DNA of 64,000 nucleotides from a bacterium. GTDB taxonomy: Bacteria > Acidobacteriota > Thermoanaerobaculia > Multivoradales > JAHEKO01. The notes under the pieces are model-generated. The model was not told the DNA's origin. It searched no databases and saw only the letters and a list, made by a program, of their open reading frames with translations. Position numbers and translations under genes: made by a program. This document shows, piece by piece, positions 1 to 64,000 of this stretch. Where the stretch lies: positions 1 through 64,000 of the forward strand of contig JAAENP010000200.1 in NCBI GenBank assembly GCA_024224155.1, given 5' to 3'. Position 1 is the stretch's first letter. Every line of letters starts with the position of its first letter.

Positions 1-1024
1 GTGCCGCACCCAGGGCACCGCCCGCGTCACCGGCAGCGGGTTGGATCCACACGTCGTCGAAAATGCCCGACCGCAGGATCTTGCCGTTGGCCACGCAGTT
101 CAAGGCGACGCCGCCGGCCAGGCACAGGTTCTTCATCCCTGTCTCGGCGTGGACGTGACGGGCCATACGCAGCATGACGTCTTCCGTCACCGCCTGGATC
201 GACGCGGCGATATCCATCTCGCGCTTCGACAGCGGCGACTCGGGTCTTCGCGGCGGACCGCCGAACAGGTCGTGCAGCTTGCCGCCGGTCATGGTCAGGC
301 CCTGGCAGTAGTTGAAGTAGGACATGTCCATGCGGAAGGAACCGTCTTTCTTGAGGTCGAGAAGCTTGTCCAGGATCTCCTGGGTGTACTTCGGCTCGCC
401 GTAGGGAGCCAGGCCCATCAGCTTGTACTCGCCGCTATTGACCCGGAAGCCGGTGTAGTAGGTGAATGCCGAGTACAGGAGCCCTAACGAATGGGGGAAG
501 TGGAGCTCATGGGAGAGATCGACCCTGTTGCCTCGGCCGACGCCGAAGCTGGCCGTGGCCCACTCGCCGACGCCGTCCATGGTGAGGATGGCGGCGCGGT
601 CGAACGGCGACGGGAAGAAGGCGCTGGCTGCGTGGGATTCGTGATGCTCGGTGAAGACGTAGCGGCCCTTGAACTTGCTGTGAAGCCCCTTGTCCATCTG
701 CCGGGGCAGCCAGAGCTTCTCCTTGAGCCACAGCGGCATCGCCATGCGAAAGGACCGGAAGCCCGCCGGCGCGTAGGTGACATAGGTCTCGAGCAGACGC
801 TCGAATTTGGTCAGCGGCTTGTCGTAGAAAGCCACGTGATCGAGCTCGGAGGCGTCGAGGCCGGCCTCCTCGAGGCAATAGTCGATCGCGTGCTGGGGGA
901 AACGGAAATCGTGCTTCTTGCGGGTGAAGCGCTCTTCCTGCGCCGCCGCGACGATCTCGCCGTCGACGACCAGGGCCGCCGCACTGTCGTGGTAGAAGGC
1001 CGAAAGGCCTAGAATGGATGTCAT
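1..1024 (-). CDS. NodU/CmcH-family carbamoyltransferase (3' end beyond window)
   Basis: I translated this by hand from an ATG at 1024; 341 codons stay open to the left edge. The family transfers carbamoyl from carbamoyl phosphate to a hydroxyl of a sugar or antibiotic through a carbamoyl-adenylate. Visible family marks are an HDSAA motif at residues 12-16, EERFTRKKHD at 30-39, HHESHAASAF at 127-136, MDGVGEWA near 150 and GLAPYGEP near 205. Family members are about 550-620 residues, so the C-terminal YrdC-like or accessory part lies outside. It is divergent from a methyltransferase only 21 bp away and borders a polysaccharide locus, so carbamoylation of a surface glycan is a reasonable inference; the substrate cannot be read from the sequence. 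Confidence 0.88.
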   Translation of the reverse strand, partial: MTSILGLSAFYHDSAAALVVDGEIVAAAQEERFTRKKHDFRFPQHAIDYCLEEAGLDASELDHVAFYDKPLTKFERLLETYVTYAPAGFRSFRMAMPLWLKEKLWLPRQMDKGLHSKFKGRYVFTEHHESHAASAFFPSPFDRAAILTMDGVGEWATASFGVGRGNRVDLSHELHFPHSLGLLYSAFTYYTGFRVNSGEYKLMGLAPYGEPKYTQEILDKLLDLKKDGSFRMDMSYFNYCQGLTMTGGKLHDLFGGPPRRPESPLSKREMDIAASIQAVTEDVMLRMARHVHAETGMKNLCLAGGVALNCVANGKILRSGIFDDVWIQPAAGDAGGALGAA

Positions 1025-1045
1025 TGAATAGGTGCTAGAAAGGGT

Positions 1046-1762
1046 GTGCGAGTCGGTTTGAAATCAAGAATAGGCTACTGGACTCGGGTTGCGCGGGTAC
1101 TCCCGGCATTCTACAGCCTCAAGCGTTCGATCTCGAAACGAACAGCCCCCACCATATCGAGGCTCGACGTCGATCTCCTGACCACCGGGACCACAACTCT
1201 CAGCAAGGGTAAGTATCTCAAACTCTCGGGCTATTTGAGACGTGATCTGGGCCGGGCCGTTGCCCTCGGACTGCACAGGGGGCCGGCCCGGCGAGTGGTC
1301 GATCTCGGTTGCGGAGTCGGCTACTTCCTGGCCGTGTGCCGCCATTTCGGCCATCGAGCGCTGGGCCTGGATGCGCCTCCCGAAGAGACCGACGCCTGGG
1401 ACGTTCAGGTCATGCGGCGCTTCTACCGAGAGATGGTCGAGGCGCTCGAAGTCGATAGGGTTTCCTGGAAGATCGCGCCACGGGTCGAGCTGCCGGAGCT
1501 CCCCGGCGGGCCGTTCGATGTGGTCACCGCGAATCAGGCGTCCTTCCATCACTATGATCTTCCCGAACCCTGGGGAGCGGGCGAGTGGCGCTTCTTCATC
1601 GAGGATCTCTGGCGTCAGACCGCTCCGGGCGGGCGCCTCGTGATGTTTCTCAACGCTCCCGAGGGCGAGGACCAGGTGCTTACGGAGGAGGTCCGGCGTT
1701 GTCTCGAGGGTCTCGGAGCCGCCATCGACGGACGCTGGGTCCGGATCAGCCGACCGGCCTAG
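1046..1762 (+). CDS. class I SAM-dependent methyltransferase
   Basis: The protein has a Rossmann-type motif I, VVDLGCGVGYFLAV, near residues 84-97. A FDVVTANQASFHHYD segment occupies the post-II region and an APGGRLVMFLN strand lies near the C-terminus, all typical of class I methyltransferases. The N-terminal 60 residues are basic and contain no obvious membrane span. The start is a GTG right after an AGAAAGGG stretch; that spacing is too short for a textbook Shine-Dalgarno, so a TTG 12 nt further on is an alternative. The gene is divergent from the carbamoyltransferase and its 3' end overlaps the converging epimerase gene by 17 bp. A glycan O-methylation role is inference from context. Confidence 0.8.
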   Translation: MRVGLKSRIGYWTRVARVLPAFYSLKRSISKRTAPTISRLDVDLLTTGTTTLSKGKYLKLSGYLRRDLGRAVALGLHRGPARRVVDLGCGVGYFLAVCRHFGHRALGLDAPPEETDAWDVQVMRRFYREMVEALEVDRVSWKIAPRVELPELPGGPFDVVTANQASFHHYDLPEPWGAGEWRFFIEDLWRQTAPGGRLVMFLNAPEGEDQVLTEEVRRCLEGLGAAIDGRWVRISRPA

Positions 1763-2693
1763 ATGTGGTTCTTTCACTGAACCAGCCCGCGGTTCGTTTG
1801 AGGCCGTCCCGCAGCTCGAGTGGCTCCGCCCATCCCAGTTCGCTTCGGATCTTCTCGGCGCTGATCGACGAGCGGCGTTGCTCGCCGGGTAAACCCGGAC
1901 CGTGTCGGGCTTCGATCCGAAGCCGCAAGGTCTCGGCCAGTAGACGGAAGAGCTCCACGACGGAGGTCTCGACGCCGGTGCCGACGTTGTAGGTGCGAAA
2001 GCCGGATCCGCCCAGGGCGGCGAGGTTGGCTTCTACTACGTTCGACACGTGGACGTAGTCCCTGGTCTGGAGGCCGTCACCGTGAATCGTGCACTTTTCA
2101 TCGGCGAGTAACCTCTCCAGGAAGATCGCGATCACGCCCGCCTCTCCATGGGGGTTCTGTCGCTCGCCGTAGACGTTCGCATAGCGCATGCAAGCGACAT
2201 TCAGGCCTTTTTCGATATGGAAGTAATAGAGATAGCGCTCGCTGGCGAGCTTGGCCACTCCGTAGGGTGACACCGGCCGGCACGGATGGTCCTCACCGGC
2301 GGGAAAGGTCTCTTGCTCACCGTAGATCGCGCCGCCCGTCGAGGCGAACAGGAACTGCTCGACACCGGCGGCCACGGCGGCCTCGAGAAGGTTGAGCGTT
2401 CCGAGGATGTTGACCTCGGCGTCGAACCGTGGCTCGCGGGTCGAGCGGCGCACGTCCATCTGAGCGGCCTGGTGGAAGATTGCCCTGGGAGCAACGTCTC
2501 GGACAAGATCGGCCGCCTCCGGGGATCTTATGTCGCAGCGGTGAAACTCGGCGGCTTCGGGCAGATTGTCGGTCGTGCCGGTCGATAGATCGTCGAGGAT
2601 GACAACGCGGTGACCGCGAGCGAGCAGCCCATCGGCGATGTGGGAACCGATGAAACCGGCGCCCCCGGTGACGACATAGGTCTCGGTTGACAT
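1746..2693 (-). CDS. NAD-dependent epimerase/dehydratase, GalE-like extended SDR
   Basis: This is an extended short-chain dehydrogenase that probably epimerises or dehydrates an NDP-sugar. The nucleotide-binding TGGAGFIGSH motif follows a six-residue lead, a STGGAIYG strand carries the active-site region, and YGVAK is the YxxxK catalytic pair. The ATG at 2693 gives the usual SDR amino terminus. An in-frame TTG at 2717 overlaps the stop of the upstream dehydratase gene (TTGA), so translational coupling from that codon is also possible and would add eight residues. It is the last gene of the long minus-strand run and converges on the methyltransferase gene. The exact sugar cannot be assigned. 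Confidence 0.88.
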   Translation of the reverse strand: MSTETYVVTGGAGFIGSHIADGLLARGHRVVILDDLSTGTTDNLPEAAEFHRCDIRSPEAADLVRDVAPRAIFHQAAQMDVRRSTREPRFDAEVNILGTLNLLEAAVAAGVEQFLFASTGGAIYGEQETFPAGEDHPCRPVSPYGVAKLASERYLYYFHIEKGLNVACMRYANVYGERQNPHGEAGVIAIFLERLLADEKCTIHGDGLQTRDYVHVSNVVEANLAALGGSGFRTYNVGTGVETSVVELFRLLAETLRLRIEARHGPGLPGEQRRSSISAEKIRSELGWAEPLELRDGLKRTAGWFSERTTSRPVG

Positions 2694-2713
2694 CAGTGGG
2701 TTCTCTGTTTCCT

Positions 2714-4657
2714 TCAATTAATTGCCCGGCTTTCGGCCTCGATCTCGACCTCGACGCGACTCGGCGCGGCGTGACGCGACAATGCCGCCTCGGGCAGCAA
2801 CTCCGTCAGGAGAATCCGAATGGCGTCGTCGTCCGCGCGCCGGACGAGCTCTCGGAAGGACTCGAGAATTTGCTCCAGCGGAGCATGAGGATAGGCCTCT
2901 AGCTTGCCGATAAAGACCTTGGGGTGGCTGGTCCGATCGATGGCCTCTCCGGAGAGCTCGAGCTCCTCGTTGAGCTTTTCTCCCGGCCGAAGTCCGGTGA
3001 AGACGATCGGAATCTCGGTATCGGGCTTGAAACCGCTGAGTGCGATCATGTCCCTAGCGAGGTCCAGGATGCGCACGGATTCGCCCATGTCGAGGATCAG
3101 GATGGCACCGCCGTCGCCGATGGCTCCGGCCTCCAGCACCAGCTGAGCGGCTTCGGCCGGGGTCATGAAATAGCGCCTGGCGTCGGGATGGGTGACGGTA
3201 ACCGGTCCTCCGCGTTCGATCTGCCGTCGGAAGACGGGCACCACCGAGCCCGCCGAGCCGAGGACATTGCCGAATCGTACGGCCAGAAACCTCGTGTTTG
3301 GATACTCGCGGTCCAGATCCTGGACGATGAGCTCGGCGAGGCGCTTGCTGGCGCCCATGATCGAGGACGGTTTGACCGCTTTGTCGGTCGAGATGAGGAC
3401 GAAGACCTCCACGCCCGATCGAGCGGCTGCCTCGGCAAGAACTTGAGTAGAAAAGACGTTGTTCTTGATCGCCTCGGACGCCTGGAACTCCATAAGTGGA
3501 ACGTGTTTGTGGGCCGCCGCGTGGAATACGGCGTGCGGCCGGGTCCGGTCCATGATGGCTCGGATCCGGTCGGCATCGCCGGTATCGGCCACGAAGGCGT
3601 GAACCTCGAGCTGCGGCCAGAGCTCGCGCACTTCTCGATCGATCTCGAACAGCGCGCCCTCCGCGCGCTCCACCAGGATCAGGCGCTGGGGGTCGAATCG
3701 CGCGATCTGCAACGCCAGCTCGCTACCGATCGAGCCGCCGGAGCCGGTAAGAAGAACGGACTTTCCGGTCAGGAGGGCTCCGATTCTCGCCTCGTCCAAG
3801 CGGACGGGGTCTCGGCCCAGGAGATCCTCGATCTGCACTTCCCGAAACCGGGCGATCGAGACCCGACCGTCCAGGATCTCGTAGTAGCTCGGAATGATTC
3901 GAACCGGGATGCCCGTGCGGTCGCAGCTCTCGACGATCCGGCGTATGGTCGCCGCCGCGACGTCGGCCATGGTGATGACGACCTGCTCGACGTTGTACTC
4001 TTCGACCAAGCGCGCGATGTCGTGGGTGGTTCCCAGGACCTTGAGTCCGCCGATGAGGGAACCCTGTTTTTCCGCGGCGTCGTCGGCGAAACCGATCAGC
4101 TCGAGCTCGGCATCTCCGCGCCCGCGAATCTCGCGCACCGCCATCAGGCCGGCTCGGCCGGCTCCGACCAGGAGAACCGGCTTGCGGCGGCGCCCTTCGG
4201 ATTCGGTCTCCCGCCGGATCCGCTCCGTCTGCTCGAATAGAGCTCGGCGCAGCACGCGGAGGGCGAGAAGACCGCCATAGGCGAGCACCACGTCGGTCAA
4301 GATGATCGATCGCGGAACTCGGAGCAGATCGAGCGAATCGGGCAGCCCGAGCCGCAGCAGTAGAAGCGGCAACGAGGAATAGAAGGCAGCGCGCAGAAAC
4401 GTCTTGACCTCGCTCATGCCGACGTAGCGCCAGACAAAGCTGTAGATGCCGAGCGCGATCATCGCGCCGAACTGGACGAGAACCACGAGCGGGAGCTGGA
4501 TGAGCGCCGGGCGCACGTACTCCTGAGGTACTTCGAAGTCGAATCTCAGCAGGTAGGCGAGCGCGAAGGAGACCGCCAGGACGGTGAGATCGAGAGCGTA
4601 CTGGACTTCGCGCCGCAGATAACGACCGGTGCGGGTCGGAGTCGTTTCGGCTCTCAT
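2714..4657 (-). CDS. membrane-bound NDP-sugar 4,6-dehydratase (WbpM/PglF/CapD type)
   Basis: The protein is a large polysaccharide-biosynthesis dehydratase of 647 residues. The first 140 residues carry about four hydrophobic membrane segments. A Rossmann-like sensor domain starts at LLVGAGRAG (162-170), and the catalytic SDR domain has TGSGGSIG at 304-311. The catalytic region reads STDKAVKPSSIMGASK (423-438), with methionine in place of the usual YxxxK tyrosine. That substitution is characteristic of the large UDP-GlcNAc 4,6-dehydratases such as WbpM. It would make a UDP-4-keto-6-deoxy-hexose for bacillosamine- or QuiNAc/FucNAc-type sugars. No aminotransferase partner is seen in the window. 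The start ATG lies 7 nt after a TAGAAT box, suggesting its own promoter. Confidence 0.92.
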   Translation of the reverse strand: MRAETTPTRTGRYLRREVQYALDLTVLAVSFALAYLLRFDFEVPQEYVRPALIQLPLVVLVQFGAMIALGIYSFVWRYVGMSEVKTFLRAAFYSSLPLLLLRLGLPDSLDLLRVPRSIILTDVVLAYGGLLALRVLRRALFEQTERIRRETESEGRRRKPVLLVGAGRAGLMAVREIRGRGDAELELIGFADDAAEKQGSLIGGLKVLGTTHDIARLVEEYNVEQVVITMADVAAATIRRIVESCDRTGIPVRIIPSYYEILDGRVSIARFREVQIEDLLGRDPVRLDEARIGALLTGKSVLLTGSGGSIGSELALQIARFDPQRLILVERAEGALFEIDREVRELWPQLEVHAFVADTGDADRIRAIMDRTRPHAVFHAAAHKHVPLMEFQASEAIKNNVFSTQVLAEAAARSGVEVFVLISTDKAVKPSSIMGASKRLAELIVQDLDREYPNTRFLAVRFGNVLGSAGSVVPVFRRQIERGGPVTVTHPDARRYFMTPAEAAQLVLEAGAIGDGGAILILDMGESVRILDLARDMIALSGFKPDTEIPIVFTGLRPGEKLNEELELSGEAIDRTSHPKVFIGKLEAYPHAPLEQILESFRELVRRADDDAIRILLTELLPEAALSRHAAPSRVEVEIEAESRAIN

Positions 4658-4664
4658 GGGCGTG

Positions 4665-4670
4665 ATTCTA
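4665..4670 (-). promoter_or_regulatory. -10-like box (TAGAAT) 7 nt before the dehydratase ATG
   Basis: TAGAAT reads on the minus strand with only seven bases before the start codon at 4657. If used, the transcript would begin at or next to the A of ATG, i.e. a leaderless message. No good TTGACA-like -35 is present at 16-18 nt. It belongs to a set of similar arrangements in this window. Confidence 0.4.
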
Positions 4671-4691
4671 GAAGAATGCTCCGGGGCAACC

Positions 4692-5771
4692 CTATGTAGG
4701 ACGCGACAGCCGCGGTCGTCCGAAGAAAGGGCGGATCTTGCGCTTGAGGTAGCGGCCGAGCTCGCCGCGTCGGTAGGCTTCGCTCAAACGGTTGCGCAGG
4801 TAGGCGCCGCTCAGCGACTCCGCGTAGTCGGGATTCATCGATCCAGCCAGCAGGTGGCCCAAGAGGCGCGCGGAGGTGGGCTGAGTTTCCGTATCCGGCA
4901 GATGCCCGGCTCGGAGCGCTTCGCAGAGCTGCCGAGTGGCCTCCAGGCTTGCCGGCGAAACTGCGTGGCCGATAGCCGGCTGCCAGACGGAGACGAGGTC
5001 GCTCCACTCGACCTTGTCGGGAACGAGATCGATGAGGTCCGCGATCATTCGAAACAGAGGATAGGTAGTCGGTCGCAGCAGGTGCTGCTGGAATCCGTGA
5101 ACCAGGATGTGGGCGGCCAGAAGGGAGGGCGAGGGTAGACAGGTCGAACCCGGAAACTCCTCGAGCCGTAAGAGCGAATCCCGGTCGGCGAGGTCCTCGA
5201 AGCCGGCCGGTCGATCGCCGACCAGCTGCACACCGCGAAGAGCGAAATGCACTTCGAGGGAGCCGCCTTCCGGTGGCTGCAGTATGGGCAGATGCTGCTC
5301 CGTGGCCTCCGCGGGGGAGCACGAGAAGTCCCGTTCGAGCAGTTCTTCGAATATAGCCTCGGCGCGTTCTTTGGGGACTAGGATGTCGATATCGCTGAAC
5401 GAGCGCGCTCCCACCGGGACACACCCCGCGAGGTGGAGAGCCAGCCCTTTCAGGAACACGACCGGTGTTTCGAGTTTCGCGGCGACGGTGGCGACTTCTC
5501 TTGCCGTTTTCTCGTAGAGTAGGCCGATCGCGGCTGCTCCCGCCTGGGCTCTGCGAAAGTCGTCTCGAAGCTCGCCCGGGAGCTCGCGCGCTTTTCGCCG
5601 GGCGCCGATCCGTTCGGTCAGCGCGAGCCTTCGCGCATCAGCCCATGCACGGGTGGGGTCGAAACCGGGCTCCGGAGAGGAGCTTCCGGTTGCGAAGGCG
5701 GCCTCGAGAACCCACCGCAGCTCAGGGGTGAAGTGAGGCTCGGGGGGGTGAAGACCCTCGATCTCAATCAA
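4692..5771 (-). CDS. nucleotidyltransferase-fold protein, NTP_transf_5-like
   Basis: The central part reads VVFLKGLALHLAGC followed by RSFSDIDILVPK. This is the KG...R..(S/G)DiDlLV signature of the uncharacterised nucleotidyltransferase family (Pfam NTP_transf_5) often found in polysaccharide and peptide-modification loci. The two aspartates of SDIDILV are the likely metal ligands. The C-terminal half is helical with no recognisable motif. The start is a TTG, because no ATG occurs early in the frame, so the amino terminus is uncertain. It lies between the acyltransferase and the membrane dehydratase in the same orientation. The acceptor and nucleotide are unknown; family membership is clear, the specific role is not. 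Confidence 0.78.
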   Translation of the reverse strand: MIEIEGLHPPEPHFTPELRWVLEAAFATGSSSPEPGFDPTRAWADARRLALTERIGARRKARELPGELRDDFRRAQAGAAAIGLLYEKTAREVATVAAKLETPVVFLKGLALHLAGCVPVGARSFSDIDILVPKERAEAIFEELLERDFSCSPAEATEQHLPILQPPEGGSLEVHFALRGVQLVGDRPAGFEDLADRDSLLRLEEFPGSTCLPSPSLLAAHILVHGFQQHLLRPTTYPLFRMIADLIDLVPDKVEWSDLVSVWQPAIGHAVSPASLEATRQLCEALRAGHLPDTETQPTSARLLGHLLAGSMNPDYAESLSGAYLRNRLSEAYRRGELGRYLKRKIRPFFGRPRLSRPT

Positions 5772-5804
5772 ACCGGTGCCAAGAACTCACAGGTTTTCCC
5801 CTTT

Positions 5805-6425
5805 TCACCCGACAACTTCGAGAAGGCGGGCTGGGACGCCGACCGCGATGCAGTTGGACGGCAGATCGCCGGTCACGGCAGCTCCGGCGCCGAGTCTTGC
5901 CCACTCGCCTATGACCACCCCGGGGACAACCACCGAGCCGATGCCGATGAGCGTTCCGGGTCCGACACGTACGTTGCCGGCCAGGCGGGCGCCGGGCGCG
6001 AGATGGACAAAATCACCGAGCTCGCAGTCGTGGTCGATGCTCGCGCCGGTGTTGATGATGGCATGGGCGCCGATGCGGGCTCCCGGTTGGACGATGGCGC
6101 CGGCGCAGACGAGCGTGCCGGGTCCGAGCACCGCCGAAGGATGAACGTACGCCGTCGGGTGGACCGCGGTAGTCCAGTTGACGGTCATGGAGCCGGCCTT
6201 CTCGGCACGCAGCCGGTTGTCACCGAATGCCGTGATGACGCAATCGGGACTCTCCTTGGCTAGGTCGGTAATCGGGCCACCGATAGGCGTGTTCAAAACC
6301 TGCTTTGCCCATTTTGCCGAGTCGTCGTCGAGGACCTTGTGGGGCTTACGTCCGGCATCCTGCAAGGTGCTCACAACCACCTTGGCGTGGCCACCGGCGC
6401 CGAGCACCAGAATTCGCTCACTCAT
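5805..6425 (-). CDS. PglD/NeuD-family sugar O/N-acyltransferase
   Basis: This is an acetyl-CoA-dependent acyltransferase of the NeuD/PglD family. Residues 1-80 form a small Rossmann-like domain starting ILVLGAGGHAKVV, the usual NeuD/PglD signature. Residues from about 88 form a left-handed parallel beta-helix of hexapeptide repeats. The catalytic histidine sits in the family context SIDHDC, and the C-terminal GVPARLL is typical. It overlaps the preceding PglC-like transferase gene by 8 bp. With that transferase and the WbpM/PglF-type dehydratase it resembles part of a bacillosamine pathway, in which PglD acetylates UDP-4-amino-sugar; the aminotransferase PglE is not seen here. Confidence 0.9.
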   Translation of the reverse strand: MSERILVLGAGGHAKVVVSTLQDAGRKPHKVLDDDSAKWAKQVLNTPIGGPITDLAKESPDCVITAFGDNRLRAEKAGSMTVNWTTAVHPTAYVHPSAVLGPGTLVCAGAIVQPGARIGAHAIINTGASIDHDCELGDFVHLAPGARLAGNVRVGPGTLIGIGSVVVPGVVIGEWARLGAGAAVTGDLPSNCIAVGVPARLLEVVG

Positions 6426-7056
6426 CTTCGTATCCTTCGAATTTCGGCATCGTTGCGTGCTCGGGTGCGCTGATCCCTCGGCCGCGGATCACCTGAAACA
6501 GGGTCATCGCGACAATCTTGAGATCCAGGGCGAACGTGTAGTGATCAACATACCAAACGTCATAGGCGAATTTCTCGGTCCAGGTCAGGGCGTTGCGGCC
6601 GCGAACCTGAGCCCAGCCGGTCAGCCCCGGTCGAACGTCGTGCCGGCGGCGGTGCTCAGGCGCGTATCTCGGCAGGTATTCCTCGAGAAGCGGTCTTGGC
6701 CCCACCAGGCTCATGTCTCCGCGCACAACGTTCCAGAGGCTCGGCAGCTCGTCCAGGCTGGTCCGGCGCAGGAGCTTGCCGAACGGGGCGAGGCGAAGTG
6801 CGTCCGGAACGCCGTCGGCCGCTGGCTTCATGGTCCGGAACTTGACCAGCGTAAAGAGGAGCTCATTCCTCCCCGGTCTCACCTGGCGAAACAAAACGGG
6901 GGAGCCCTGGAGGAGGAAAGCCAGGAGTCCGAGAAACACGAGCAGTGGAAGCAGCGCTAGCAGACCGATCGCTCCGACGGTGAGATCGAAAAGGCGCTTT
7001 CCGTACTTGGTGTAAAACCGGGGGTGTTGCCTTCTGGAGGTCATGCGGTCAGGCAT
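6418..7056 (-). CDS. polyprenyl-phosphate sugar-1-phosphate transferase (PglC/WcaJ-like)
   Basis: This is a bacterial sugar transferase that loads the first sugar phosphate onto undecaprenyl phosphate at the inner membrane and so starts repeat-unit synthesis. One re-entrant hydrophobic helix lies near residues 20-45. It is followed by the family blocks LVKFRTM, RRTSLDELPSLWNV, GDMSLVGPRPLL and RPGLTGWAQV. At about 212 residues it is the small monotopic PglC-like form without extra membrane domains. I chose the ATG at 7056 because AGGAAGG lies just upstream; a second ATG at 7044 forms an ATGA overlap with the upstream glycosyltransferase stop. The open frame extends further upstream but without family sequence. 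Confidence 0.93.
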   Translation of the reverse strand: MPDRMTSRRQHPRFYTKYGKRLFDLTVGAIGLLALLPLLVFLGLLAFLLQGSPVLFRQVRPGRNELLFTLVKFRTMKPAADGVPDALRLAPFGKLLRRTSLDELPSLWNVVRGDMSLVGPRPLLEEYLPRYAPEHRRRHDVRPGLTGWAQVRGRNALTWTEKFAYDVWYVDHYTFALDLKIVAMTLFQVIRGRGISAPEHATMPKFEGYEDE

Positions 7057-8246
7057 CGATCCTTCCTGGGGTGGCTCGACAGACTCGAGTAGAAGAGGCG
7101 CCAGCGCTCCCAAACCACGTCCCGCGAATATATGGTGCGTGCTCTCTCCAATGCGGAGGCTCCGTGTCGATGGCGGAGGTCGCTGTCTTCGAGGTAGCGG
7201 CAAAGCGCCGCTCCGAGAGCCCGCCAGTCGCCTTTGGGGACCAGCTGCCCGGTCTCTTCGGGTAGGACTGCGTCCATGGTGCCGGTCACCGAGTAGCCCA
7301 CGGTCGGCACCCCCGAGGCCGCCGCCTCCAAGGGCACGTTGGGGAAACCTTCGCGATACGAGGGAAACGCGACGACGGTCATTGCCCGATACCAGGGTGC
7401 CGGGTCCTCCACGAAACCCGGTGTAACGGCCTCCGTCCTTTCGTTGAGGAAAGTCATGGTCGCCTCGGACACGGGATCACCGGCTTCGAAGTCCCCGAGC
7501 ACCAGCAGTCGAGCTTTTGGGAATCGTGTCAGCACCACTGTCTCGCAAGCCTGGACGAGGTCGTCGATGCCCTTGTCCCGCACCAGCCGGCCGACGAAAC
7601 CGATCACCGGCGCATCGAGAGCGAGGTCCAGAGACCGGCGAAGTCTCTTGCCGTCGCCGTCGACGGCCGGGTGGAAGCGCGAAGTGTCGACACCGTTCGA
7701 AGAGCCGGCGCCGAGAACGACGGTCTTTTCGGGAGAGGCCAGCCCTCGCCGGTGGATCTCGCTGCGCAAGCTGCTGCTGACACAGACGATCCGGTGAGCG
7801 CAGAAGGAGGACATGCGCTCGGCGAACGACAATAGAGCCCGTTTCCAGCCGCTGGTGGTTTCGAGACGAAGCCCGCGGATCGTACGTATGCGGTGAGGCA
7901 CTCCCGCAAGAGCGCTCGCGAGCATGCCGAGTAGCCCCGCCTTCGGAGTGCTCGCGCTCACGATGTCCGGCCGCAGTCGGCGCAGTAGCCGGAGAAGCGC
8001 AAACAGGCTCAGTAGGTCTCTCAGTGGGCGAATCTCCCGTTCCATCCTGACCTCATAGCAGCGGGCGCCCTCATGGGCTCGGACCTCGTCCAAATGCCGA
8101 CCGGGAGAGGTGATCAGGCTGACCGCGAAGCCGTTTCGAGCGAGGAACGCCAGTTGGCCCCTGAGCAGGTAGCGGGCGGTGATGGAATCGGTGACGACGA
8201 AGACCAGGCTGGCTTTCGCTTCCGGTATGTGCTCAGGCGTGGTCAT
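7041..8246 (-). CDS. GT4-family glycosyltransferase (PglA/CapM-like)
   Basis: This is a GT-B fold retaining glycosyltransferase. The N-terminal acceptor domain includes SASTPKAGLLGMLAS and HRIRTIRGLRLE, both common in capsular and Pgl galactosaminyl-transferases. The C-terminal donor domain has GFVGRLVRDKG and the E-x7-E motif in REGFPNVPLEAAASG. Its gene follows the O-antigen ligase-like gene with 14 bp overlap and precedes the initiating transferase. It is a good candidate for adding the second sugar of the repeat unit; linkage and donor are not determinable. Confidence 0.92.
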   Translation of the reverse strand: MTTPEHIPEAKASLVFVVTDSITARYLLRGQLAFLARNGFAVSLITSPGRHLDEVRAHEGARCYEVRMEREIRPLRDLLSLFALLRLLRRLRPDIVSASTPKAGLLGMLASALAGVPHRIRTIRGLRLETTSGWKRALLSFAERMSSFCAHRIVCVSSSLRSEIHRRGLASPEKTVVLGAGSSNGVDTSRFHPAVDGDGKRLRRSLDLALDAPVIGFVGRLVRDKGIDDLVQACETVVLTRFPKARLLVLGDFEAGDPVSEATMTFLNERTEAVTPGFVEDPAPWYRAMTVVAFPSYREGFPNVPLEAAASGVPTVGYSVTGTMDAVLPEETGQLVPKGDWRALGAALCRYLEDSDLRHRHGASALERARTIYSRDVVWERWRLFYSSLSSHPRKDRCLTA

Positions 8247-9591
8247 AGCCGACTGCCGGGTTCAGTCGTCGACGGCCTCTCGGGGCGGCGACGGCAGCGC
8301 CCTCCGTGGCAACGCCCGCGGCCTCCTCCGCCCGCAGTGACATTCGCTCGTAGCCGTAGGCGAAGGCCTCGAGGAGCAGAAAAACCAGGAGCAGCAACCA
8401 GAAAGTCCGCTCGGTGAGATGCCGGTTGTACAGGTAGCTCACCGAGAGGCTCGAAATTGCCACCGCCAGCGCCAGGTAGCTGGCGGCATAGGGCGATCCG
8501 CGCATGCGTATCGCCAGCCGGCCGGAACCGATGATGATCCGGCCGAGGAGCGCGAGATAGAAAACCAGGCCGACGACCCCGGCTTCTGCCAGGAACTTCA
8601 ACGGCGTGCTGTGAACCTCGTGCCGACTCGGGTTGTAGAGCCAGAGGTGAAAGGTGCCCCAGCCGATTCCGAGAACCGGCTGGGCTCGAAACGCCGCACG
8701 AATACCCTCGGCCTGCATCGCCATGAAACCGCTCTCTGAAGCGCCGGAAACGGCGTCGGTAGCTGCGCGCAGGCGGCTTCCGATCATTCCCACCCGGTTC
8801 TGGAAGAACTCGCTGCGTGGGAGAAAGTCCTGCCCTTGCGTGTAGAGCAGCCCCAGGAATCCGATGGCGAAGGCGAGAACGAAGGCCACGGCCGCTCGGC
8901 CTCGCCGCAATACCAGGGTGAACGCGACCACCAGCGCCACCAAACCGATGAAAAGAGCCAAATAGACCGATCTTCGCCCCGAGATAGCGACCGCGTAGAG
9001 GCTGAGCGACAGAGCTATGAAGCATATCGGGGCCTTGATCCACCTGGTCCGTGCCCGATTGGGCCAGAACGTGTAGATCAGAACCAGCCAGAAGGCCGTG
9101 AGCATGTAGATGCCCATGTGCGAGCGGTTACGAAAGGGCCCAACGGCGTCGATATCGGTCGAAAAGAGAAACCCCTGGCGCAAGATCCAGGGGCCGACGA
9201 TTGCGGCCGAAACCGTGATCCAACGCAGAATGAATTCGGGGCTGATCTGCACAAGCAGCAAGAGGTTGTACAGGGCCAGAAGAAAGAAGAACAGAAAGAC
9301 CAGAATCGAAACCTGTATCAACCCCGTCGTCAACGATCCCGTCTGAGTGTTGACCAGAGAAACCGAAGCCACCAGAACGATGAGCCCGACCGTCGAGATG
9401 ACGGCATTGCCCACGAGAGGGTTCCGGTCCGCGGACAGGAAGAACAGGGCGATCGTGAGCGCACCAACGACCTCGAACAGTCCAACGTTGTTGGCGATCG
9501 AGGGGATGAACTTGATCTCGGTCAGGAAGGCCGAGAAAACCATGACCGGCAGGGCGAGAACAAGGAGGGGTCGAGGCTTAGGATTCGCCAT
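8233..9591 (-). CDS. O-antigen ligase/polymerase-like membrane protein (Wzy_C domain)
   Basis: The 452-residue protein is almost wholly hydrophobic, with about ten to twelve membrane spans. A large periplasmic loop near residues 275-340 contains QPVLGIGWGTFHLW and HSTPLKFLAEAG. That G-x-G-x-G...H arrangement is typical of the Wzy_C/WaaL superfamily, and the loop histidine is the likely catalytic residue. The last 40 residues are charged and Ala/Arg rich. These enzymes polymerise or ligate undecaprenyl-linked glycan at the outer face of the inner membrane. A second, unrelated-looking member sits at 28164-29528, so one may polymerise and the other ligate. Confidence 0.88.
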   Translation of the reverse strand: MANPKPRPLLVLALPVMVFSAFLTEIKFIPSIANNVGLFEVVGALTIALFFLSADRNPLVGNAVISTVGLIVLVASVSLVNTQTGSLTTGLIQVSILVFLFFFLLALYNLLLLVQISPEFILRWITVSAAIVGPWILRQGFLFSTDIDAVGPFRNRSHMGIYMLTAFWLVLIYTFWPNRARTRWIKAPICFIALSLSLYAVAISGRRSVYLALFIGLVALVVAFTLVLRRGRAAVAFVLAFAIGFLGLLYTQGQDFLPRSEFFQNRVGMIGSRLRAATDAVSGASESGFMAMQAEGIRAAFRAQPVLGIGWGTFHLWLYNPSRHEVHSTPLKFLAEAGVVGLVFYLALLGRIIIGSGRLAIRMRGSPYAASYLALAVAISSLSVSYLYNRHLTERTFWLLLLVFLLLEAFAYGYERMSLRAEEAAGVATEGAAVAAPRGRRRLNPAVGYDHA

Positions 9592-10795
9592 GGCTCAGCG
9601 ACTCAGGATGACTCGGCTTGGTGAGATCGAGGACGAGGCGAGCAATGGCTGCCGCGGCGGGTTCGGTGGTCGATCGGTGCAAATGGTGCCGCAAGAATCG
9701 GGACGCTCCGCGAGGATCATAGTCCAGCAACTCGCGCACCTGGGGCGCCATCGGCCGTGACCAGGTCAGGCCTTGAGCCGCTTCGTCGCTCACGTAGTCG
9801 AAGACAAAGCCGGTTCCGGGCAATTCCAGGACGCCGAGCCTGACACCAAAGAGCAGGGCCTCGAGGCCGACAGTGGAGGCCATGATGACGGCGACGTCGG
9901 TACGCGCCAGGAGAGAGAACAGGTCCACGTCTTCGGCGAATTCGAGACGATCCAAAGCCCGTAGGCCGCTGAGAGCTTGCAGGTAATCGCGCTTTGATTC
10001 GCTCGAATGCAGTCGGAGCGTCAACTGCAGTGTGCCATCCTCGACCAGAGGCGTGATCCCGTCAACGAAGCGACGCACGAGGGCCAGTTTCTCGCCTGCC
10101 GAGCAGTAACCTTGTTCTTCGACGGGGTTGGTCACCAAGAGGAGCTTGCGCTCTCTGGACTCTCGGTGCCCCAGGTCCCTTGGGGCAGGCGCCGGTTCAG
10201 GTACCGCGGTGTGGTCGAACCGCGGATTCCCGGTCACGTGAATCCGATCCGGCTCGACACCGACATCGCGAAAGTAGGCAACGCTCGATTCACCCCAGGC
10301 CGCGATAGCACTCGCCCCTCCGCGTCCGTAGGCGCTCTCGCGCTTGACGCCAGGTAGCTCGAAACGTATCCCTTCCTGCACCAAAAGGTATGGAGTGTTC
10401 GTCTTGCCCAGCATTCTCACGATTCGATCGTAGGGGTAAGCGGCGTCGTTGGGCAGCACCACGAGCCGGGGCTTGGAAGACAGAAGACCAGCGATTCGGG
10501 GGCCGAGCAGGCAGCGCCAGACGAAAGCTCGGATCTTGCGGTGGCGGCCAGAGTCTCTCTTCGATACCGAGATCCCGCGCGCGACCGCGCCCTTACGGAG
10601 GTTCAAGGTTAGAACCCGCCGCCAAGGCACGCCGAGTCGGTCCAGGGCCGACCTCGGAGAGGACCGGCCGCGAAGTTCACACAGCGAGAGAACCCGGCAG
10701 TCGACGTCGCTCTGTTCGATTAGATGGCGTATGACCGGAATCAGCATGGCGGGGTGGTGCCGATCGTTCGAGATCAGGAATGTGACCTCGGTCAT
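9578..10795 (-). CDS. GT-B fold glycosyl/glycerophosphotransferase-like protein
   Basis: The protein has a two-domain GT-B appearance. The middle reads YLLVQEGIRFELPG, then AAWGESSVAYF and HVTGNPRFD. The VTGNPRFD element recurs in CDP-glycerol glycerophosphotransferases, polysialyltransferase-like and UDP-GlcNAc 2-epimerase-like proteins. The C-terminal ADVAVIMASTVGLEALLFG block matches the donor-binding site of the same families. It overlaps the neighbouring glycosyltransferase (ATGA) and the ligase-like gene (14 bp). I cannot decide between sugar transfer and glycerol-phosphate transfer; a role in the same repeat unit is inferred from the operon. Confidence 0.75.
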   Translation of the reverse strand: MTEVTFLISNDRHHPAMLIPVIRHLIEQSDVDCRVLSLCELRGRSSPRSALDRLGVPWRRVLTLNLRKGAVARGISVSKRDSGRHRKIRAFVWRCLLGPRIAGLLSSKPRLVVLPNDAAYPYDRIVRMLGKTNTPYLLVQEGIRFELPGVKRESAYGRGGASAIAAWGESSVAYFRDVGVEPDRIHVTGNPRFDHTAVPEPAPAPRDLGHRESRERKLLLVTNPVEEQGYCSAGEKLALVRRFVDGITPLVEDGTLQLTLRLHSSESKRDYLQALSGLRALDRLEFAEDVDLFSLLARTDVAVIMASTVGLEALLFGVRLGVLELPGTGFVFDYVSDEAAQGLTWSRPMAPQVRELLDYDPRGASRFLRHHLHRSTTEPAAAAIARLVLDLTKPSHPESLSHGES

Positions 10796-11934
10796 CGCTC
10801 GTCAGCTGGTTCGGTTGGTTCACCGATCAGAACCCGGAGGTAGTCGTTCACCACTGGCTCGGTGGCGAAGCTTCGAGCCCGTTCGCGGGCTGCGTTCCCG
10901 AGTCTCGTGCGAAGGTCTTCATCCCGAAGAAGCCCGGACAGCTCGTCGGCTATTTCCTCGGCGGAGTCGACCGAAACCAGCAAGCCGTCTCGGCCCGGAG
11001 TGATGATCTCGTCGGGCCCGGCCGGGCAATCGGTGGAAATCACCGGCAAGCCGCAGGCCATGGCTTGGATCAGGACTCCCGGAAGGCCCTCATATCTCGA
11101 GGACAGCACGAAGATGGTCGCGCGAGACATGTGACGAAGCGGGTTCTTGACGAAACCAGGGAGAAACAGCCGCTCGCAGATACCAAGGTCGGCGGCTTGT
11201 GACAGGAGGTTTCCCCGAAGGGGGCCCTCGCCGAGGATGACGAGCCGGGCCTCGTGCTCGGGGTCGAGCTTGGCGAAGGCCCGGAGCAGGACGTCGAAGC
11301 CCTTGGCCGGGACCAGCCGCCCCGCGGCCAGGATGACCGGAGCGTCATCGTCGTATGGAGGCTCCTCCAGGTCCTTGGCGGCAAGCCGCTCGAGCTCGGG
11401 CCCGACGATCGGGTTGTAGACGACCCGGATCCGATCGGGGTCCAGAAACAGTCTATCGATCAGGTCGTTCGCGACCCCTCGTGAGACCGCGGTGATGGCG
11501 TTGGCAGTGGGGTAGAGCAGCTGCTTGGCCAGGAGCATCAGCCATTTCTTGGCGAAGGGCTGGTCGCGCAGCAGCACATTGCGTTCGGAGAGAATCAGAC
11601 GGCCCCGGCGGCCCGAGAGTATGTGTGCGATGCACGCGGCCACATTGGTGCCGCTGCAGGTGGAGAGCAAGATGTCCGTTGAGGTGCTCTTGAGATAGCG
11701 AGTCAGCGGCCACCAGGCCGTCCACAGGCTGGCGGCCTTCAGCTCGTGGAGGGGCACGTCCTCGGGCACGTCTTCGAGATAGGGTCCTTCGCGGCGGATG
11801 AGCACCAGGGATGGAGTCACCTTGGCCCGATCCAGGAACTGCAGAAGGGTGATTGTGACTCGGTCCGCGCCGCCGAGGCCCAGAGTGGGGCGGACCACAA
11901 CAAGCGAGAGCGGCCGTGTCTCGGGCTTCGGCAT
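10792..11934 (-). CDS. GT4-family glycosyltransferase
   Basis: The N-terminal domain starts VVRPTLGLGGADRVTITLL, a glycine-rich loop typical of GT4 enzymes, and includes SERNVLLRD. The donor domain has ILAAGRLVPAKGFD, LVILGEGPLR and the E-x7-E motif RYEGLPGVLIQAMACG, followed by GPDEI. This arrangement resembles GalNAc- and Glc-transferases of the PglH/PglJ/AmsD kind. I used the ATG at 11934 rather than a TTG two codons earlier. The stop overlaps the next start as ATGA. The donor sugar is unknown. Confidence 0.92.
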   Translation of the reverse strand: MPKPETRPLSLVVVRPTLGLGGADRVTITLLQFLDRAKVTPSLVLIRREGPYLEDVPEDVPLHELKAASLWTAWWPLTRYLKSTSTDILLSTCSGTNVAACIAHILSGRRGRLILSERNVLLRDQPFAKKWLMLLAKQLLYPTANAITAVSRGVANDLIDRLFLDPDRIRVVYNPIVGPELERLAAKDLEEPPYDDDAPVILAAGRLVPAKGFDVLLRAFAKLDPEHEARLVILGEGPLRGNLLSQAADLGICERLFLPGFVKNPLRHMSRATIFVLSSRYEGLPGVLIQAMACGLPVISTDCPAGPDEIITPGRDGLLVSVDSAEEIADELSGLLRDEDLRTRLGNAARERARSFATEPVVNDYLRVLIGEPTEPADER

Positions 11935-11955
11935 GGACAAGTCAGCGTAGCAGCT

Positions 11956-12795
11956 TCATTTGTACCCGAGCAGGCGGTTCAGCCATCCGAAGAGCAGCCC
12001 GAACGCCAGGCGACGCGGTAGCGTCAACTCGGTTCGCCAGCGTTCGTCCAACTGGATGCCCTGATCGGAGCCGGTCGCCATGCGGTTTCCGCCCAGGCCG
12101 AGGTTCGGGTGCTCTCGGTAGCGGAGCATGGCGGGCTCGAAATCGAGGTCGAGCAGGGAACAGACGCTCGCGAGAGCGGTCGCTGGATCTCGTGCCAAGT
12201 CCTCGTAGCGCAGGTCGAGCCATTCGGACTTGCCGAACCGGCGCCTGAGCAGCAGCGCCGCGATCGTGAACTTGGGCCACTTCGTCAGCGCGAACACCGG
12301 GCGCTGGTACTTGCTCCGGTACGAGTTGTAGACCGCGCGTCCGTCTCGCATGAGATGGATGACCCGGAGGTCGAAGCTCCCCGACTTCAAGAGCAGCGCC
12401 AGCCGCTGCCACGACTTGGAAGCGTCGACCAGGACACGCGCTTCGGACTCGCGAAACAGGCAGTCGAGCAAGTCCCGATTCGGTTGGGTCCATTTCTCGA
12501 TGTCGGCGGAGGTGGAACTGAAGATCCGGGCGGCGGGAAGCGGTGAGAGATCCAGGTCCGAAAAAGCCGATCCGGTCGAGTCCCGATAGCGACGTTTCAC
12601 CGCGACCCAGAACGGATCCCCGAGAATCGTGGATTCGGCCTTTCCGCTCACGTGCTCTCCGATCGAGGACAGCTCGCTCAGCCCGAGGACCTCCGAGTGC
12701 GCGTTGAGGAGAAGATTCAACAAGGTTGAGCCGCAATGACCGGCGCCGGCTATGTACGCCAGCAGATACCGGGGGCGATCGATGGTCGGGCTCAC
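11956..12795 (-). CDS. PAPS-dependent sulfotransferase
   Basis: Near the amino terminus IAGAGHCGSTLLNLLL forms the 5'-phosphosulfate-binding loop. Later VIHLMRDGRAVYNSYRS is the 3'-phosphate-binding Arg/Ser block, and LRYEDLARDP is the usual third element. The protein is therefore a sulfotransferase of the Sulfotransfer_1/3 clan that would move sulfate from PAPS to a hydroxyl, here most likely on the surface glycan. I chose the GTG at 12795: it forms a GTGA overlap with the upstream stop and has GGAGG seven bases before it. The open frame extends 46 codons upstream but only through low-information Arg-rich sequence. Confidence 0.88.
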   Translation of the reverse strand: MSPTIDRPRYLLAYIAGAGHCGSTLLNLLLNAHSEVLGLSELSSIGEHVSGKAESTILGDPFWVAVKRRYRDSTGSAFSDLDLSPLPAARIFSSTSADIEKWTQPNRDLLDCLFRESEARVLVDASKSWQRLALLLKSGSFDLRVIHLMRDGRAVYNSYRSKYQRPVFALTKWPKFTIAALLLRRRFGKSEWLDLRYEDLARDPATALASVCSLLDLDFEPAMLRYREHPNLGLGGNRMATGSDQGIQLDERWRTELTLPRRLAFGLLFGWLNRLLGYK

Positions 12796-14006
12796 CCGGC
12801 TCCCTCCCCTCGAACCGATCCGGGTTCCATGAGCCGCCGGACAGATGACACCGTCCGTTCCGCGTTGACGGTGTGCTCGTAGCGGCGTCGAGCTTCTTGG
12901 CCGAAGCTCGACACGGCGCCGCGGTTCCGGCAAAAAAAGATCAGCGCCCGCCTGAGATCGTTCTCCAGGCGTGTCGATCGAAGCAGGAAACCGCTCACGC
13001 CATCTTCGACGATATCGAATGCCGAGCCCACCCTGTCACTGGCAACGACAGGGGTCGAAAGGCTGGCGGCTTCGGTGATGACGTTGCCCCAGCCATCGTG
13101 CTTCTCTCGGTCCCCGACTCGGAGTGTGTGCGGGTGCACGAACACGTCGGCCGCTCGATAGTATTCGTGGACGCGATCGGCGGGAACCGCGCCGCAGAAC
13201 CGGATTCTGGAATCGTTGTCCGCGAGTTGCAGGCACCGGTCGTGGTAGTCGAGCGAGGTGACGCCGCGGCCGGTCTCACGGGCAATCGGCTCCCCGACGA
13301 TCAGGAGCCTGGGATTCTCGCCCTCCTCGAGCAGCTCGCGGACCACAGTGATCAGGACATCGAGACCTTTCTGCGGCATGATCCGGCCGAGATAGAGAAG
13401 GAGCAAGGAGTCTCCGGCGAAGTCGCGCAGCTCCGCGGCGCCTTCGGGGTCGGCCTCCCTGGTGGAGAGATCGTCGTGAAGGTAGCTGAACGGCAGAACG
13501 GATTCGGGTCCGTGCCCCTTGCTCAGCAGATATTCCCGGGCCTTGCGGCCTCCCACCAACATGCCGCGAGCTCTTGTCTCGATGAAGTCCGTCAGCAGTT
13601 GATCCAGGAGCCAGTAGGGTCGGGTCAGCCGCGGCAGACTTACGTCCAGCCACCGTTCTTTGCGAAATGCGATCGGTGTTCGGCGTCGTGAAGCAGCGAC
13701 GAACGCGACCTTCGACTTCCAGGAGTCCGAAGTCGAGCTGACGACCAGGTCGGCTTCGCGGGCCAGGTCGGCGACCCTACGGCCGAGCCGGATCGTTCGA
13801 AGAACATGCCAGGGTTGGAGCTTGGATTCCGTTTCCGAATCGAGAATCTCGTGGTGGAACAAGCCCAGAAGCTCGCTCGAGGGAGCCTCTCCGGGAGGCG
13901 GCGGCCCGATCCACAGGACTCTGAGATCGAAGTTGCGCCCGAGCGTCTCGTACTTGATCCGATCGTAGTGCCGGTATCGATTATTGATGTAGAGAAGCTT
14001 TCTCAT
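12792..14006 (-). CDS. GT4-like glycosyltransferase
   Basis: The protein begins MRKLLYINNRYRHYD and has a GT-B layout. The C-terminal domain contains LLLYLGRIMPQKGLDVL, RLLIVGEP and VFVHPHTLR. The expected E-x7-E is replaced by GWGNVITEAASLSTPVV, common in a subset of GT4 enzymes. The N-terminal half holds DLVVSSTSDSWKS and TPIAFRKERW, seen in capsule glycosyltransferases. It sits in tight stop/start overlaps with both neighbours (ATGA with the downstream gene of the cluster, GTGA with the sulfotransferase). No specificity can be given. Confidence 0.88.
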   Translation of the reverse strand: MRKLLYINNRYRHYDRIKYETLGRNFDLRVLWIGPPPPGEAPSSELLGLFHHEILDSETESKLQPWHVLRTIRLGRRVADLAREADLVVSSTSDSWKSKVAFVAASRRRTPIAFRKERWLDVSLPRLTRPYWLLDQLLTDFIETRARGMLVGGRKAREYLLSKGHGPESVLPFSYLHDDLSTREADPEGAAELRDFAGDSLLLLYLGRIMPQKGLDVLITVVRELLEEGENPRLLIVGEPIARETGRGVTSLDYHDRCLQLADNDSRIRFCGAVPADRVHEYYRAADVFVHPHTLRVGDREKHDGWGNVITEAASLSTPVVASDRVGSAFDIVEDGVSGFLLRSTRLENDLRRALIFFCRNRGAVSSFGQEARRRYEHTVNAERTVSSVRRLMEPGSVRGEGAG

Positions 14007-15151
14007 GGTCGGGCTTGGTCCAGACCGCTGAGCACGTTTTTCGCCCGCAGGTCCCAGGTGTAGTTAGCCAGCAGATCGTGCCGGGCGGCGGATCCCAACT
14101 CGTCTCTCAGGTCCGCGGATCGTTGCAGGCGCCGGATAGCCTCGGCCCACGCCTCCAGGTCATCCGGTGGAACCAGCAGAGCGTTCTTGCCGTCCTCGAG
14201 AACCTCGCGCAGCACAGGCAGATCGGAAGACACGATCGGCTTGCCGGCGGCCATGTATTCGAACATCTTGAGAGGCGACATCCAGCGCCCCGCGTCCGAA
14301 CGCCCGCCCGCTACGGCCACCTGCGGCTGATAGGGCATGACGACCGCGTCGAACGAGTCATAGAGACCGGTCATTCGTCCCGGTGGCTGGAATCCGCAGA
14401 ATCTCAGGTTGGGTGGTAGGTCGCGTCCGGAGAGGTGTGCGAGGGTTTCTCTCGTGCCGCCCACGATTTGAAACTCGGTGTTCGGCAAGAGACCGGCGAG
14501 GGGCACGAGAATCTCGAGTCCCTTGCCACGATAGAGCTGCCCGACATAGCCGACACGGAACTTGACCATGGTGTCGCGCTCGGCTCGGTCGGGCGTAGCG
14601 CTGTCCTCTGAGCCGGGGACGGGGTCCGCGCCGTCGTGAGCAATGAGAAGGTCCGCGCCGGCCAGCTCAGGGTAGAGTCGCGAATAATCCTCGGCCAGGG
14701 CTTGCGAGATCGCGACCAGGCGCTTGAAACTCTCCGGGCGGAGAACCAGTCTCAGGAGCATCCGCTGGGCGGGTCCGGGAAGGGGTTCGTGGGCTTCGAA
14801 TACGGTCGGTATCGAAAGCCGGGTCGCGAGCCAGCTTCCGTAGAGATCTCGACAGTAGGCGAGGTCGAAACGAGAGCGGCTCGCGCGCAGAAACCTCGAG
14901 AGACCGGTCCCGTATACGAGACCGCCTCCGGGCGCGGCCGGCCGCTTTATCTTGGTGAGCTCGAAGTCTTCGGCGACGCCGTAGAAGGCAAAGTCGTCCA
15001 AGACATCGACTTCTTGGCGGGAGAGATTGCGCTTGGTGGCCAGGTGAACCTCGTGGCCGGCCCTCGAGAAGGCCGCGCACATCTTCATGACCTGGACGCT
15101 GCTGGCGCGGCGCGACGGCACGTAGCTCGACGAGAGATAGGCGACCCTCAT
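14003..15151 (-). CDS. GT4-family glycosyltransferase
   Basis: The start at 15151 (MRVAYLSSSYVPSRRASSVQ) gives a standard GT4 amino terminus and an ATGA overlap with the flippase stop. The same frame stays open for another 311 codons upstream, but that stretch is antiparallel-frame noise inside the flippase gene. Motifs include TVFEAHEPLPG, VGYVGQLYRGKGLEIL, FQIVGGTRE and a donor-site block RWMSPLKMFEYMAAGKPIV. The SPLK-FEYMA form is typical of GT4 enzymes that use the shorter E/D-x-K motif. It probably adds one sugar of the repeat unit on the cytoplasmic face. Confidence 0.9.
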   Translation of the reverse strand: MRVAYLSSSYVPSRRASSVQVMKMCAAFSRAGHEVHLATKRNLSRQEVDVLDDFAFYGVAEDFELTKIKRPAAPGGGLVYGTGLSRFLRASRSRFDLAYCRDLYGSWLATRLSIPTVFEAHEPLPGPAQRMLLRLVLRPESFKRLVAISQALAEDYSRLYPELAGADLLIAHDGADPVPGSEDSATPDRAERDTMVKFRVGYVGQLYRGKGLEILVPLAGLLPNTEFQIVGGTRETLAHLSGRDLPPNLRFCGFQPPGRMTGLYDSFDAVVMPYQPQVAVAGGRSDAGRWMSPLKMFEYMAAGKPIVSSDLPVLREVLEDGKNALLVPPDDLEAWAEAIRRLQRSADLRDELGSAARHDLLANYTWDLRAKNVLSGLDQARP

Positions 15152-16653
15152 GACGCGGTCCTGTGGAAACGGTGCAGAACCTTGTCCTCTAACACCCTGA
15201 AGAAGCGCAGTTGCCGAAGAGCTTCGAGCGTGTCGTCTCCAAGGAGGAGGCGGGGTGCGATCAGAAACGCCACCGTCAAGGTGATCGCGAGCGGAAGCAG
15301 GGTCGCGGCGACGATGGTCGCGGGGGACGTGAACCAGGATCCAGCGACCTCGATCAGAAGCCAGCTTTGCGCTCCAAAGAGGAGGGCAAGCACGGCCGGG
15401 CGGAACCAGGCCCCGAAGACCTCCGACCAAGCGACTCCGGTCAGACGGAGACTCGTGTGGAGAAGCAGCACCGAGTGGCCGACGATCGCAATTGCCACGC
15501 CACCCGCCACCCCACCGATTCCCCAGCGGCTCCCCAGCCAGGCGCCGCAGACCACCAGGATGGCGAAGACACCCTGTATCAGAGCCAGCTCGTAGACCTT
15601 GCCCGCCGCCATGACTACCGGGCCACACAGCTTTGCCGTGGTGCGGAGAAAGAAAAAGAGCACCAAGATGCGAAACGGAGCAATGGCACCGAGCCACTCC
15701 TGGCCCAGGAGAGCTTCGATCAGCTCGGGCGCCACCACATACAAGACCACACTCGAGGGAAGCACCGAAATGGCGTTCAGTGCCAGTCCGCGGCGAAAGC
15801 CACGACCGAGACGCACGCGATCGTCCTGAAGTCGGGACAGAAGCGGAAAGAAGGCGGTGGTCGCGATCTTCTGGTAGAGACGTGTCGAGGTCGCGACCAG
15901 GCTGTAGGCGCGCGAGTACAAGCCGAGGGCGCCGGCGCCCAGCAGTCGCCCGACGAGCAGCTTGTCGCCCTGGAAGGCGAGAAAGCCGAAAATGCCCGCG
16001 AGCGTAATCCCTCCGCCAAAGCTGAGTAGTTCGCGGGCCGAAGACCAGCTCGGCAGCGGGATCAGCGGAAAGGGCCGAACCCATGACAAGAGCGCGAGCT
16101 CGAGAGCGGCGTGTGTCACGGTCGCGAGAATCAGCGCGTGGAGACCGAAACCGGCCAGACCGAGTGCGACCGCGACGACGCCGAAGCCGAGCAGATAGGC
16201 TGAGGCCTCGATGGCCGCGAGTCGGCGGAACTCGAGATCGCGCTGCAATAGCGCCTGCGGCATCGCGGCGAGTCCCCTCAAAGGAAAAACCAGTGCCAGC
16301 GTGCGGATGGCGTCCTTGACTTCGGGCATTCGATAGAAACCGGCGAGGAAGGGGGCACCCAGCCAGGTGGCTCCCGCGACCAGGAGAGACAGGCCGAGGG
16401 TGATGGCAAGACCGGTTCTGATGTGGCGAGTCTCGAGGTTCTCACGTTGAACCAGAGCGGGGCCGATGCCGATGTTGGCGAAGAGGTTGGAAAACCTGAT
16501 GACGACGAGGGCGGCTGCGTAGATGCCGAGAGTCTCTGGGCCCAGGATTCGAGCGATGACAATGCCGAACGCGAGTTGGAATACGGCGCTCAGGCCCCAC
16601 CCCGAGGCCGTCCAGAGAGCGCCGGAGAAAGCTCTGTGAGTCAAGGATGGCAC
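15148..16653 (-). CDS. wzx: polysaccharide flippase, Wzx-like (MOP superfamily)
   Basis: The 501-residue protein shows the regular pattern of about twelve to fourteen hydrophobic helices. Early it has SGWGLSAVFQLAFGIVIARILGP and DLEFRRLA..., a signature of the Polysacc_synt_3/MviN-like family. A charged LSRLQDDRVRLGRGFRRG loop lies in the middle. It would flip undecaprenyl-linked repeat units to the periplasm. The start is a GTG sharing one base with the upstream TAG stop (TAGTG). It sits in the middle of the glycosyltransferase run, which fits a Wzx/Wzy-dependent pathway together with the Wza/Wzc-like genes upstream. Confidence 0.9.
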   Translation of the reverse strand: MPSLTHRAFSGALWTASGWGLSAVFQLAFGIVIARILGPETLGIYAAALVVIRFSNLFANIGIGPALVQRENLETRHIRTGLAITLGLSLLVAGATWLGAPFLAGFYRMPEVKDAIRTLALVFPLRGLAAMPQALLQRDLEFRRLAAIEASAYLLGFGVVAVALGLAGFGLHALILATVTHAALELALLSWVRPFPLIPLPSWSSARELLSFGGGITLAGIFGFLAFQGDKLLVGRLLGAGALGLYSRAYSLVATSTRLYQKIATTAFFPLLSRLQDDRVRLGRGFRRGLALNAISVLPSSVVLYVVAPELIEALLGQEWLGAIAPFRILVLFFFLRTTAKLCGPVVMAAGKVYELALIQGVFAILVVCGAWLGSRWGIGGVAGGVAIAIVGHSVLLLHTSLRLTGVAWSEVFGAWFRPAVLALLFGAQSWLLIEVAGSWFTSPATIVAATLLPLAITLTVAFLIAPRLLLGDDTLEALRQLRFFRVLEDKVLHRFHRTAS

Positions 16654-17426
16654 TAAGCTGCCTTGAAGACCGCGAGTATTCTCATCGCCGAGCTCGGGTC
16701 GGCGTAAAGGAATCGGCGCTTATAGACGTGAAAGAACCAGGCGAGCAGCCGTGGCTCGCGAACCGCGAAAAAACGGTTTGTCAGGATTCGGTCGAACAGC
16801 TTGCAGAGCTTGCTGTGGCGATTGAGATAGGACGCATCTTCGAGCGCGAAGTCGGGCTCGAGCGCCGCGATCAGGGACTCGATGTCGAAGTGCTGGTAGT
16901 GCTTGGGGTGCATTCCCAGGTTCTTGGTCGGGACCGTTACGATGAGTCGGCCGCGAGACTCGAGATGGTTCCGGAGCGTCGCACGAAGGGTCGCGATCTG
17001 CTGAATCGGAATGTGCTCGAGAACCTCGACCATGGTGATCGCGTCGAACCGTTGGTCCAGGAAGCCGGGCGCGGTCACGTCACCTGCCCGAAACTCCGCG
17101 CCGGGCGTCATTGCTCGTGCCAGCGCCACGGCCCGCTCGGAGGTGTCGACGCCGACGGCTCGCGTGCGCGGCAATCGTGCCGTGACCTCGGCCACGAGCC
17201 GGCCGTCGCCCGAGCCCACGTCCAGCAGCGACTTGGGCTGCAGCTTCTCGATGCAGCCCAGGACGACGCCAAGGTACGACCAGTACAGGTAGCCCCACCT
17301 GAGCGTGACCGACTGAACGAAGCCGGCGTCGGTGAGCCGCGGCACGTAGTGATAGGGAAAGCGGTATCCGGCTTCCTGGATCACCTCCGGTGCCGGAGAC
17401 GGAACCTGCTGCGAGTCCTCAATCAA
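16653..17426 (-). CDS. class I SAM-dependent methyltransferase
   Basis: Motif I reads LLDVGSGDGRLVAEV, followed by AVGVDTSERAVALAR and AEFRAGDVT. The acidic FDAITMVEVLEHIP block and RGRLIVTVPTKN complete the UbiE/COQ5-like class I methyltransferase order. The amino terminus (YHYVPRLTDAGFVQ) is family-variable and may bind the sugar substrate. The C-terminus is basic and aromatic (FFHVYKRRFLYAD), compatible with membrane association. The start is a TTG overlapping the HAD gene stop by 8 bp. Methylation of a glycan or lipid-linked sugar is the likely role. Confidence 0.85.
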   Translation of the reverse strand: MIEDSQQVPSPAPEVIQEAGYRFPYHYVPRLTDAGFVQSVTLRWGYLYWSYLGVVLGCIEKLQPKSLLDVGSGDGRLVAEVTARLPRTRAVGVDTSERAVALARAMTPGAEFRAGDVTAPGFLDQRFDAITMVEVLEHIPIQQIATLRATLRNHLESRGRLIVTVPTKNLGMHPKHYQHFDIESLIAALEPDFALEDASYLNRHSKLCKLFDRILTNRFFAVREPRLLAWFFHVYKRRFLYADPSSAMRILAVFKAA

Positions 17427-18132
17427 TCCGGCTCACTCCAAGCGGTTCGAGTAGCTCGCTCAGATCGGAGACCGCTACCACCGGAATCGAGGACCAGTCT
17501 TGATGGCTCGAAACACAGGCGCGGGCCACAAAGTGAACGCCGGTGCGTTCGGCGGCACGATAGTCGGAGATTCCATCGCCGATGGCGAGCACCTGGTGCG
17601 GCTCGAGTCTGTGGCGATCGAGAAGCCGGGCGAAGATCTCGGTCTTGGCCGGCGGCGCGCCGCATATTCCGCGGAAGTACTTACCGAGCGCCCGGCTCTC
17701 GATGATGTTCTCGAGCTCCCGCTGCGGCGTTGCGGACGCTACGAAACACTCCAAGCGGCCATGAAGCGCATCGAGCAGGCTCAGAGCTCCCGGCACCATC
17801 GGGCATGAGGACACCTTGGATTCGACCAGAGCCGAGAAGCGCTCCCCCAACGCTCGGGACTCCTCTTCGTCGAGCTCGCGACCAAGGATCTCGCGATAGA
17901 TCCACTCGAACTTCTCGAATCTGGAGTGCCCGAGGTTGTCTCGGTGATGCTCGAGAATACGGCCCACGTGCTCGGGGAGATGGGAGAACAACTCCAGGAA
18001 GGCGTTGTCTTTGATTGCGGCCGATTCGAGAATAACGCCGTCGAAGTCGAAGAAGACAGCACGCAACCCGGCTGCCTCGGGCAGCAGCGACCGGGACGGG
18101 ATAGCCGCCGGGGAGCTGTCTGATTCGGTCAC
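17419..18132 (-). CDS. HAD-superfamily hydrolase, beta-phosphoglucomutase-like
   Basis: The nucleophile motif AVFFDFDGVILES places Asp29 and Asp31 in the DxD of HAD phosphatases. SATPQRE is motif II, and PAKTEIFARLL plus AIGDGISDYRAA are motifs III and IV. The cap region between residues 45 and 110 is helical, as in the PGM/Gph subfamily. It begins at a GTG. Sitting between the CMP-sugar synthetase-like gene and a methyltransferase, it could remove phosphate from the sugar phosphate that feeds the synthetase, as dedicated phosphatases do in nonulosonate and Kdo pathways; that coupling is inference. Confidence 0.86.
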   Translation of the reverse strand: MTESDSSPAAIPSRSLLPEAAGLRAVFFDFDGVILESAAIKDNAFLELFSHLPEHVGRILEHHRDNLGHSRFEKFEWIYREILGRELDEEESRALGERFSALVESKVSSCPMVPGALSLLDALHGRLECFVASATPQRELENIIESRALGKYFRGICGAPPAKTEIFARLLDRHRLEPHQVLAIGDGISDYRAAERTGVHFVARACVSSHQDWSSIPVVAVSDLSELLEPLGVSRID

Positions 18133-18141
18133 AGCGTGCCG

Positions 18142-18867
18142 CTATTCCTGGGCCTCTTCCCTGCCATCGGGCCGGCTGAGCCACCATCCCGCGATGCCGA
18201 GGTCCAGGGTCGAGTGAATGTCGCGTCCGGTCACCCAGGGCCGAATCAGTGGCCTGCAACGCCTACCCATCCACCACCAGGGATTCGGCCCCTCACGCCG
18301 CCGCACGCAGTCCTTTCTGAACGCCCAGACACCCTGGTCATAGTAGTAGGCCTTCGGATACGATTGGCGCTCGGTCGAGACTTGGCGATCCGGGTCGCCG
18401 TAGGGTCGTACGAGGTCGTCAACGATCTCCAAGGCTCGCAAGGGGTGGTCGTCGGCGGCTTCCCAAACGGTCATTACCGAGTCCAGCTCGTTGTCGGTGC
18501 CAAGGATCTCCAGGCACCGGTCGATGAGCTTCGCGTCGACCATTACGGTATTGCCGAGCAGGATGACGACGTTCTCCAGCTCCGGATTCCTGTCGTCGAC
18601 CCATTCGACGGCATGGCGGATGACGTCGCCGTGGTTGACTTGGTCGCCGGTCAGGTCGTCGGGACGCCAGATGATCTCGCAGCCGAGATCGGAGCAGACA
18701 TCGGCGATCGATTGGCCATCGGTGGAGACGAAAACCCGATCGACGCTGTTGGCGCCGAGGGCCGCGCGTGTCGGATAGGCCACCAGCGGCACTCCGGCGA
18801 CCGGGTGGACGTTCTTGTCGCGGATCGATTTGCTGCCCGCGCGTGCGGTGATGATCGCGGCGTTCAC
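18142..18867 (-). CDS. acylneuraminate cytidylyltransferase-like (CMP-sugar synthetase)
   Basis: The amino terminus reads MNAAIITARAGSKSIRDKN, matching the CTP-binding ARxGSKxIxxKN signature of NeuA/PseF/LegF enzymes. It continues with RVFVSTDGQSIADV and an LLGNTVMVD segment where NeuA has LQPTSPLR. Loss of that arginine-bearing LR suggests an altered acceptor. The C-terminal end DIHSTLDLGIAGWWLSR fits the DIDT-DL family ending. It would activate an acidic or other sugar as a CMP derivative. No nonulosonate synthase (NeuB-like) is visible, so the substrate is open. Confidence 0.85.
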   Translation of the reverse strand: MNAAIITARAGSKSIRDKNVHPVAGVPLVAYPTRAALGANSVDRVFVSTDGQSIADVCSDLGCEIIWRPDDLTGDQVNHGDVIRHAVEWVDDRNPELENVVILLGNTVMVDAKLIDRCLEILGTDNELDSVMTVWEAADDHPLRALEIVDDLVRPYGDPDRQVSTERQSYPKAYYYDQGVWAFRKDCVRRREGPNPWWWMGRRCRPLIRPWVTGRDIHSTLDLGIAGWWLSRPDGREEAQE

Positions 18868-18884
18868 TAGCCCGACCTTTCCGC

Positions 18885-19763
18885 CTAGGCCCCCTGGTCG
18901 ATCTGGTGGATGAGCTCCAGGATCCCTTGACCCATGTCCACCGTGTGGCGCGAGGTCAACTTGCGACCGATGCGAGGCATGTAGGCGTAGGGAGTGACTT
19001 TGTAGCGGCGATCCTCTTGATCGGTCTCGTCGGCGCGGTACTCGATCTCGAGCTCCTTGCTCAGAATCTCACCGAACATCACGAAGAGGTCTTTCAGCCG
19101 GGTGGGGTGGTTTCCGGTAATCGTAAGGTGGCGGTTGACGAACTCATCGCCGAGAGCTTCGACGCTCAGGCGGGCGGCGTCTCGAACGTGGATGTACTCT
19201 CGGGTGTCTTCGGGCGTACCATGGTGCGCGATCTTGCCGGTCCGCACGGCTTCCTTGAGCAGGCGATAGACGCCGTTGGAGTCGCCGCTTCTGGGACCGT
19301 AGAGGCTGCCATAGCGGAGAATGGTATAGGGAAGGCCGTATTGCCGTTCGTACTCTTCCACGAACGATTCGGCCGCCTGTTTCGAGCACCTGTAGAAGCC
19401 GCCGGCTCGGCTGTAGACATAGACCGTGCTGGCCAGGACCAGCCGCTCGACCTCGGTTTGACGCGCTGCCTCGAGAACGTTGATCGTGCCGAGCACGTTG
19501 TGGCGGGCAGCCTCGAGCGCTTCGCCGTGAGCCTGATCGAGATCGGCCAGGGCAGCGAGATGGTAGATCACCGAGCACCCCTCGGCCACTCGACGGACCT
19601 CGTTGGTGTCGAGGATGTCGCCGGGAACCATCTCCTGACCCTCGATCAGGTACGGCGAAGAATCTCGATCGAAGATCCGAACTTCAAAACCGCTGCGGAC
19701 CAACTCGTCGGCGATAAAGCTGCCGAGAAAACCGGAGCCGCCGGTGACCAGGGCTCGGCTCAT
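18885..19763 (-). CDS. NAD-dependent epimerase/dehydratase, extended SDR
   Basis: The start at 19763 makes MSRALVTGGSGFLGSFIADEL, a clean SDR amino terminus, and an ATGA overlap with the upstream dehydrogenase stop. NAD binding is TGGSGFLG. The active-site strand is LASTVYVYS, followed by YRCSK as YxxxK, and RYGSLYGPR matches the extended SDR substrate loop. The open frame continues upstream but only through Arg-rich sequence overlapping the next gene. It belongs with the D-2-hydroxyacid dehydrogenase, CMP-synthetase-like and HAD genes as a four-gene sugar module. The specific stereochemistry is unknown. Confidence 0.9.
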   Translation of the reverse strand: MSRALVTGGSGFLGSFIADELVRSGFEVRIFDRDSSPYLIEGQEMVPGDILDTNEVRRVAEGCSVIYHLAALADLDQAHGEALEAARHNVLGTINVLEAARQTEVERLVLASTVYVYSRAGGFYRCSKQAAESFVEEYERQYGLPYTILRYGSLYGPRSGDSNGVYRLLKEAVRTGKIAHHGTPEDTREYIHVRDAARLSVEALGDEFVNRHLTITGNHPTRLKDLFVMFGEILSKELEIEYRADETDQEDRRYKVTPYAYMPRIGRKLTSRHTVDMGQGILELIHQIDQGA

Positions 19764-20704
19764 TCCGTATCTCCTGCTTCCGCCAGCGCACGCACGAGAT
19801 TCTCGACCGCCTCGAGCTCCATCTGGAGCCTGCATTCCGCGGCGTAGGAACCGATGTGCGGAGTGAGAAGTGTGTTGCGCAACTCGATCAGGCCTCCGTG
19901 GTAGGGCTCGTCCTCGAAAACATCCAGGTACGCGCCGGCGAGTCTGCCGTCGCGTAGATTCTCGGCCAAAGCCGCTTCGTCCACAAGGCCGCCGCGAGCG
20001 CAATTTACCAAGACGGCGCCATGCTTCATCAACTCGATCCGGCGCCGGTCAAGCAGGTTGCGGGTCTCGGGCGAGAGCGGAACATGCAACGAAACTACAT
20101 CGCTGGCCGTCAGCAGAGAATCGATCCGGGTGTACTCGACGCCGTTCTGCTGTGCCCAGGCCGGATCTGGCTGCAGATCGACTGCAAGGTGTCGACAGTG
20201 AAAGGGACTCAGAAGATCGACCAGGGCCCGACCGGCGCGACCGGTTCCGATGATGCCGACCGTCTTGCCCGACAGCAGTTGTCCCATCGGCTTTTGCCAG
20301 CTGCCCCGGCGCAGGTCTCGATCGGCTGGAACCAGATGGCGGAGAACGGCCAGCAGCCCTCCGAGGGCGAGCTCGGCGACAGCGCGCGCGGGCGGGTCGG
20401 GCGTGGTCGAGACCCGGATGCCCAGCTCCTCGGCCGCGACCAGGTCGACACTCTCGAGGCCGGTTCCGACTCTGGAGATGGCTTTCAGGCTGTCCGCCGC
20501 GGTCAAGATCCCGCGGTCGAGAAGCTCGGTGCCGGCTATCAAGCCATCGACACCGGCCAGGGCCTCGCGGGTTTCTTCGGCTTCGAGTTTTCTACTGTGC
20601 GGGTTCAACCGGTAGCTGTAACCGGCTCGGTCGAGGGCATCGAGAGGCTCGGGCGAGACCCGTCCGAAGGATGAGGTGGAAATGAAGATTCTGGGTTTCT
20701 TCAA
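19760..20704 (-). CDS. D-isomer 2-hydroxyacid dehydrogenase (phosphoglycerate dehydrogenase-like)
   Basis: Catalytic and NAD-binding blocks are complete: SRVGTGLESVD, GIIGTGRAGRAL (GxGxxG), LHVPLSPETRNLLD, VNCARGGLVDE with the catalytic Arg region, DVFEDEP with the Glu, and TPHIGSYA with the His. The length fits a SerA-type catalytic core without an ACT regulatory domain. I chose the TTG at 20704, preceded by GGGGGAG and giving MKKPRIFIST; an ATG at 20734 would add ten residues. The position inside a sugar-nucleotide module suggests oxidation or reduction of a sugar-acid or glycerate-like intermediate rather than serine synthesis; this is inference. Confidence 0.88.
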   Translation of the reverse strand: MKKPRIFISTSSFGRVSPEPLDALDRAGYSYRLNPHSRKLEAEETREALAGVDGLIAGTELLDRGILTAADSLKAISRVGTGLESVDLVAAEELGIRVSTTPDPPARAVAELALGGLLAVLRHLVPADRDLRRGSWQKPMGQLLSGKTVGIIGTGRAGRALVDLLSPFHCRHLAVDLQPDPAWAQQNGVEYTRIDSLLTASDVVSLHVPLSPETRNLLDRRRIELMKHGAVLVNCARGGLVDEAALAENLRDGRLAGAYLDVFEDEPYHGGLIELRNTLLTPHIGSYAAECRLQMELEAVENLVRALAEAGDTE

Positions 20705-20788
20705 ATCGCTCCCCCGGGCCAAAGAGTCGCCCATTGTCCCGACAGCTCGTTGTCAGACGTGTGCCGGCTGCTGGCACCAGCCGCGACT

Positions 20789-21547
20789 TCAGGGCTGGAT
20801 ATCCGACGCGCGACGGGGCTCTCTTCTATCGATGGTCGTGCCGGCCACAAGGGCGCCCGCGGCGCTGGCCATGGGCAGCCAGCCGGCGACAACACAGGCC
20901 CGGCAAGTTTCATCGGCTCGCAGCACACCGATGGAATTCGTGCGACTCACGATGCCGTCGCACAACCAGTGGAAGACCTCCCGGCCCTGTTGCAGTTCGG
21001 TGGTTTCACCGACCGTGAGATTCTGGGATTGCCCGAGCTCGAACGGGTCGAGCGCGAAGCGGCAATCTTCGTAGTCGAGCACTTGGACGAGCTTGGTCTC
21101 CGAGCGGCTGATTTCCGTTCCCGTGACGTCGGCCACGGCCACATAGAACTCGGCGGCCTCGTGCTTCTGAGCCTCCAGCCAGTCCTCCAGCCACTCCCGA
21201 TCATTCCCTTTCATCCAGTCGCGGGTTTGGAGAATCTCCCACCATTCGTCGGTGAGCTCCTGTTGTTCCCGCTCTTCGGGCTTCGGGAAGACGACCCAGT
21301 AGTTGCCGTCGCCTTTCGCGTTCATTTCGACCCAGTAGAAAGCCCCAGTTCGATTCAAGCGCCGGAAATAGAGCCTAGCCTGTTCGCTTCCATCGATCTC
21401 GGGCGCGACCTGCGCTGAGTAGCCGATGGTCGATTCGCTGGGAAGGCACTCGAGCGGCTTGGTACTGATCTCCAGGGCCGAGGCGCCCGGGGCAAGAAAC
21501 AGTGCGGCGGCTGTGCCTAGATAAAGAACCCCTTGTCTGATACTCAT
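20789..21547 (-). CDS. secreted protein of unknown function with possible C-terminal anchor
   Basis: I do not recognise a domain. The ATG at 21547 follows GGGAG by eight bases and gives a signal peptide (MSIRQGVLYLGTAAALFLA, cleavage near ASA-LE). The mature part is acidic and Trp/Glu rich, with four to five cysteines (LECLPSE, YEDCRF, HWLCDG, ETCRAC). The last 40 residues form a hydrophobic helix, VVAGWLPMASAAGALVAG, followed by a basic tail with DRREPRR. That layout resembles a C-terminal membrane anchor or sorting tail. It lies between the polysaccharide export genes and the sugar-activation genes in the same direction. A two-start alternative exists 14 codons upstream. Confidence 0.7.
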   Translation of the reverse strand: MSIRQGVLYLGTAAALFLAPGASALEISTKPLECLPSESTIGYSAQVAPEIDGSEQARLYFRRLNRTGAFYWVEMNAKGDGNYWVVFPKPEEREQQELTDEWWEILQTRDWMKGNDREWLEDWLEAQKHEAAEFYVAVADVTGTEISRSETKLVQVLDYEDCRFALDPFELGQSQNLTVGETTELQQGREVFHWLCDGIVSRTNSIGVLRADETCRACVVAGWLPMASAAGALVAGTTIDRREPRRASDIQP

Positions 21548-21632
21548 TCTCACAGCTCCCATAGCTGAGCCGCCTTCAGGAAGCGACAAAAGTAGATTAC
21601 GCGGCCGGCTCGGAGTTCGTCAAGAAAGTACT

Positions 21633-22994
21633 TCACAGTGAAGGCGGAATCAGGATCCTGGCGATATAGCCGTCGACGAATGGACTTTTCGGCAGGTTCG
21701 GCAGGGCTTCTCGGAGGATCGAATCGGCCTCCTCGGGGTCCCCGATCTCGTAGGTCGCGACCGCCAGGTAGAAGAGGAGCTCGGGCCGATCACCCGACGG
21801 TCGTCCGCCCCGATCGAAGTACTCCAGCACCGATCGCCAATCGGATGACAGGTAGGCGACCTCGGCGGCAAGGTACTGAGCCTGCGGGGAATCGGGGTAG
21901 TCGTTGGCCAGCTGGATGGCGTTCTCCATGGTCCGGTCGAGATGCTCTCGGAACCGGCTTGCCGCGATCTCTTCGCGCAGTCTGCGCATGCGCTCTTCCA
22001 AAGAGAGCCCGATCTTGATCTCCGGGAGATCCGTTCGGGATTTCCGAGGCGCGTCGTCCTCGAGCTCGGGCGGGACCCTTTCCGCGGCGCCCGGCTCCTG
22101 CGTCGAGGACTCGTCGGGGGATGTCGCAAGCGAGTCGTCGGTTGTCTCTATCCTCCGCGCCGCCCGGGCGACTCTGGGTGCCTGGCGTCTCTCGATCGGC
22201 AGAGCTTCGAGCAGAGCCGCGGCCTCAGGAGAGCGTCCGGCCGAGACCAGGCAGTCGATGACGAATGCCGCTCCCAGATTGCTCGCGGTGAGAGTAGCGC
22301 AACCGCTGAGGGCGGCCAGAACCGGTTCGCATTCTTCGCGGTCGGCCGCGATCTCGGCGCGCAGACAGAGGGCCCGCTCGTTGCCGGGCTGTGCCACCAG
22401 CAGTCTGTCGAGGAGCTCGCTCGCCGGCGCGAGTCGGCCGCTTCGGTGGTGCACCTCGGCGAGTGCCAAGAGAGCTTCGGCGTCGTCCGGATTCTGGGTA
22501 AGCTGCCGCTCGAGCGCCTTCCTCCGCCGCCTCTGGGGCCGAGGTTGGGTGTCCGGCATCCGGGGTTCGGGCGCCGCCGCCAAGTGCGAGAACATCGGCA
22601 CTCGCTCGAGGTCGCTTTTGGAGAGCGTTGCTTGGAGCGCGTTCTCGAAGACCGCTTTGAGAGCGCCGTCGATGCCGGAATAGGCATTGAAGCGATCCTC
22701 GATCTCCGCCAGTCGTTCGACTGTCTCGAGGAGCTCGGCCGTGTTGCCGTCGCTTGCCTGCGCCCGGCCGAGCTGGATCAGCCCCTCGGCGAGGAGCGTT
22801 GGTTCGTCGAGAAAGCCGAAACAGGCCGTGCGAAGCTTATCTTGCGCTTGCTTCGTCCGGCCGAGCTCCAGATCTCGGACCCCCTGGTCGAGAAGTCGCG
22901 TGTAGAAAGGGTCGACGGCGGCGGCCGTCCGTGGCACCAGGCCCGCAACGACCGAGAGCAGCGCCACAGCAGGAAGGAACTTGGTCGCGTTCAT
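21633..22994 (-). CDS. secreted TPR-repeat protein
   Basis: A signal peptide (MNATKFLPAVALLSVVAGL, AAA-VD) is followed by helical repeats. At least two regions read as tetratricopeptide units: NPDDAEALLALAEVHHRSGR...A and SPQAQYLAAEVAYLSSDWRSVLEYFDRGGRP...ELLFYLAVATYEIGD. A charged, low-complexity linker (ESSTQEPGAAERVPPELEDDAPRKSR) separates the two repeat blocks. Secreted TPR proteins next to Wza/Wzc-like genes often scaffold exopolysaccharide assembly, as PelB/AlgK-like proteins do, but there is no direct homology visible. It is 22 bp from the phosphatase gene upstream. Confidence 0.8.
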   Translation of the reverse strand: MNATKFLPAVALLSVVAGLVPRTAAAVDPFYTRLLDQGVRDLELGRTKQAQDKLRTACFGFLDEPTLLAEGLIQLGRAQASDGNTAELLETVERLAEIEDRFNAYSGIDGALKAVFENALQATLSKSDLERVPMFSHLAAAPEPRMPDTQPRPQRRRRKALERQLTQNPDDAEALLALAEVHHRSGRLAPASELLDRLLVAQPGNERALCLRAEIAADREECEPVLAALSGCATLTASNLGAAFVIDCLVSAGRSPEAAALLEALPIERRQAPRVARAARRIETTDDSLATSPDESSTQEPGAAERVPPELEDDAPRKSRTDLPEIKIGLSLEERMRRLREEIAASRFREHLDRTMENAIQLANDYPDSPQAQYLAAEVAYLSSDWRSVLEYFDRGGRPSGDRPELLFYLAVATYEIGDPEEADSILREALPNLPKSPFVDGYIARILIPPSL

Positions 22995-23016
22995 CGGTAA
23001 GGTCGAACTCGAATCG

Positions 23017-23742
23017 CTAGTGGATGGGACGATTGTTGATGACTGCCTGCGGGTTGTCCAGAGTCAGTCGCCTCGCGAACGCTTCGCCATATGTCCTGCT
23101 GAGGTGTTGAAAAGCTCGGCTCAGCCCAGGTGGCCGCCCGGACAGATCGTGCGCATCGCTCGCGATGAACTGTATCAAGCCGGCCGCCAACATTCTCTCG
23201 GACAGCGAGCGAACGCGCCGACCGAATCCGCCGGTCAGGCTCATTGCGGTCAGTTGAAACAGAGCGCCGTTGTCCGCGAGCCTGCGCATCAGGTCGAAAT
23301 CGGACGCCAGGTCGGGAATGAACTCGGGGTGCGCGAAGATCGGACGCCAGCCCTCCAAACGGAGCTCGTGGCTGAGCCCCTCGGCGTCGAGTCCGTTCAA
23401 GCCGCGTCGATTGAACTCGAGCAGCAAGTAGCTCGAGCCCGCAAGAGTCAGAGTGCCGCCGCGGTCGGACTCGGCTAGGGCACCGAGGAGGCTGGGGTCG
23501 ACGCGCACTTCTGCGCCCAGGTAAAGGCGCGGCGTGTCGCCGACCGCGGCTTGGAGGGTATCGAGCCGAGTTAGAAGCTCACCGGGCTCACAGTTCCACC
23601 AACTCGGCGTTCGTTGATGAGGCGTGGCGAGCATCGCCGTGCAGCCGTCGGTCGCCGCCCGGCGGCACATCTGAACCGCCACGTCGAGGTTGTCGGCGCC
23701 GTCATCGACAGACGCCAGAATGTGCGAATGAATGTCGATCAT
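23017..23742 (-). CDS. CpsB/CapC-type PHP-family tyrosine phosphatase
   Basis: The start at 23742 yields MIDIHSHILASVDDGADN, the PHP metal motif HxH at residues 5-7 with the CpsB/YwqE consensus DGA. Further metal ligands are in ATPHQRT, GAEVRVD, FAHPEF and ASDAHD. These manganese-dependent phosphatases dephosphorylate the tyrosine tail of the partner BY-kinase and so control chain export. The gene overlaps the kinase stop by one base (TGATG), fitting coupled expression. The open frame runs 121 codons upstream inside the kinase gene but without family sequence. Confidence 0.93.
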   Translation of the reverse strand: MIDIHSHILASVDDGADNLDVAVQMCRRAATDGCTAMLATPHQRTPSWWNCEPGELLTRLDTLQAAVGDTPRLYLGAEVRVDPSLLGALAESDRGGTLTLAGSSYLLLEFNRRGLNGLDAEGLSHELRLEGWRPIFAHPEFIPDLASDFDLMRRLADNGALFQLTAMSLTGGFGRRVRSLSERMLAAGLIQFIASDAHDLSGRPPGLSRAFQHLSRTYGEAFARRLTLDNPQAVINNRPIH

Positions 23743-25979
23743 CAAGCGGCCGAGGAGCTTTCCACTTCCTCGCCGTACGACTCGTAGTAGTAGTACCTGC
23801 GGCCGTAGCCTCCGGAGCGCGTCGGCGCATAGCGGTTGAGCACGGTACCGAGGATTCGCACTTCCGCTCTGAGCAGCCGGTCTCTGCAGGTCTGAAGATC
23901 GTCTCGGGCGGCCTTGTTGGCGCGGAAGCAGAGGATTACTCCATGGCACATGGCCCCGACCAGCACCGCGTCGGTAACCGCGAGGACGGGGGGAGTATCT
24001 ACGATCACGAAGTCGTAGTTCGCTTGAGCGAACGAGAGAAACGCTCGCATTCGATCCGAAGCAAGCAGCTCGGAAGGGTTGGGTGGATGTGGGCCCGCCG
24101 GGCACAGGAACAGGTTGTCGACGTTCGTTTGCAGAATAAGGCCTTCGGGCTGGGCTGAGCCGGTCAGGAAGTTGACGAGCCCGGCTCGGTTGGAGACTTC
24201 GAACACCTTGAACATTCGAGGCTTGCGCAAGTCGCCGTCGACGAGAAGCACCCGTTTGCCGAGTTGAGCCAGTACGGTACCGAGGTTTGCCGCGGTTGCC
24301 GTCTTCCCCTCGCCCGACTCGGCCGAAGTAATCGAGATGAGATTGAGCTTCTCCGCACTCGAGAGGAGAAGGGCGGTGCGCAGGGATCTATACGCCTCCG
24401 AGACCGCCTGGCGAGGGTGGACGGCCGGCAGCAGTTCGATCTGGCGGACGGAATCGCCGGCCAGGGCGGCCTGCGACCGCCTGCGGTAGCCGTAGTAGCC
24501 GGCCAAGCCGTAGCCCTTCGATGTCTCACTTACATCCGGAATGACCCCGAGAAGGGGAAGCTCGAGGAGCTTCTCCATCTCTTCCGGCGTTTTGATGGTT
24601 CGATCCAGGAAGTGCAACAGTAGGATCAGACCGATCCCGAGCGCGAGTCCGCCCGACACCCCGGTACCCAGATCGAGCCTGAGCGAGGGCCTGAACGACC
24701 GGGTGGGTACCAGGGCTTGCTCGACCACCCGGACGTTCGATTCTCGCTGGCGAAACATCCGGGCGGAGGTGTTGGCCGCGGACAACTGTCGCAGGATGTC
24801 GTCCTTCTTGGCGCGCCTGGCCTCGATCTCCATTCGCAGGTTGTTGTACTCGACCGAGGCGGAGCTCAGATCCATTGCTTCGGACTTCACCTGGTCGATC
24901 TCTCGCTCGATTCTCCTGACCTGGGATCGGGCCGCCGAGTATTCCGCTCTATAGCGGCTTTCGGCGTCTGCATAGTGTTTGTCGACCGCCTGCGAGTAGG
25001 CCCGCTCACCATCTTCGATGGCAGCTTTGAGCTCGACCATGGCGGGCCAGTCCGGCTTGTAGATTTGCAGCTTGGCGTCGTAGTCGGCCTGCTTCCTCAA
25101 CCGCTCACGGCGCAGTTCGGTAATCAGCCCGTTCGACTCGTCATCCGCCACTCGGTCACGTGGAAGCTCGGGGAGGTCTCGGGAGCGGGCTTCCTTCTCC
25201 CTCAAAGCACCCTGAGCGTTCAGAAGCTGACCATTCAAACTGTCGAGTCGCTGCAGGGTGGGGTTGGATGCCGGATCGAGCGTGACAATGTCGGCGAGGC
25301 GAGAGTACTCCTCCAGCTGTTTTTCTTTCTGCTGGAGCTCCTCGTTGACGTTCTGCAGCTCGATGCCCAGGAACGTAGAGGTCTTGCTGACGACGTCCGA
25401 GCGGCTCTCGATGCTCCAGCTGATGTACTCCCGGGCGAATGCGTTGGCGAGCTCGGCGGCCCGCTCCGGGTCCGAAGAGGTGTAGCTCAACCGCACGAGC
25501 TCGGTGTTCAGAATCGGCGTGACCTTGATGCCGCCCAGCAGGCGCCGAGCAAGACGGGCGAGCTCGGTGGCATCGGTCGCTTCCGATCCGCCGAGAGCGA
25601 GATCTGGAGGAGAGTCCAACCCGAGGTCGGCTCCCAAGTCGAGACTCTGAACCACCCGCTCGGCGATTCCGCGGCTTCGGAGGAGCTCGTACTGAGTCGG
25701 GTAGTACTTCTGGGTGAGAAACGCCTCGAGGTAGGGATTCGATTCGTCGTTGAGGGCAAGGGGGCTGCGCTGCTCGATCTGGAGCAGCGTCGAGGCCCGA
25801 TACTCGGCAGGCGTGATGTAGAAGTGAAGTAGAGCGATACTCGTCGTCAGAGCCACGACAATGGCCAGGAGGCGCCAGCGCGAGATGATCAGCTGCAAAT
25901 ACTCGCGCATGTCGAAGCTCGACGTGATCGGCCTGTGGGGCCGCTCCGGAGCCTCGAGCATGACCTCGCCGGTGCTCAA
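23742..25979 (-). CDS. wzc: polysaccharide co-polymerase / BY-kinase (Wzc/GumC type)
   Basis: The protein is a one-piece inner-membrane chain-length regulator and bacterial tyrosine kinase. A Wzz domain begins with a membrane span at about 37-54 and ends with a second span at 438-457. A long coiled-coil periplasmic part lies between, with the GNVR-like boundary near 410-425. The cytoplasmic kinase has Walker A SAESGEGKT (553-560), Walker A' VLLVDGDLRKP (577-587) and Walker B FVIVDTPPV (657-665). The C-terminal tail from 717 holds seven tyrosines, including a YYYY run, the expected autophosphorylation cluster. The PHP phosphatase follows immediately and the Wza-like gene precedes with an overlap of 4 bp. 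Confidence 0.95.
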   Translation of the reverse strand: MSTGEVMLEAPERPHRPITSSFDMREYLQLIISRWRLLAIVVALTTSIALLHFYITPAEYRASTLLQIEQRSPLALNDESNPYLEAFLTQKYYPTQYELLRSRGIAERVVQSLDLGADLGLDSPPDLALGGSEATDATELARLARRLLGGIKVTPILNTELVRLSYTSSDPERAAELANAFAREYISWSIESRSDVVSKTSTFLGIELQNVNEELQQKEKQLEEYSRLADIVTLDPASNPTLQRLDSLNGQLLNAQGALREKEARSRDLPELPRDRVADDESNGLITELRRERLRKQADYDAKLQIYKPDWPAMVELKAAIEDGERAYSQAVDKHYADAESRYRAEYSAARSQVRRIEREIDQVKSEAMDLSSASVEYNNLRMEIEARRAKKDDILRQLSAANTSARMFRQRESNVRVVEQALVPTRSFRPSLRLDLGTGVSGGLALGIGLILLLHFLDRTIKTPEEMEKLLELPLLGVIPDVSETSKGYGLAGYYGYRRRSQAALAGDSVRQIELLPAVHPRQAVSEAYRSLRTALLLSSAEKLNLISITSAESGEGKTATAANLGTVLAQLGKRVLLVDGDLRKPRMFKVFEVSNRAGLVNFLTGSAQPEGLILQTNVDNLFLCPAGPHPPNPSELLASDRMRAFLSFAQANYDFVIVDTPPVLAVTDAVLVGAMCHGVILCFRANKAARDDLQTCRDRLLRAEVRILGTVLNRYAPTRSGGYGRRYYYYESYGEEVESSSAA

Positions 25980-26821
25980 AAAAAGGACTCCTTGACGACC
26001 ACGACGTCGCCGTTTCGAAGCTCTATGTCGGCCTGGCGCCCGCTCAGTAGCTTTTTGTAGTCAGCCCTTATCTCCTCGCCGGAACCGGAGCGACGCACTA
26101 CGATGCTGTTCGAGGCGCGCTCCGAACGGCCTCCGACTCGCGCCAGGACCGCAACCAGCGTGATCTGGTCGGTGCTTCGGAACACGACCGCGCCCGGGTT
26201 CTGGACCTCCCCCATGCAGTAGATGGTTACGTTTGTCGCAGCCGGGACGTTGATCAGGTCGTTGGGCTTCAGGGCTATGTTGACGTCGGGATCGCCCAGC
26301 TCCAGCAGACGCTTAGAATCGATTTCGAGCTGATCCGAAAGCCCATTGGCTGACCTACGCAGGATGAGGATCCTGCCGCCGGCGCTCTCGGCCAAGCCGC
26401 CCGATTCTCTGATCGCGTCGAGCAACGTCCAACGACCGGAGAAAGGAAGTGCGCCGGGCTTCCTTACCGCACCGAGCACGGTGATCGGCTGGGATCGGTG
26501 TTCGATGACGCGCAACGTTACCGTGGCTCGCTGCAGGTACCTCTCGAAAGCCTCTTCGAGCACGCGCGCCGCCTGTGCGGTTGTCAAACCGCTGACCGCG
26601 ATCGGTTCGATAGGGGGCAGCTCGATGGTTCCGATGTCCGTGATCCGGGTCTCCGCATTGAGCGATTCGTCCTCCAGAACCTCAATCGAGACGAGATCAT
26701 TCGGTCCGATTCGGTAGGAAGCAGCCGATTCGTCGATCTGGCCGGTGCTTGGCAGGGGAAGTAGAGCGAGAATGACCCATCCGACCGTACGCAACAGGAG
26801 CTGTGGCGAAGGCTGGATCAT
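25976..26821 (-). CDS. wza: Wza-like polysaccharide export protein with SLBB domains
   Basis: A signal peptide ends near STG-QI. The Poly_export domain starts at YRIGPNDLVSIEVLEDE and includes RITDIGTIELPPIEPI, then two SLBB-type segments, ITVLGAVRKPGALP and IYCMGEVQNPGAVVF. At 281 residues it is shorter than E. coli Wza (379) and has no lipobox cysteine at the signal cleavage site nor the C-terminal amphipathic helix that makes the Wza pore. It may depend on the beta-barrel encoded just upstream for crossing the outer membrane. Its stop overlaps the kinase start as ATGA. Confidence 0.9.
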   Translation of the reverse strand: MIQPSPQLLLRTVGWVILALLPLPSTGQIDESAASYRIGPNDLVSIEVLEDESLNAETRITDIGTIELPPIEPIAVSGLTTAQAARVLEEAFERYLQRATVTLRVIEHRSQPITVLGAVRKPGALPFSGRWTLLDAIRESGGLAESAGGRILILRRSANGLSDQLEIDSKRLLELGDPDVNIALKPNDLINVPAATNVTIYCMGEVQNPGAVVFRSTDQITLVAVLARVGGRSERASNSIVVRRSGSGEEIRADYKKLLSGRQADIELRNGDVVVVKESFF

Positions 26822-26852
26822 TCGCGGATCCTACAACATGGGCAACAGGGGG

Positions 26853-28121
26853 TTACCAAGGTAGCAGCTCTTCGTGCAGCTCGATTCGCAGCCCTAGTCG
26901 AGTGTTGGATCGATTGAATTGCGGTTGGTTGGAGTCCCACGTCTCTTCGCTGAACCTACCGGTCAAGGTGAAGTTGTCCGAGAGCTTGAGTGCCGCCGTG
27001 AGTCCCAAGGCCTCGAGGTCGTCTTCGCGCTCGCTGCTCTCCGGCTCGACAAAGGTCGACGTGCCATTGTCCGCGAACACACCCGCGCTGAATCGACTGC
27101 TGAAATCATGGTTCAAAGCGACGCCGGCGAACCGACTCTCTACGATTCCGGTTGGCGAGGACACCGCAAATGACAAGCTTTCTTGGGCACGTAGGGCGAC
27201 CGTGGTGGCAGCACGAAGTTTGTAGATCAGGTTGGCGGTGCCGATGCTTTGCTCGGTGTCGCCAAGTAGCGGATCATCGTAGTCGATACGGAGGTTCGCC
27301 CACTCGACGTTCATCTGCAGCCTGCCGGTCTGGTAGGCGAATCTGGCCATCGGCCCGGAACCGTCGTTCGACCTGTTTGTTTCGACGAGGAAATCGACCT
27401 CGATTGTCCTGTATCCGAGGCCCAGAACGACTCTCGAGCCCGCCAATTCGAGGCCGTAGCTTTGCCGGCTCGAATCCCGGTCGAGTGAGCGAAGGTCCAG
27501 TTCCGGAACGAATTGTTCGGCGTCTCGGTCGTGCTCTGCTTTGATCGATCTCGACTCCCCGAAGATCGCGAGTCTCCGGGTCATCCTGATGGCGAGGGCT
27601 AATGCGAGGCTGTCTTGCGCGATCTGAACAGGAGCCTCGAGCTCATTGCTCAGGGGCCGTTCTCGTTCAGTGCTGCTCGCGTTGGCCGCGAGTCTGAGCC
27701 TGTTGAAGTTGCCGAACCAGGCCAGACCCGAGTTGAGGTTGAACTGGCGCAGATCCTCGGAGTCCTGCCACCAGCTATATTCCGGTGTCAGGAAGGCCGA
27801 GAATACGGATTTCGATCCCAGGGGAAGGTAACCGACGATCCCGGCTCCTACAGTGGCATGTGAGTCGTTGACTCTGGTCGACTCGTCCGGCGAACTGAAG
27901 GCATTCTCGTCGTAGCCGACGTTGGTGAGGGAAAAACGGGGATCGATACGCAATGGCCCGAGCCGCCATCGAGCTTCGCCGGCGGCGCGCTGCACGCTAT
28001 CGGCGAGGCTCTCTGGAGTTCTAAGCCGAGAGCCCGGAGCCGTGTACTGAGTGAATTGCGATCTTGCCGGTACACTGACACAGAGCGTAAGCAGGCAAAA
28101 GGTGACGGTTCTTATCGGCAT
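26853..28121 (-). CDS. outer-membrane beta-barrel protein of exopolysaccharide locus
   Basis: A signal peptide (MPIRTVTFCLLTLCVSVPARS) precedes about 400 residues dominated by alternating hydrophobic/polar strands with aromatic girdles, for example RFSLTNVGYDENAF, VFSAFLTPEYSWW and ARFAYQTGRLQMNVEWANL. The final strand reads RSNTRLGLRIELHEELLPW, an aromatic C-terminus as in outer-membrane barrels. It resembles the BBP2-type barrel proteins found beside Wza/Wzc genes. GAGGAG lies nine bases before the ATG. It is the first gene of the minus-strand run and is divergent from a ligase-like gene by 42 bp, so the promoter must lie in or near that gene. Confidence 0.82.
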   Translation of the reverse strand: MPIRTVTFCLLTLCVSVPARSQFTQYTAPGSRLRTPESLADSVQRAAGEARWRLGPLRIDPRFSLTNVGYDENAFSSPDESTRVNDSHATVGAGIVGYLPLGSKSVFSAFLTPEYSWWQDSEDLRQFNLNSGLAWFGNFNRLRLAANASSTERERPLSNELEAPVQIAQDSLALALAIRMTRRLAIFGESRSIKAEHDRDAEQFVPELDLRSLDRDSSRQSYGLELAGSRVVLGLGYRTIEVDFLVETNRSNDGSGPMARFAYQTGRLQMNVEWANLRIDYDDPLLGDTEQSIGTANLIYKLRAATTVALRAQESLSFAVSSPTGIVESRFAGVALNHDFSSRFSAGVFADNGTSTFVEPESSEREDDLEALGLTAALKLSDNFTLTGRFSEETWDSNQPQFNRSNTRLGLRIELHEELLPW

Positions 28122-28163
28122 TCAGTTGGGCTCCTCGCTTCGGCTCGGTACTCTTGGCTCCTG

Positions 28164-29528
28164 ATGCGTTCTCGGCAGTCAATAGTACCGTCGGGCGGGA
28201 GGACGACCACGTACGTGCTCTGCATCGCGGTCGTCGTCGTTCCGCTGCTCTATGGTGGGGCGACGCCCCTCGGGACTCTGGTTGTTCGCCTGGCCGCGCT
28301 TGCCGTCTTCGCGCTTAGCTTTCTGGGTCGAAGGAGACTTCGTCCTCGGCACGAGCTGAACCGACTCTTGGCGGTCCTGGTTGCGCTCGCGCTGGTCGCG
28401 CTCCTGCAGAGCTTGGCCTGGCCGAGAGGACTGGTCGAAGCTCTGTCCTCCGGGCACGCGCAATTGGCGGGCGAGGCGGCAGCGGCAATCGGCGCGGAGC
28501 AACGGACTTGGATTGCCCTCTCGTTGAATCCGTCGGCTTCTCGGGAGGTTGCACTGGATATGTTGGTTCTTGGTGCCCTGGCATTCGGCGCCGCACGCGT
28601 TGGACGCCGTAGAAGCGGTCGCCGCCTGCTTGCGGCCGCAGTGCTCGCCTCAGCGAGTGTCCAAATAGTGCTTGGTTTGAGGCCGTGGCTGTCCGGTCAG
28701 GTGCCCCGGTTGCGCGGCTCGTACCTCAACCCCGATCATCTGTGCGTGCTGCTCGAGATGGCGGCGTGCATTGCTCTGGCGGCTGTCCTTCGAGCCGTGC
28801 TCTCGCAACGCCGATTCAGAAGCTGGGAGACGCGAGCGATCGCGGTGGTCGTGTTCTCTACGTTGCTTCTTCTGGTCCTGGCCGCCATCGCTTTCACCGG
28901 TTCCCGTGCGGCTCTGGTAGCGGTGCTGGTGGGTCTGCTGGTGCAACTGACGATCTTGCCTAGGGGGCGGCGCTTGGTGCCCGTTGCGATCGCCGCCGCG
29001 GTCGGCGTTGTTTCCTTGGGATACCTTTCCTGGATTGGCGTCGGACCGGCGTTCGGTCGCCTTACCGGAACCTCGTGGTTCGAGGTAGTGTCGAGTAGTC
29101 GTCTGACGGTCTGGCGCAGCGCCATCGATCTAGCTCGCGAGTTCCCCTTGGTGGGTACCGGGCTGGGGAGTTTTGATGCTGCGTTTCCGCTGGTGCAACC
29201 GTCGAATGTCGAAGCGGTGAGATGGGCGAAAGCACACAACGACTTCCTCGAGCTCGTCGTGACGGCAGGTCTCTTGGGCCTTGCTCTGGCGGCGGCGGGT
29301 GTCGGTTCTCTCCTGCTGACCCTTGTCCGCAGAATGCGGGCCGCTCTGAGAACAGATGACCGCTTGACGTATTCCACCGCGCTGAGTTGTCTTGCCGCCG
29401 TCGCCGTACACGAGACGGTCGACTTCGGCCTCAGCCTGCCCGCGAACGCGTTCGTTCTAACGGCGATCTTGGCTGCCGCGATCGGGGCGCGCGCCCGATC
29501 TACCCGATCTACCCGACCTAATCAATGA
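28164..29528 (+). CDS. O-antigen ligase/polymerase-like membrane protein (second copy)
   Basis: This 454-residue protein carries about ten to twelve membrane helices. A periplasmic loop has SRLTVWRSAIDLAREFPLVGTGLGSF followed by VRWAKAHNDFLELVVTAG. The GxGxGxF and AHNDFLE elements are hallmarks of Wzy_C/WaaL ligases, with the loop His as the probable catalytic residue. It also has the RGSYLNPDHL motif seen in this subfamily. The start at 28164 has no good Shine-Dalgarno. The 3' end carries a short 9-bp tandem repeat coding RSTRSTR and overlaps the convergent next gene by 11 bp. Confidence 0.88.
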   Translation: MRSRQSIVPSGGRTTTYVLCIAVVVVPLLYGGATPLGTLVVRLAALAVFALSFLGRRRLRPRHELNRLLAVLVALALVALLQSLAWPRGLVEALSSGHAQLAGEAAAAIGAEQRTWIALSLNPSASREVALDMLVLGALAFGAARVGRRRSGRRLLAAAVLASASVQIVLGLRPWLSGQVPRLRGSYLNPDHLCVLLEMAACIALAAVLRAVLSQRRFRSWETRAIAVVVFSTLLLLVLAAIAFTGSRAALVAVLVGLLVQLTILPRGRRLVPVAIAAAVGVVSLGYLSWIGVGPAFGRLTGTSWFEVVSSSRLTVWRSAIDLAREFPLVGTGLGSFDAAFPLVQPSNVEAVRWAKAHNDFLELVVTAGLLGLALAAAGVGSLLLTLVRRMRAALRTDDRLTYSTALSCLAAVAVHETVDFGLSLPANAFVLTAILAAAIGARARSTRSTRPNQ

Positions 29529-31134
29529 GCTCGATCGCTGTCGGGCGAGCGTGCCGACCGGCGATCGGCTCTATCTCGAGGGTGTGGAAGCCGGCTGAGT
29601 CCGGCGCCTCGATGGAAAGTCGCGCTCCGACATCGACTGCGCGGCATCCCTGAAGCTTGCTCGACCACGAGATCTCCACTGCTGCGCCGGCGGGGTCGAC
29701 GTAGCCGAATCGAAGTCGCACTTTGTCGGGAGGGTTCTGCCAGGAATACTCGCGAAACCAGACACGCCGCTCCTGAGAAATGCTTTTGCTCTGCCAATCG
29801 TCGAGCTCCTGGTTCGTCTTTGCCGGCTGTTGACGCTGCCGGATTCTCCCTCGCACGGAACGCACGACTGCGCGCTCGGCCCAGTTGGGATGAATTAGAC
29901 TCAGTGTCTGTTCCGCTTCGCCCGGCTTGCCCTCAGCGACCAGGCGGTTGGCTTTCTGCAGGAGGTAAGGGGTCCATTCCTCGGTTCTTGGGACGAGAGC
30001 GGTACGTGCGTAGTAGTCGGCGCTACCGACGTTACCCGCCAGCTCGGCGAGCCACGCGGCGTCCGATGACGCTCTGAACTGGCCGAGGGTCTGAAGCCGC
30101 CGCACGGTGGCCTCGGGTAGTGGACAGGTGTTGAGTAGACACTCGCGGTGAGCCCATTCGAGCCAGAGTCTGGCGCGTTGGCGGGGACCGGGCGGGATGG
30201 GGCCAGCAGGTAGCGTTTCGAGTGTGCGAACCAGAGTCTGCGCGTGCTCCGGGCCCACGGGCGCGCTCTCGAGTACCTGCACGCATTGGTATCGAGCCAC
30301 GCGCGAGTTTCCCCCGGCAAGCCGCTTGGCTGCCTGGTCGAGCAGGTCATCGAAGTAGGCCGTCAGAATGGCGCGACCGCGAAGTCGGGCCTGGCAAGCG
30401 CGCTGCCAGTCGTTTCTCGCGATGAAGTGATTCTCGACTCGTTTCCAACTGATGGTGTCGGCCGGAATGAGCTCGAAGGCCTGTTCGAGCGAGTCCGCGC
30501 GACCGAGCCAGGCTGCGAGAAGCTGCTCCAGAGTAGAGCGGTCCTGGAACGCCTTCCTGAGCACTTCGACAGCGAACTGCTTCTCTTCCGACGTCATGAG
30601 CGACCACTCGTTCAAATACGCGGCACCGAGGATTCGACTCGGCTCGGCCTGGCTCGGGGCTCTCTGCATCGCGGAGATCAAGGGAGCTTCCCAACTCGCC
30701 CGGTCGCTCCAGCGCTTCGGATCTCCGCGCCGACTCTCGAGCAAATAGGTTGAGCCGGCCAGGATCATTCGGGCTTGCCAGGATGCGGGCCTCCGTTCGA
30801 GAGTCTCGACGGCCATTGAGCGGGCGACGGCGAGCTTTAGCCGTGATAGAGCTTCGGCCTGATCTCGATGCTCCGCCGGGAGCTCGGCGAGCCAGCGCCG
30901 GTCGAGCTCGTCGGCCAGCAGCGCACGCGCGACCATGAGCCGGGCTCGCAAGATGTCTGGTTCGCGCCGGACATCGATGAGAACTCCGGGCTCGCGGGCG
31001 CCGGTGCCGAGCTCGCCGAGTAGATCGGTCAGCCGCTCTCGCGAGCGGGTCCACGAGATGTACGAGAGCAGACTGACCGTCGCGAGCGCCAGAGCGAGAA
31101 CGGCGGCGGCAAGACGCTTGGGATAGGCTTTCAT
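29518..31134 (-). CDS. membrane-anchored helical-repeat protein of unknown function
   Basis: One N-terminal hydrophobic span (AAAVLALALATVSLLSYIS) anchors a long periplasmic helical region with TPR-like pairs. Examples are a stretch near PSRILGAAYLNEWSLMTSE and one reading QKANRLVAEGKPGEAEQTLSLI. The last 120 residues switch to beta-rich sequence (VRLRFGYVDPAGAAVEISWSS ... FHTLEIEPI), like a small sandwich domain. I cannot name a family. It converges with the ligase-like gene and has a TATGAT box at 31152-31157 upstream. Proteins of this layout often sit beside O-antigen-ligase-like genes, so a glycan-assembly role is plausible but unproven. Confidence 0.72.
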   Translation of the reverse strand: MKAYPKRLAAAVLALALATVSLLSYISWTRSRERLTDLLGELGTGAREPGVLIDVRREPDILRARLMVARALLADELDRRWLAELPAEHRDQAEALSRLKLAVARSMAVETLERRPASWQARMILAGSTYLLESRRGDPKRWSDRASWEAPLISAMQRAPSQAEPSRILGAAYLNEWSLMTSEEKQFAVEVLRKAFQDRSTLEQLLAAWLGRADSLEQAFELIPADTISWKRVENHFIARNDWQRACQARLRGRAILTAYFDDLLDQAAKRLAGGNSRVARYQCVQVLESAPVGPEHAQTLVRTLETLPAGPIPPGPRQRARLWLEWAHRECLLNTCPLPEATVRRLQTLGQFRASSDAAWLAELAGNVGSADYYARTALVPRTEEWTPYLLQKANRLVAEGKPGEAEQTLSLIHPNWAERAVVRSVRGRIRQRQQPAKTNQELDDWQSKSISQERRVWFREYSWQNPPDKVRLRFGYVDPAGAAVEISWSSKLQGCRAVDVGARLSIEAPDSAGFHTLEIEPIAGRHARPTAIELID

Positions 31135-31162
31135 CAGTTTCCCCGCAGGGAATCATAAGGCC

Positions 31163-31510
31163 ATGAAGGACTCCCGAGCGCTCACCGTGGTCTGGGCTTT
31201 GGGCACCGCGGCTCTGTTGCTCATGCCGGGCCACAACCTGCCGGAAGCCGGACTGTCCGAGGCGCTCGAGGCCGTCATCGAGCTCGGCGTTCATTTCATC
31301 CTGTTTTTCGGTTTGTCATTCCTTGCCGCACACGGGTATGCAGGCCCGGGGCAGGAGGCGGGCAGGAGAAGTCGGCTCATTGCCGCGCTTCTGGCGTACT
31401 GCGTGCTGCTCGAGATTCTCCAGATCGCAGTTCCCGGGAGGAATCTCGAGTTCCCGGATCTGGCAGTCGGCATGCTGGGTGTCTTGCTCGGATTCAAGAG
31501 AGGGTCCTGA
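31163..31510 (+). CDS. VanZ-like membrane protein
   Basis: The 115-residue protein has three hydrophobic segments and the VanZ-family end block LLEILQIAVPGRNLEFPDL followed by a glycine-rich helix. The expected amino-terminal P...P...(D/E)...H pattern appears as LLMPGHNLPEAG and GVHFILFFGLSF. VanZ proteins are small membrane proteins linked to glycopeptide resistance in enterococci but of unknown role elsewhere. The ATG follows AAGG by two bases. It is divergent from the helical-repeat gene and 35 bp upstream of metF. Confidence 0.8.
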   Translation: MKDSRALTVVWALGTAALLLMPGHNLPEAGLSEALEAVIELGVHFILFFGLSFLAAHGYAGPGQEAGRRSRLIAALLAYCVLLEILQIAVPGRNLEFPDLAVGMLGVLLGFKRGS

Positions 31511-31526
31511 CCGCTTCCTGCTGCCA

Positions 31527-31532
31527 TATACT
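31527..31532 (+). promoter_or_regulatory. -10-like box (TATACT) before metF
   Basis: TATACT ends 13 nt before the metF ATG, which would leave a leader of about six bases. No convincing -35 hexamer sits at the right spacing, and there is no Shine-Dalgarno in the short gap. Confidence 0.3.
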
Positions 31533-31545
31533 CCCGCTCCGGACT

Positions 31546-32502
31546 ATGAAGGTCATCGAGCACCTGGACCGTGCCAAGGGTCCGCTGATCAGTTTCGAGA
31601 TCATTCCACCGCTACGCGGTGGGAACCTGCAGAAACTTCTGCGCCTGATCGAGGATCTGGCGAAGTACAGGCCGCCCTTCATCGACATCACCAGCCACTC
31701 GGCCCAGGTGGTCTATCACGAGACTCGGGACGGCATCCGGCGCGTGATCAAGCGCAAGCGGCCGGGCACGCTCGGCCTTTGCGCTCTGGTCCAAAACAAG
31801 TACGAGACCGATGCGGTGCCGCACGTGCTGTGCGAGGGATTCACGCGCGAGGAGACCGAGGACTTCTTGATCGAGCTCAAGTACCTGGGTATCGACAACG
31901 TGCTGGCGATCAAGGGGGACGACATCGGTTTCAAGAAACCGCTCCAGCCCGGGCGCAGCGTCAACGACTATGCGGTGGACCTGGTGACTCAGATCGCCGA
32001 GATGAATCGAGGCAACTATCTGGAGGGTGAGATTCTCCTCGACGCCGAGCCCTCGAACTTCTGTGTCGGCGTTGCCGGCTATCCGGAGAAGCACTTCGAA
32101 GCACCCAATCTGGACAGCGATATCCGCCGGGTAAAGGCCAAGGTCGACGCCGGGGGCGAATACATCGTCACCCAGATGTTCTTCAACAACGAGCACTACT
32201 TCAACTACGTAGAAAAGTGCCGTGCGGCCGGCATCACCGTTCCGATCATCCCCGGGCTCAAGGTCCTGACCACTCGAACTCATATCAAGAGCCTGCCGAG
32301 TTTCTTTCACTGCGATATCCCCGCGGAGCTCGCGGACGCGGTCGAAGCCGCGGAGTCCGGCGCGGAGGTTCTCGAGGCGGGGGTCGATTGGGCGCGTCGT
32401 CAGACCGAAGAACTGCTCAACCGGGGCGTGCCTTCGGTCCATTTCTACGTCATGCAGAGCTCGAAGGCGGTCTCCATGCTGCTCGATGGGCTCCACGTCT
32501 GA
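31546..32502 (+). CDS. metF: 5,10-methylenetetrahydrofolate reductase
   Basis: MetF reduces methylene-THF to methyl-THF, the methyl donor for MetH, using FAD in a TIM barrel. The conserved amino-terminal glutamate is present in SFEIIPPLRGG, replacing the E. coli FEFFPP form. Family blocks IDITSHSAQVVYHETRDG, KRKRPGTLGLCALVQNKY, HVLCEGFTREETEDFLIEL and NVLAIKGDD follow. PGLKVLTTRTHIKSLPSFF and YVMQSSKAV close the fold. This longer 318-residue variety is the one found in Bacteroidetes and relatives. It lies directly upstream of the riboswitch-controlled metH, completing the methionine-forming methyl branch. Confidence 0.96.
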   Translation: MKVIEHLDRAKGPLISFEIIPPLRGGNLQKLLRLIEDLAKYRPPFIDITSHSAQVVYHETRDGIRRVIKRKRPGTLGLCALVQNKYETDAVPHVLCEGFTREETEDFLIELKYLGIDNVLAIKGDDIGFKKPLQPGRSVNDYAVDLVTQIAEMNRGNYLEGEILLDAEPSNFCVGVAGYPEKHFEAPNLDSDIRRVKAKVDAGGEYIVTQMFFNNEHYFNYVEKCRAAGITVPIIPGLKVLTTRTHIKSLPSFFHCDIPAELADAVEAAESGAEVLEAGVDWARRQTEELLNRGVPSVHFYVMQSSKAVSMLLDGLHV

Positions 32503-32513
32503 GCGCCCGGCAG

Positions 32514-32543
32514 TTGACACCTCTTTCGGCCCTGGGCTAGGCT
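32514..32543 (+). promoter_or_regulatory. sigma70-type promoter of metH
   Basis: A perfect TTGACA (32514-32519) is followed after 18 nt by TAGGCT (32538-32543). Transcription would start about 32550, exactly at the beginning of the riboswitch aptamer. The -35 lies a few bases after the metF stop codon, so metH can be transcribed independently of metF. Confidence 0.7.
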
Positions 32544-32550
32544 CCCGATT

Positions 32551-32649
32551 GCATCAGGAGTGGTTCGGTTGACAAGGCCGGACGCGGCAACCTGGGACGG
32601 ACACCCAAGGTGCCATCTCGCTCGGAACGAAAGAACAGAGCGGGGATGC
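32551..32649 (+). ncRNA. SAM riboswitch (SAM-I/IV clan) upstream of metH
   Basis: The aptamer has the SAM-clan core: ATCAGGAG, then GCGGCAACCTGGG paired across a loop with CCCAAGGTGCCA. P1 is GCATC (32551-32555) with GATGC (32645-32649). P2 is GTTCGG with CCGGAC, too short for a kink-turn. P3 is CCTGGG with CCCAAGG and P4 is CTCGCTC with GAGCGGG. Lack of a kink-turn in P2 together with a P4 after P3 points to the SAM-I/IV-variant group rather than classical SAM-I. The start coincides with the predicted transcription start. It would sense S-adenosylmethionine and control metH. Assignment rests on core motifs and pairing read by eye, not on a covariance-model search. Confidence 0.82.
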
Positions 32650-32691
32650 GGTCGCCGGAAGGCGGCAACGAACTGTCCGGCGGTCAAATTG

Positions 32692-32728
32692 ATCCGCTTC
32701 GTGATGCACGAAGCGGATTTGTTGTATT
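32692..32728 (+). terminator. intrinsic terminator/attenuator of the metH leader
   Basis: A perfect 12-bp stem (ATCCGCTTCGTG at 32692-32703 with CACGAAGCGGAT at 32707-32718) closed by a 3-nt loop is followed by a U-rich stretch to 32728. It sits between the aptamer and the metH Shine-Dalgarno. The segment AGCGGGGAT (32639-32647), which is the 3' side of P4 and P1, can pair with the terminator's ATCCGCT arm with a 2-nt bulge, giving an antiterminator when SAM is absent. Confidence 0.75.
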
Positions 32729-32753
32729 GACCTAGCACTTCAGGAAGGTCCCG

Positions 32754-35700
32754 ATGAGTGAACAGAAACACAGCGTTCCGGTGCAGAGCGACCGGGAGAC
32801 ACGTACGGCGGCTCTGCTGGATGCCTTGGACGAGCGCATTCTGGTTTTGGACGGCGCTACCGGCACGGCGCTGCAGGTCGAGAACCTGACCGCCGCGGAC
32901 TTTGGTGGCGTCGATCTCGAGGGCTGCAACGAGAACCTGTGTGCGGTCCGGCCCGACGTCGTCGAGCGGTTGCACGAGACCTATCTAAAGGCCGGAGCGG
33001 ACATTGTTGAAACCAACTCCTTCGGCGGCACGCCGCTGGTGCTTGCCGAGTATGGACTGGCCGACCGGGCCTTCGAGCTCAACCGACGCTCCGCCGAGCT
33101 GGCGCGCGCGGCGTGTGCGCGCTTCGACGAGGCCGGTCGCCTGCGCTTCGTGTGTGGCTCGATGGGTCCGACGACCAAAGCGATCTCGGTCACCGGCGGG
33201 GTGACCTTCGAGGAGTTGATCGAGCATTTTCGCGTCCAGGCGCTGGGGCTCATGGCCGGCGGTGCCGACTACCTGCTTCTCGAGACCTGTCAGGACACGA
33301 GCAATGTCAAGGCCGGAATCGTCGGTATCGACCGTGCCATGGCGGAGGCAGGTTGGGAGATCCCGGTGGCGGTCTCGGTGACCATCGAGACCACTGGAAC
33401 GATGCTCGCCGGGCAGGACGCCGAGGCTTTGGCGATTTCGCTGCTGCATCGCGATCTGCTCTACATCGGGCTCAACTGCGCGACCGGGCCCGAGTTGATG
33501 ACCGAGCATCTGCGGACACTGTCCGAGCTGTCCAGGAGCCGCGTCGCCTGTGTGCCCAACGCCGGTCTTCCCGACGAGGAAGGGATCTATCATCAGGGCC
33601 CGGACCATTTCGTCGAGGTGTTCGGGCGGTTTCTCGGTCACGGCTGGTTGAACCTGGTTGGCGGCTGTTGCGGTACCACGCCGGCGCACGTGACGGCGCT
33701 TTCGGAGCTGGTCCGAGACCGCCGGCCGCAGATCCCTGCGGTCCATCAGCGCAGCCTCGTCTCGGGTATCGAGGGCGTTGAGCTCACTGCCGACAACCGG
33801 CCGCTCTTCGTGGGCGAGCGTACCAACGTTCTCGGCAGCCGAAAGTTCAAGCGGTTGATTGCCGAGGGCGAGTTCGAGGCCGCCGCCGAGGTTGGTAGGG
33901 CCCAGGTCAAGGGCGGGGCGCAGGTGATCGACATCTGCATGCAGGACCCCGATCGTGACGAGGTGGCCGACATGGAGGCGCTGCTCGATCGTGTCGTTCG
34001 CCTGGTCAAGGTGCCGCTGATGATCGACTCGACCGATGCCAAGGTGATGGAGCGGGCGCTCGAGTACTGCCAGGGCAAGGCGATCCTCAATTCGATCAAC
34101 CTGGAGGACGGCCGCAACCGTTTCGAAGAGGTCGTGCCGCTGGCTCGGCGCTTCGGCGCGGCGTTGATCGTGGGCACGATCGACGGGAGCGGCATGGCGG
34201 TCACCGTGGAGCGCAAGCTGGAGGTGGCTCGGAGAAGCTACGAGATCCTGACCGAGGAGTTCTGCATTGCTCCGGAGGACATTTGGTGGGATGCGTTGGT
34301 GTTCCCGTGCGGCACGGGGGACGAGACCTACATCGGCTCGGCGAATCTGACCATCGAGGGGGTCAGGGCCCTCAAGGCCGAGTTCCCGCTGACCAAGACC
34401 ATCCTCGGCATCTCGAACGTCAGCTTCGGGCTTCCGATCAGCGGCCGCGAGGTTTTGAACTCGGTGTTCCTCCATCATTCGACCCAAGCCGGTCTCGATG
34501 CAGCGATTGTCAACACCCAGCGGCTGGCTCGTTACGCCGAGATCGCCGACGAAGAGAGGAAGCTCGCCGATTCGTTGATCTACCTCGAGCCCGGCGACAT
34601 CGGGGCCGCCGATCAGGCCGTGGCCGACTTTGCGGCGCACTTCCGCGGTCGCAAATCCGCGATCGAGACGGTCTCGCGAACCGATCTGGCGCTCGACGAG
34701 CGCCTCTCACGGGCCGTGATCGAAGGCTCGAAGGAAGGCCTTGCGGAAGACATCACGGAAGCCCTCGATGACGACCGGTGGCCGACACCGCTCGACATCG
34801 TCAACGGTCCGCTCATGGGCGGTATGGCCGAAGTGGGCAGACTCTTTAACGACAACGAGTTGATCGTGGCCGAGGTGCTGCAGAGCGCCGAGGTCATAAA
34901 GGCGGCGGTGGCGCAACTCGAGCCGCATATGGAAAAGACCGACCGGTCCTCGCGGGGCAAGGTTCTTTTGGCGACGGTCAAGGGAGACGTTCACGACATC
35001 GGCAAGAACCTGGTCGAGATCGTGCTCGCGAACAACGGCTTCGAGGTGGTCAACCTGGGTATCCGTGTGCCCAGCGAGCAACTGATTCAGGCCGCCCAGG
35101 AGCACCGGCCCGACGTCATCGGGCTCTCGGGCCTCCTGGTCAAGAGCGCGCAGCAGATGGTGCTGACCGCGGGCGACCTGAGGGACGTCGAGATCGATGC
35201 GGATCTCTTGGTTGGCGGCGCGGCCCTGACCCGGCGCTTCACTCATCTCAAGATCGCGCCCCAGTACGGCGGTCTTTGCACCTATGCCAAGGACGCGATG
35301 CATGGTCTCGATCTGGTCGAGCGTCTCACCAACAAGGCCAAGCGCCCGGCGCTCGAAGCGAGCGTTGCCGAGTTCATCGCCAAGGACAGGGAAGGCCCTG
35401 AGGTAAAGGTGCGCCAGAGTGCGGGGGCGACTTCCACGCAACGCAGCTCGGCAATTCGTTCCGAGGTCGACGTACCGGAGCCGCCGGATCTTCAGAGGCA
35501 TACGGAAGACCTCGACCTCGACGAAGTCTGGGAGGAGCTCAATCCCCAGATGCTCTTCGGCAAGCACTTGGGGATCAAGGGCTCGGTCCGGCGACTCGCG
35601 GCACAGGGCGACGCCAAGCTCGCCAAGCTCGAAGCCATTGTCGACGATCTCAGACTCGAGGCTCGGAACGGAGCGATGACGGCGCGCGGCGTATGGCAGT

Positions 35701-36242
35701 TCTTCTCGGCTCGAACCGAAGGCAACACGATTCGGCTCTTCGAGCCGGACTCGGACAAGCCGGTGGCGGAGTGGGAGTTCCCTCGCCAGGCCGGAATCGA
35801 TGGTCTTTGCCTTTCGGACTACGTTCTCGAACGCGACCATGTCGGTCTGTTCGTCACCACCGCCGGTGAGGGCGTCCGCGACCGGGTCGAAGCCTGGAAG
35901 CTAGAGGGCGAGTACTTGAGAAGCCATGCCTTTGCGGCATTGGCGGTGGAAACCGCCGAGGCCGCGGCCGAGCTCCTGCACAAGCGCCTGCGGGCGGCCT
36001 GGGGCTTTCCGGATTCCGAAGACTTCACGCCGCGCGATCGTTTCTCGAATCGCTACCGGGGCTGCCGCTACAGCTTCGGCTATCCGGCGTGTCCGGATCT
36101 CTCGGGCCAGCGGCAGCTCTTCGAGGTGCTGCGCCCGGAGGAGATCGGGGTGGAATTGACCGAGGGCGACATGATGGACCCGGAGGCGAGCGTTTCGGCG
36201 CTGGTGTTTCATCACCCGGACGCGAAGTACTTCGGGGCGTAA
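32754..36242 (+). CDS. metH: cobalamin-dependent methionine synthase
   Basis: MetH transfers methyl from methyl-THF to homocysteine through cobalamin. All four modules are present in 1162 residues. The homocysteine domain has zinc cysteines in GLNCATGPEL (near 241) and GGCCGTTP (near 304-305). The pterin domain begins NVLGSRKFKRL and has VIDICMQDPDRDEV. The cap and B12 domain carries KGDVHDIGKN, the DxHxxG cobalt-ligand motif near 745. The reactivation domain has RYRGCRYSFGYPACPD near 1100. AGGAAGG precedes the ATG by five bases. The gene is preceded by a SAM riboswitch and terminator, so excess SAM should shut it off. The stop TAA is immediately followed by a hairpin repeat. Confidence 0.98.
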   Translation: MSEQKHSVPVQSDRETRTAALLDALDERILVLDGATGTALQVENLTAADFGGVDLEGCNENLCAVRPDVVERLHETYLKAGADIVETNSFGGTPLVLAEYGLADRAFELNRRSAELARAACARFDEAGRLRFVCGSMGPTTKAISVTGGVTFEELIEHFRVQALGLMAGGADYLLLETCQDTSNVKAGIVGIDRAMAEAGWEIPVAVSVTIETTGTMLAGQDAEALAISLLHRDLLYIGLNCATGPELMTEHLRTLSELSRSRVACVPNAGLPDEEGIYHQGPDHFVEVFGRFLGHGWLNLVGGCCGTTPAHVTALSELVRDRRPQIPAVHQRSLVSGIEGVELTADNRPLFVGERTNVLGSRKFKRLIAEGEFEAAAEVGRAQVKGGAQVIDICMQDPDRDEVADMEALLDRVVRLVKVPLMIDSTDAKVMERALEYCQGKAILNSINLEDGRNRFEEVVPLARRFGAALIVGTIDGSGMAVTVERKLEVARRSYEILTEEFCIAPEDIWWDALVFPCGTGDETYIGSANLTIEGVRALKAEFPLTKTILGISNVSFGLPISGREVLNSVFLHHSTQAGLDAAIVNTQRLARYAEIADEERKLADSLIYLEPGDIGAADQAVADFAAHFRGRKSAIETVSRTDLALDERLSRAVIEGSKEGLAEDITEALDDDRWPTPLDIVNGPLMGGMAEVGRLFNDNELIVAEVLQSAEVIKAAVAQLEPHMEKTDRSSRGKVLLATVKGDVHDIGKNLVEIVLANNGFEVVNLGIRVPSEQLIQAAQEHRPDVIGLSGLLVKSAQQMVLTAGDLRDVEIDADLLVGGAALTRRFTHLKIAPQYGGLCTYAKDAMHGLDLVERLTNKAKRPALEASVAEFIAKDREGPEVKVRQSAGATSTQRSSAIRSEVDVPEPPDLQRHTEDLDLDEVWEELNPQMLFGKHLGIKGSVRRLAAQGDAKLAKLEAIVDDLRLEARNGAMTARGVWQFFSARTEGNTIRLFEPDSDKPVAEWEFPRQAGIDGLCLSDYVLERDHVGLFVTTAGEGVRDRVEAWKLEGEYLRSHAFAALAVETAEAAAELLHKRLRAAWGFPDSEDFTPRDRFSNRYRGCRYSFGYPACPDLSGQRQLFEVLRPEEIGVELTEGDMMDPEASVSALVFHHPDAKYFGA

Positions 36243-36284
36243 TCGGGGACACGATTCCTTCGTGTCCCCTCCCGACTGGTTTTT
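36241..36284 (+). repeat. intergenic hairpin repeat, copy A
   Basis: A 10-bp perfect stem GGGGACACGA / TCGTGTCCCC (36245-36254 with 36260-36269) around the loop TTCCT is followed by TCCCGACTGGTTTT. The element begins at the metH stop codon (TAATCGGGG). Near-identical copies occur at 40737-40771 (reverse) and 53501-53544. The stem is not directly followed by a T-run, so it is a dispersed repeat that may also end transcription rather than a standard terminator. Confidence 0.85.
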
Positions 36285-36294
36285 GAAGTCGCTT

Positions 36295-36332
36295 GTCCTG
36301 TAGCGGTCGACCTCCGTGTCGACCGCTAGGAC
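36295..36332. terminator. palindrome between convergent metH and ABC-F genes
   Basis: AGCGGTCGAC (36302-36311) pairs with GTCGACCGCT (36318-36327) around a 6-nt loop, extended by GTCCT / AGGAC arms with a 2-nt bulge. The ABC-F stop codon lies inside the right arm. Its position between convergent genes suggests a bidirectional terminator, though T-tracts are absent; it could also be another repeat family. Confidence 0.5.
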
Positions 36333-38239
36333 TCCGACTCGAGCTCTTCGAGCTCGGTCTCGACCTTCTCCCAGTCCGTGATCATCTCTTCGACCTTGGT
36401 CTTCAGATCGGCCTGCTCGGTCTCGAGCTTCTTGACCTGCTTGGGCGGCGTTTTGTCGAAGAACGTGGGGTCGCAGAAGAGCTCGTTGATCTCGTTGACC
36501 CGTTCTTCTTTCTTCTCGATCTCCTCGGTCAGCCGATCGCGTCTCTTGGTCAACTCACGTTTGCGTTTGGGATTGGCCGGCGTCGCGGATTTCGCCTTCT
36601 GACGCATTCCCTTGCGCTTGCTCTGGCGGAGGACGGCGTCGGCATCCAGGTGGTCGTCGCCGCAGTCGGTGACGTACTCCTCGTAGGTGCCCCGGTAGTC
36701 GCGAATGCCGTTGGGCGAGATCTCGACGATCCGATCGGCCAGTTGGGCGACGAACCAGCGATCGTGAGACACGACGATCAGGGTACCCGGATAGTCGCGA
36801 AGTCCGTGCACAAGAGCCTCGATGGCCTCCAGGTCGAGGTGGTTGGTGGGTTCGTCCAGAACCAGCACGTTGGGTTTCTCGACCGCCAACCTGGCGAATA
36901 CCAAACGGGCGGCCTCGCCGCCCGAAAGCGCTCCCAGCCGCTTTTCGACTTCCTCCTTGCTGAACAAAACCGCCGCCAGCTGGCCGCGCACGAAACCAAT
37001 CGGCTCGCCGGGGCAGACGTCCCAGAGCCAGCTTTCGACCGTCGCCTTCTCGGGCTGGAGGAGCTCGTGGTGGTCCTGGGCGAAGTAACCTGGGCGGGCT
37101 TCGTAGCCCCATTCGGCCGAGCCCCCGTCGGCGTCGAGCTCACCCATGGCGATCTTCAGCAGTGTCGACTTGCCGATACCGTTGGGGCCGATCACGGCCA
37201 GGCGGTCACCGCGCTCGACCGTGAGCGAGACGTCTTCGAGGACCTGGTTGTCGCCGAAAGCCTTGGAGACGCCCTCGATCTTGAGCGCCTCACGCCCGCT
37301 CGGGCGTTCCTGATCGAAACGAAAGCGAGGATAGCGCCGTGAGCTCATCGGCAGGGATTCGAGCACGATCCGGTCGAGGATCTTCTGCTTGCTCTTGGCC
37401 TGCCTGGCCTTGGTCGCTTTCGCGCGAAAGCGATCGACGAACGCCTGGTGATGGGCGATCTCCTTCTCGCGCTTGTCGATGTCTTTCTCTTTGCGCTCCC
37501 GCTGGGCAACCTTCTGTTCGACGAACGACGTGTAGTCGCCCTTGTAGAGGGTCACCGTCTGGTAATCGACGTCCAGGATGTGGGTCGAGACGTTGTCGAG
37601 AAAGCGATGGTCGTGCGAGATCACCACCACGATTCCGGGGAACGACTGCAGGAACTTCTCCAACCACCGGATCGAGAGGATGTCGAGATGGTTGGTCGGC
37701 TCGTCGAGGAGCAGGGCCTCGGGTTGGGCGGCAAGCGTCTGGGCGAGAAGCACACGCAGCTTGAAGCCACCCGAAAGGGTCGACAGAGGTTGCGAGTGGA
37801 GCTCGGTCTCGATGCCCAGTCCTTCCAGGATCTCGCCCGCTCGCGCCTCGGCGCTATAGCCGTCGTGGCGGAGGATGACGTCCTCGAGCTCGGAGTAGCG
37901 CTCGGCGTCGAAGCTCTTTTCGGCGGCTTCGAGGATGCGCTCCTTCTCGGCCATCGCCTTCCAGAGGTCTTCGTTCCCCATCAGAGCCACGTCGAGGATC
38001 CGCTCCTGCTCGAACGAGAAGTGATCCTGGCGAAGAATGCCGAGTCGCAGTCTCTTGGGAATCGAGATCGTGCCTTCGCTCGGAGGCTCTTCGTTCGAGA
38101 GGATCTTCAGCAGAGTCGACTTGCCCGAGCCGTTGGCGCCCACCAGCCCGTAGCTCTCGCCGGGGTTGAGCTGAAAGGCAACACCCTCGAAGAGAATCTG
38201 GGCGCCGAAGATCTTTCCCAGATTCGAGACGGAGATCAT
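36326..38239 (-). CDS. ABC-F family ATPase
   Basis: The soluble protein has two ATP-binding cassettes and no membrane spans. Walker A motifs are GANGSGKST and GPNGIGKST; signatures are LSGGFKLRVLLAQ and LSGGEAARLVFA; Walker B ends are LLLDEPTNHLD and LVLDEPTNHLD. A charged inter-domain linker of the ABC-F type and a C-terminal coiled coil (KRKRELTKRRDRLTEEIEKK) are present. ABC-F proteins act on ribosomes, in translation or antibiotic protection; the first domain start (ISVSNLGKIFGAQILFEGVAF) resembles YbiT. I chose the ATG at 38239; upstream sequence overlaps the divergent PBP gene. A TATCCT box lies 9 nt before the ATG. Confidence 0.94.
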   Translation of the reverse strand: MISVSNLGKIFGAQILFEGVAFQLNPGESYGLVGANGSGKSTLLKILSNEEPPSEGTISIPKRLRLGILRQDHFSFEQERILDVALMGNEDLWKAMAEKERILEAAEKSFDAERYSELEDVILRHDGYSAEARAGEILEGLGIETELHSQPLSTLSGGFKLRVLLAQTLAAQPEALLLDEPTNHLDILSIRWLEKFLQSFPGIVVVISHDHRFLDNVSTHILDVDYQTVTLYKGDYTSFVEQKVAQRERKEKDIDKREKEIAHHQAFVDRFRAKATKARQAKSKQKILDRIVLESLPMSSRRYPRFRFDQERPSGREALKIEGVSKAFGDNQVLEDVSLTVERGDRLAVIGPNGIGKSTLLKIAMGELDADGGSAEWGYEARPGYFAQDHHELLQPEKATVESWLWDVCPGEPIGFVRGQLAAVLFSKEEVEKRLGALSGGEAARLVFARLAVEKPNVLVLDEPTNHLDLEAIEALVHGLRDYPGTLIVVSHDRWFVAQLADRIVEISPNGIRDYRGTYEEYVTDCGDDHLDADAVLRQSKRKGMRQKAKSATPANPKRKRELTKRRDRLTEEIEKKEERVNEINELFCDPTFFDKTPPKQVKKLETEQADLKTKVEEMITDWEKVETELEELESES

Positions 38240-38248
38240 GGGGCGCGG

Positions 38249-38254
38249 AGGATA
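38249..38254 (-). promoter_or_regulatory. -10-like box (TATCCT) 9 nt before the ABC-F start
   Basis: TATCCT on the minus strand sits 9 nt before the ATG, with no Shine-Dalgarno in between. It is one of the start-adjacent boxes seen repeatedly in the window. Confidence 0.3.
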
Positions 38255-38300
38255 GCACGCCCAAAACCCGTGGCGTGGATGTTGCAGTTCCAGGCTCTCG

Positions 38301-40721
38301 ATGGCGAAGCGACGTCGACGGCGAAGCCGTAAGCGGCGCAAAAGGAAGTCGCTTGCGCAGGCCTTTTCCGGCTACCGGCGCGCTATTCTCGCCGCTTCGG
38401 TCGTGTTGGTGGGGCTCGGCCTGCTCTGGACGCTATGGCCTTTTTGGCAGCTTTCGGCCCGGCTCGACCAGGCGCGAGCGAGCCGGCCCTCCCGTCTGTA
38501 CGGTCGTCCGCTCTCCGTAGCGATCGGTTCGGTGGTCCGAACGCGGGACTTGACCGGCGAGCTCGATCGTCTGGGATATCGCGAGGTCGAGAGCGCGCCG
38601 GCGCGAGCCGGAGAGTTCCGGAACGCCCCAGGAGCTCTCACGGTCTTTGTTCGTGAGCGTCCCACGCCGGCCGGCTGGCGGTCTCCGGGCGTTCTCGAGA
38701 CTCGATTTCGCTCGGGCCGGGTTTCCGCGATTACATGGCAGGGGCAAGCGGTAGAGAGCGCTTCGCTCGAAGCCCCGATCCTGGCCAGTTTCGTCGGCTC
38801 CGATCGCCGCGAGAAGCGGCCGATCGCGCTCGCCGAGGTACCGGACCAGTTCGTAGAGGCGGTTCTTGCGGCCGAAGATGCGTCGTTCTACAAGCACGCC
38901 GGGCTTTCACTGCGCGGCATCGGCCGGGCGACTTGGGCCAACCTCCGCGGCCTCGAGCTGCAGCAGGGCGGCAGCACGCTCACGCAACAGCTGGTCAAGA
39001 ACATCTTCCTAACCCATGAGCGCACCTTGGCGCGCAAGCTGCGCGAAGTCGTGCTCGCGATCTTGGTCGATCTGCGCTACGAGAAAGAAGAGATTCTCAG
39101 CGGCTATCTGAACGAGATCTACTGGGGTTCGAGCAGCACGGTCAATCTGATCGGGGTTGGAGCGGCTTCCTGGGCCTACTTTGGCAAGCACCCGTCGGAG
39201 CTCGATCTTTGCGAATCTGCCTTGCTTGCCGGGATGATCCATTCCCCGGGCAGCTATTCCCTGCGCAAGTCGCCGGAACGGGCGATCGAACGGCGCAACT
39301 GGGTGCTCACGCGCATGAAGAGTCTGGGTTGGTTGAGCCCGGAAGAAGCCGAACGAACCGCGAGCCGGGGGCTGTGTTACAGCCCGCACGCGGTACCGGT
39401 GAGAAGCGCGCCGTACTTCCTCGATCTGGCCGCTGCCGAGGCCGAGCGACGCTTCGGTCTCGATCGCCTCGATTCGGCTGGATACGTGCTGCTGTCGACA
39501 CTCGATCATCGCAGTCAGAGAGCTGCCGAAGAGGCGGTTGCCTGGGGGCTCGAAGCCCTCGAGAAGGGCTGGGAGAAGTCACGTGGCCGGCAGGGAGAGC
39601 TGCAGGCCGCCCTGGTGTCGATCGAGCCGGAGACCGGCGAGATCCTGGCCTATCTTGGTGGCCGTGATTACCGCGCCAGCCAGTTCGATCGAGCGTCTCT
39701 GGCCCGGCGGCAGGCGGGAAGTGCCTTCAAGCCGATCGTTTACGCTGCGGCTTTCGAAAAGGGTACGGTGTCGCCAGCGTCGTTCGTCGAAGACGCCCCC
39801 TTGACGGTATTGCTGGCCAACCGCCGCTGGTCGCCCCAAAACTCCGACGGGGATTTCCGCGGCTGGGTTACGGTTCGCACCGCGCTCGAGCGCAGCCTGA
39901 ACATACCGACCGTGCGCGTGGCTCTCGACGTTGGGCTGCCCGCAATCGTCGAGACCGCCCACGGCTTGGGCGTCCAGACGCCGCTAGAGGAAGTTCCGGC
40001 GCTGGCGTTGGGGGCGTTCGAAGTCACGCCGCTCGACCTGGCCACGGTCTATGCGACCCTTGCCGCCGGCGGCGTACGCTCCAGCGCCCACGCGCTGCGT
40101 GGAGTTCTGGACTCGGCCGGTCAACCGATCGGTGGGACGCCGTTGCCGAAACCCGTGCGGGCGCTGAGCGCCGAAGCCACATTCGTTCTGACCAGTGTTT
40201 TGCGTGGAGTCGTCGAGCAGGGCACCGGAGCGGGCGTGCGTCGGCAGGGACTTCTTGACCCGGTCGCCGGCAAGACCGGCACCACCAACGATCGCCGCGA
40301 CAGCTGGTTCGGGGGCTACTCGCCGGGCCGGGCGACCCTGGTCTGGGTGGGCTATGACGACAACTCGGCCACGCAGCTCTCGGGAGCCCGCGCGGCACTA
40401 CCGATCTGGACTCGGTTCACGTACAAGGTGCGCCCGGTCGGGGGGTACAGCGTGCCGGTACAGCCTCGCGGGGTGCTGACGGCGGTCATCGATCCTGCCA
40501 GCGGTCAGCTCGCGACCGGGGCCTGCCCGGATGTGATCACCGAGTTCTTCCTCGAGGACGATCTGCCGGAGCGCATTTGCCGGCTGCACGGTGACTGGCA
40601 GGACTGGAGCTCGACGGTGGTTGTGGGAGATCCCAACTGGCGCTTGCAGAGGCCGAAGCGGCGTCCTTGGCGCTGGCTGTCGAAGGTTTTCGGCAAGAAG
40701 CGTGGCGGCAAGAAGCCATAG
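38301..40721 (+). CDS. mrcB: bifunctional class A penicillin-binding protein (PBP1b-like)
   Basis: This inner-membrane enzyme polymerises and cross-links peptidoglycan. A very basic cytoplasmic start (RRRRRSRKRRKRK) leads to a single span (AAVVLVG-type helix at about 28-50). A UB2H-like region reading GELDRLGYREVESAP and GALTVFVRERP follows. The GT51 domain has EDASFYKHAGLSLRG and QGGSTLTQQLVKN. The transpeptidase has SAFKP as SxxK (near 474), RSLNIPT as SxN and AGKTGTTND as KTG (near 657). About 800 residues fits PBP1b. It is divergent from the ABC-F gene by 61 bp and followed by a reversed copy of the hairpin repeat. Confidence 0.95.
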   Translation: MAKRRRRRSRKRRKRKSLAQAFSGYRRAILAASVVLVGLGLLWTLWPFWQLSARLDQARASRPSRLYGRPLSVAIGSVVRTRDLTGELDRLGYREVESAPARAGEFRNAPGALTVFVRERPTPAGWRSPGVLETRFRSGRVSAITWQGQAVESASLEAPILASFVGSDRREKRPIALAEVPDQFVEAVLAAEDASFYKHAGLSLRGIGRATWANLRGLELQQGGSTLTQQLVKNIFLTHERTLARKLREVVLAILVDLRYEKEEILSGYLNEIYWGSSSTVNLIGVGAASWAYFGKHPSELDLCESALLAGMIHSPGSYSLRKSPERAIERRNWVLTRMKSLGWLSPEEAERTASRGLCYSPHAVPVRSAPYFLDLAAAEAERRFGLDRLDSAGYVLLSTLDHRSQRAAEEAVAWGLEALEKGWEKSRGRQGELQAALVSIEPETGEILAYLGGRDYRASQFDRASLARRQAGSAFKPIVYAAAFEKGTVSPASFVEDAPLTVLLANRRWSPQNSDGDFRGWVTVRTALERSLNIPTVRVALDVGLPAIVETAHGLGVQTPLEEVPALALGAFEVTPLDLATVYATLAAGGVRSSAHALRGVLDSAGQPIGGTPLPKPVRALSAEATFVLTSVLRGVVEQGTGAGVRRQGLLDPVAGKTGTTNDRRDSWFGGYSPGRATLVWVGYDDNSATQLSGARAALPIWTRFTYKVRPVGGYSVPVQPRGVLTAVIDPASGQLATGACPDVITEFFLEDDLPERICRLHGDWQDWSSTVVVGDPNWRLQRPKRRPWRWLSKVFGKKRGGKKP

Positions 40722-40736
40722 GCGGCTTCGAAGACG

Positions 40737-40771
40737 AGTCGGGAGGGGACACGAAGGAGTCGTGTCCCCGG
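40737..40771 (-). repeat. intergenic hairpin repeat, copy B (reverse orientation)
   Basis: On the plus strand a perfect 10-bp stem GGGGACACGA / TCGTGTCCCC (40745-40754 with 40760-40769) encloses the loop AGGAG, preceded by AGTCGGGA. The reverse complement matches copies A and C. It starts 16 nt after the PBP stop codon. A TATGAT box at 40772-40777 abuts it and could serve uvrA. Confidence 0.82.
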
Positions 40772-40821
40772 TATGATGCTTGGTTGGTCGGGGCCGCAAA
40801 ACCGCGCCCCGTCACTCATAC

Positions 40822-43668
40822 ATGCCGCCAGCTGCAGCCATCGAAGTCTTCGGAGCCCGAACCCACAACCTCAAGAACATCGACTGCCGCGTCCCGCACG
40901 AACGGGTCACGGTGGTGACCGGTCTCTCGGGCTCCGGTAAGTCGTCGCTCGCCTTCGACACGATCTATGCCGAGGGCCAGCGGCGGTTCGTCGAGTCGAT
41001 CTCGACCTACGCGCGCCAGTTCCTGCGTCAGATGGAACGGCCTCCGGTACGCGCCGTCAACAACGTCTTGCCCGCGGTGGCTCTGGAGGCCAAGAACAAC
41101 GTCCGTAACGCGCGTTCGACCGTTGCGACATTGGCCGAGATAGCGGACGTTCTGCGCTTGCTCTTTACCCATCTGGGCGAGATTCGATGCCCGAACGATG
41201 GCGAGCTCGCGCACGCGTTTTCGGTAGATGAGATCGCGGCCGAGCTCGACGGCGGGGTCGTCGGCGACCGGTTCACGCTGCTCGCTCACGTGCCGCGCCC
41301 GAAACGAAAGGCCGGCGAGGCACTGGCCGAGCTGGTTCGCCAAGGCTACACTCGGATCTGGCTGGACGGCGATATCCAGCGCATCCACTCCAAGTCGCGC
41401 TGGCTCAAGAAGAACGATCCGCTCATGGTGGTCCTGGGCAGGTTTCAAGCCGGAGGCAGCTCGGACCTGGCAGGTTCTCTGGAGACCGCCCTGGCCATGG
41501 GGCATGGCGCCGTCGAGGCCGTGGGTGCGGTCGGAACGGTCGGAGTGACGGGAACCGGGCGCAGGTTCTTCTCGACCGAGCTCTGCTGTCCGCGGTGTGC
41601 CAGGATCTTTCGCCGCCCGCAGCCGGCGCTGTTTTCGTTCAACTCGCCGCTCGGAGCCTGCTCGGAGTGTCAGGGCTTCGGTCGGGTGATCGGTGTCGAT
41701 CCCGAGCGAGTAATTCCCGATGACGGCAAGACCCTGGCCGAGAGGCCGATCGCACCCTGGAATACGAAAGCCTACGAGGACCGCCACGAACGCCTGATCG
41801 AAGCTTGTCTGGAGCGTGGCGTTCCGCTGGACGTACCCTGGAGGGACCTACCGAAGGAAACGCGTGACTGGGTGTGGAGTGGTAAGGGGAGCTTCGTGAG
41901 CCTGGACCGGTTCTTCCGCTGGCTCGAGCGGCGCTCGTACAAGGTTCACGTCCGCGTTCTGCTGGCTCGCTACCGTTCCTATGATCCGTGTCCGTCGTGT
42001 CTTGGACGCAGATTCAAGGACGAGTCCTGCCTGGTTCGTCTCAACAACCGGGCGCTGCCCGAGTTCTACGCCATGAGCGTCGAGGAAATGAACGGTTGGC
42101 TCGACGAGGTCGAGTGGAGTCCGCGTCAGATCGAAGTCGGCGGCCATCTCATTGAAGAACTGCGCGAGCGGGTCGGCGTTCTATCGAGAGTCGGGCTCGA
42201 TTACCTCACCCTGGACCGCCAGTCGCGGACGCTCTCCGGCGGAGAGACTCAGAGAATCCAGCTCGCGGCAGCACTGGGCTCGGGCCTGACCAGCACGCTC
42301 TACGTGCTCGATGAGCCGACGATCGGCCTGCATCCACAGGACAGTGGGCGGCTGGTCGATCTGCTTCGCACGCTCGCGGACCGAGGCAATACGGTCCTGG
42401 TTGTCGAGCACGATCGGACCGTCATCGAGGGCGCCGATCACATCATCGATCTCGGTCCGTCGGCCGGAGAGAGCGGCGGGGAAGTCCTCGCCGAGGGCTC
42501 GCTCCAGGAGATTCTCGATTGTCCGGCCTCGGCGACCGGGTCCTATCTCAGGGCGCGCACCAACACCGCGGCCCGCCGCCATTTGGCGCGCTTTCGGCGA
42601 GAGAGCCGCGCGGACTCTTCGTCCGCGGCCAAGAGCGGTCCCGAAATGTTCGAGATCCTCGGCGCAAGCGCTAACAACATCCGCGATCTCGACGTCCGCT
42701 TTCCTCAAAGGACCTTGGTCGCGGTCACGGGGGTTTCAGGGTCGGGCAAATCCACGCTGGTCGAAAACCTGATCTACGCGAACGTCGAAGGCAGCAGGAA
42801 GGTCCTCGCCCTGGAGCGCGGGCGCTACCGGGAGCTGTCGGGCTTCGATGCGGTTGCCGAGGTCTTGCTGGTCGACCAGAGTCCGATTGGGCGCTCGAGC
42901 CGCTCGAATCCGGTCACCTATATCAAGGCCTACGACGAGATCAGGCGCCTGTTCGCGGCGACACCGCAGGCCCGGCGCAACGGCATCACCGCGGGTCACT
43001 TCTCGTTCAACGTCGACAAGGGCCGCTGCCAGAACTGCAAGGGAACCGGTGAGGTCGAGGTCGACATGCAGTTCATGGCCGCGGTAACGGTGCGGTGCGA
43101 GCAGTGCCAGGGAAGCCGATTTCGCGATTCGGTACTGGAGGTCAAGTTCCGGGGCTTGGATATTGCCCGGACTCTCGCAATGTCCGTCGATCGCGGCTTG
43201 CAGCACTTTGCCCAGCACGCCAAGCTCTGCCGAAAGCTGCGTCAGCTCGCCGATGCGGGGCTCGGCTATCTGGGTCTGGGGCAGTCGACCGCTACCCTCT
43301 CCGGCGGCGAGGCCCAGCGACTCAAACTCGCCGCGTTTCTAGGCGGCGCTTACGGGTCGAAGCCCAGGCTCTTTCTCTTCGACGAGCCGACCACGGGTCT
43401 CCACTTCGCCGACATCGACCTACTCAGCCGCACGTTGCGACGCCTGGTCGAGTCCGGCCATTCGGTTCTCGTCGTCGAGCACAGTCCGGACCTGATCGCG
43501 CGCTGCGATTGGATCGTCGACCTCGGGCCGGGTGGCGGCTTCCGGGGCGGGCGGTTGCTGTTCAGTGGCACGACCGAAGAGTTCCTGCGCTCGGGAGAAG
43601 GACCGACGGCGCGTGAGTTGCGTAAACACCTACAGTGGCCACGTGAACCCTCGGCGGCCATAGGATAG
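40822..43668 (+). CDS. uvrA: UvrA-family excinuclease ATPase (divergent)
   Basis: UvrA dimers find bulky DNA lesions for nucleotide excision repair. Both ABC modules are complete: [22 protein letters not shown] with [12 protein letters not shown] and [10 protein letters not shown], then [14 protein letters not shown] with [12 protein letters not shown] and FDEPTTGLH. Zinc-binding cysteines occur in [24 protein letters not shown] and the second finger [12 protein letters not shown] ... [10 protein letters not shown]. The UvrB-binding insert region is present, unlike UvrA2. The pieces [18 protein letters not shown] and [14 protein letters not shown] differ from E. coli-type sequences, so this may be a paralogue. 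I used the ATG at 40822; an in-frame TTG at 40780 adds 14 residues. Confidence 0.94.
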
Positions 43669-43675
43669 ACATGAC

Positions 43676-44641
43676 ATGTTGACGGAGAGATTGGCAACGC
43701 GGCCCGGACCGGGCCGGCTCGGACTCGCGAGCGGGGTGCTTCTCGGTGTGGTCTTTGTGGTCGCCGCGATTCCCAAGGCGCTCGACCCGATGGCCTTCGC
43801 CGAGCAGATCCGATTCGAGGGACTCGACTTCGCGATCCCAGCGGACTTCCTCGCCTGGCTGGTGATTGTCGTCGAGGCCTGCCTCGGGGTCGCGCTGATC
43901 GTCGGCCTTCGCAGGCGTTGGGTCCTGGTGCCGACCGGCTTCTTGGTGATCTTCTTCGTCTTCTTGACGGCACGCTCCTACATACGCTGGATGAGCGGCG
44001 AGCTCGACGACGCTTCGGCGTGCGGATGCTTCGGCAATCTCGTCGATCGGAGCCCGGCGGAAGCGTTCTGGCAAGACCTGTTCTTGCTCGTGCCGCCTTT
44101 TCTGCTCGCCGCTTTCATCGGAAAGGGTTACGCAGCCGCGGGCAAGAGCTGGCGCGTGCTCTTGGTCACCTTCGCTACCCTTGCCGTGGCGATTCTGGCG
44201 TGGGCCTCGCCGCGGCTGCCCTTGGATGATGCGGCGACGCGACTCCGGGTCGGCAAGCGTATCGACGGCTTCTGCGCCGGCGCCAACAGGCCGGGGTCCG
44301 AGCGCGTGTGTCTCGACATTCTGGTTCCCGAGCTCCTCGAGGGCCGCCACCTGGTGACGGTGGACGCTCTCGATCGTGCCGAGATTGATGAGACCGTCGA
44401 CGTTCTGGACCGGGCGGCGACCGAGTCGGCGGGGATGTCAGTTTGGCTTCTCGCTGATGCCTCGGATGAGCAGGTGATGGCGTTCTTCTGGGAATGGGGC
44501 CCGCGATTCGAGGTTCGGGAGACGCCGCTGCCACTGCTCCGGCCTCTCTACAGAATGCTGCCGCGATCGTTCGCGGTGGAGGACGGCAGGGTGACGCGCA
44601 CCTGGGCGGGGCTGCCGGAGCCAGGGCCCGCGTTCGAGTAG
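43676..44641 (+). CDS. MauE/DoxX-like membrane protein with thioredoxin-like C-terminal region
   Basis: Four membrane helices fill the first 165 residues. Between helices three and four lies SACGCFGNLVDRSP (C116, C118), the ACGCFG signature of the MauE methylamine-utilisation/DoxX-like family that handles thiol-disulfide exchange at the membrane. After a fifth hydrophobic segment the last 120 residues are soluble and look thioredoxin-like (MSVWLLADASDEQVMAFFWEWG), but contain no CxxC. It starts 7 bp after uvrA. The next gene encodes an exported protein with a WCPAC thioredoxin motif, so the two may form a redox pair across the membrane. Substrate unknown. Confidence 0.84.
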   Translation: MLTERLATRPGPGRLGLASGVLLGVVFVVAAIPKALDPMAFAEQIRFEGLDFAIPADFLAWLVIVVEACLGVALIVGLRRRWVLVPTGFLVIFFVFLTARSYIRWMSGELDDASACGCFGNLVDRSPAEAFWQDLFLLVPPFLLAAFIGKGYAAAGKSWRVLLVTFATLAVAILAWASPRLPLDDAATRLRVGKRIDGFCAGANRPGSERVCLDILVPELLEGRHLVTVDALDRAEIDETVDVLDRAATESAGMSVWLLADASDEQVMAFFWEWGPRFEVRETPLPLLRPLYRMLPRSFAVEDGRVTRTWAGLPEPGPAFE

Positions 44642-44753
44642 ACGGGGTTGTCCATGACCGCTCGAGCGCCGCTGGAACGAAATGTGCACCTCATGGTGCG
44701 ATAATGCCCGCATTGGCGCGGGCGATGGAGCCCGCGATCTGGAGGTTCACTCG
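44642..44753 (+). promoter_or_regulatory. leader of the thioredoxin-like gene with GATAAT box and hairpin
   Basis: CGATAAT at 44699-44705 could be a -10, about 48 bp before the ATG at 44754; no clear -35 is seen, although GGAAC occurs 20 bp upstream. Downstream, GCCCGC and GCGGGC (about 44705-44722) form a small hairpin, then GGAGG stands eight bases before the start. The leader is therefore compact and possibly structured. Confidence 0.35.
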
Positions 44754-45587
44754 ATGAAATTCGGCTTTTCGATCTCACTTTCAAGTCGCGTCGTAGCTGC
44801 GACGCTTCTGCTGGCGGCCTGGCCACTGTTCACGAGCGGTCCGGCAACGGCACGATCCCCGATCGACGAGGTGCAGCGCGGGTTCGAGTTGGTCGACGAC
44901 TACGTCGCAATGAAGGACGGCAACGACCTCGAGGCTCGGATCTACTCCTCCTCGGCAAGCCGGGCGATTCTGATCGTTCCCGAGGACATAATGGCTCCGG
45001 CGGTCATCCTCTGGCCGCGGACCCGCGAGGTCGAGTCGCTGAAATCGATGAAGGTACAGACGCTGACCGGCGGCTTCGCCGAGGTCAAGAAGGACGCGGT
45101 TGCGGCGCTCCACCCCGCGTTCCAGGTCGTCGGCACGAACGTGGTGTTCGATGTGGGGGGCGTCGAGATGCGCCTCAAGCCGAAGCCGCCTCTCGTCGGG
45201 CTCTACGACGCTCCCGAGATGCTCGGCAGTTCCGCCGTCTACAAACGACGGGCGGAGGACTACACGCCGAGCGCGGAGATGCTCGAGAAACTCGGCCGGT
45301 TGAGCAGCAACGTCCGGGTTCGGGTGTTCTTCGGCACCTGGTGTCCAGCCTGCGGGCAGATGGTCCCCCGAATCCTGACCGTGGCTGAAAACCTGGGCGA
45401 GTCCAACCTGAACTTCGAGTTCTACGGCCTGCCCAAGGGATTCGCGGGCGAGCCCGAGGCCGAGCGCCATGACATCCATTCGGTGCCGACCGGCGTGATC
45501 TTCGTCGACGAGCAAGAGGTCGGGCGAATTCAGGGTAACGATTGGCGCAGCCCGGAGTCGGCGCTCTGGAACCTGCTCGGTTCCTGA
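44754..45587 (+). CDS. exported thioredoxin-fold protein
   Basis: A signal peptide (SSRVVAATLLLAAWPLF, cleaved near ATA-RS) exports the protein. The last third reads VRVRVFFGTWCPACGQMVPRIL, a thioredoxin WCxxC active site, followed by the family cis-proline context HSVPTGVIFVDE. The middle 150 residues (FELVDDYVAMKDGND..., VGGVEMRLKPKPPLVG) are an extra domain I do not recognise. The ATG at 44754 has GGAGG eight bases upstream; the frame extends further upstream without family sequence. Next to a MauE-like gene, it likely receives or gives electrons in periplasmic disulfide exchange. Confidence 0.85.
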   Translation: MKFGFSISLSSRVVAATLLLAAWPLFTSGPATARSPIDEVQRGFELVDDYVAMKDGNDLEARIYSSSASRAILIVPEDIMAPAVILWPRTREVESLKSMKVQTLTGGFAEVKKDAVAALHPAFQVVGTNVVFDVGGVEMRLKPKPPLVGLYDAPEMLGSSAVYKRRAEDYTPSAEMLEKLGRLSSNVRVRVFFGTWCPACGQMVPRILTVAENLGESNLNFEFYGLPKGFAGEPEAERHDIHSVPTGVIFVDEQEVGRIQGNDWRSPESALWNLLGS

Positions 45588-45608
45588 GCCGAGTCCTCCG
45601 GTCTCGGC
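45588..45608 (+). terminator. hairpin right after the thioredoxin-like gene
   Basis: GCCGAG (45588-45593) and CTCGGC (45603-45608) form a stem around nine bases, beginning immediately after the TGA stop. No T-run follows, so termination is only possible. Confidence 0.35.
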
Positions 45609-45636
45609 CGCTTCGAATACCAGCGAAAGGCTAGCG

Positions 45637-45912
45637 GTGCGCGCGACGCTCGATCACTTCGAGATCCCGGCGGCGGTCCGCGTCGGCCTCTTCGAAGGCT
45701 CGCCCGAGGTTCTGGATCGAGCCGTCCCGGTGATCAGGTTGGACGGTGAAAGACTCGAAGCCTGCCTCGATCGGGTGACCACGGCCGGAGGAAGTGTCCT
45801 TCTCGAGCCGATGCCGATCGCGGATTCGGGCCGCTTTGCGCGCTTCGCGGATCCCGAAGGCAACCGATGGGGGCTCTGGGAGCCGTCGTCGGATCCTGAC
45901 GCCCCGGCCTAG
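45637..45912 (+). CDS. short VOC/glyoxalase-like protein (half-size)
   Basis: The 91-residue protein ends with SGRFARFADPEGNRWGLWEP, the conserved metal-ligand strand and tail of vicinal-oxygen-chelate domains. LEACLDRVTTAGGSVLLEPMPI is the preceding helix-strand pair. Standard single VOC proteins are 115-130 residues, so the first beta-alpha-beta part is largely missing and only the second half is clear. It may work as a partial domain or be a decaying gene. The start is a GTG. Its stop codon shares the CTAG palindrome with the stop of the converging LuxE-like gene. Confidence 0.7.
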   Translation: MRATLDHFEIPAAVRVGLFEGSPEVLDRAVPVIRLDGERLEACLDRVTTAGGSVLLEPMPIADSGRFARFADPEGNRWGLWEPSSDPDAPA

Positions 45913-46766
45913 GCCAGAACCAGGGTATGGCTGTCGCCATCGGCTTCAATCTGAGCCGGCACCGGCTCGATGCGGTGCGCGGGCGTGTCGATCGAGGCCA
46001 GATCGAGAATCGCGAAGTGTTGGGCATCGCTCGAAGTGACGCGCGCCCAATGAGGAAAGCGAAACCACATCCCCATGGCGCCGGTCGATCCGAGCAGCGG
46101 AGTCGAAGTCGCCCGCCGGCAGAGCACGCGGCGATAGACCTCCGGAGCCAGGCCGAGGCGCGCGGCCAACGACGGGTCCCAAGAGGCCGCCTCGGCGGCC
46201 TCGATCGGCGTCAGGCAGAAGGCCTCCGACCCCGGCGGAAGCCGGAACTTGAGCGCGCGTCGCTCGAGAAGGTCGACAAGACTTGCGAAACCGGCGGCAG
46301 CGGCGAAGACCCGGACCGGGCGGTGGTCGCGCTGTCGAGCGCCGAGCCAGGAGCGAAGCTTCTTGGCATCGAGGCGCAACCCTCGAGACACCAGACTGTC
46401 CCGGGGAGCCTCGCCGGCAAGAGTCTCCATCACGGCTTCTGTTTCGGCAACGGATTCCGCGTCGACGATCAGAGAGACCGCGTCCGGCGTGAAGAGCCCT
46501 GGCAGCGAAGTGCGAACGATCTCGCGAGCGAACTCAGTGGAATTGGACGTGGCGGAGGCTCCGAAGTCACCCTTGCCGACCTGCGGAATCTCGCGCCAGT
46601 CCACGATTGACGCCGGCGTCTTGCCCAGAGCCTCGCAGTGCCGACGGTAGCCGGGAAGGTTGTCGTACTGGGTCTCGAAGAGCGCCAGAGCCAGCTCGCC
46701 GAAGTCTCTGGCACCGGCGTTGTGCGCGAAATCGAGAATCCGCCCTTCGAGGACTTGGTCGGCCAT
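45909..46766 (-). CDS. LuxE-like acyl-protein synthetase-family protein
   Basis: The stretch ALFETQYDNLPGYRRHC, then EALGKTPASIVDWREIPQV and KGDFGASA, follows the amino-terminal consensus of LuxE/acyl-protein synthetases: aromatic Q..N..Y..YC, followed by W.dIP and the F-A region. LuxE activates fatty acids as acyl-AMP. At 285 residues from the ATG at 46766 it is shorter than LuxE (about 370). The middle and C-terminal motifs (STGAMGMWFRFPHWARVTSSD) are not close to LuxE, which should have a G-rich nucleotide loop. No LuxC or LuxD partner is seen. A GACAAT box lies 7 nt before the ATG. Confidence 0.6.
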   Translation of the reverse strand: MADQVLEGRILDFAHNAGARDFGELALALFETQYDNLPGYRRHCEALGKTPASIVDWREIPQVGKGDFGASATSNSTEFAREIVRTSLPGLFTPDAVSLIVDAESVAETEAVMETLAGEAPRDSLVSRGLRLDAKKLRSWLGARQRDHRPVRVFAAAAGFASLVDLLERRALKFRLPPGSEAFCLTPIEAAEAASWDPSLAARLGLAPEVYRRVLCRRATSTPLLGSTGAMGMWFRFPHWARVTSSDAQHFAILDLASIDTPAHRIEPVPAQIEADGDSHTLVLA

Positions 46767-46773
46767 CGGCGAA

Positions 46774-46779
46774 ATTGTC
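46774..46779 (-). promoter_or_regulatory. -10-like box (GACAAT) 7 nt before the LuxE-like start
   Basis: GACAAT on the minus strand is separated from the ATG by seven bases with no Shine-Dalgarno, so a leaderless message is possible. It shares the intergenic gap with the ferredoxin promoter. Confidence 0.3.
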
Positions 46780-46817
46780 CCATGCGAGGCTCGGATCGGG
46801 TGCTTTGGGGCCTTTGC

Positions 46818-46823
46818 TAGTAT
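46818..46823 (+). promoter_or_regulatory. -10-like box (TAGTAT) 7 nt before the ferredoxin start
   Basis: TAGTAT ends seven bases before the ATG at 46831, so transcription would begin at the start codon itself. There is no Shine-Dalgarno in the gap CCGCGCC, which supports leaderless translation. Confidence 0.4.
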
Positions 46824-46830
46824 CCGCGCC

Positions 46831-47199
46831 ATGCCTGACGAGTTCCCCTATCGCAAGAAGATCGAGATCGACAAAGCACCGCGTCCGAAGCCGCCGAAGC
46901 AAACCGCGGTGATCGATCAGACTGGTTGCACCGGCTGCGAAGCCTGTATCGCCTTTTGCCCGGTCGATTGCATCGAGATCGTGCCCGGGCCCGAGCATCC
47001 CGACTTCATGAAGCTGGTCGAGGTCGACCTGGAGCGCTGCATCGGCTGCCAGCTGTGCGCGCGCTACTGCCCCTGGGAGACCATCGATATGTGGGGTTGG
47101 GAAGAAGGGGTGGCGGTCGCGCCCAGCCTCACGGTGCGCTCGCTGATCTATGACTACGATCCCGACGAGATGCATGAAGCCGCCGAAAGCCGTTCTTGA
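46831..47199 (+). CDS. 2[4Fe-4S] dicluster ferredoxin
   Basis: The 122-residue protein has two classical cluster motifs, CTGCEACIAFCPVDC and CIGCQLCARYCPWET, each CxxCxxCxxxC with proline after the fourth ligand. They are separated by about 30 residues rather than the tight spacing of clostridial ferredoxins. A basic amino-terminal arm (DKAPRPKPPKQ) and a C-terminal extension of 40 residues flank them, so it is an NuoI/NapF-like electron carrier of unknown partner. The ATG is 10 nt from a -10 box with no leader. A tiny helical protein gene follows 10 bp downstream. Confidence 0.9.
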   Translation: MPDEFPYRKKIEIDKAPRPKPPKQTAVIDQTGCTGCEACIAFCPVDCIEIVPGPEHPDFMKLVEVDLERCIGCQLCARYCPWETIDMWGWEEGVAVAPSLTVRSLIYDYDPDEMHEAAESRS

Positions 47200-47209
47200 G
47201 TTCCCGTCG

Positions 47210-47413
47210 ATGAGCTCCGACTCCAAAGCCGGCGATCCCGAGCTTTCCGCCGCTCTCAAGAAGGTCCTGGCCGTGATCTACAAGGACCACCCGCTGGCGG
47301 CCAACCAGATTCTGGTTCTCGCCGCCGAGCTGCAACGCCTCGGCGTCCATCGCCTGGTCGAAGAGCACCTCGAGAAGTACGCTCGGCGCCAGGGCAGCGG
47401 CTCGTCGGACTGA
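47210..47413 (+). CDS. small helical protein of unknown function
   Basis: The ATG at 47210 gives 67 residues. The centre, ALKKVLAVIYKDHPLAANQI followed by LVLAAELQRLGVHRLVEEHL, is a helical hairpin with regular leucines, and both ends are disordered and charged. There is no motif I recognise. It starts 10 bp after the ferredoxin stop in the same direction, so co-transcription is likely; a role as a small partner of the ferredoxin is a guess from position only. An upstream in-frame start would overlap the ferredoxin gene. Confidence 0.6.
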   Translation: MSSDSKAGDPELSAALKKVLAVIYKDHPLAANQILVLAAELQRLGVHRLVEEHLEKYARRQGSGSSD

Positions 47414-47429
47414 AGGTTCCCGACTGGGC

Positions 47430-49967
47430 TCAGGCCTGCGAAACCTGAAGCTGGGCGAAGAAACGCGTCGCGGCTTCGCCCGGCAGTGCGATCAGGTCTT
47501 CGAGGCGTCCGCCGTTGTACCAGTCTTCGGGCAGATGGGCGCGGTAGGGAGTCTTTAGGAACCGCTGATCGAGCAAGGCGATAACGCCGGTGTCCTCGGC
47601 GGAGCGAATCAACCGGCCGGCGGCCTGAACCACGCGGGTCATGCCAGGGACGACGAATGCGTACTCGAATCCGCGCTCGAAGCGGTCCTGGTAGTAGATC
47701 TTCAGGAGCTCGCGCTCGAGGGTGACCGCCGGGAGGCACGGCCCGATGATCGCGACCGCCCGCAGGATGTCCCCCGGGTAGTCCACCCCCTCGGCGAACA
47801 CCCCGCCCGCCACCGCCAGCAGCAGGTTGTCCCCGGCCATCGGGGAGCGCAAGAGGTCGAGTATCTCCTCGCGGGTCCGGTCGCTGTCCTCGCGCCCCTG
47901 GACCAGTAGACGCTTGCCGGTAATCTCGAGCTTGGGCGCGACGTGACCAATGAAGGCGTAGCTCGGAAACAGGGCAAGACAGTTTCCGGGCACGGCCTGG
48001 GCCAGGCGCGACAGGCTGTCGGCGATGGGCTGATAGTTGCGGTCGCGATCGCGCCAGAGAGTCGAGACCGAATCGTCGATAACAAAGCAGCGGTTCTCGC
48101 TGGGGAACGGACTAGCGATGGTCTTGGCCACCGTGCGCTCGGGATCGAAACCCAGCAGACCGCGATAGAAGTCGGTCGGCGAAAGCGTTGCCGAAAGCCC
48201 GAATGTCGAGTGCGTGCGATTGATGACCCCGCCGATGAAGTGACTCGGGTCCTTGCACAGAATGTTGATCGACCTGGATTCACCCCGGCGGAGCACGTAT
48301 TGGCTGAATGCGTCACTGTGCGCCCATACGAGGCCGTCCAGAAAGCGCAAGAAGTCGAAATAGAGGTCTACGAAGGGGTCCTCGGCACGGTAGGTCGAAG
48401 TTTCGCGCTGGTACTCGACGTAGTCCACGAAGGCGTCATCGAAGCCGGGGCGCAGGTCCCAAAGATCGTCCTCGACGAAGACGGTTTCGGCGGCCTGGTT
48501 TTCGTTGCCAGGGGCGCCGGCGGCGCCGGCCTGGGCCTGCCCGGCGTCGGCAAAGACGTGATCGGTGGTATCTGCGATCCATGCGGCGAGGTCATGGCAG
48601 ACACGAGCCGCTCTCCTGGGAGTGTCATGGGAGATCGAATTCAGGAACTCGGCCGCCTTCAGAGCCTTGCCCGTCGAGAGCTTTGGACTGTAGTAGCCGC
48701 GGCCGCGGTCGACGAGGTTGTGGATCTCGTCCACCACCAGTACCGTGTCCTGAAGGTCGTTCTCCTGGCCGAACTCCTGAAGGGCGACGTACGGGTCGAA
48801 GGCGTAGTTGTAGTCGCAGACCACGATCTGGGCCTTGCCGGTGAGCTCCAGGCTGACTTCGAATGGGCAGACCTCCTCTTCGCGGGCGCGGGCGTAGATG
48901 CCGTCGGGAAGCAGGGTCTGGCAGCGCAACAGGAGGTCGTCGACGATTCGAGAGCGGTGGAGTTTCAGGTAGTAGTCCTTGGCGTAGGGGCAGAACTCTT
49001 CGTGGCAGATGACTTCCTCGTTGGCGCACATCTTGGACTTGGCGCGCAGGCGAAGCGAACGAAAGGTGCCGTCCCGGTTGAGCAGCTCGAGCACCGCGGT
49101 CGCCATCTCCTGCTGCAGGGTCTTGGCGGTCAGGATGAACACGCGCTTCTGGTGCTCGAGCGCGTACTTGAGGGCGGGATAGAGAGCGGCAACCGTCTTG
49201 CCGAGGCCCGTGGGAGCTTCGATCAGCAGGTGCTCACGCTGCTCGAGTGCCGTCGCAGAGGCGTCGATGATCTCCTGTTGACCCCGGCGGAGCTCGGGAT
49301 AGGGAAACGCCAGGCGCCCGCCGGCTTCGCGCCGCTCGACGGCCACCTCACGGTCCCGCTCGTGGTCTCGAAGCAGCCGGTTCAACCGGCGCCGGACGGA
49401 AATCCCGATCGCTTCGAAATCGACCTGGAGCGGCTCGCGTCGAACGTCGTGAGAGCCGATTTCAATCAGCACCAGCTCAGCCCCGATCTGCTCGGGCTTC
49501 AGGGGCTCTAGCCCCGCCACCTCCTCGGTCTCCTTTTCGACGGCTTGGTCTCCGGCGCCTCCGAGGCTCAACATCCAGGCATAGAGAAGGGCCTGGCGCT
49601 CGTAGATCTCCCGCTTGGCGTCGGCGAGCTCGCTGCCGCGGCGTACCGACTTGATCTCTTCGAGGATCGTGCGCTCGTCGTCCGGCCGGTCTCCTTCGAT
49701 CTCGCGGCGCAGGCCGTCGATCCGGCCTCGAATCACGATCTCCCAGCCGCGGTGCTCGAAGCGCACCCGGATCGGAACCTCGGCTCGGTAGCTCGGGTCT
49801 TCGCGCTCGGCTTCCTCCTGGTAGCGGCTGTGAATCGCCTGCCCCACCCACATCCGCTCGTAGCCGCCGCGCTGGCCGAATCCGAGGTGGCGAAACAGCG
49901 AGGTGTCGATCAAGTCGGCCACCGCCAGCTCGAGGCGAAGATTGTCGGGATCGAAGCGCGGGGCCAT
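47430..49967 (-). CDS. RecB-family nuclease fused to XPD/DinG-type Fe-S helicase
   Basis: The first 200 residues carry a RecB/Cas4-like PD-(D/E)xK nuclease: GQAIHSRYQ (motif-I His), IRGRIDGL (Asp), LEEIKSV (E-x-K) and ERQALLYAWML (QxxxY). The rest is a Rad3/XPD superfamily 2 helicase: Walker A IEAPTGLGKT, box VVDEIHNLVD (DEAH-like DEIH), GLSATLSP and motif VI QAAGRLIRSAEDTG. Between Walker A and DEIH four cysteines (MCANEEVIC, EFCPY, EVCPFE) could bind the 4Fe-4S cluster. It therefore looks able to unwind and cut DNA, as Dna2 does, but on an XPD chassis. The ATG is 8 nt after a TATACT box and the gene is divergent from hflK. Confidence 0.9.
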   Translation of the reverse strand: MAPRFDPDNLRLELAVADLIDTSLFRHLGFGQRGGYERMWVGQAIHSRYQEEAEREDPSYRAEVPIRVRFEHRGWEIVIRGRIDGLRREIEGDRPDDERTILEEIKSVRRGSELADAKREIYERQALLYAWMLSLGGAGDQAVEKETEEVAGLEPLKPEQIGAELVLIEIGSHDVRREPLQVDFEAIGISVRRRLNRLLRDHERDREVAVERREAGGRLAFPYPELRRGQQEIIDASATALEQREHLLIEAPTGLGKTVAALYPALKYALEHQKRVFILTAKTLQQEMATAVLELLNRDGTFRSLRLRAKSKMCANEEVICHEEFCPYAKDYYLKLHRSRIVDDLLLRCQTLLPDGIYARAREEEVCPFEVSLELTGKAQIVVCDYNYAFDPYVALQEFGQENDLQDTVLVVDEIHNLVDRGRGYYSPKLSTGKALKAAEFLNSISHDTPRRAARVCHDLAAWIADTTDHVFADAGQAQAGAAGAPGNENQAAETVFVEDDLWDLRPGFDDAFVDYVEYQRETSTYRAEDPFVDLYFDFLRFLDGLVWAHSDAFSQYVLRRGESRSINILCKDPSHFIGGVINRTHSTFGLSATLSPTDFYRGLLGFDPERTVAKTIASPFPSENRCFVIDDSVSTLWRDRDRNYQPIADSLSRLAQAVPGNCLALFPSYAFIGHVAPKLEITGKRLLVQGREDSDRTREEILDLLRSPMAGDNLLLAVAGGVFAEGVDYPGDILRAVAIIGPCLPAVTLERELLKIYYQDRFERGFEYAFVVPGMTRVVQAAGRLIRSAEDTGVIALLDQRFLKTPYRAHLPEDWYNGGRLEDLIALPGEAATRFFAQLQVSQA

Positions 49968-49975
49968 TGGTGGTG

Positions 49976-49981
49976 AGTATA
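49976..49981 (-). promoter_or_regulatory. -10-like box (TATACT) 8 nt before the helicase start
   Basis: TATACT on the minus strand is eight bases before the ATG, and the gap (CACCACCA) has no Shine-Dalgarno. This is one of the best examples of the start-adjacent -10 pattern in the window. Confidence 0.42.
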
Positions 49982-50049
49982 CGAGCGCCCGGAGCGCGAA
50001 GAGGCGACCTAGGTTTGCTTACGGACTGGGGGTGCGGTACTTTGAGGAC

Positions 50050-51096
50050 ATGGCACCGACCGGGCGGCCGCCCAAGAACATCGTCGAGCTTCCGCAGCTG
50101 CCCAAGCTGCCGAAGTTCGACCTGCCCGCCGGGCGCCTGCGCGCGATCTTCCTGGTCGTTCTGATCGCGGTGGCTCTGTTCAGCTCGCTCTACACCATCG
50201 ATCCGGAAGAGGTCGGCGTCGTTCTCCGTTTCGGGGAGTACGTCCGAACCACCGACCCGGGGCTGCACTTCAAGGCGCCGTTGCGCATCGAGCAGGTCGT
50301 CAAGCTTCCTGTGCAACGCCAGCTCAAGCAGGAGTTCGGTTTCAGAACCCAGCGCGCCGACGTCCGCAGCCAGTTCACCACGAGGGGGCTCGGCGACGAG
50401 TCCAACATGCTCACCGGTGATCTCAACGCGGCGGTCGTCGAATGGGTGGTGCAATACCGGATCGACGATCCGCAGCAGTTCCTGTTCCGGGTGCGAAACG
50501 TGGAAGAGACGCTGCGCGACATGAGCGAAGCGGTCATGCGCCAGGTGGTCGGCGACCGCACGGTGGATGAGGTCCTCACGGTCGGTCGCCAGGAGGTCGC
50601 CGATCTGGTCGAGGTGAAACTCCAAGAGTTGTGCAACCAGTACGAGAACGGTGTCAAGGTCGATCAGGTCGTACTCCAGGATGTGAATCCCCCCGATCAG
50701 GTGAAACCATCGTTCAACGAGGTCAACCAGGCCGAGCAGGAGCGCGAGACCAAGATCAACCAGGCGCAGTCGGAATACAACAAAGTAATCTTCCGAGCGC
50801 GCGGTTTGGCCGAGAAGACGGTCTCGACCGCCGAAGGCTACGCCCTCGACCGAGTCAACCGTTCGCGTGGTGAGGCGGATCGCTTCATCAGCATCTACCG
50901 GGAGTACCGCAAGGCCCCGGAAGTGACGCGTCGGCGGATCTATCTCGAGACCCTGAACGAGGTCATGAACCAGGCCGGCCGCAAGGTGATTCTGGATGAC
51001 GATCTCGAGGGCGTGCTGCCACTGCTCGATCTCGAAGGCAAGCTCGGCGGTCTCGGTAGCCCTGGAAGCCCGGACGGCGGAGGAGCACAACAGTGA
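50050..51096 (+). CDS. hflK: HflK-like SPFH/prohibitin membrane protease modulator
   Basis: HflK with HflC forms a large inner-membrane ring around the FtsH protease. A proline-rich cytoplasmic lead precedes one membrane span (LRAIFLVVLIAVALFSSLY). The SPFH domain begins TIDPEEVGVVLRFGEYV and contains NAAVVEWVVQYRIDDPQ and LREVVGDRTVDEVLT-like blocks. A long charged coiled coil (NQAEQERETKINQAQSEYNK) and a Gly/Ser-rich C-terminus follow. At 348 residues it is a little shorter than the E. coli protein. The ATG at 50050 is only 6 nt after TACTTT and 2 nt after GAGG, so start choice is moderately certain. hflC overlaps downstream. Confidence 0.94.
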   Translation: MAPTGRPPKNIVELPQLPKLPKFDLPAGRLRAIFLVVLIAVALFSSLYTIDPEEVGVVLRFGEYVRTTDPGLHFKAPLRIEQVVKLPVQRQLKQEFGFRTQRADVRSQFTTRGLGDESNMLTGDLNAAVVEWVVQYRIDDPQQFLFRVRNVEETLRDMSEAVMRQVVGDRTVDEVLTVGRQEVADLVEVKLQELCNQYENGVKVDQVVLQDVNPPDQVKPSFNEVNQAEQERETKINQAQSEYNKVIFRARGLAEKTVSTAEGYALDRVNRSRGEADRFISIYREYRKAPEVTRRRIYLETLNEVMNQAGRKVILDDDLEGVLPLLDLEGKLGGLGSPGSPDGGGAQQ

Positions 51097-52025
51097 GGGC
51101 CGCGGGTGTCGTTCTGGTCATCATTGTGCTCCTCGTCGTGGGCAACGCGGCGTTCCTTGTCTATGAGACCGAGCAGGTCATCAAGACCCAGTTCGGCAAG
51201 CCGGTCGGCGATCCGATCGACTCGCCCGGCCTCCACTTCAAGCTGCCTTTCATTCAGAAGGTCCACAAGTTCGACAAGCGCTTTCTCGAGTGGGATGGTG
51301 ACGCCACCGAGCTCACCACCAAGGATAAGCGCTTCATCTTCGTCGATACCTACGCGCGCTGGCGGATCACCGATCCGCTCTTGTATTTCCAGCGGCTTCG
51401 CGACGAGCGCCGGGCGCAGAGCCGTCTTGACGACATTCTGGAGGGCGAGACGCGTAACGCGATCGCCAAGCACCGGCTGGTGGAGCTGGTACGGAGCACC
51501 AACCGCACGCCGGCGCAGGACGAGTCTCTGCCCGAAAGCGCTTCGGTGCTGGAAGATATTGCAATCGGTCGCGAGCAGGTGAGACTCGAGGTCCTCGGGA
51601 ACGCCCAAGGCCGAACCGGCGACCTGGGCATCGAGATCCTGGATGTCCAGCTCAAGCGGATCAACTACGTCGAGGAGGTCCGGCGCAAGGTCTACGACCG
51701 CATGATCGCCGAGCGCCGCCGCATCGCCGAGCGCTACCGCTCCGAGGGTGAAGGCGAGGCTGCCAGCATTCGGGGCGAGATCGAGAAAGAGCTGAAGAAG
51801 ATCGAGTCCGAGGCCTACCGAGAGGCGCAGGAAATCCAGGGTCGGGCCGACGCCGAGGCGACCGAGATCTATGCCTCGGCCTACAATGCTTCGGTGGATT
51901 CGCGACGTTTCTACGAGTTCTTGAAGACCATGGAAACACTGTCGTCCACGACCGACGAGTCCACCTCGATGCTGCTCTCGACGGCCGGCGAGTTCTACCG
52001 CTTCCTGAACGACAGCAATCCCTGA
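51093..52025 (+). CDS. hflC: HflC-like SPFH/prohibitin membrane protease modulator
   Basis: This is the HflC partner. A single amino-terminal span (VVLVIIVLLVVGNAAFLV) is followed by the SPFH start VYETEQVIKTQFGKPV. SPGLHFKLPFIQKVHKFDKR, EWDGDATELTTKDKRFI and YARWRITDPLLYF are all close to the HflC consensus. LGIEILDVQLKRINYVEEV and the coiled coil IAERYRSEGEGEAASIRGEI come next. The GTG start overlaps the hflK stop (GTGA), so the two subunits are translationally coupled. The stop TGA overlaps the dacB ATG by one base. Confidence 0.95.
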   Translation: MRAAGVVLVIIVLLVVGNAAFLVYETEQVIKTQFGKPVGDPIDSPGLHFKLPFIQKVHKFDKRFLEWDGDATELTTKDKRFIFVDTYARWRITDPLLYFQRLRDERRAQSRLDDILEGETRNAIAKHRLVELVRSTNRTPAQDESLPESASVLEDIAIGREQVRLEVLGNAQGRTGDLGIEILDVQLKRINYVEEVRRKVYDRMIAERRRIAERYRSEGEGEAASIRGEIEKELKKIESEAYREAQEIQGRADAEATEIYASAYNASVDSRRFYEFLKTMETLSSTTDESTSMLLSTAGEFYRFLNDSNP

Positions 52026-53503
52026 TGCCCTGGCAGATTCGGTTGTGGAGTCTCTGGCGCGGGCTGGGGCTCGCGACCGGACTCTTGCCCGCCCTCGTTG
52101 CCGGCTGGGGAACCGGCCCGCTCGCGGCGGCCGCCCTGTCGGCCGAGCTCCGCGCGAGTCTCTCCCAGGCGCGGGCCGTGTCGCGACAGCTTTCGGTACA
52201 CGTCGTGTCGTTGCCTGATGGCGAGCCTGTGTTTTCCTACGCCCAGGACGAGCCCAGAATCGTGGCTTCGAACACCAAGCTGGTCACCACCGCCGCCGCG
52301 CTCGATCGCCTGGGGCCGGGCTATTTCTTCGAGACCGGGCTGTTTCTCGAGGGCCGGATCATCGGGCGCCGGCTGGTGGGAAACCTCGCCGTGCAGGGTG
52401 GCGGTGACCCCAACATTTCGGGTCGGTTCTTCGAGGGCGATCCCCTGGCGGTGTTCCGCAAATGGGCAAAGCAGTTACGCTCCTACGGTATCGAGGAGAT
52501 CAGCGGAGATCTCCACCTGGTTCACGGTCTCTTTGATGACGCGCATGTGCATCCGGACTGGCCGCGCGACCAGCTGGCAAGATGGTACGAGGCGCCCGTG
52601 TCTGCGCTCTCCTACAGCGACAACTGCGTTCTGATTCGGGTCTATCCGGGCGCCTCGGTCGGCGCGCCGGCGCGAGTGGAGGTCGTCGCCGGGCCGGAGA
52701 TTTTCGAGCTCGAGAACAAAGCCAGGACCGTCAGTTCGTCCCGGCATCATTGGCTGGCAGTGGATCGCAGGCCCGGCACCAATCGGATCGTGGTCAACGG
52801 TATGATTCTCAGGGGCATTCAGCCGATCGATGTCTGGGTGACGGTCGACGATCCGGTCGAGTACTTTGGTGCCGCCTTCGAGCTGGCGCTCGAGCGCGAG
52901 GGGATTCGTCTGCTCGGCGAGCCCAAGGCGGCCGCGACGCTGCCCGAGGGAGGTTGGTGGCGGATCGCAAGGCATCGTACCGATCTCTTGACGACCCTCG
53001 AGGTCATCAATCGGCGCAGCCAGAACTTCTACGCCGAGAGCCTGCTCAAAGTGCTCGGAGCCGAGCTCTGTCGAGAGGGTAGTTGGAATGGGGGTCTGGA
53101 GGTGCTCGAGGAGTTCCTGCTCGAAGCCGGAGTGTCAGAGGGCTTCGAGCTGTCGGACGGTTCCGGTATGTCTCGCGGCAACCGCTTTTCCGCGCGCCAG
53201 CTGACTGACCTCCTGACCTACATGTTCGAGCATCGCTACGCTCGCGAGTACGTTCTGACCCTGCCCTACGGCGGCCTCGAAGATCATCAGCGCTGGCGCA
53301 AGCGCCTGGCCAAGGAGCCCTACCGGGAGCGCGTGTTCGCGAAGACCGGGTCCCTGAGCGGGGTCTCGACCCTTTCCGGGTATGTCAAAGCGAAGTCGGG
53401 AAGGGTGTATGCGTTCTCGGTGCTGTGCAACAAGGTGCGCAGTGTTTGGCGGGCACGGCGGGCACAGGACGCGATCATCCGCACCCTGATCGACCACGGC
53501 TAA
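52025..53503 (+). CDS. dacB: D-alanyl-D-alanine carboxypeptidase/endopeptidase (PBP4, S13 family)
   Basis: The 492-residue protein has a signal sequence (GLATGLLPALVAGWGTGPLAA) and an S13 catalytic domain. SNTKLVTTAAAL is the SxxK nucleophile (near 82), the SxN-like block is RRSQNFYAES, and FAKTGSLSGVSTLSGYV is the KTG box (near 440). Large insert domains between the first two motifs include VQGGGDPNIS and SDNCVLIRVYPG, as in E. coli PBP4. It would trim or cleave peptidoglycan crosslinks in the periplasm. Its start overlaps hflC; such hflKC-dacB linkage suggests envelope maintenance as a theme. The stop TAA coincides with the start of hairpin repeat copy C. Confidence 0.94.
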   Translation: MPWQIRLWSLWRGLGLATGLLPALVAGWGTGPLAAAALSAELRASLSQARAVSRQLSVHVVSLPDGEPVFSYAQDEPRIVASNTKLVTTAAALDRLGPGYFFETGLFLEGRIIGRRLVGNLAVQGGGDPNISGRFFEGDPLAVFRKWAKQLRSYGIEEISGDLHLVHGLFDDAHVHPDWPRDQLARWYEAPVSALSYSDNCVLIRVYPGASVGAPARVEVVAGPEIFELENKARTVSSSRHHWLAVDRRPGTNRIVVNGMILRGIQPIDVWVTVDDPVEYFGAAFELALEREGIRLLGEPKAAATLPEGGWWRIARHRTDLLTTLEVINRRSQNFYAESLLKVLGAELCREGSWNGGLEVLEEFLLEAGVSEGFELSDGSGMSRGNRFSARQLTDLLTYMFEHRYAREYVLTLPYGGLEDHQRWRKRLAKEPYRERVFAKTGSLSGVSTLSGYVKAKSGRVYAFSVLCNKVRSVWRARRAQDAIIRTLIDHG

Positions 53504-53544
53504 TCGGGGACTCCATTCCTTGGTGTCCCCTCCCGACTGGTTTT
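53501..53544 (+). repeat. intergenic hairpin repeat, copy C
   Basis: The stem GGGGACTCCA (53506-53515) / TGGTGTCCCC (53521-53530) encloses TTCCT and is followed by TCCCGACTGGTTTT, identical to copy A there. Relative to copy A the stem shows a G-to-C change with a matching C-to-G on the other side, a compensatory pair, plus one mismatch. It begins with the dacB stop (TAATCGGGG), as copy A does at metH. Confidence 0.85.
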
Positions 53545-53848
53545 GCTGCGAAGGTCGGCGCTCCTCGACGTACATTGAGTACGCCTGCGTCTCGCCTCAA
53601 TCGAGGTGCCTTGTACCCAGCCACGACTCGGCCCACGCTGGAGGTGGTGGTGGACGCTGCTCCCCGACGTTCAGCGCGAGCCGGCAGGCAATCCGCTCAG
53701 GGGGCTCGACGCGAGCGCTCGAGAGGGTGCATCGGAGGCCACGGATGGCGTGCGCGTAGCGACGCGCAGGCGAGGGCCTGAGCTGTGCAGTCTGAGTGGC
53801 CCGAGCCGGCCCCGGGAGGATCGCCTGCCGATAGCCGCCGACGAGCGG
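53545..53848. other. 304-bp intergenic region, no gene seen
   Basis: Neither strand has a plausible gene here; open frames are Arg/Ala/Gly-rich shadows. Two small hairpins lie close to copy C: CGTAC-ATTGA-GTACG (53569-53583) and CCTC-AATC-GAGG (53595-53606). Together with the repeat they make a run of three hairpins over about 100 bp. The rest, up to the beta-helix protein stop, holds nothing I can name. Confidence 0.6.
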
Positions 53849-54532
53849 TCAACATTCCCGTCGCTCGACGATCTCGAGCTCTTGCCGGAGCTTGATGATG
53901 CTGTTGGCCGGATGAACGCCGGAGCGCAGCTGAACGCCCGGGTAGAGCTGGGTGCCGGCGCCGACGAGGGTGCCGGGATGGAGGACGCAGTTGCAGCCGG
54001 TGAGGACACGGTCGCCGAGGATGGCGCCGAGCTTCCGGCGGCCGGTCGGGACGGCGTCGTCGCCGGTGCCGAGGGAGACGTCGGAGCCGTCGTGTCGGAA
54101 GTTGGAGAGCACGGTGCCGGCGCCGAGGTTGACTTGGGCGCCGAGAATGGAGTCGCCGACGTAGTTGAGATGCGGCGCGGCGGCGCCTCCGAAGAAGATC
54201 GAGTGTTTGACTTCGGTGTTGGCGCCGACGATGCAGCCGTTCTCGAGCCAGACGCCGCCGCGGATGAAGGCACCCGGGCGGATCTCGCAGTCTTCGCCGA
54301 TGCGAACGGGACCCTGAACAGAGGCTCCTGAGCGGACGCGGGTGCCCTTGCCGATCACGATGCCGTTTCCAGAGATGTGGGCTCCGGGCTCGATCAAGCC
54401 GTCGATGCGCTCGTCCGGAAGCTCGGCGAACAGCTCTTCCAGTGGCGAACCCAGGAGCTTCCACGGAGCTTCGAGCGAGTAGCGCGCTGCCAGGGAGCCA
54501 GGCAGTTCGGCGAAGAGCGGCGGCAGGGTCAT
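53849..54532 (-). CDS. left-handed beta-helix (hexapeptide-repeat) NDP-sugar transferase-like protein
   Basis: From about residue 45 the protein is a string of hexapeptide repeats (IEPGAHISGNGIVIGKG, VRSGASVQGPVRIGEDC, NGCIVGANTEVKHSI), forming a left-handed parallel beta-helix. LNYVGDSILGAQVNLGAGTVLSNFRHD is close to the GlmU C-terminal acyltransferase consensus. It has no pyrophosphorylase domain; the first 40 residues are helical. It may be a sugar-1-phosphate acyltransferase or a regulatory beta-helix; the reading of GDRVLTGCNCVLHPGT matches nucleotidyltransferase-associated beta-helices. The ATG is 8 nt after a perfect TATAAT. It is divergent from the glycosylase gene. Confidence 0.84.
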   Translation of the reverse strand: MTLPPLFAELPGSLAARYSLEAPWKLLGSPLEELFAELPDERIDGLIEPGAHISGNGIVIGKGTRVRSGASVQGPVRIGEDCEIRPGAFIRGGVWLENGCIVGANTEVKHSIFFGGAAAPHLNYVGDSILGAQVNLGAGTVLSNFRHDGSDVSLGTGDDAVPTGRRKLGAILGDRVLTGCNCVLHPGTLVGAGTQLYPGVQLRSGVHPANSIIKLRQELEIVERREC

Positions 54533-54540
54533 TTTCGGGC

Positions 54541-54546
54541 ATTATA
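54541..54546 (-). promoter_or_regulatory. -10 box (TATAAT) 8 nt before the beta-helix protein start
   Basis: A consensus TATAAT on the minus strand lies eight bases before the ATG, with GCCCGAAA between and no Shine-Dalgarno. A leaderless message is likely if it is used. No TTGACA is seen at 16-18 nt. Confidence 0.5.
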
Positions 54547-54562
54547 AGGAGCCGCGTAAGCC

Positions 54563-55231
54563 GTGCCCGCGGTTGAGATCGATATGACGAACGAGTTCAA
54601 GCCTCTGACGCCCGGTTTCTACAGGCGGGATCCGAGAAAAGTCGCCCGTGGCCTCCTCGGTCGCTATTTGGTACGCAGCTACGGTGAGCGGAAGCTGGTT
54701 CTGCGAGTCGTAGAGACCGAGGCGTATCTGGGGAAAGGCGATCGAGCGAGTCACGCCTGGACCGGAAGACCGACCACACGGACCGCGACACTGTTTCGCG
54801 CCGGCGGTTGTGCCTACGTCTATTTTGTCTACGGCATCCACAATATGTTCAATGCGGTGGCGGGAGCGGAGGGCGTCGGAGGCGCCGTGCTGATTCGAGC
54901 AGGCGAGCCGGTTGCCGGTGGCGAGACGATGCGATCCTTGCGCGGGCTTGCGGCCGGCCGAAGCGACGCAGAGATCGCCAGTGGTCCCGGGAAGCTCTGC
55001 CAGGCCCTGGCGATCGACCGGACCTTTGACGGCGCGGATCTGGATGGCAAGGAGCTCCAGATCTGCTACGGACGTCCGGTGAGCCGTCGACGTGTCCTCG
55101 TGGGTCCGCGAGTCGGCGTGAGCTACGCCGGCAAGGCCGCAACGTGGCCGCTTCGGTTCGCGGTTGTCGGCAACCCACATGTCTCTCGACCGCGGCCGCC
55201 CCAGCGCCTCCTTGGTGAGAAGCCTGGTTAG
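54563..55231 (+). CDS. DNA-3-methyladenine glycosylase (AAG/MPG family)
   Basis: This base-excision repair enzyme removes alkylated purines. The AAG fold marks are LARGLLGRYLVR near the start, VVETEAYLGKGDRASHAW with the catalytic Glu, RTATLFRAGGCAYVYFVYGIH with the intercalating Tyr, and GPGKLCQALAI. RVGVSYAGKAATWPLRF and VVGNPHVSR end the fold. The first start is a GTG (54563); an ATG seven codons later is an alternative. Its stop overlaps the stop of the convergent DUF4388 gene by four bases (TTAG). Confidence 0.92.
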   Translation: MPAVEIDMTNEFKPLTPGFYRRDPRKVARGLLGRYLVRSYGERKLVLRVVETEAYLGKGDRASHAWTGRPTTRTATLFRAGGCAYVYFVYGIHNMFNAVAGAEGVGGAVLIRAGEPVAGGETMRSLRGLAAGRSDAEIASGPGKLCQALAIDRTFDGADLDGKELQICYGRPVSRRRVLVGPRVGVSYAGKAATWPLRFAVVGNPHVSRPRPPQRLLGEKPG

Positions 55232-56364
55232 GACTTCGGCTGGTCCAGGTCGATATGGCCGGCGGTGCGCAGGCTCCGGAAGACGAGGAGAGCGTTGATC
55301 GAAGGCATGGGGCTGATTTTGAGAATGGTCTGGATGTCGTAGGTGCCGTTGACGCGGCTGAGTATGAAGCCCTCGTGCGGGGTGATCTCGAGCTGCGCCA
55401 GCTCTTCCATTGCGCGTTTGAGCCGAGGCACCGAGCCCGGATGCAAGCCCTCACCCTCGAGTCGCTCCTCGATCTCGGCTTCGACGACGGCGGTGCGCGT
55501 CCTGATCTTCTCGTTGTGTGGATCCAGATTGAGAGCCGCACGAAAGTGTCCGATGGCCTGTTCGTATTCGTTCTTCTCGAGCAGGCTCTCGGCCTTGCTC
55601 AGCAGGCCGCCGCTGTCGCGCTCGGCCTCACCGTTCGCGGCAGCGACGTCCTGTGCCGTCACCATGCGAGGTCGGATCAGCTTGAGCTTGCCCGCGTTGA
55701 CCTGACCCGCCAAAGACCGATAGACCTGAAACTCGCTGGCGTGCGCGTGGAGAGTGATCTCTTCCACGGTGCGCTCGTCGTCAACGAGGGCCAGGACCCT
55801 TTCTGCGACGGCGTCGCCTTCTTCGGCTTCGAGTGCTCCGGTCGCCACCGCGACGCAGTCCTTGGACGGGATTGATTCCCGCAGCTTCTGCCACTCATCG
55901 GCCCGTCGCGAGCCCTCGAGGGCGAGCGCATTGACGTTGAGCTTGAGCGGGATGATCGAGGCCTCGTCCAGGTCCTCGTCGATAAACCGGAAGTCGCCAC
56001 TCGGCCAGGTGAAGATCTCGTAGACGCTCTCTTCGAGTTTGAGGCGCAGCATCGCGTCGAGCTGGCTCTTTTGGATTGCCCCGATCGTGACCAGGATCTT
56101 CCCCAGGAGCATTTTGTTGTCGTCCTGCATCCGTATGGCTTCGGCCAGCGTGACTTCGTCGATGAGACCGTGACTGACCAGGAAGTGACCCAGGTACTCC
56201 TTGGGGTCGGTCGACGCGGTCATGACGACCTCGCCGCGCATGAAGATGATGCGTTTCTCGACCAGGCCGTTGCCGAGCACGAGCACGCCGGTCTTGGCGG
56301 TGTGTCCGAGCCACTGGAGCACCTCGGAGAGCTCCATGGTTTGCAAGTTGCCTGTGATACTCAT
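55228..56364 (-). CDS. DUF4388 (PATAN-like) protein with TPR region
   Basis: Residues 1-160 match the DUF4388 consensus: MSITGNLQTMELSEVLQWL, then KTGVLVLGNGLVEKRI, FMRGEVVMTASTDP and YLGHFLVSHGLIDEVTL. ESVYEIFTWPSGDFRF closes this part. Such domains act in phage-shock-like, gliding or second-messenger systems and are common in delta-proteobacteria and acidobacteria. A C-terminal region with AESLLEKNEYEQAIGHFRAAL and LDPHNEKIRTR is a TPR pair, followed by a second DUF4388-type segment (HEGFILSRVNGTYDIQTILKI). It is probably a cytoplasmic signalling adaptor. TATAAT lies at 56380-56385, 15 nt before the ATG. Confidence 0.85.
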   Translation of the reverse strand: MSITGNLQTMELSEVLQWLGHTAKTGVLVLGNGLVEKRIIFMRGEVVMTASTDPKEYLGHFLVSHGLIDEVTLAEAIRMQDDNKMLLGKILVTIGAIQKSQLDAMLRLKLEESVYEIFTWPSGDFRFIDEDLDEASIIPLKLNVNALALEGSRRADEWQKLRESIPSKDCVAVATGALEAEEGDAVAERVLALVDDERTVEEITLHAHASEFQVYRSLAGQVNAGKLKLIRPRMVTAQDVAAANGEAERDSGGLLSKAESLLEKNEYEQAIGHFRAALNLDPHNEKIRTRTAVVEAEIEERLEGEGLHPGSVPRLKRAMEELAQLEITPHEGFILSRVNGTYDIQTILKISPMPSINALLVFRSLRTAGHIDLDQPKS

Positions 56365-56379
56365 CGAAGACTCGAGGTG

Positions 56380-56385
56380 ATTATA
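56380..56385 (-). promoter_or_regulatory. -10 box (TATAAT) upstream of the DUF4388 gene
   Basis: Consensus TATAAT on the minus strand, 15 nt before the ATG at 56364, giving a predicted leader of about eight nucleotides. No matching -35 is evident in the GC-rich upstream stretch. Confidence 0.45.
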
Positions 56386-56448
56386 GGCGGGTTGGTTGCG
56401 CGCGCGGCGTGGCGCCGATCACATCGGGGCGCAGCCCGACCGAAGTCG

Positions 56449-57438
56449 CTACTTGAACAGTACGGGGGTGTCCGTGCCGTCGCGGCTGATCGAATCGACG
56501 AAGCGGATGATCTTGCGATTGAGTGACATGAAAAGTGTTGACGAACGGTGGCCACCTCCGAAGAAGCGTACTCCCTTGAGCAGCTGCCCGTCGGTTACGC
56601 CGGTGCAGCAGAACAGAAGCTGGTTGCCGGGAGCCAGATCTCGGCGACGGTAGAGGCGGTTCACGTTATCGATTTCCAGGTCGACGAGGCGCTGCTTCTG
56701 TTCGTCGTTGAGTGGCGTGAGGCGGGCGTGTATCTCGCCTCCGAGGCAGCGCATCGCGGCCGCGGTGATCACTCCCTCGGGCGCGCCGCCTGTACCCATG
56801 ACCGCATGCACGCCGGTGCCGCGGATCGCCGCCGCGATGCCGGCCGATAGGTCGCCGTCCTGGATGAGCAGAATCCGCGCACCGGCATCGCGAATGTCTC
56901 GAATCAGTTCTTCGTGACGCTCCCGTTCGAGAACCACGATGGTGAGGTCCGAGACCTCTCGTCGGAAGGCCTCCGAGATATTGCGCAAATTCTCGGCCAC
57001 CGGAGCGTCGAGGTGGATGGCCGCCTTGCGGGCGGTCGGACCGACCACGATCTTCTCCATGTAGATGTCCGGCGCATGCAGCAGCCCGCCCTTCTCGGAA
57101 GCGGCCAGGACGGCGATGGCGCCGTCCACGCCGGTAGCGCAGAGATTGGTGCCTTCGAGCGGGTCGACGGCGATGTCGATCTCGAGCCCGTCATCCTGAC
57201 CTACGAAGCCCCCCAGCTCCTCGCCGATGTAAAGCATGGGCGCCTTGTCGCGCTCGCCTTCGCCGATGACGATGCGGCCGCGCATCGGGAGCTGACCGAG
57301 CTCGTGGCGCATGGCCTCGACGGCGACCTGATCGGAGCGCTTGCTGTCGCCGTAGCCCACGGTGTGGGCCGCCGCTACCGCGGCGGCCTCACAGACTCGA
57401 ATGAAGCCCTGCTCGAGGGATCGGTTGTTACTCATCAT
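56449..57438 (-). CDS. glpX: class II fructose-1,6-bisphosphatase (GlpX)
   Basis: GlpX hydrolyses fructose-1,6-bisphosphate in gluconeogenesis, using Mg/Mn. GRIVIGEGERDKAPMLYIGE and DPLEGTNLCATG carry the metal- and phosphate-binding acidic residues. AVMGTGGAPEGVITAAAM and FCCTGVTDGQLLKGVRF match family blocks further on. At 329 residues it is full length. Two adjacent ATG codons (57438, 57435) are possible; the first overlaps the acyl-CoA dehydrogenase stop as ATGA. The pairing with that dehydrogenase is unusual but may simply be operon packing. Confidence 0.95.
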   Translation of the reverse strand: MMSNNRSLEQGFIRVCEAAAVAAAHTVGYGDSKRSDQVAVEAMRHELGQLPMRGRIVIGEGERDKAPMLYIGEELGGFVGQDDGLEIDIAVDPLEGTNLCATGVDGAIAVLAASEKGGLLHAPDIYMEKIVVGPTARKAAIHLDAPVAENLRNISEAFRREVSDLTIVVLERERHEELIRDIRDAGARILLIQDGDLSAGIAAAIRGTGVHAVMGTGGAPEGVITAAAMRCLGGEIHARLTPLNDEQKQRLVDLEIDNVNRLYRRRDLAPGNQLLFCCTGVTDGQLLKGVRFFGGGHRSSTLFMSLNRKIIRFVDSISRDGTDTPVLFK

Positions 57439-58649
57439 TCGGCGGCCACGGAAGCGGGGCGAAGCTCGGGCGCCTCCGGCGGGTTGAAGGCTGGAATGCC
57501 GGTGATCGCTTGGCCGATGACCAGGCCGTGAATGTCGTGAGTGCCTTCGTAGGTGTATACCGACTCGATATTGAGCATGTGCCGGATGACCGGGTAGTCG
57601 TCGACGATTCCGTTGGCTCCGAGGATCTCTCGCGCCAGCTTCGCGCACTCACGGGCGACCCACACGTTGTTGCGTTTACCCAGCGAGACATGCCGGTGCT
57701 TGAGTCGGCCGCTGTCTTTCATCCGGCCGAGCTGAAGCACGAGATGCTGCCCCTTGGTGATCTCGCTCAGCATCCAGACCAGCTTTTCCTGAACCAGCTG
57801 ATGGCAAGCGATCGGCTGCCCGCCGAACTGCTTTCGCTCCTTCGCATACTCAAGGGCGGTGCTGTAGCAGTCCATGGCCGCACCGAGGGCGCCCCAGGCA
57901 ATGCCGTGGCGGGCCTCGTTGAGGCACATGAGCGCGTTCTTGAGGCCCTCGGTCTTGGGCAGGATGTTATCGACCGGGATCCGGCAATCCTGAAACCCCA
58001 GCTCGGAAGTGACCGAAGCTCGGAGCGAGAACTTGCCGTGCTGGTCTGTGGCGGTGAATCCAGGAGTGCCTTTTTCGACCAGGAAACCGCGAATGCCGTC
58101 GTCGGTCTTGGCCCAGACAATCGCGACGTCGGCTATGGATCCGTTGGTTATCCACTGCTTGGCGCCGTTCAGCACCCACTCGTTGCTCGCCTTCTGGGCG
58201 GTGGTCCGCATTCCGCCCGGGTTGGAACCGAAGTCCGGCTCGGTCAGCCCGAAGCAGCCGATGGCCTCGCCCGAGGCCATCTTCGGGATCCAGCGATCAC
58301 GCTGCTCCTTGGATCCGAACGTGTAGATGGGGTACATGCACAGGGCACCCTGGACCGAGACGAAGCTGCGCAGCCCGGAATCGCCACGCTCGAGCTCTTG
58401 CATGATGAGCCCGTAGGCAACGTTGTTGAGGCCCGGGAGGTCATACTCCGAAATGGTCGCACCGAGCAGGCCCAATTCGGCGATCTCGGGCAAGAGCTCG
58501 ATCGGGAAGCGAGCCTCGCGATGGCATTCCTCAATGATCGGTATCACGCGGTCGTCGACAAAAGAGCGGACCGACTCACGAGTCAGACGCTCTTCTTCGG
58601 ACAGCAGAGAATCGAAATCCAGATAATCAACGCCTTGAAAGCGGCTCAA
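57435..58649 (-). CDS. glutaryl-CoA dehydrogenase-like acyl-CoA dehydrogenase
   Basis: The enzyme oxidises and probably decarboxylates glutaryl-CoA to crotonyl-CoA with FAD. Family blocks are LRSFVSVQGALCMYPIY (Arg-Ser of the substrate site), GCFGLTEPDFGSNPGGM, WVLNGAKQWITNGSIADV and KFSLRASVTSELGF. ARHGIAWGALGAAMDCY and VYTYEGTHDIHGLVIG follow, the latter carrying the catalytic Glu after Tyr as in GcdH. I chose the TTG at 58649, seven bases after GGAGG; the 38 residues upstream are Arg-rich and unlike the family. It overlaps glpX by four bases. Confidence 0.92.
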   Translation of the reverse strand: MSRFQGVDYLDFDSLLSEEERLTRESVRSFVDDRVIPIIEECHREARFPIELLPEIAELGLLGATISEYDLPGLNNVAYGLIMQELERGDSGLRSFVSVQGALCMYPIYTFGSKEQRDRWIPKMASGEAIGCFGLTEPDFGSNPGGMRTTAQKASNEWVLNGAKQWITNGSIADVAIVWAKTDDGIRGFLVEKGTPGFTATDQHGKFSLRASVTSELGFQDCRIPVDNILPKTEGLKNALMCLNEARHGIAWGALGAAMDCYSTALEYAKERKQFGGQPIACHQLVQEKLVWMLSEITKGQHLVLQLGRMKDSGRLKHRHVSLGKRNNVWVARECAKLAREILGANGIVDDYPVIRHMLNIESVYTYEGTHDIHGLVIGQAITGIPAFNPPEAPELRPASVAAE

Positions 58650-58757
58650 TATAGAACCTCCATGGCCGGACGAGGGGCTTGTCCGGTGGTCCTGTCGTGA
58701 TTGTCGCCCGACGGTTCGGACACGACGCCCAGCGGCGAGGATAGCACGTAACTGCGG

Positions 58758-58763
58758 TATCAT
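58758..58763 (+). promoter_or_regulatory. -10-like box (TATCAT) 8 nt before the small gene start
   Basis: TATCAT ends eight bases before the ATG at 58772, with TCGCGGC and a C/T between and no Shine-Dalgarno. It fits the start-adjacent box pattern. Confidence 0.35.
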
Positions 58764-58771
58764 TCGCGGCT

Positions 58772-59041
58772 ATGGGATCGTTTCCAGGAGGCAGCGCTTG
58801 GGCGATGGTCCGAGACGTCGGCGATGGATACATCCTGGTCAACGAGCGCACCTTCGCTCGAATGAGCTCTCCGGATCTGGACAGGATCGGCTTCGAGATG
58901 GACCGCAGGCTGCGCGAGGTCCGGGGGTCACAGCCCGACCAGACCGACGTCAAGGCGCTCCAGTTGCGCAATAGAAAGCTGCAGAGGCTCACGAGCGCGA
59001 AGTCGATGTTGCAGGCGTTTCGGCGTAAGCGGAGGAAATAG
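58772..59041 (+). CDS. small basic protein of unknown function
   Basis: The 89 residues start MGSFPGGSAWAMVRDVGDGYILVNERTFARM and end with a lysine/arginine-rich helix (KLQRLTSAKSMLQAFRRKRRK). The first half has a short beta-rich piece, the second is helical with heptad-like leucines. I recognise no family. It is transcribed away from the acyl-CoA dehydrogenase gene and 217 bp from the CPBP gene. The -10-like box at its start and the codon usage in keeping with neighbours favour a real gene, but homologues would be needed to be sure. Confidence 0.55.
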   Translation: MGSFPGGSAWAMVRDVGDGYILVNERTFARMSSPDLDRIGFEMDRRLREVRGSQPDQTDVKALQLRNRKLQRLTSAKSMLQAFRRKRRK

Positions 59042-59258
59042 CTGGAAAGCCGCTTGGGCCTGAAGCTGCATCGCCTCGCTCGTCCCGGAACTGCCTTGAG
59101 AGGGGGTCGTTAGCCTGTCGGGTCTCGTCGGGGCGATCGTCCCTTTCGGTCTGGCCGTTGTCGCGGCCGTTTATTTCGACCGGCGAACGGCTCGTTCCGG
59201 GCTGTCTCCCCCCGCTTTCGGGGCTCCAGATCGCGCGAGTCAGCCGGCCGGAGTCCTG

Positions 59259-59984
59259 TTGGGCTGGACACCGCGCCGGCTCGCCGCCACCGCGCTTCTC
59301 GGCATCGTCTTCTGGATTGGAATCTTCCTGCCGTTGACCTCGCTCGGCGGGCCCGAGCCCGATTTGTCCACTCTCAACCGAGCCCAGCTCTTCTTGCTGC
59401 ACGCGATCTTCGTGCTGACGCTTGGCGGGTGGTACCTACTCGGCTATGCGGGCGGGCCGAGATCGAAGCGCTCTGGTTTCGGTCGGCAGCTCGGGCTCAG
59501 CTCTCCGGCGATCTGGAAGGATCTGGGGATCGGCCTGGCCGCCGGGGTCGGCGCCTGGGTCATGGTGCTGCTCGTTCTGATCACTCTGGGAGCACTGATC
59601 TGGGTTCTGGGCGGTGAGGACGTCCTGCCTCGGGAGCCGCCGGCACTGGTGCCCTGGATCGCCGCGCTGCCAATCGGTCTGAGACTGGCGCTCAGCGCTT
59701 CGGCGGGGCTGGTCGAGGAGGCCTTCTTCCGCGGCCTGCTCCAGCCTCGGGCCGGCGTCGCTTTTTCGACCGTTTTGTTCGTGATGGCCCACGTCGGCTA
59801 CGGCCAGCCGCTCATGCTGGTAGGAGTGACGCTGCTCTCGCTGGCGTTCGCGGCTCTGGTGCGCTGGCGTCAGAACGTTTGGTCTGCGGTGGTGGCGCAC
59901 GCCGTGTTCGACGCGCTTCAGCTCACGGTGGTGATTCCCAAGGCGCTGGAGCTCCTGCAGGGAGCGAACGGCGGACCGGTTTGA
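59259..59984 (+). CDS. CPBP-family intramembrane glutamic protease
   Basis: About six membrane helices carry the CPBP/Rce1-like motifs: EEAFFRGLLQPR (EExxxR, motif 1), FVMAHVGYGQ (FxxxH, motif 2) and VVAHAVFDALQL (HxxxD/N, motif 3). Such proteases process prenylated or signalling peptides, or act in anti-phage or bacteriocin immunity. The first canonical start is a TTG at 59259, but the same frame is open to 59100 and encodes a further hydrophobic helix (GAIVPFGLAVVAAVYF) preceded by GAGAGGGGG; a CTG at 59115 could be the true start. It is followed 26 bp later by the RsbW-like gene. Confidence 0.86.
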   Translation: MGWTPRRLAATALLGIVFWIGIFLPLTSLGGPEPDLSTLNRAQLFLLHAIFVLTLGGWYLLGYAGGPRSKRSGFGRQLGLSSPAIWKDLGIGLAAGVGAWVMVLLVLITLGALIWVLGGEDVLPREPPALVPWIAALPIGLRLALSASAGLVEEAFFRGLLQPRAGVAFSTVLFVMAHVGYGQPLMLVGVTLLSLAFAALVRWRQNVWSAVVAHAVFDALQLTVVIPKALELLQGANGGPV

Positions 59985-60010
59985 CGGGCTGCTAGACTGA
60001 TCCTCTGCAC

Positions 60011-60457
60011 ATGGCACTGCAAGTCGAGCTTTCCATTCAGAGCAGAGTCGAGAACCTGGAGTTGGTTCAGATGGTCCTCGAGGAGACCATGGTCCACCTA
60101 GATGTCGAAGGCCGGGTTTCCTACGAAGTCGGCATGGCGGTTCGAGAGGCCGTTGCCAACGCCATCGAGCACGGTAATCGCTCGGCACCCGAGAAGAAGG
60201 TGCAGGTGGCCCTGGATCTCCTGCCTGGCGAGTTGGTGATCAAGGTGCGCGACGAGGGCGACGGATTCGATCCGGACGGAGTCTCGGACCCGCGTGCGCC
60301 GGTCAACCTGCTTCGGCCCGGTGGCCGCGGTATCCTTTTTATGAAGGAATTTATGGACGAGATCGACTACACTTTTGGTTTGAATGGCGGAACCGAGGTG
60401 ACGCTGCGCAAGCAGGTTCGCGGTGCTGCCGGTTCGACTGACGAGGAGGAAGTATGA
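60011..60457 (+). CDS. RsbW/SpoIIAB-like anti-sigma factor kinase
   Basis: The 148 residues hold a single HATPase (GHKL) domain: N box REAVANAIEHGN (45-56), G1 box DEGDGFD (81-87) and G2 box GGRGILFM (104-111). It is the kind of serine kinase that binds a sigma factor and phosphorylates its antagonist. The C-terminus ends in a charged tail (AAGSTDEEEV). The start codon of the STAS gene overlaps its stop (ATGA), so the two are coupled as in rsbV-rsbW modules. No sigma factor gene is nearby, so the target is unknown. Confidence 0.92.
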   Translation: MALQVELSIQSRVENLELVQMVLEETMVHLDVEGRVSYEVGMAVREAVANAIEHGNRSAPEKKVQVALDLLPGELVIKVRDEGDGFDPDGVSDPRAPVNLLRPGGRGILFMKEFMDEIDYTFGLNGGTEVTLRKQVRGAAGSTDEEEV

Positions 60458-60789
60458 AAGTAAGCGTTCGTCACAACGGTGGAGTGACGATTCTGGAGCC
60501 CAAGGGCAAGATCACCATCGGCACTGGCGACATCGCGCTCCGCGATGCGGTGATCGAGGCGCTCGAGGCGGGCTCATCGAACATTTTGCTGGACCTGAAC
60601 AGTGTTTCGACGATCGATTCTTCGGGAATCGGTGAGATGGTGTCGGCCTACACGACCGTGACCAATCGAGGCGGTGGCTTGGCGTTGCTCAATCTGCCGC
60701 CCAAGGTCGCCGACATTCTGCAGATCACCCAGTTGATCACCGTCTTCAACGTCTTCGACAACGAAGACGAGGCCGTCGCGTCGTTCTAG
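60454..60789 (+). CDS. STAS-domain anti-sigma factor antagonist (RsbV/SpoIIAA-like)
   Basis: The 111-residue STAS domain has the core ILLDLNSVSTIDSSGIGEMV, where the serine pair after Asp55 is the expected phosphorylation site. GGGLALLNLPPKVADILQIT is the conserved following strand-helix. It should be phosphorylated by the neighbouring RsbW-like kinase and, when dephosphorylated, release the sigma factor. Order here is kinase first, antagonist second, the reverse of rsbV-rsbW in Bacillus. It converges with the peptide-binding lipoprotein gene, with a gap of 9 bp. Confidence 0.94.
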   Translation: MKVSVRHNGGVTILEPKGKITIGTGDIALRDAVIEALEAGSSNILLDLNSVSTIDSSGIGEMVSAYTTVTNRGGGLALLNLPPKVADILQITQLITVFNVFDNEDEAVASF

Positions 60790-60798
60790 GCGCTTGAG

Positions 60799-62373
60799 TC
60801 AGTCGTCCTCGAGGGCGCATCCCTCGGGGCCTGCGCCCCAGCTCAAGTCGGGCACGCCGTAGAGCTCACCGCTCGGGTAGTTGCGGTAGCCCTCGAGCGA
60901 GCAAGGCATGATCGCGACGTTGGCCTTCAACAGGAGGCTGATGTAGGGGAGGTCCTCGAGCAGGATCTCCTGGGCCTTCAGATAGTGCGGCCGGCGAACC
61001 TCCGGTTCCGCGAAGCCGGCTCCCAATTCGACCAATCGGTCGAATTCACGGCTGCGGTAGCGCCCGCGGTTGGCGCCCGCGGGAGGGATCCGCGCCGAGT
61101 GCAAGATCAGGCTGTAAATGTCGGGATCGGAAATGCCGGTCCAGGCAAGACTGAACATCTGAAAATTGCCTTGCTTGACGTCGTTGTAGAAGGTGGCGAA
61201 TTCGAACGACCGGATCCGCACCTCGATTCCGACCTGGGCCAGCATCGATTGAATGATCTGAGCTTGCAGAACGGCGGTCTCCTCCGTCGAGGTCTTGTAG
61301 GTCAGAGCGAAACGACTCCTGGGCCCGATGCCATCGGGATCCGGGAAACCCGCCCGATCCAGGAGCCGGGAGGCCTCTGCCGGGTCGTAGGGGATCACGG
61401 GCAGGTTCTCGTTGTGGGCCCAGTGCCCGGGGCGGATGGCGGTTTCGGTCAAGACACCGAGACCGCGGTATAGAGTCTCGAGGATCTTGGCGCGATCGAT
61501 GGCGCGGGCGAGAGCCTGGCGTACGTCCCGATCGCGCAGCACCGGATCCTCGAGGTTGAGCCCCAGATACTGATAGGTCGAGCCGGGATCTATCCGCACG
61601 TGGTAGTCCGGGTCGTTGACAAAGCTGTCGACCACGTCCTGCGAAAGCCCGTTGATGATCAAATGCACCGAGCCCTTCTTGATTTCCAACGCGCGCACGG
61701 TCGCGTCGGGAACCTCGCGCAGGACCACCCGGCGAATCTTGGGCTGGGAGCCCCAGTAGCTCTCGAAGGCCTCGAACGTGAAGCGATCGGGGAAGCGCTC
61801 GATCAGTCGGTACGGTCCGGATCCGACGGGGTTCCGGTTCACGTCTTCGGGGAGGGAGCCCGCGGGCAGGATGCCGACGAAGCAGGTGACGTTGCCCAAC
61901 AGCGCTCCCCATGGTTCCGAGAGCAGGAAATCGACCGTCAAGTCGTCTATGGTCTCGACCCGCTCCAGCTGCGGGAAGCTGCCACGCTTGGGCGACACGA
62001 CGATACCTTCGACCATCGAGTTGAAGGTCCAGGCGACGTCGTTCGAGGAAAGTTCTCGGCCGTCGTGAAAGCGCACGCCCGGCCTGAGGTGAAAGCGATA
62101 TCGTGTCCCTTGGTCGAGAATTTCCCATGACTCGGCCAACTCGGGAATGAAGTTGCCGTTGACGTCCTTGGTCACAAGCCCGTTGAGCATGAGCTCGTAT
62201 GCCCGTCCGGAGGCCTGGTCGCTGCCGAGCCGGGGATCGAGATGGATCGGGGCATTCTCGAGCGCGATGACGAGCTCGCTGAGCTCACTCGTCACTTCGC
62301 CGCCGCCGCAACCCGTGATGACCGGGAGCAACGAGGCTACGAGCGCGATTGGATGCGAGCGATTTCGCGGCAA
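60799..62373 (-). CDS. ABC transporter substrate-binding lipoprotein, family 5 (DppA/OppA-like)
   Basis: The protein is an extracytoplasmic peptide- or sugar-binding lipoprotein. A TTG at 62373 gives MPRNRSHPIALVASLLP and then VITGCGGG, a lipobox with Cys. LAESWEILDQGTRYRFHLRPGVRFHDGREL is the SBP_bac_5 signature, followed by SSNDVAWTF and NPVGSGPYRL. DVRQALARAIDRAKIL and the closing EILLEDLPYISLL complete the family. The longer in-frame ATG at 62451 would overlap the divergent EnvC-like start codon by two bases, so I prefer 62373. No permease or ATPase genes are nearby, so the importer partner lies elsewhere. Ligand unknown. Confidence 0.93.
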   Translation of the reverse strand: MPRNRSHPIALVASLLPVITGCGGGEVTSELSELVIALENAPIHLDPRLGSDQASGRAYELMLNGLVTKDVNGNFIPELAESWEILDQGTRYRFHLRPGVRFHDGRELSSNDVAWTFNSMVEGIVVSPKRGSFPQLERVETIDDLTVDFLLSEPWGALLGNVTCFVGILPAGSLPEDVNRNPVGSGPYRLIERFPDRFTFEAFESYWGSQPKIRRVVLREVPDATVRALEIKKGSVHLIINGLSQDVVDSFVNDPDYHVRIDPGSTYQYLGLNLEDPVLRDRDVRQALARAIDRAKILETLYRGLGVLTETAIRPGHWAHNENLPVIPYDPAEASRLLDRAGFPDPDGIGPRSRFALTYKTSTEETAVLQAQIIQSMLAQVGIEVRIRSFEFATFYNDVKQGNFQMFSLAWTGISDPDIYSLILHSARIPPAGANRGRYRSREFDRLVELGAGFAEPEVRRPHYLKAQEILLEDLPYISLLLKANVAIMPCSLEGYRNYPSGELYGVPDLSWGAGPEGCALEDD

Positions 62374-62449
62374 GATGACGTTGGCAGCAGGCCGTGGCGC
62401 GATCCGGCGTGGGACGGATCCGCGTTGAGCAGCGCGGCGAGATCGTAGC

Positions 62450-63607
62450 ATGTCGAAGATGGTCGATCGACGGAGACAGGCGGCACTCCTGACGGCCGCT
62501 CTGGCCGCCCTGGCGATTGGCTGGGCCTCGATCGGAACGGCCGCGGCGCAGTCCGAAGGCGGGGTTTCGCGAGAGCGCGCGTTGGACGAGATTCGCGAGC
62601 GGGTCCGAGAGCTTCGCGACGAGTTGGCCGCGCTTGACGCCGTGGGCACCAGCGTCGAAGCGGAGCTCGAGCGCTTGCGGCTGGATCTCCAGCTCCAGCA
62701 GCAGATGGTGGCTGAGGCCACCGCTGAGAGAAGCCTGGCCGAAGACGCCCTCCGGTCATCGCAAGCTAGGCTCGAGGCGCTAGGGAGGGAGTTCGCCGAG
62801 ATCAAGGCCCGGCTGGCCAGGCGCATCCTCGATCTGTACAAAGCGGCGCCGGCCGACTGGCTGCGCGGGTTCATTACGGTGCGGGCTCCGAGCGACTTTT
62901 TTCTCTACGTTCGGACGCTACGGTTTCTGGCGCGGCGCGACGCCCGACTGGTTCCGTTCTATCTCGAAAAGCGGGCCGAGCTGGAAGTCGAGCGTGAGCG
63001 TCTGGCGGAGCGCGAGCGCGAAGTGGTGGGCTCGGTTGCTCGGGAGCGTGACCGGCTCGCGGAGTTGGAAGCCGCGAGGCGCAGGCAGTCCCTGGTCGCC
63101 GAGGCCCTGGAGCGCGAGCGAGCCCGGGTCGAGCGCGAGGCCGATACGCTGGACGACAAGGAGCGCAAGCTCGCGCTCTTGATCGCCGTGTTCGCTGATC
63201 GGAGCGCTCCGTCTCCCTCGGCAAGACCGATTCATGATTTTCGGGGAGCTCTGGATTGGCCAATGATCGGCGAGATCTCGATCCCGTTCGGTCCTCGATA
63301 TGAGGCGCGCTATGGCACGCGAGTACCGCACAACGGTGTCCAGATTACACCCTCCGAAGGCGGGTTGGTGACCCCTGTGTTCCCCGGTGTGGTAATTTTT
63401 GCCGCTCCCTTTGAGGGCTTCGGGTTGACCGCGGTCGTACACCATCCGGATAGTGTGTTTTCCCTTTACGCAGGTCTCGAGGAGCTCAACGTGAGAAAAG
63501 ACGATGTGGTAGCTTTGAGCCAGGTTTTGGGCCGAACCGGCTCGCCGTTGTACTTCGAGATACGAGTCGAGAACCGACCTGAAGATCCCATGGAGTGGCT
63601 GCGCTAG
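62450..63607 (+). CDS. EnvC-like murein hydrolase activator with degenerate LytM domain
   Basis: After a signal peptide (LLTAALAALAIGWASIGTAAA) comes a long coiled coil (residues about 40-255, VRELRDELAALDA, RLAEREREVVGSVARERDRL), then a LytM/M23-fold at 265-385. The expected zinc ligands are mostly lost: HxxxD reads HNGVQ (near 293), the YAH position reads YAGL (near 340) and HxH reads LYFEIR (near 366). EnvC and NlpD, which activate amidases for cell separation, have just such dead LytM domains. A CtpA-like protease gene follows with a one-base overlap, matching the envC-ctpA order of proteobacteria. Confidence 0.9.
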   Translation: MSKMVDRRRQAALLTAALAALAIGWASIGTAAAQSEGGVSRERALDEIRERVRELRDELAALDAVGTSVEAELERLRLDLQLQQQMVAEATAERSLAEDALRSSQARLEALGREFAEIKARLARRILDLYKAAPADWLRGFITVRAPSDFFLYVRTLRFLARRDARLVPFYLEKRAELEVERERLAEREREVVGSVARERDRLAELEAARRRQSLVAEALERERARVEREADTLDDKERKLALLIAVFADRSAPSPSARPIHDFRGALDWPMIGEISIPFGPRYEARYGTRVPHNGVQITPSEGGLVTPVFPGVVIFAAPFEGFGLTAVVHHPDSVFSLYAGLEELNVRKDDVVALSQVLGRTGSPLYFEIRVENRPEDPMEWLR

Positions 63608-64000
63608 TGCCTGAAAGTCGCGGCCGGCTCACGGGTAGCCGTGCGCTCTTCGTGCTGGTCACGGTCGTGCTCTTGGCTCCCGTTGCCACCGGTAGCCTGA
63701 CCCGGGCGATCGCCAGCGGCGAGGACAAAGAAGACTCGTTCTATCGCGAGTTCACCGTTCTTACCGAGGTTCTCGAGCATATTCGGAAGCGTTACGTCGA
63801 GGAAACGGGACTGGACGCCCTGTTTGCCGGCGCCTTCGATGGAGCGGCCGACGCGTTGGGTCCAATGGCCACGTACGTGCCCGAGGATTCGGTAGCGACC
63901 TACCGGGAAGCACTGGCGCACGGGATTCGGCGCAGCGGTCTCCAGCTCGTCCGCGAGCGGGGCATTCTCTTTGTCGTGGGCGTTGCACCCGGAAGCCCGG
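63607..64000 (+). CDS. CtpA-like S41 C-terminal processing protease (truncated by window)
   Basis: The GTG at 63607 overlaps the EnvC-like TAG stop by one base and the frame stays open to the right edge (131 codons). The amino terminus has one span (ALFVLVTVVLLAPVA). Then FYREFTVLTEVLEHIRKRYVEE and ALFAGAFDGAADALGP follow, the N-terminal consensus of S41 Ctp proteases that precedes the PDZ domain. The PDZ and the Ser-Lys catalytic part lie outside. With the EnvC-like gene it suggests control of amidase activation or degradation of cell-wall hydrolases. Confidence 0.82.
   Translation, partial: MPESRGRLTGSRALFVLVTVVLLAPVATGSLTRAIASGEDKEDSFYREFTVLTEVLEHIRKRYVEETGLDALFAGAFDGAADALGPMATYVPEDSVATYREALAHGIRRSGLQLVRERGILFVVGVAPGSP

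Follow-up and report, generated by a model that had tools for sequence, protein, structure and literature searches.

The DNA analysed here, which we refer to as the window, is the whole 64,000-nt stretch of contig JAAENP010000200.1, from a bacterium of the Thermoanaerobaculia (Acidobacteriota). We are concerned with the gap of about 250 nt between its metF and metH genes, which is the place of a promoter, an aptamer and a terminator (32514-32720). The MetH protein is 84% identical to the MetH of a Thermoanaerobaculia MAG. Downstream of metH there are open reading frames at 36326-38341 (- strand) and 38301-40721 (+ strand), the translations of which resemble an ABC-F ATPase and a class A penicillin-binding protein. 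The features of the locus, all on the + strand, are as follows.

31546..32502, +: metF, methylenetetrahydrofolate reductase, upstream of the switch and outside it (TIGR00676, E 8e-83, just under its cut-off)
32514..32519, +: -35 box TTGACA, from sequence
32538..32543, +: -10 box TAGGCT, from sequence and conservation across leaders
32551..32563, +: putative switching strand GCAUCAGGAGUGG, comprising the P1 5' strand, J1/2 and the start of P2, able to pair within the aptamer or with 32694-32707
32551-32555 with 32645-32649, +: P1 helix, GCAUC/GAUGC
32563-32570 with 32576-32583, +: P2, with no internal loop or kink-turn
32586..32614, +: P3 with the SAM-clan core GGCAACC...AAGGUGCC
32598..32603, +: PK-2 5' strand CGGACA, in L3
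32617-32623 with 32638-32644, +: P4
32651-32656 with 32661-32666, +: P5, with a GGAA loop
32674..32679, +: PK-2 3' strand UGUCCG
32692-32703 with 32707-32718, +: intrinsic terminator, a 12-bp stem with an AUG loop followed by UUUGUUGUAUUG
32694..32707, +: predicted antiterminator 3' strand CCGCUUCGUGAUGC, comprising terminator left arm and loop, pairing with 32551-32563
32742..32748, +: metH ribosome-binding site AGGAAGG, from sequence, outside the hairpins of the switch
32754..36242, +: metH, cobalamin-dependent methionine synthase, 1162 aa (TIGR02082, 1118.6 bits, passing the cut-off of 1010.85)

The TTGACA/TAGGCT promoter had already been pointed out in a preliminary description of this DNA, and comparison with relatives bears it out. 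In the window the spacer is 18 nt and TAGGCT ends 7 nt ahead of the first P1 base, and most of the 29 homologous Thermoanaerobaculia leaders that form our comparative sample have TTGAC, a spacer of 17-18 nt, TAnnnT and a gap of 6-8 nt to the first P1 base. A strict sigma-70 scan passed this promoter over, since no more than 3 of the 6 bases of TAGGCT agree with TATAAT, and the promoter call rests instead on conservation across leaders. Given the conserved spacing from promoter to P1, transcription probably begins right at the P1 5' strand, with a start site at about 32549-32551, that is at the first P1 base.

The element ahead of metH is a SAM-I/IV riboswitch aptamer, and is an addition to a known class. 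The check suggested earlier was to run the covariance models RF00162, RF00634 and RF01725, and only the last of these matches, below its cut-off. At Rfam gathering thresholds there are no matches in the window, but with relaxed thresholds and a 301-nt search RF01725 (SAM-I/IV) gives a full-length match at 32546-32682 with 39.0 bits and E 4.4e-5 (1.9e-4 in a genome-wide search), about 2 bits short of its gathering score of 41.1 bits, which is a detection threshold and not a structural feature. That cut-off was passed in 14 of the 147 genomes in our search for relatives. We also made a leave-genus-out covariance model from 14 leaders, all from genera other than that of the window, and this finds 32551-32679 with 98.9 bits (E 1.1e-17, genome-wide) as its sole match in the 5.7-Mb genome. 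In the search for relatives it matches 29 of 98 genomes.

The anatomy agrees with the assignment to the SAM-I/IV group that had been proposed from the absence of a kink-turn. P2 is a single helix of 8 pairs with a 5-nt loop, and has no internal loop, kink-turn or PK-1. The SAM-clan core is present as GCAUC..GAG and GGCAACC..AAGGUGCC in P1, J1/2 and P3, a P4 of 7 pairs lies between P3 and the P1 3' strand, and there are 6 pairs in the P5 hairpin and 6 in PK-2, which joins L3 to the 3' strand. An undivided P2, P4, P5 and PK-2, with no PK-1, is the SAM-I/IV layout (PMC6890682). Pairs are standard throughout P1 to P5, PK-2 and the 12-bp terminator, which bears out the P1 to P4 pairings and the perfect terminator stem noted earlier. 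The fold has a z-score of -4.6, with none of 200 shuffles equally stable. Among relatives both sides of P2, P4, P5 and PK-2 have undergone changes, including double changes in P4, compensatory changes in P5 and a G-C to A-U double change of PK-2 in two relatives, and 98.5% of cells in the leader alignment are paired, falling to 33-45% once the partners are slid.

With regard to known classes, the element resembles SAM-I/IV (RF01725; Weinberg 2010, PMC2864571) in its core, P1-P5 layout, uninterrupted P2, P4, PK-2 between L3 and the 3' side and association with methionine genes; it differs in scoring just under the curated cut-off and in a probable 5'-strand expression platform, which is discussed below. 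SAM-IV (RF00634) shares the core, P5 and PK-2 but has P2a/P2b with PK-1 and is without P4 (PMC6890682). We rejected membership of SAM-IV, as the RF00634 model gives no match at the aptamer, P4 is present and P2 is undivided. The terminator type of SAM-I (RF00162) has in common the SAM core, a SAM-stabilised P1, the terminator and antiterminator and OFF switching, but has a kink-turn in P2 and switches by the P1 3' strand, whereas the element ahead of metH would use the 5' strand with J1/2. Membership of SAM-I was likewise rejected, there being no RF00162 match in the whole genome, with an undivided P2 and a predicted 5'-strand antiterminator.

The number of SAM-I/IV aptamers per genome varies. 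The window's genome has one, and another Thermoanaerobaculia genome has four (G044, genus g24; C77, C176, C228 and C427). In the phylum of G498, which we take to be Pseudomonadota, there is a case of two aptamers within about 230 nt (L143 and L160, G754:C57:63617 and 63843) and one of three within 4 kb (G604:C57, 194, 2179 and 3752).

It is in the antiterminator that we differ from the preliminary description, which had AGCGGGGAT (32639-32647, the 3' side of P4 and P1) pairing with ATCCGCT in the terminator left arm (32692-32698), an arrangement like that of classical SAM-I. The complementarity is there, with 7 pairs, and P1-controlled riboswitches ordinarily switch by their P1 3' strand (PMC11477058), as do our SAM-I controls. 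However this pairing is worth -10.2 kcal/mol, as against -21.3 kcal/mol (with flanking bases) for CCGCUUCGUGAUGC (32694-32707) with the first 13 nt, GCAUCAGGAGUGG (32551-32563), which form 13 pairs with one bulge, a bulged G being required around J1/2 position 7 in the window leader. If the AGCGGGGAT pairing is forced the fold comes to -62.5, against -80.0 for the 5'-segment antiterminator, a cost of about 17 kcal/mol. Further, the P1 3' strand carries GAUGC, which repeats the GAUGC of the terminator loop and is not complementary to it, and in most of the 29 leaders (21 of 25 in a narrower comparison) the 5' segment pairs more strongly than the P4/P1-3' segment. We rejected this antiterminator, which is probably wrong, and a switch working through the P1/P4 3' strand is improbable.

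Folding of the growing window transcript shows how the 5'-segment antiterminator competes with the alternative state. For the transcript to 32707 the free MFE structure is the antiterminator, at -77.7 against -63.4 for the aptamer, and to 32718 it is still the antiterminator, at -80.0 against -74.9 for aptamer plus terminator, with PK-2 and ligand not counted. At 32728, the longest transcript folded, the MFE structure is aptamer plus terminator. With so little energy between the two states, timing and ligand would decide which of them prevails, and once the right arm is out the gap between -80.0 and -74.9 is within reach of the ligand energy. In the window leader the PK-2 3' strand is likewise drawn into the long antiterminator fold. 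The abstract of the 2014 report by Trausch on the SAM-I/IV crystal structure is said to give PK-2 a role in the switch.

In most of the 29 leaders the terminator left arm has its best aptamer partner, or nearly its best, in the 5' end, and the pairing is kept with compensatory changes across the set. Own 5' segments beat swapped ones in 20,000 of 20,000 permutations (-19.2 vs -16.8). With one leader per genus (17 genera) the mean p of the swap test is <0.001 for 13 nt, and 0.007, which is not extreme, when it is limited to positions 6-13. Positions 6 and 7 of J1/2, which have no partner within the aptamer, show covariation with the terminator (A-U/G-C/C-G), and in an alignment-free count position 6 is paired in 18 of 24 leaders, where 12.4 are expected (12 of 20,000 shuffles as good). 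When RNA up to the terminator loop is folded, 9-13 nt of the 5' segment lie on the terminator in 28 of the 29, and in most of them the completed terminator then wins. Two leaders, L010 and L026 (genus g21), have no clear complement between 5' segment and terminator. These leaders, at 1502, have a SAM-I/IV aptamer and a strong terminator, and possibly another platform design. By computation, then, one 5' strand has two conserved and mutually exclusive pairings.

We therefore have good reason to propose, from the sequence, that a SAM-I/IV riboswitch turns off metH transcription at high SAM by means of the 5'-strand antiterminator 32551-32563/32694-32707, and we regard this as very probable. The transcript would start at about the first P1 base. 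With SAM bound, GCAUC would be held in P1 and the terminator left arm left free, so that the 12-bp terminator could form and RNA polymerase would halt ahead of metH. In the absence of SAM the first 13 nt (P1 5' strand, J1/2 and start of P2) would pair with 32694-32707, and this 13-bp antiterminator would open P1 and P2 and block the terminator, allowing metH to be transcribed. The earlier suggestion that SAM-on means terminator-on ahead of metH is thus supported, the OFF direction, like SAM binding, the start site and co-transcriptional timing, being what we infer. The U-tract of the terminator is interrupted (UUUGUUGUAUUG), and this counts against the switch reading. Translational control of metH by the switch was considered and rejected, as the metH ribosome-binding site (32742-32748) lies outside the switch hairpins.

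It is very unlikely that the terminator is constitutive, for example ending metF transcripts, with the aptamer acting in some other way or being a relic. The terminator is indeed downstream of metF, but a conserved promoter and the aptamer precede it. In 28 of the 29 leaders folded, some of them ahead of metK and metF, its left arm and loop have remained complementary to the 5' strand of the aptamer, and the compensatory changes in P2, P4, P5 and PK-2 argue against a relic. That the ligand is a relative of SAM (SAH, spermidine), after the fashion of some SAM-clan variants already known, is hardly to be expected: the related SAM-I class does include variants that sense spermidine, but these are altered both in J1/2 and in the internal loop of P3, and often lie ahead of polyamine genes (PMC10853860), whereas GGCAACC/AAGGUGCC and GAG are kept here and the genes are metH, metF and metK, a context that fits SAM as the presumed ligand of the riboswitch that we propose.

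Among relatives the genes downstream of the switch, where identifiable, are mostly metH, with metF-metH in L020, L027 and L093 and metK in L005, L016 and L018. The observation that metF is outside the switch holds for the window and eight other loci, these nine sharing the order metF-switch-metH, but not for the three relatives with the order switch-metF-metH. The position of metF is thus a detail of the lineage and not a rule, and the separation of methyl supply from use that was read into it is a local arrangement only.

Outside the lineage, SAM-I/IV aptamers of other Acidobacteriota and of the phylum of G498 also have a complement of the 5' segment downstream. In comparisons of own with swapped segments 2 and 9 of 10,000 permutations respectively were as good, and none of 10,000 for the two together, and the control with reversed segments gave -11.0 vs -15.3. 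Here the complement mostly lies within the left arm of a hairpin, and inside that hairpin is a purine-rich ribosome-binding site or the start codon, as in L118, L127, L130, L149, L151 and L155. In contrast, in 11 of the 13 SAM-I leaders of Bacillota that served as a control it is the P1 3' strand that pairs more strongly. We think it somewhat more probable than otherwise that the whole SAM-I/IV class, and not this lineage alone, switches by the P1 5' strand with J1/2. The platform would then carry an element in which a complement of J1/2-P2 follows on a near-copy of GAUGC, the P1 3' strand. In Thermoanaerobaculia this element would be placed in the left arm of a terminator, and in other Acidobacteriota and the presumed Pseudomonadota in that of a hairpin by which the ribosome-binding site or start codon is hidden, so that the 5' end of the aptamer mimics that region.

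A 2024 review defines P1-controlled riboswitches by exchange of the P1 3' strand, and names SAM-I/IV among them (PMC11477058). The comparative evidence points to the opposite strand, starting at about the first transcribed base. A search of the literature for the exact wording "5 strand" or "5 side" of P1 together with antiterminator gave no match, and an expression platform with 5'-strand exchange has apparently not been described before. Switching by the 5' strand changes which bases should be mutated or probed. It would also alter co-transcriptional timing, as the switching strand is transcribed ahead of the partner for which it then has to wait, and a 5'-strand element would let one aptamer drive both terminators and hairpins that hide ribosome-binding sites.
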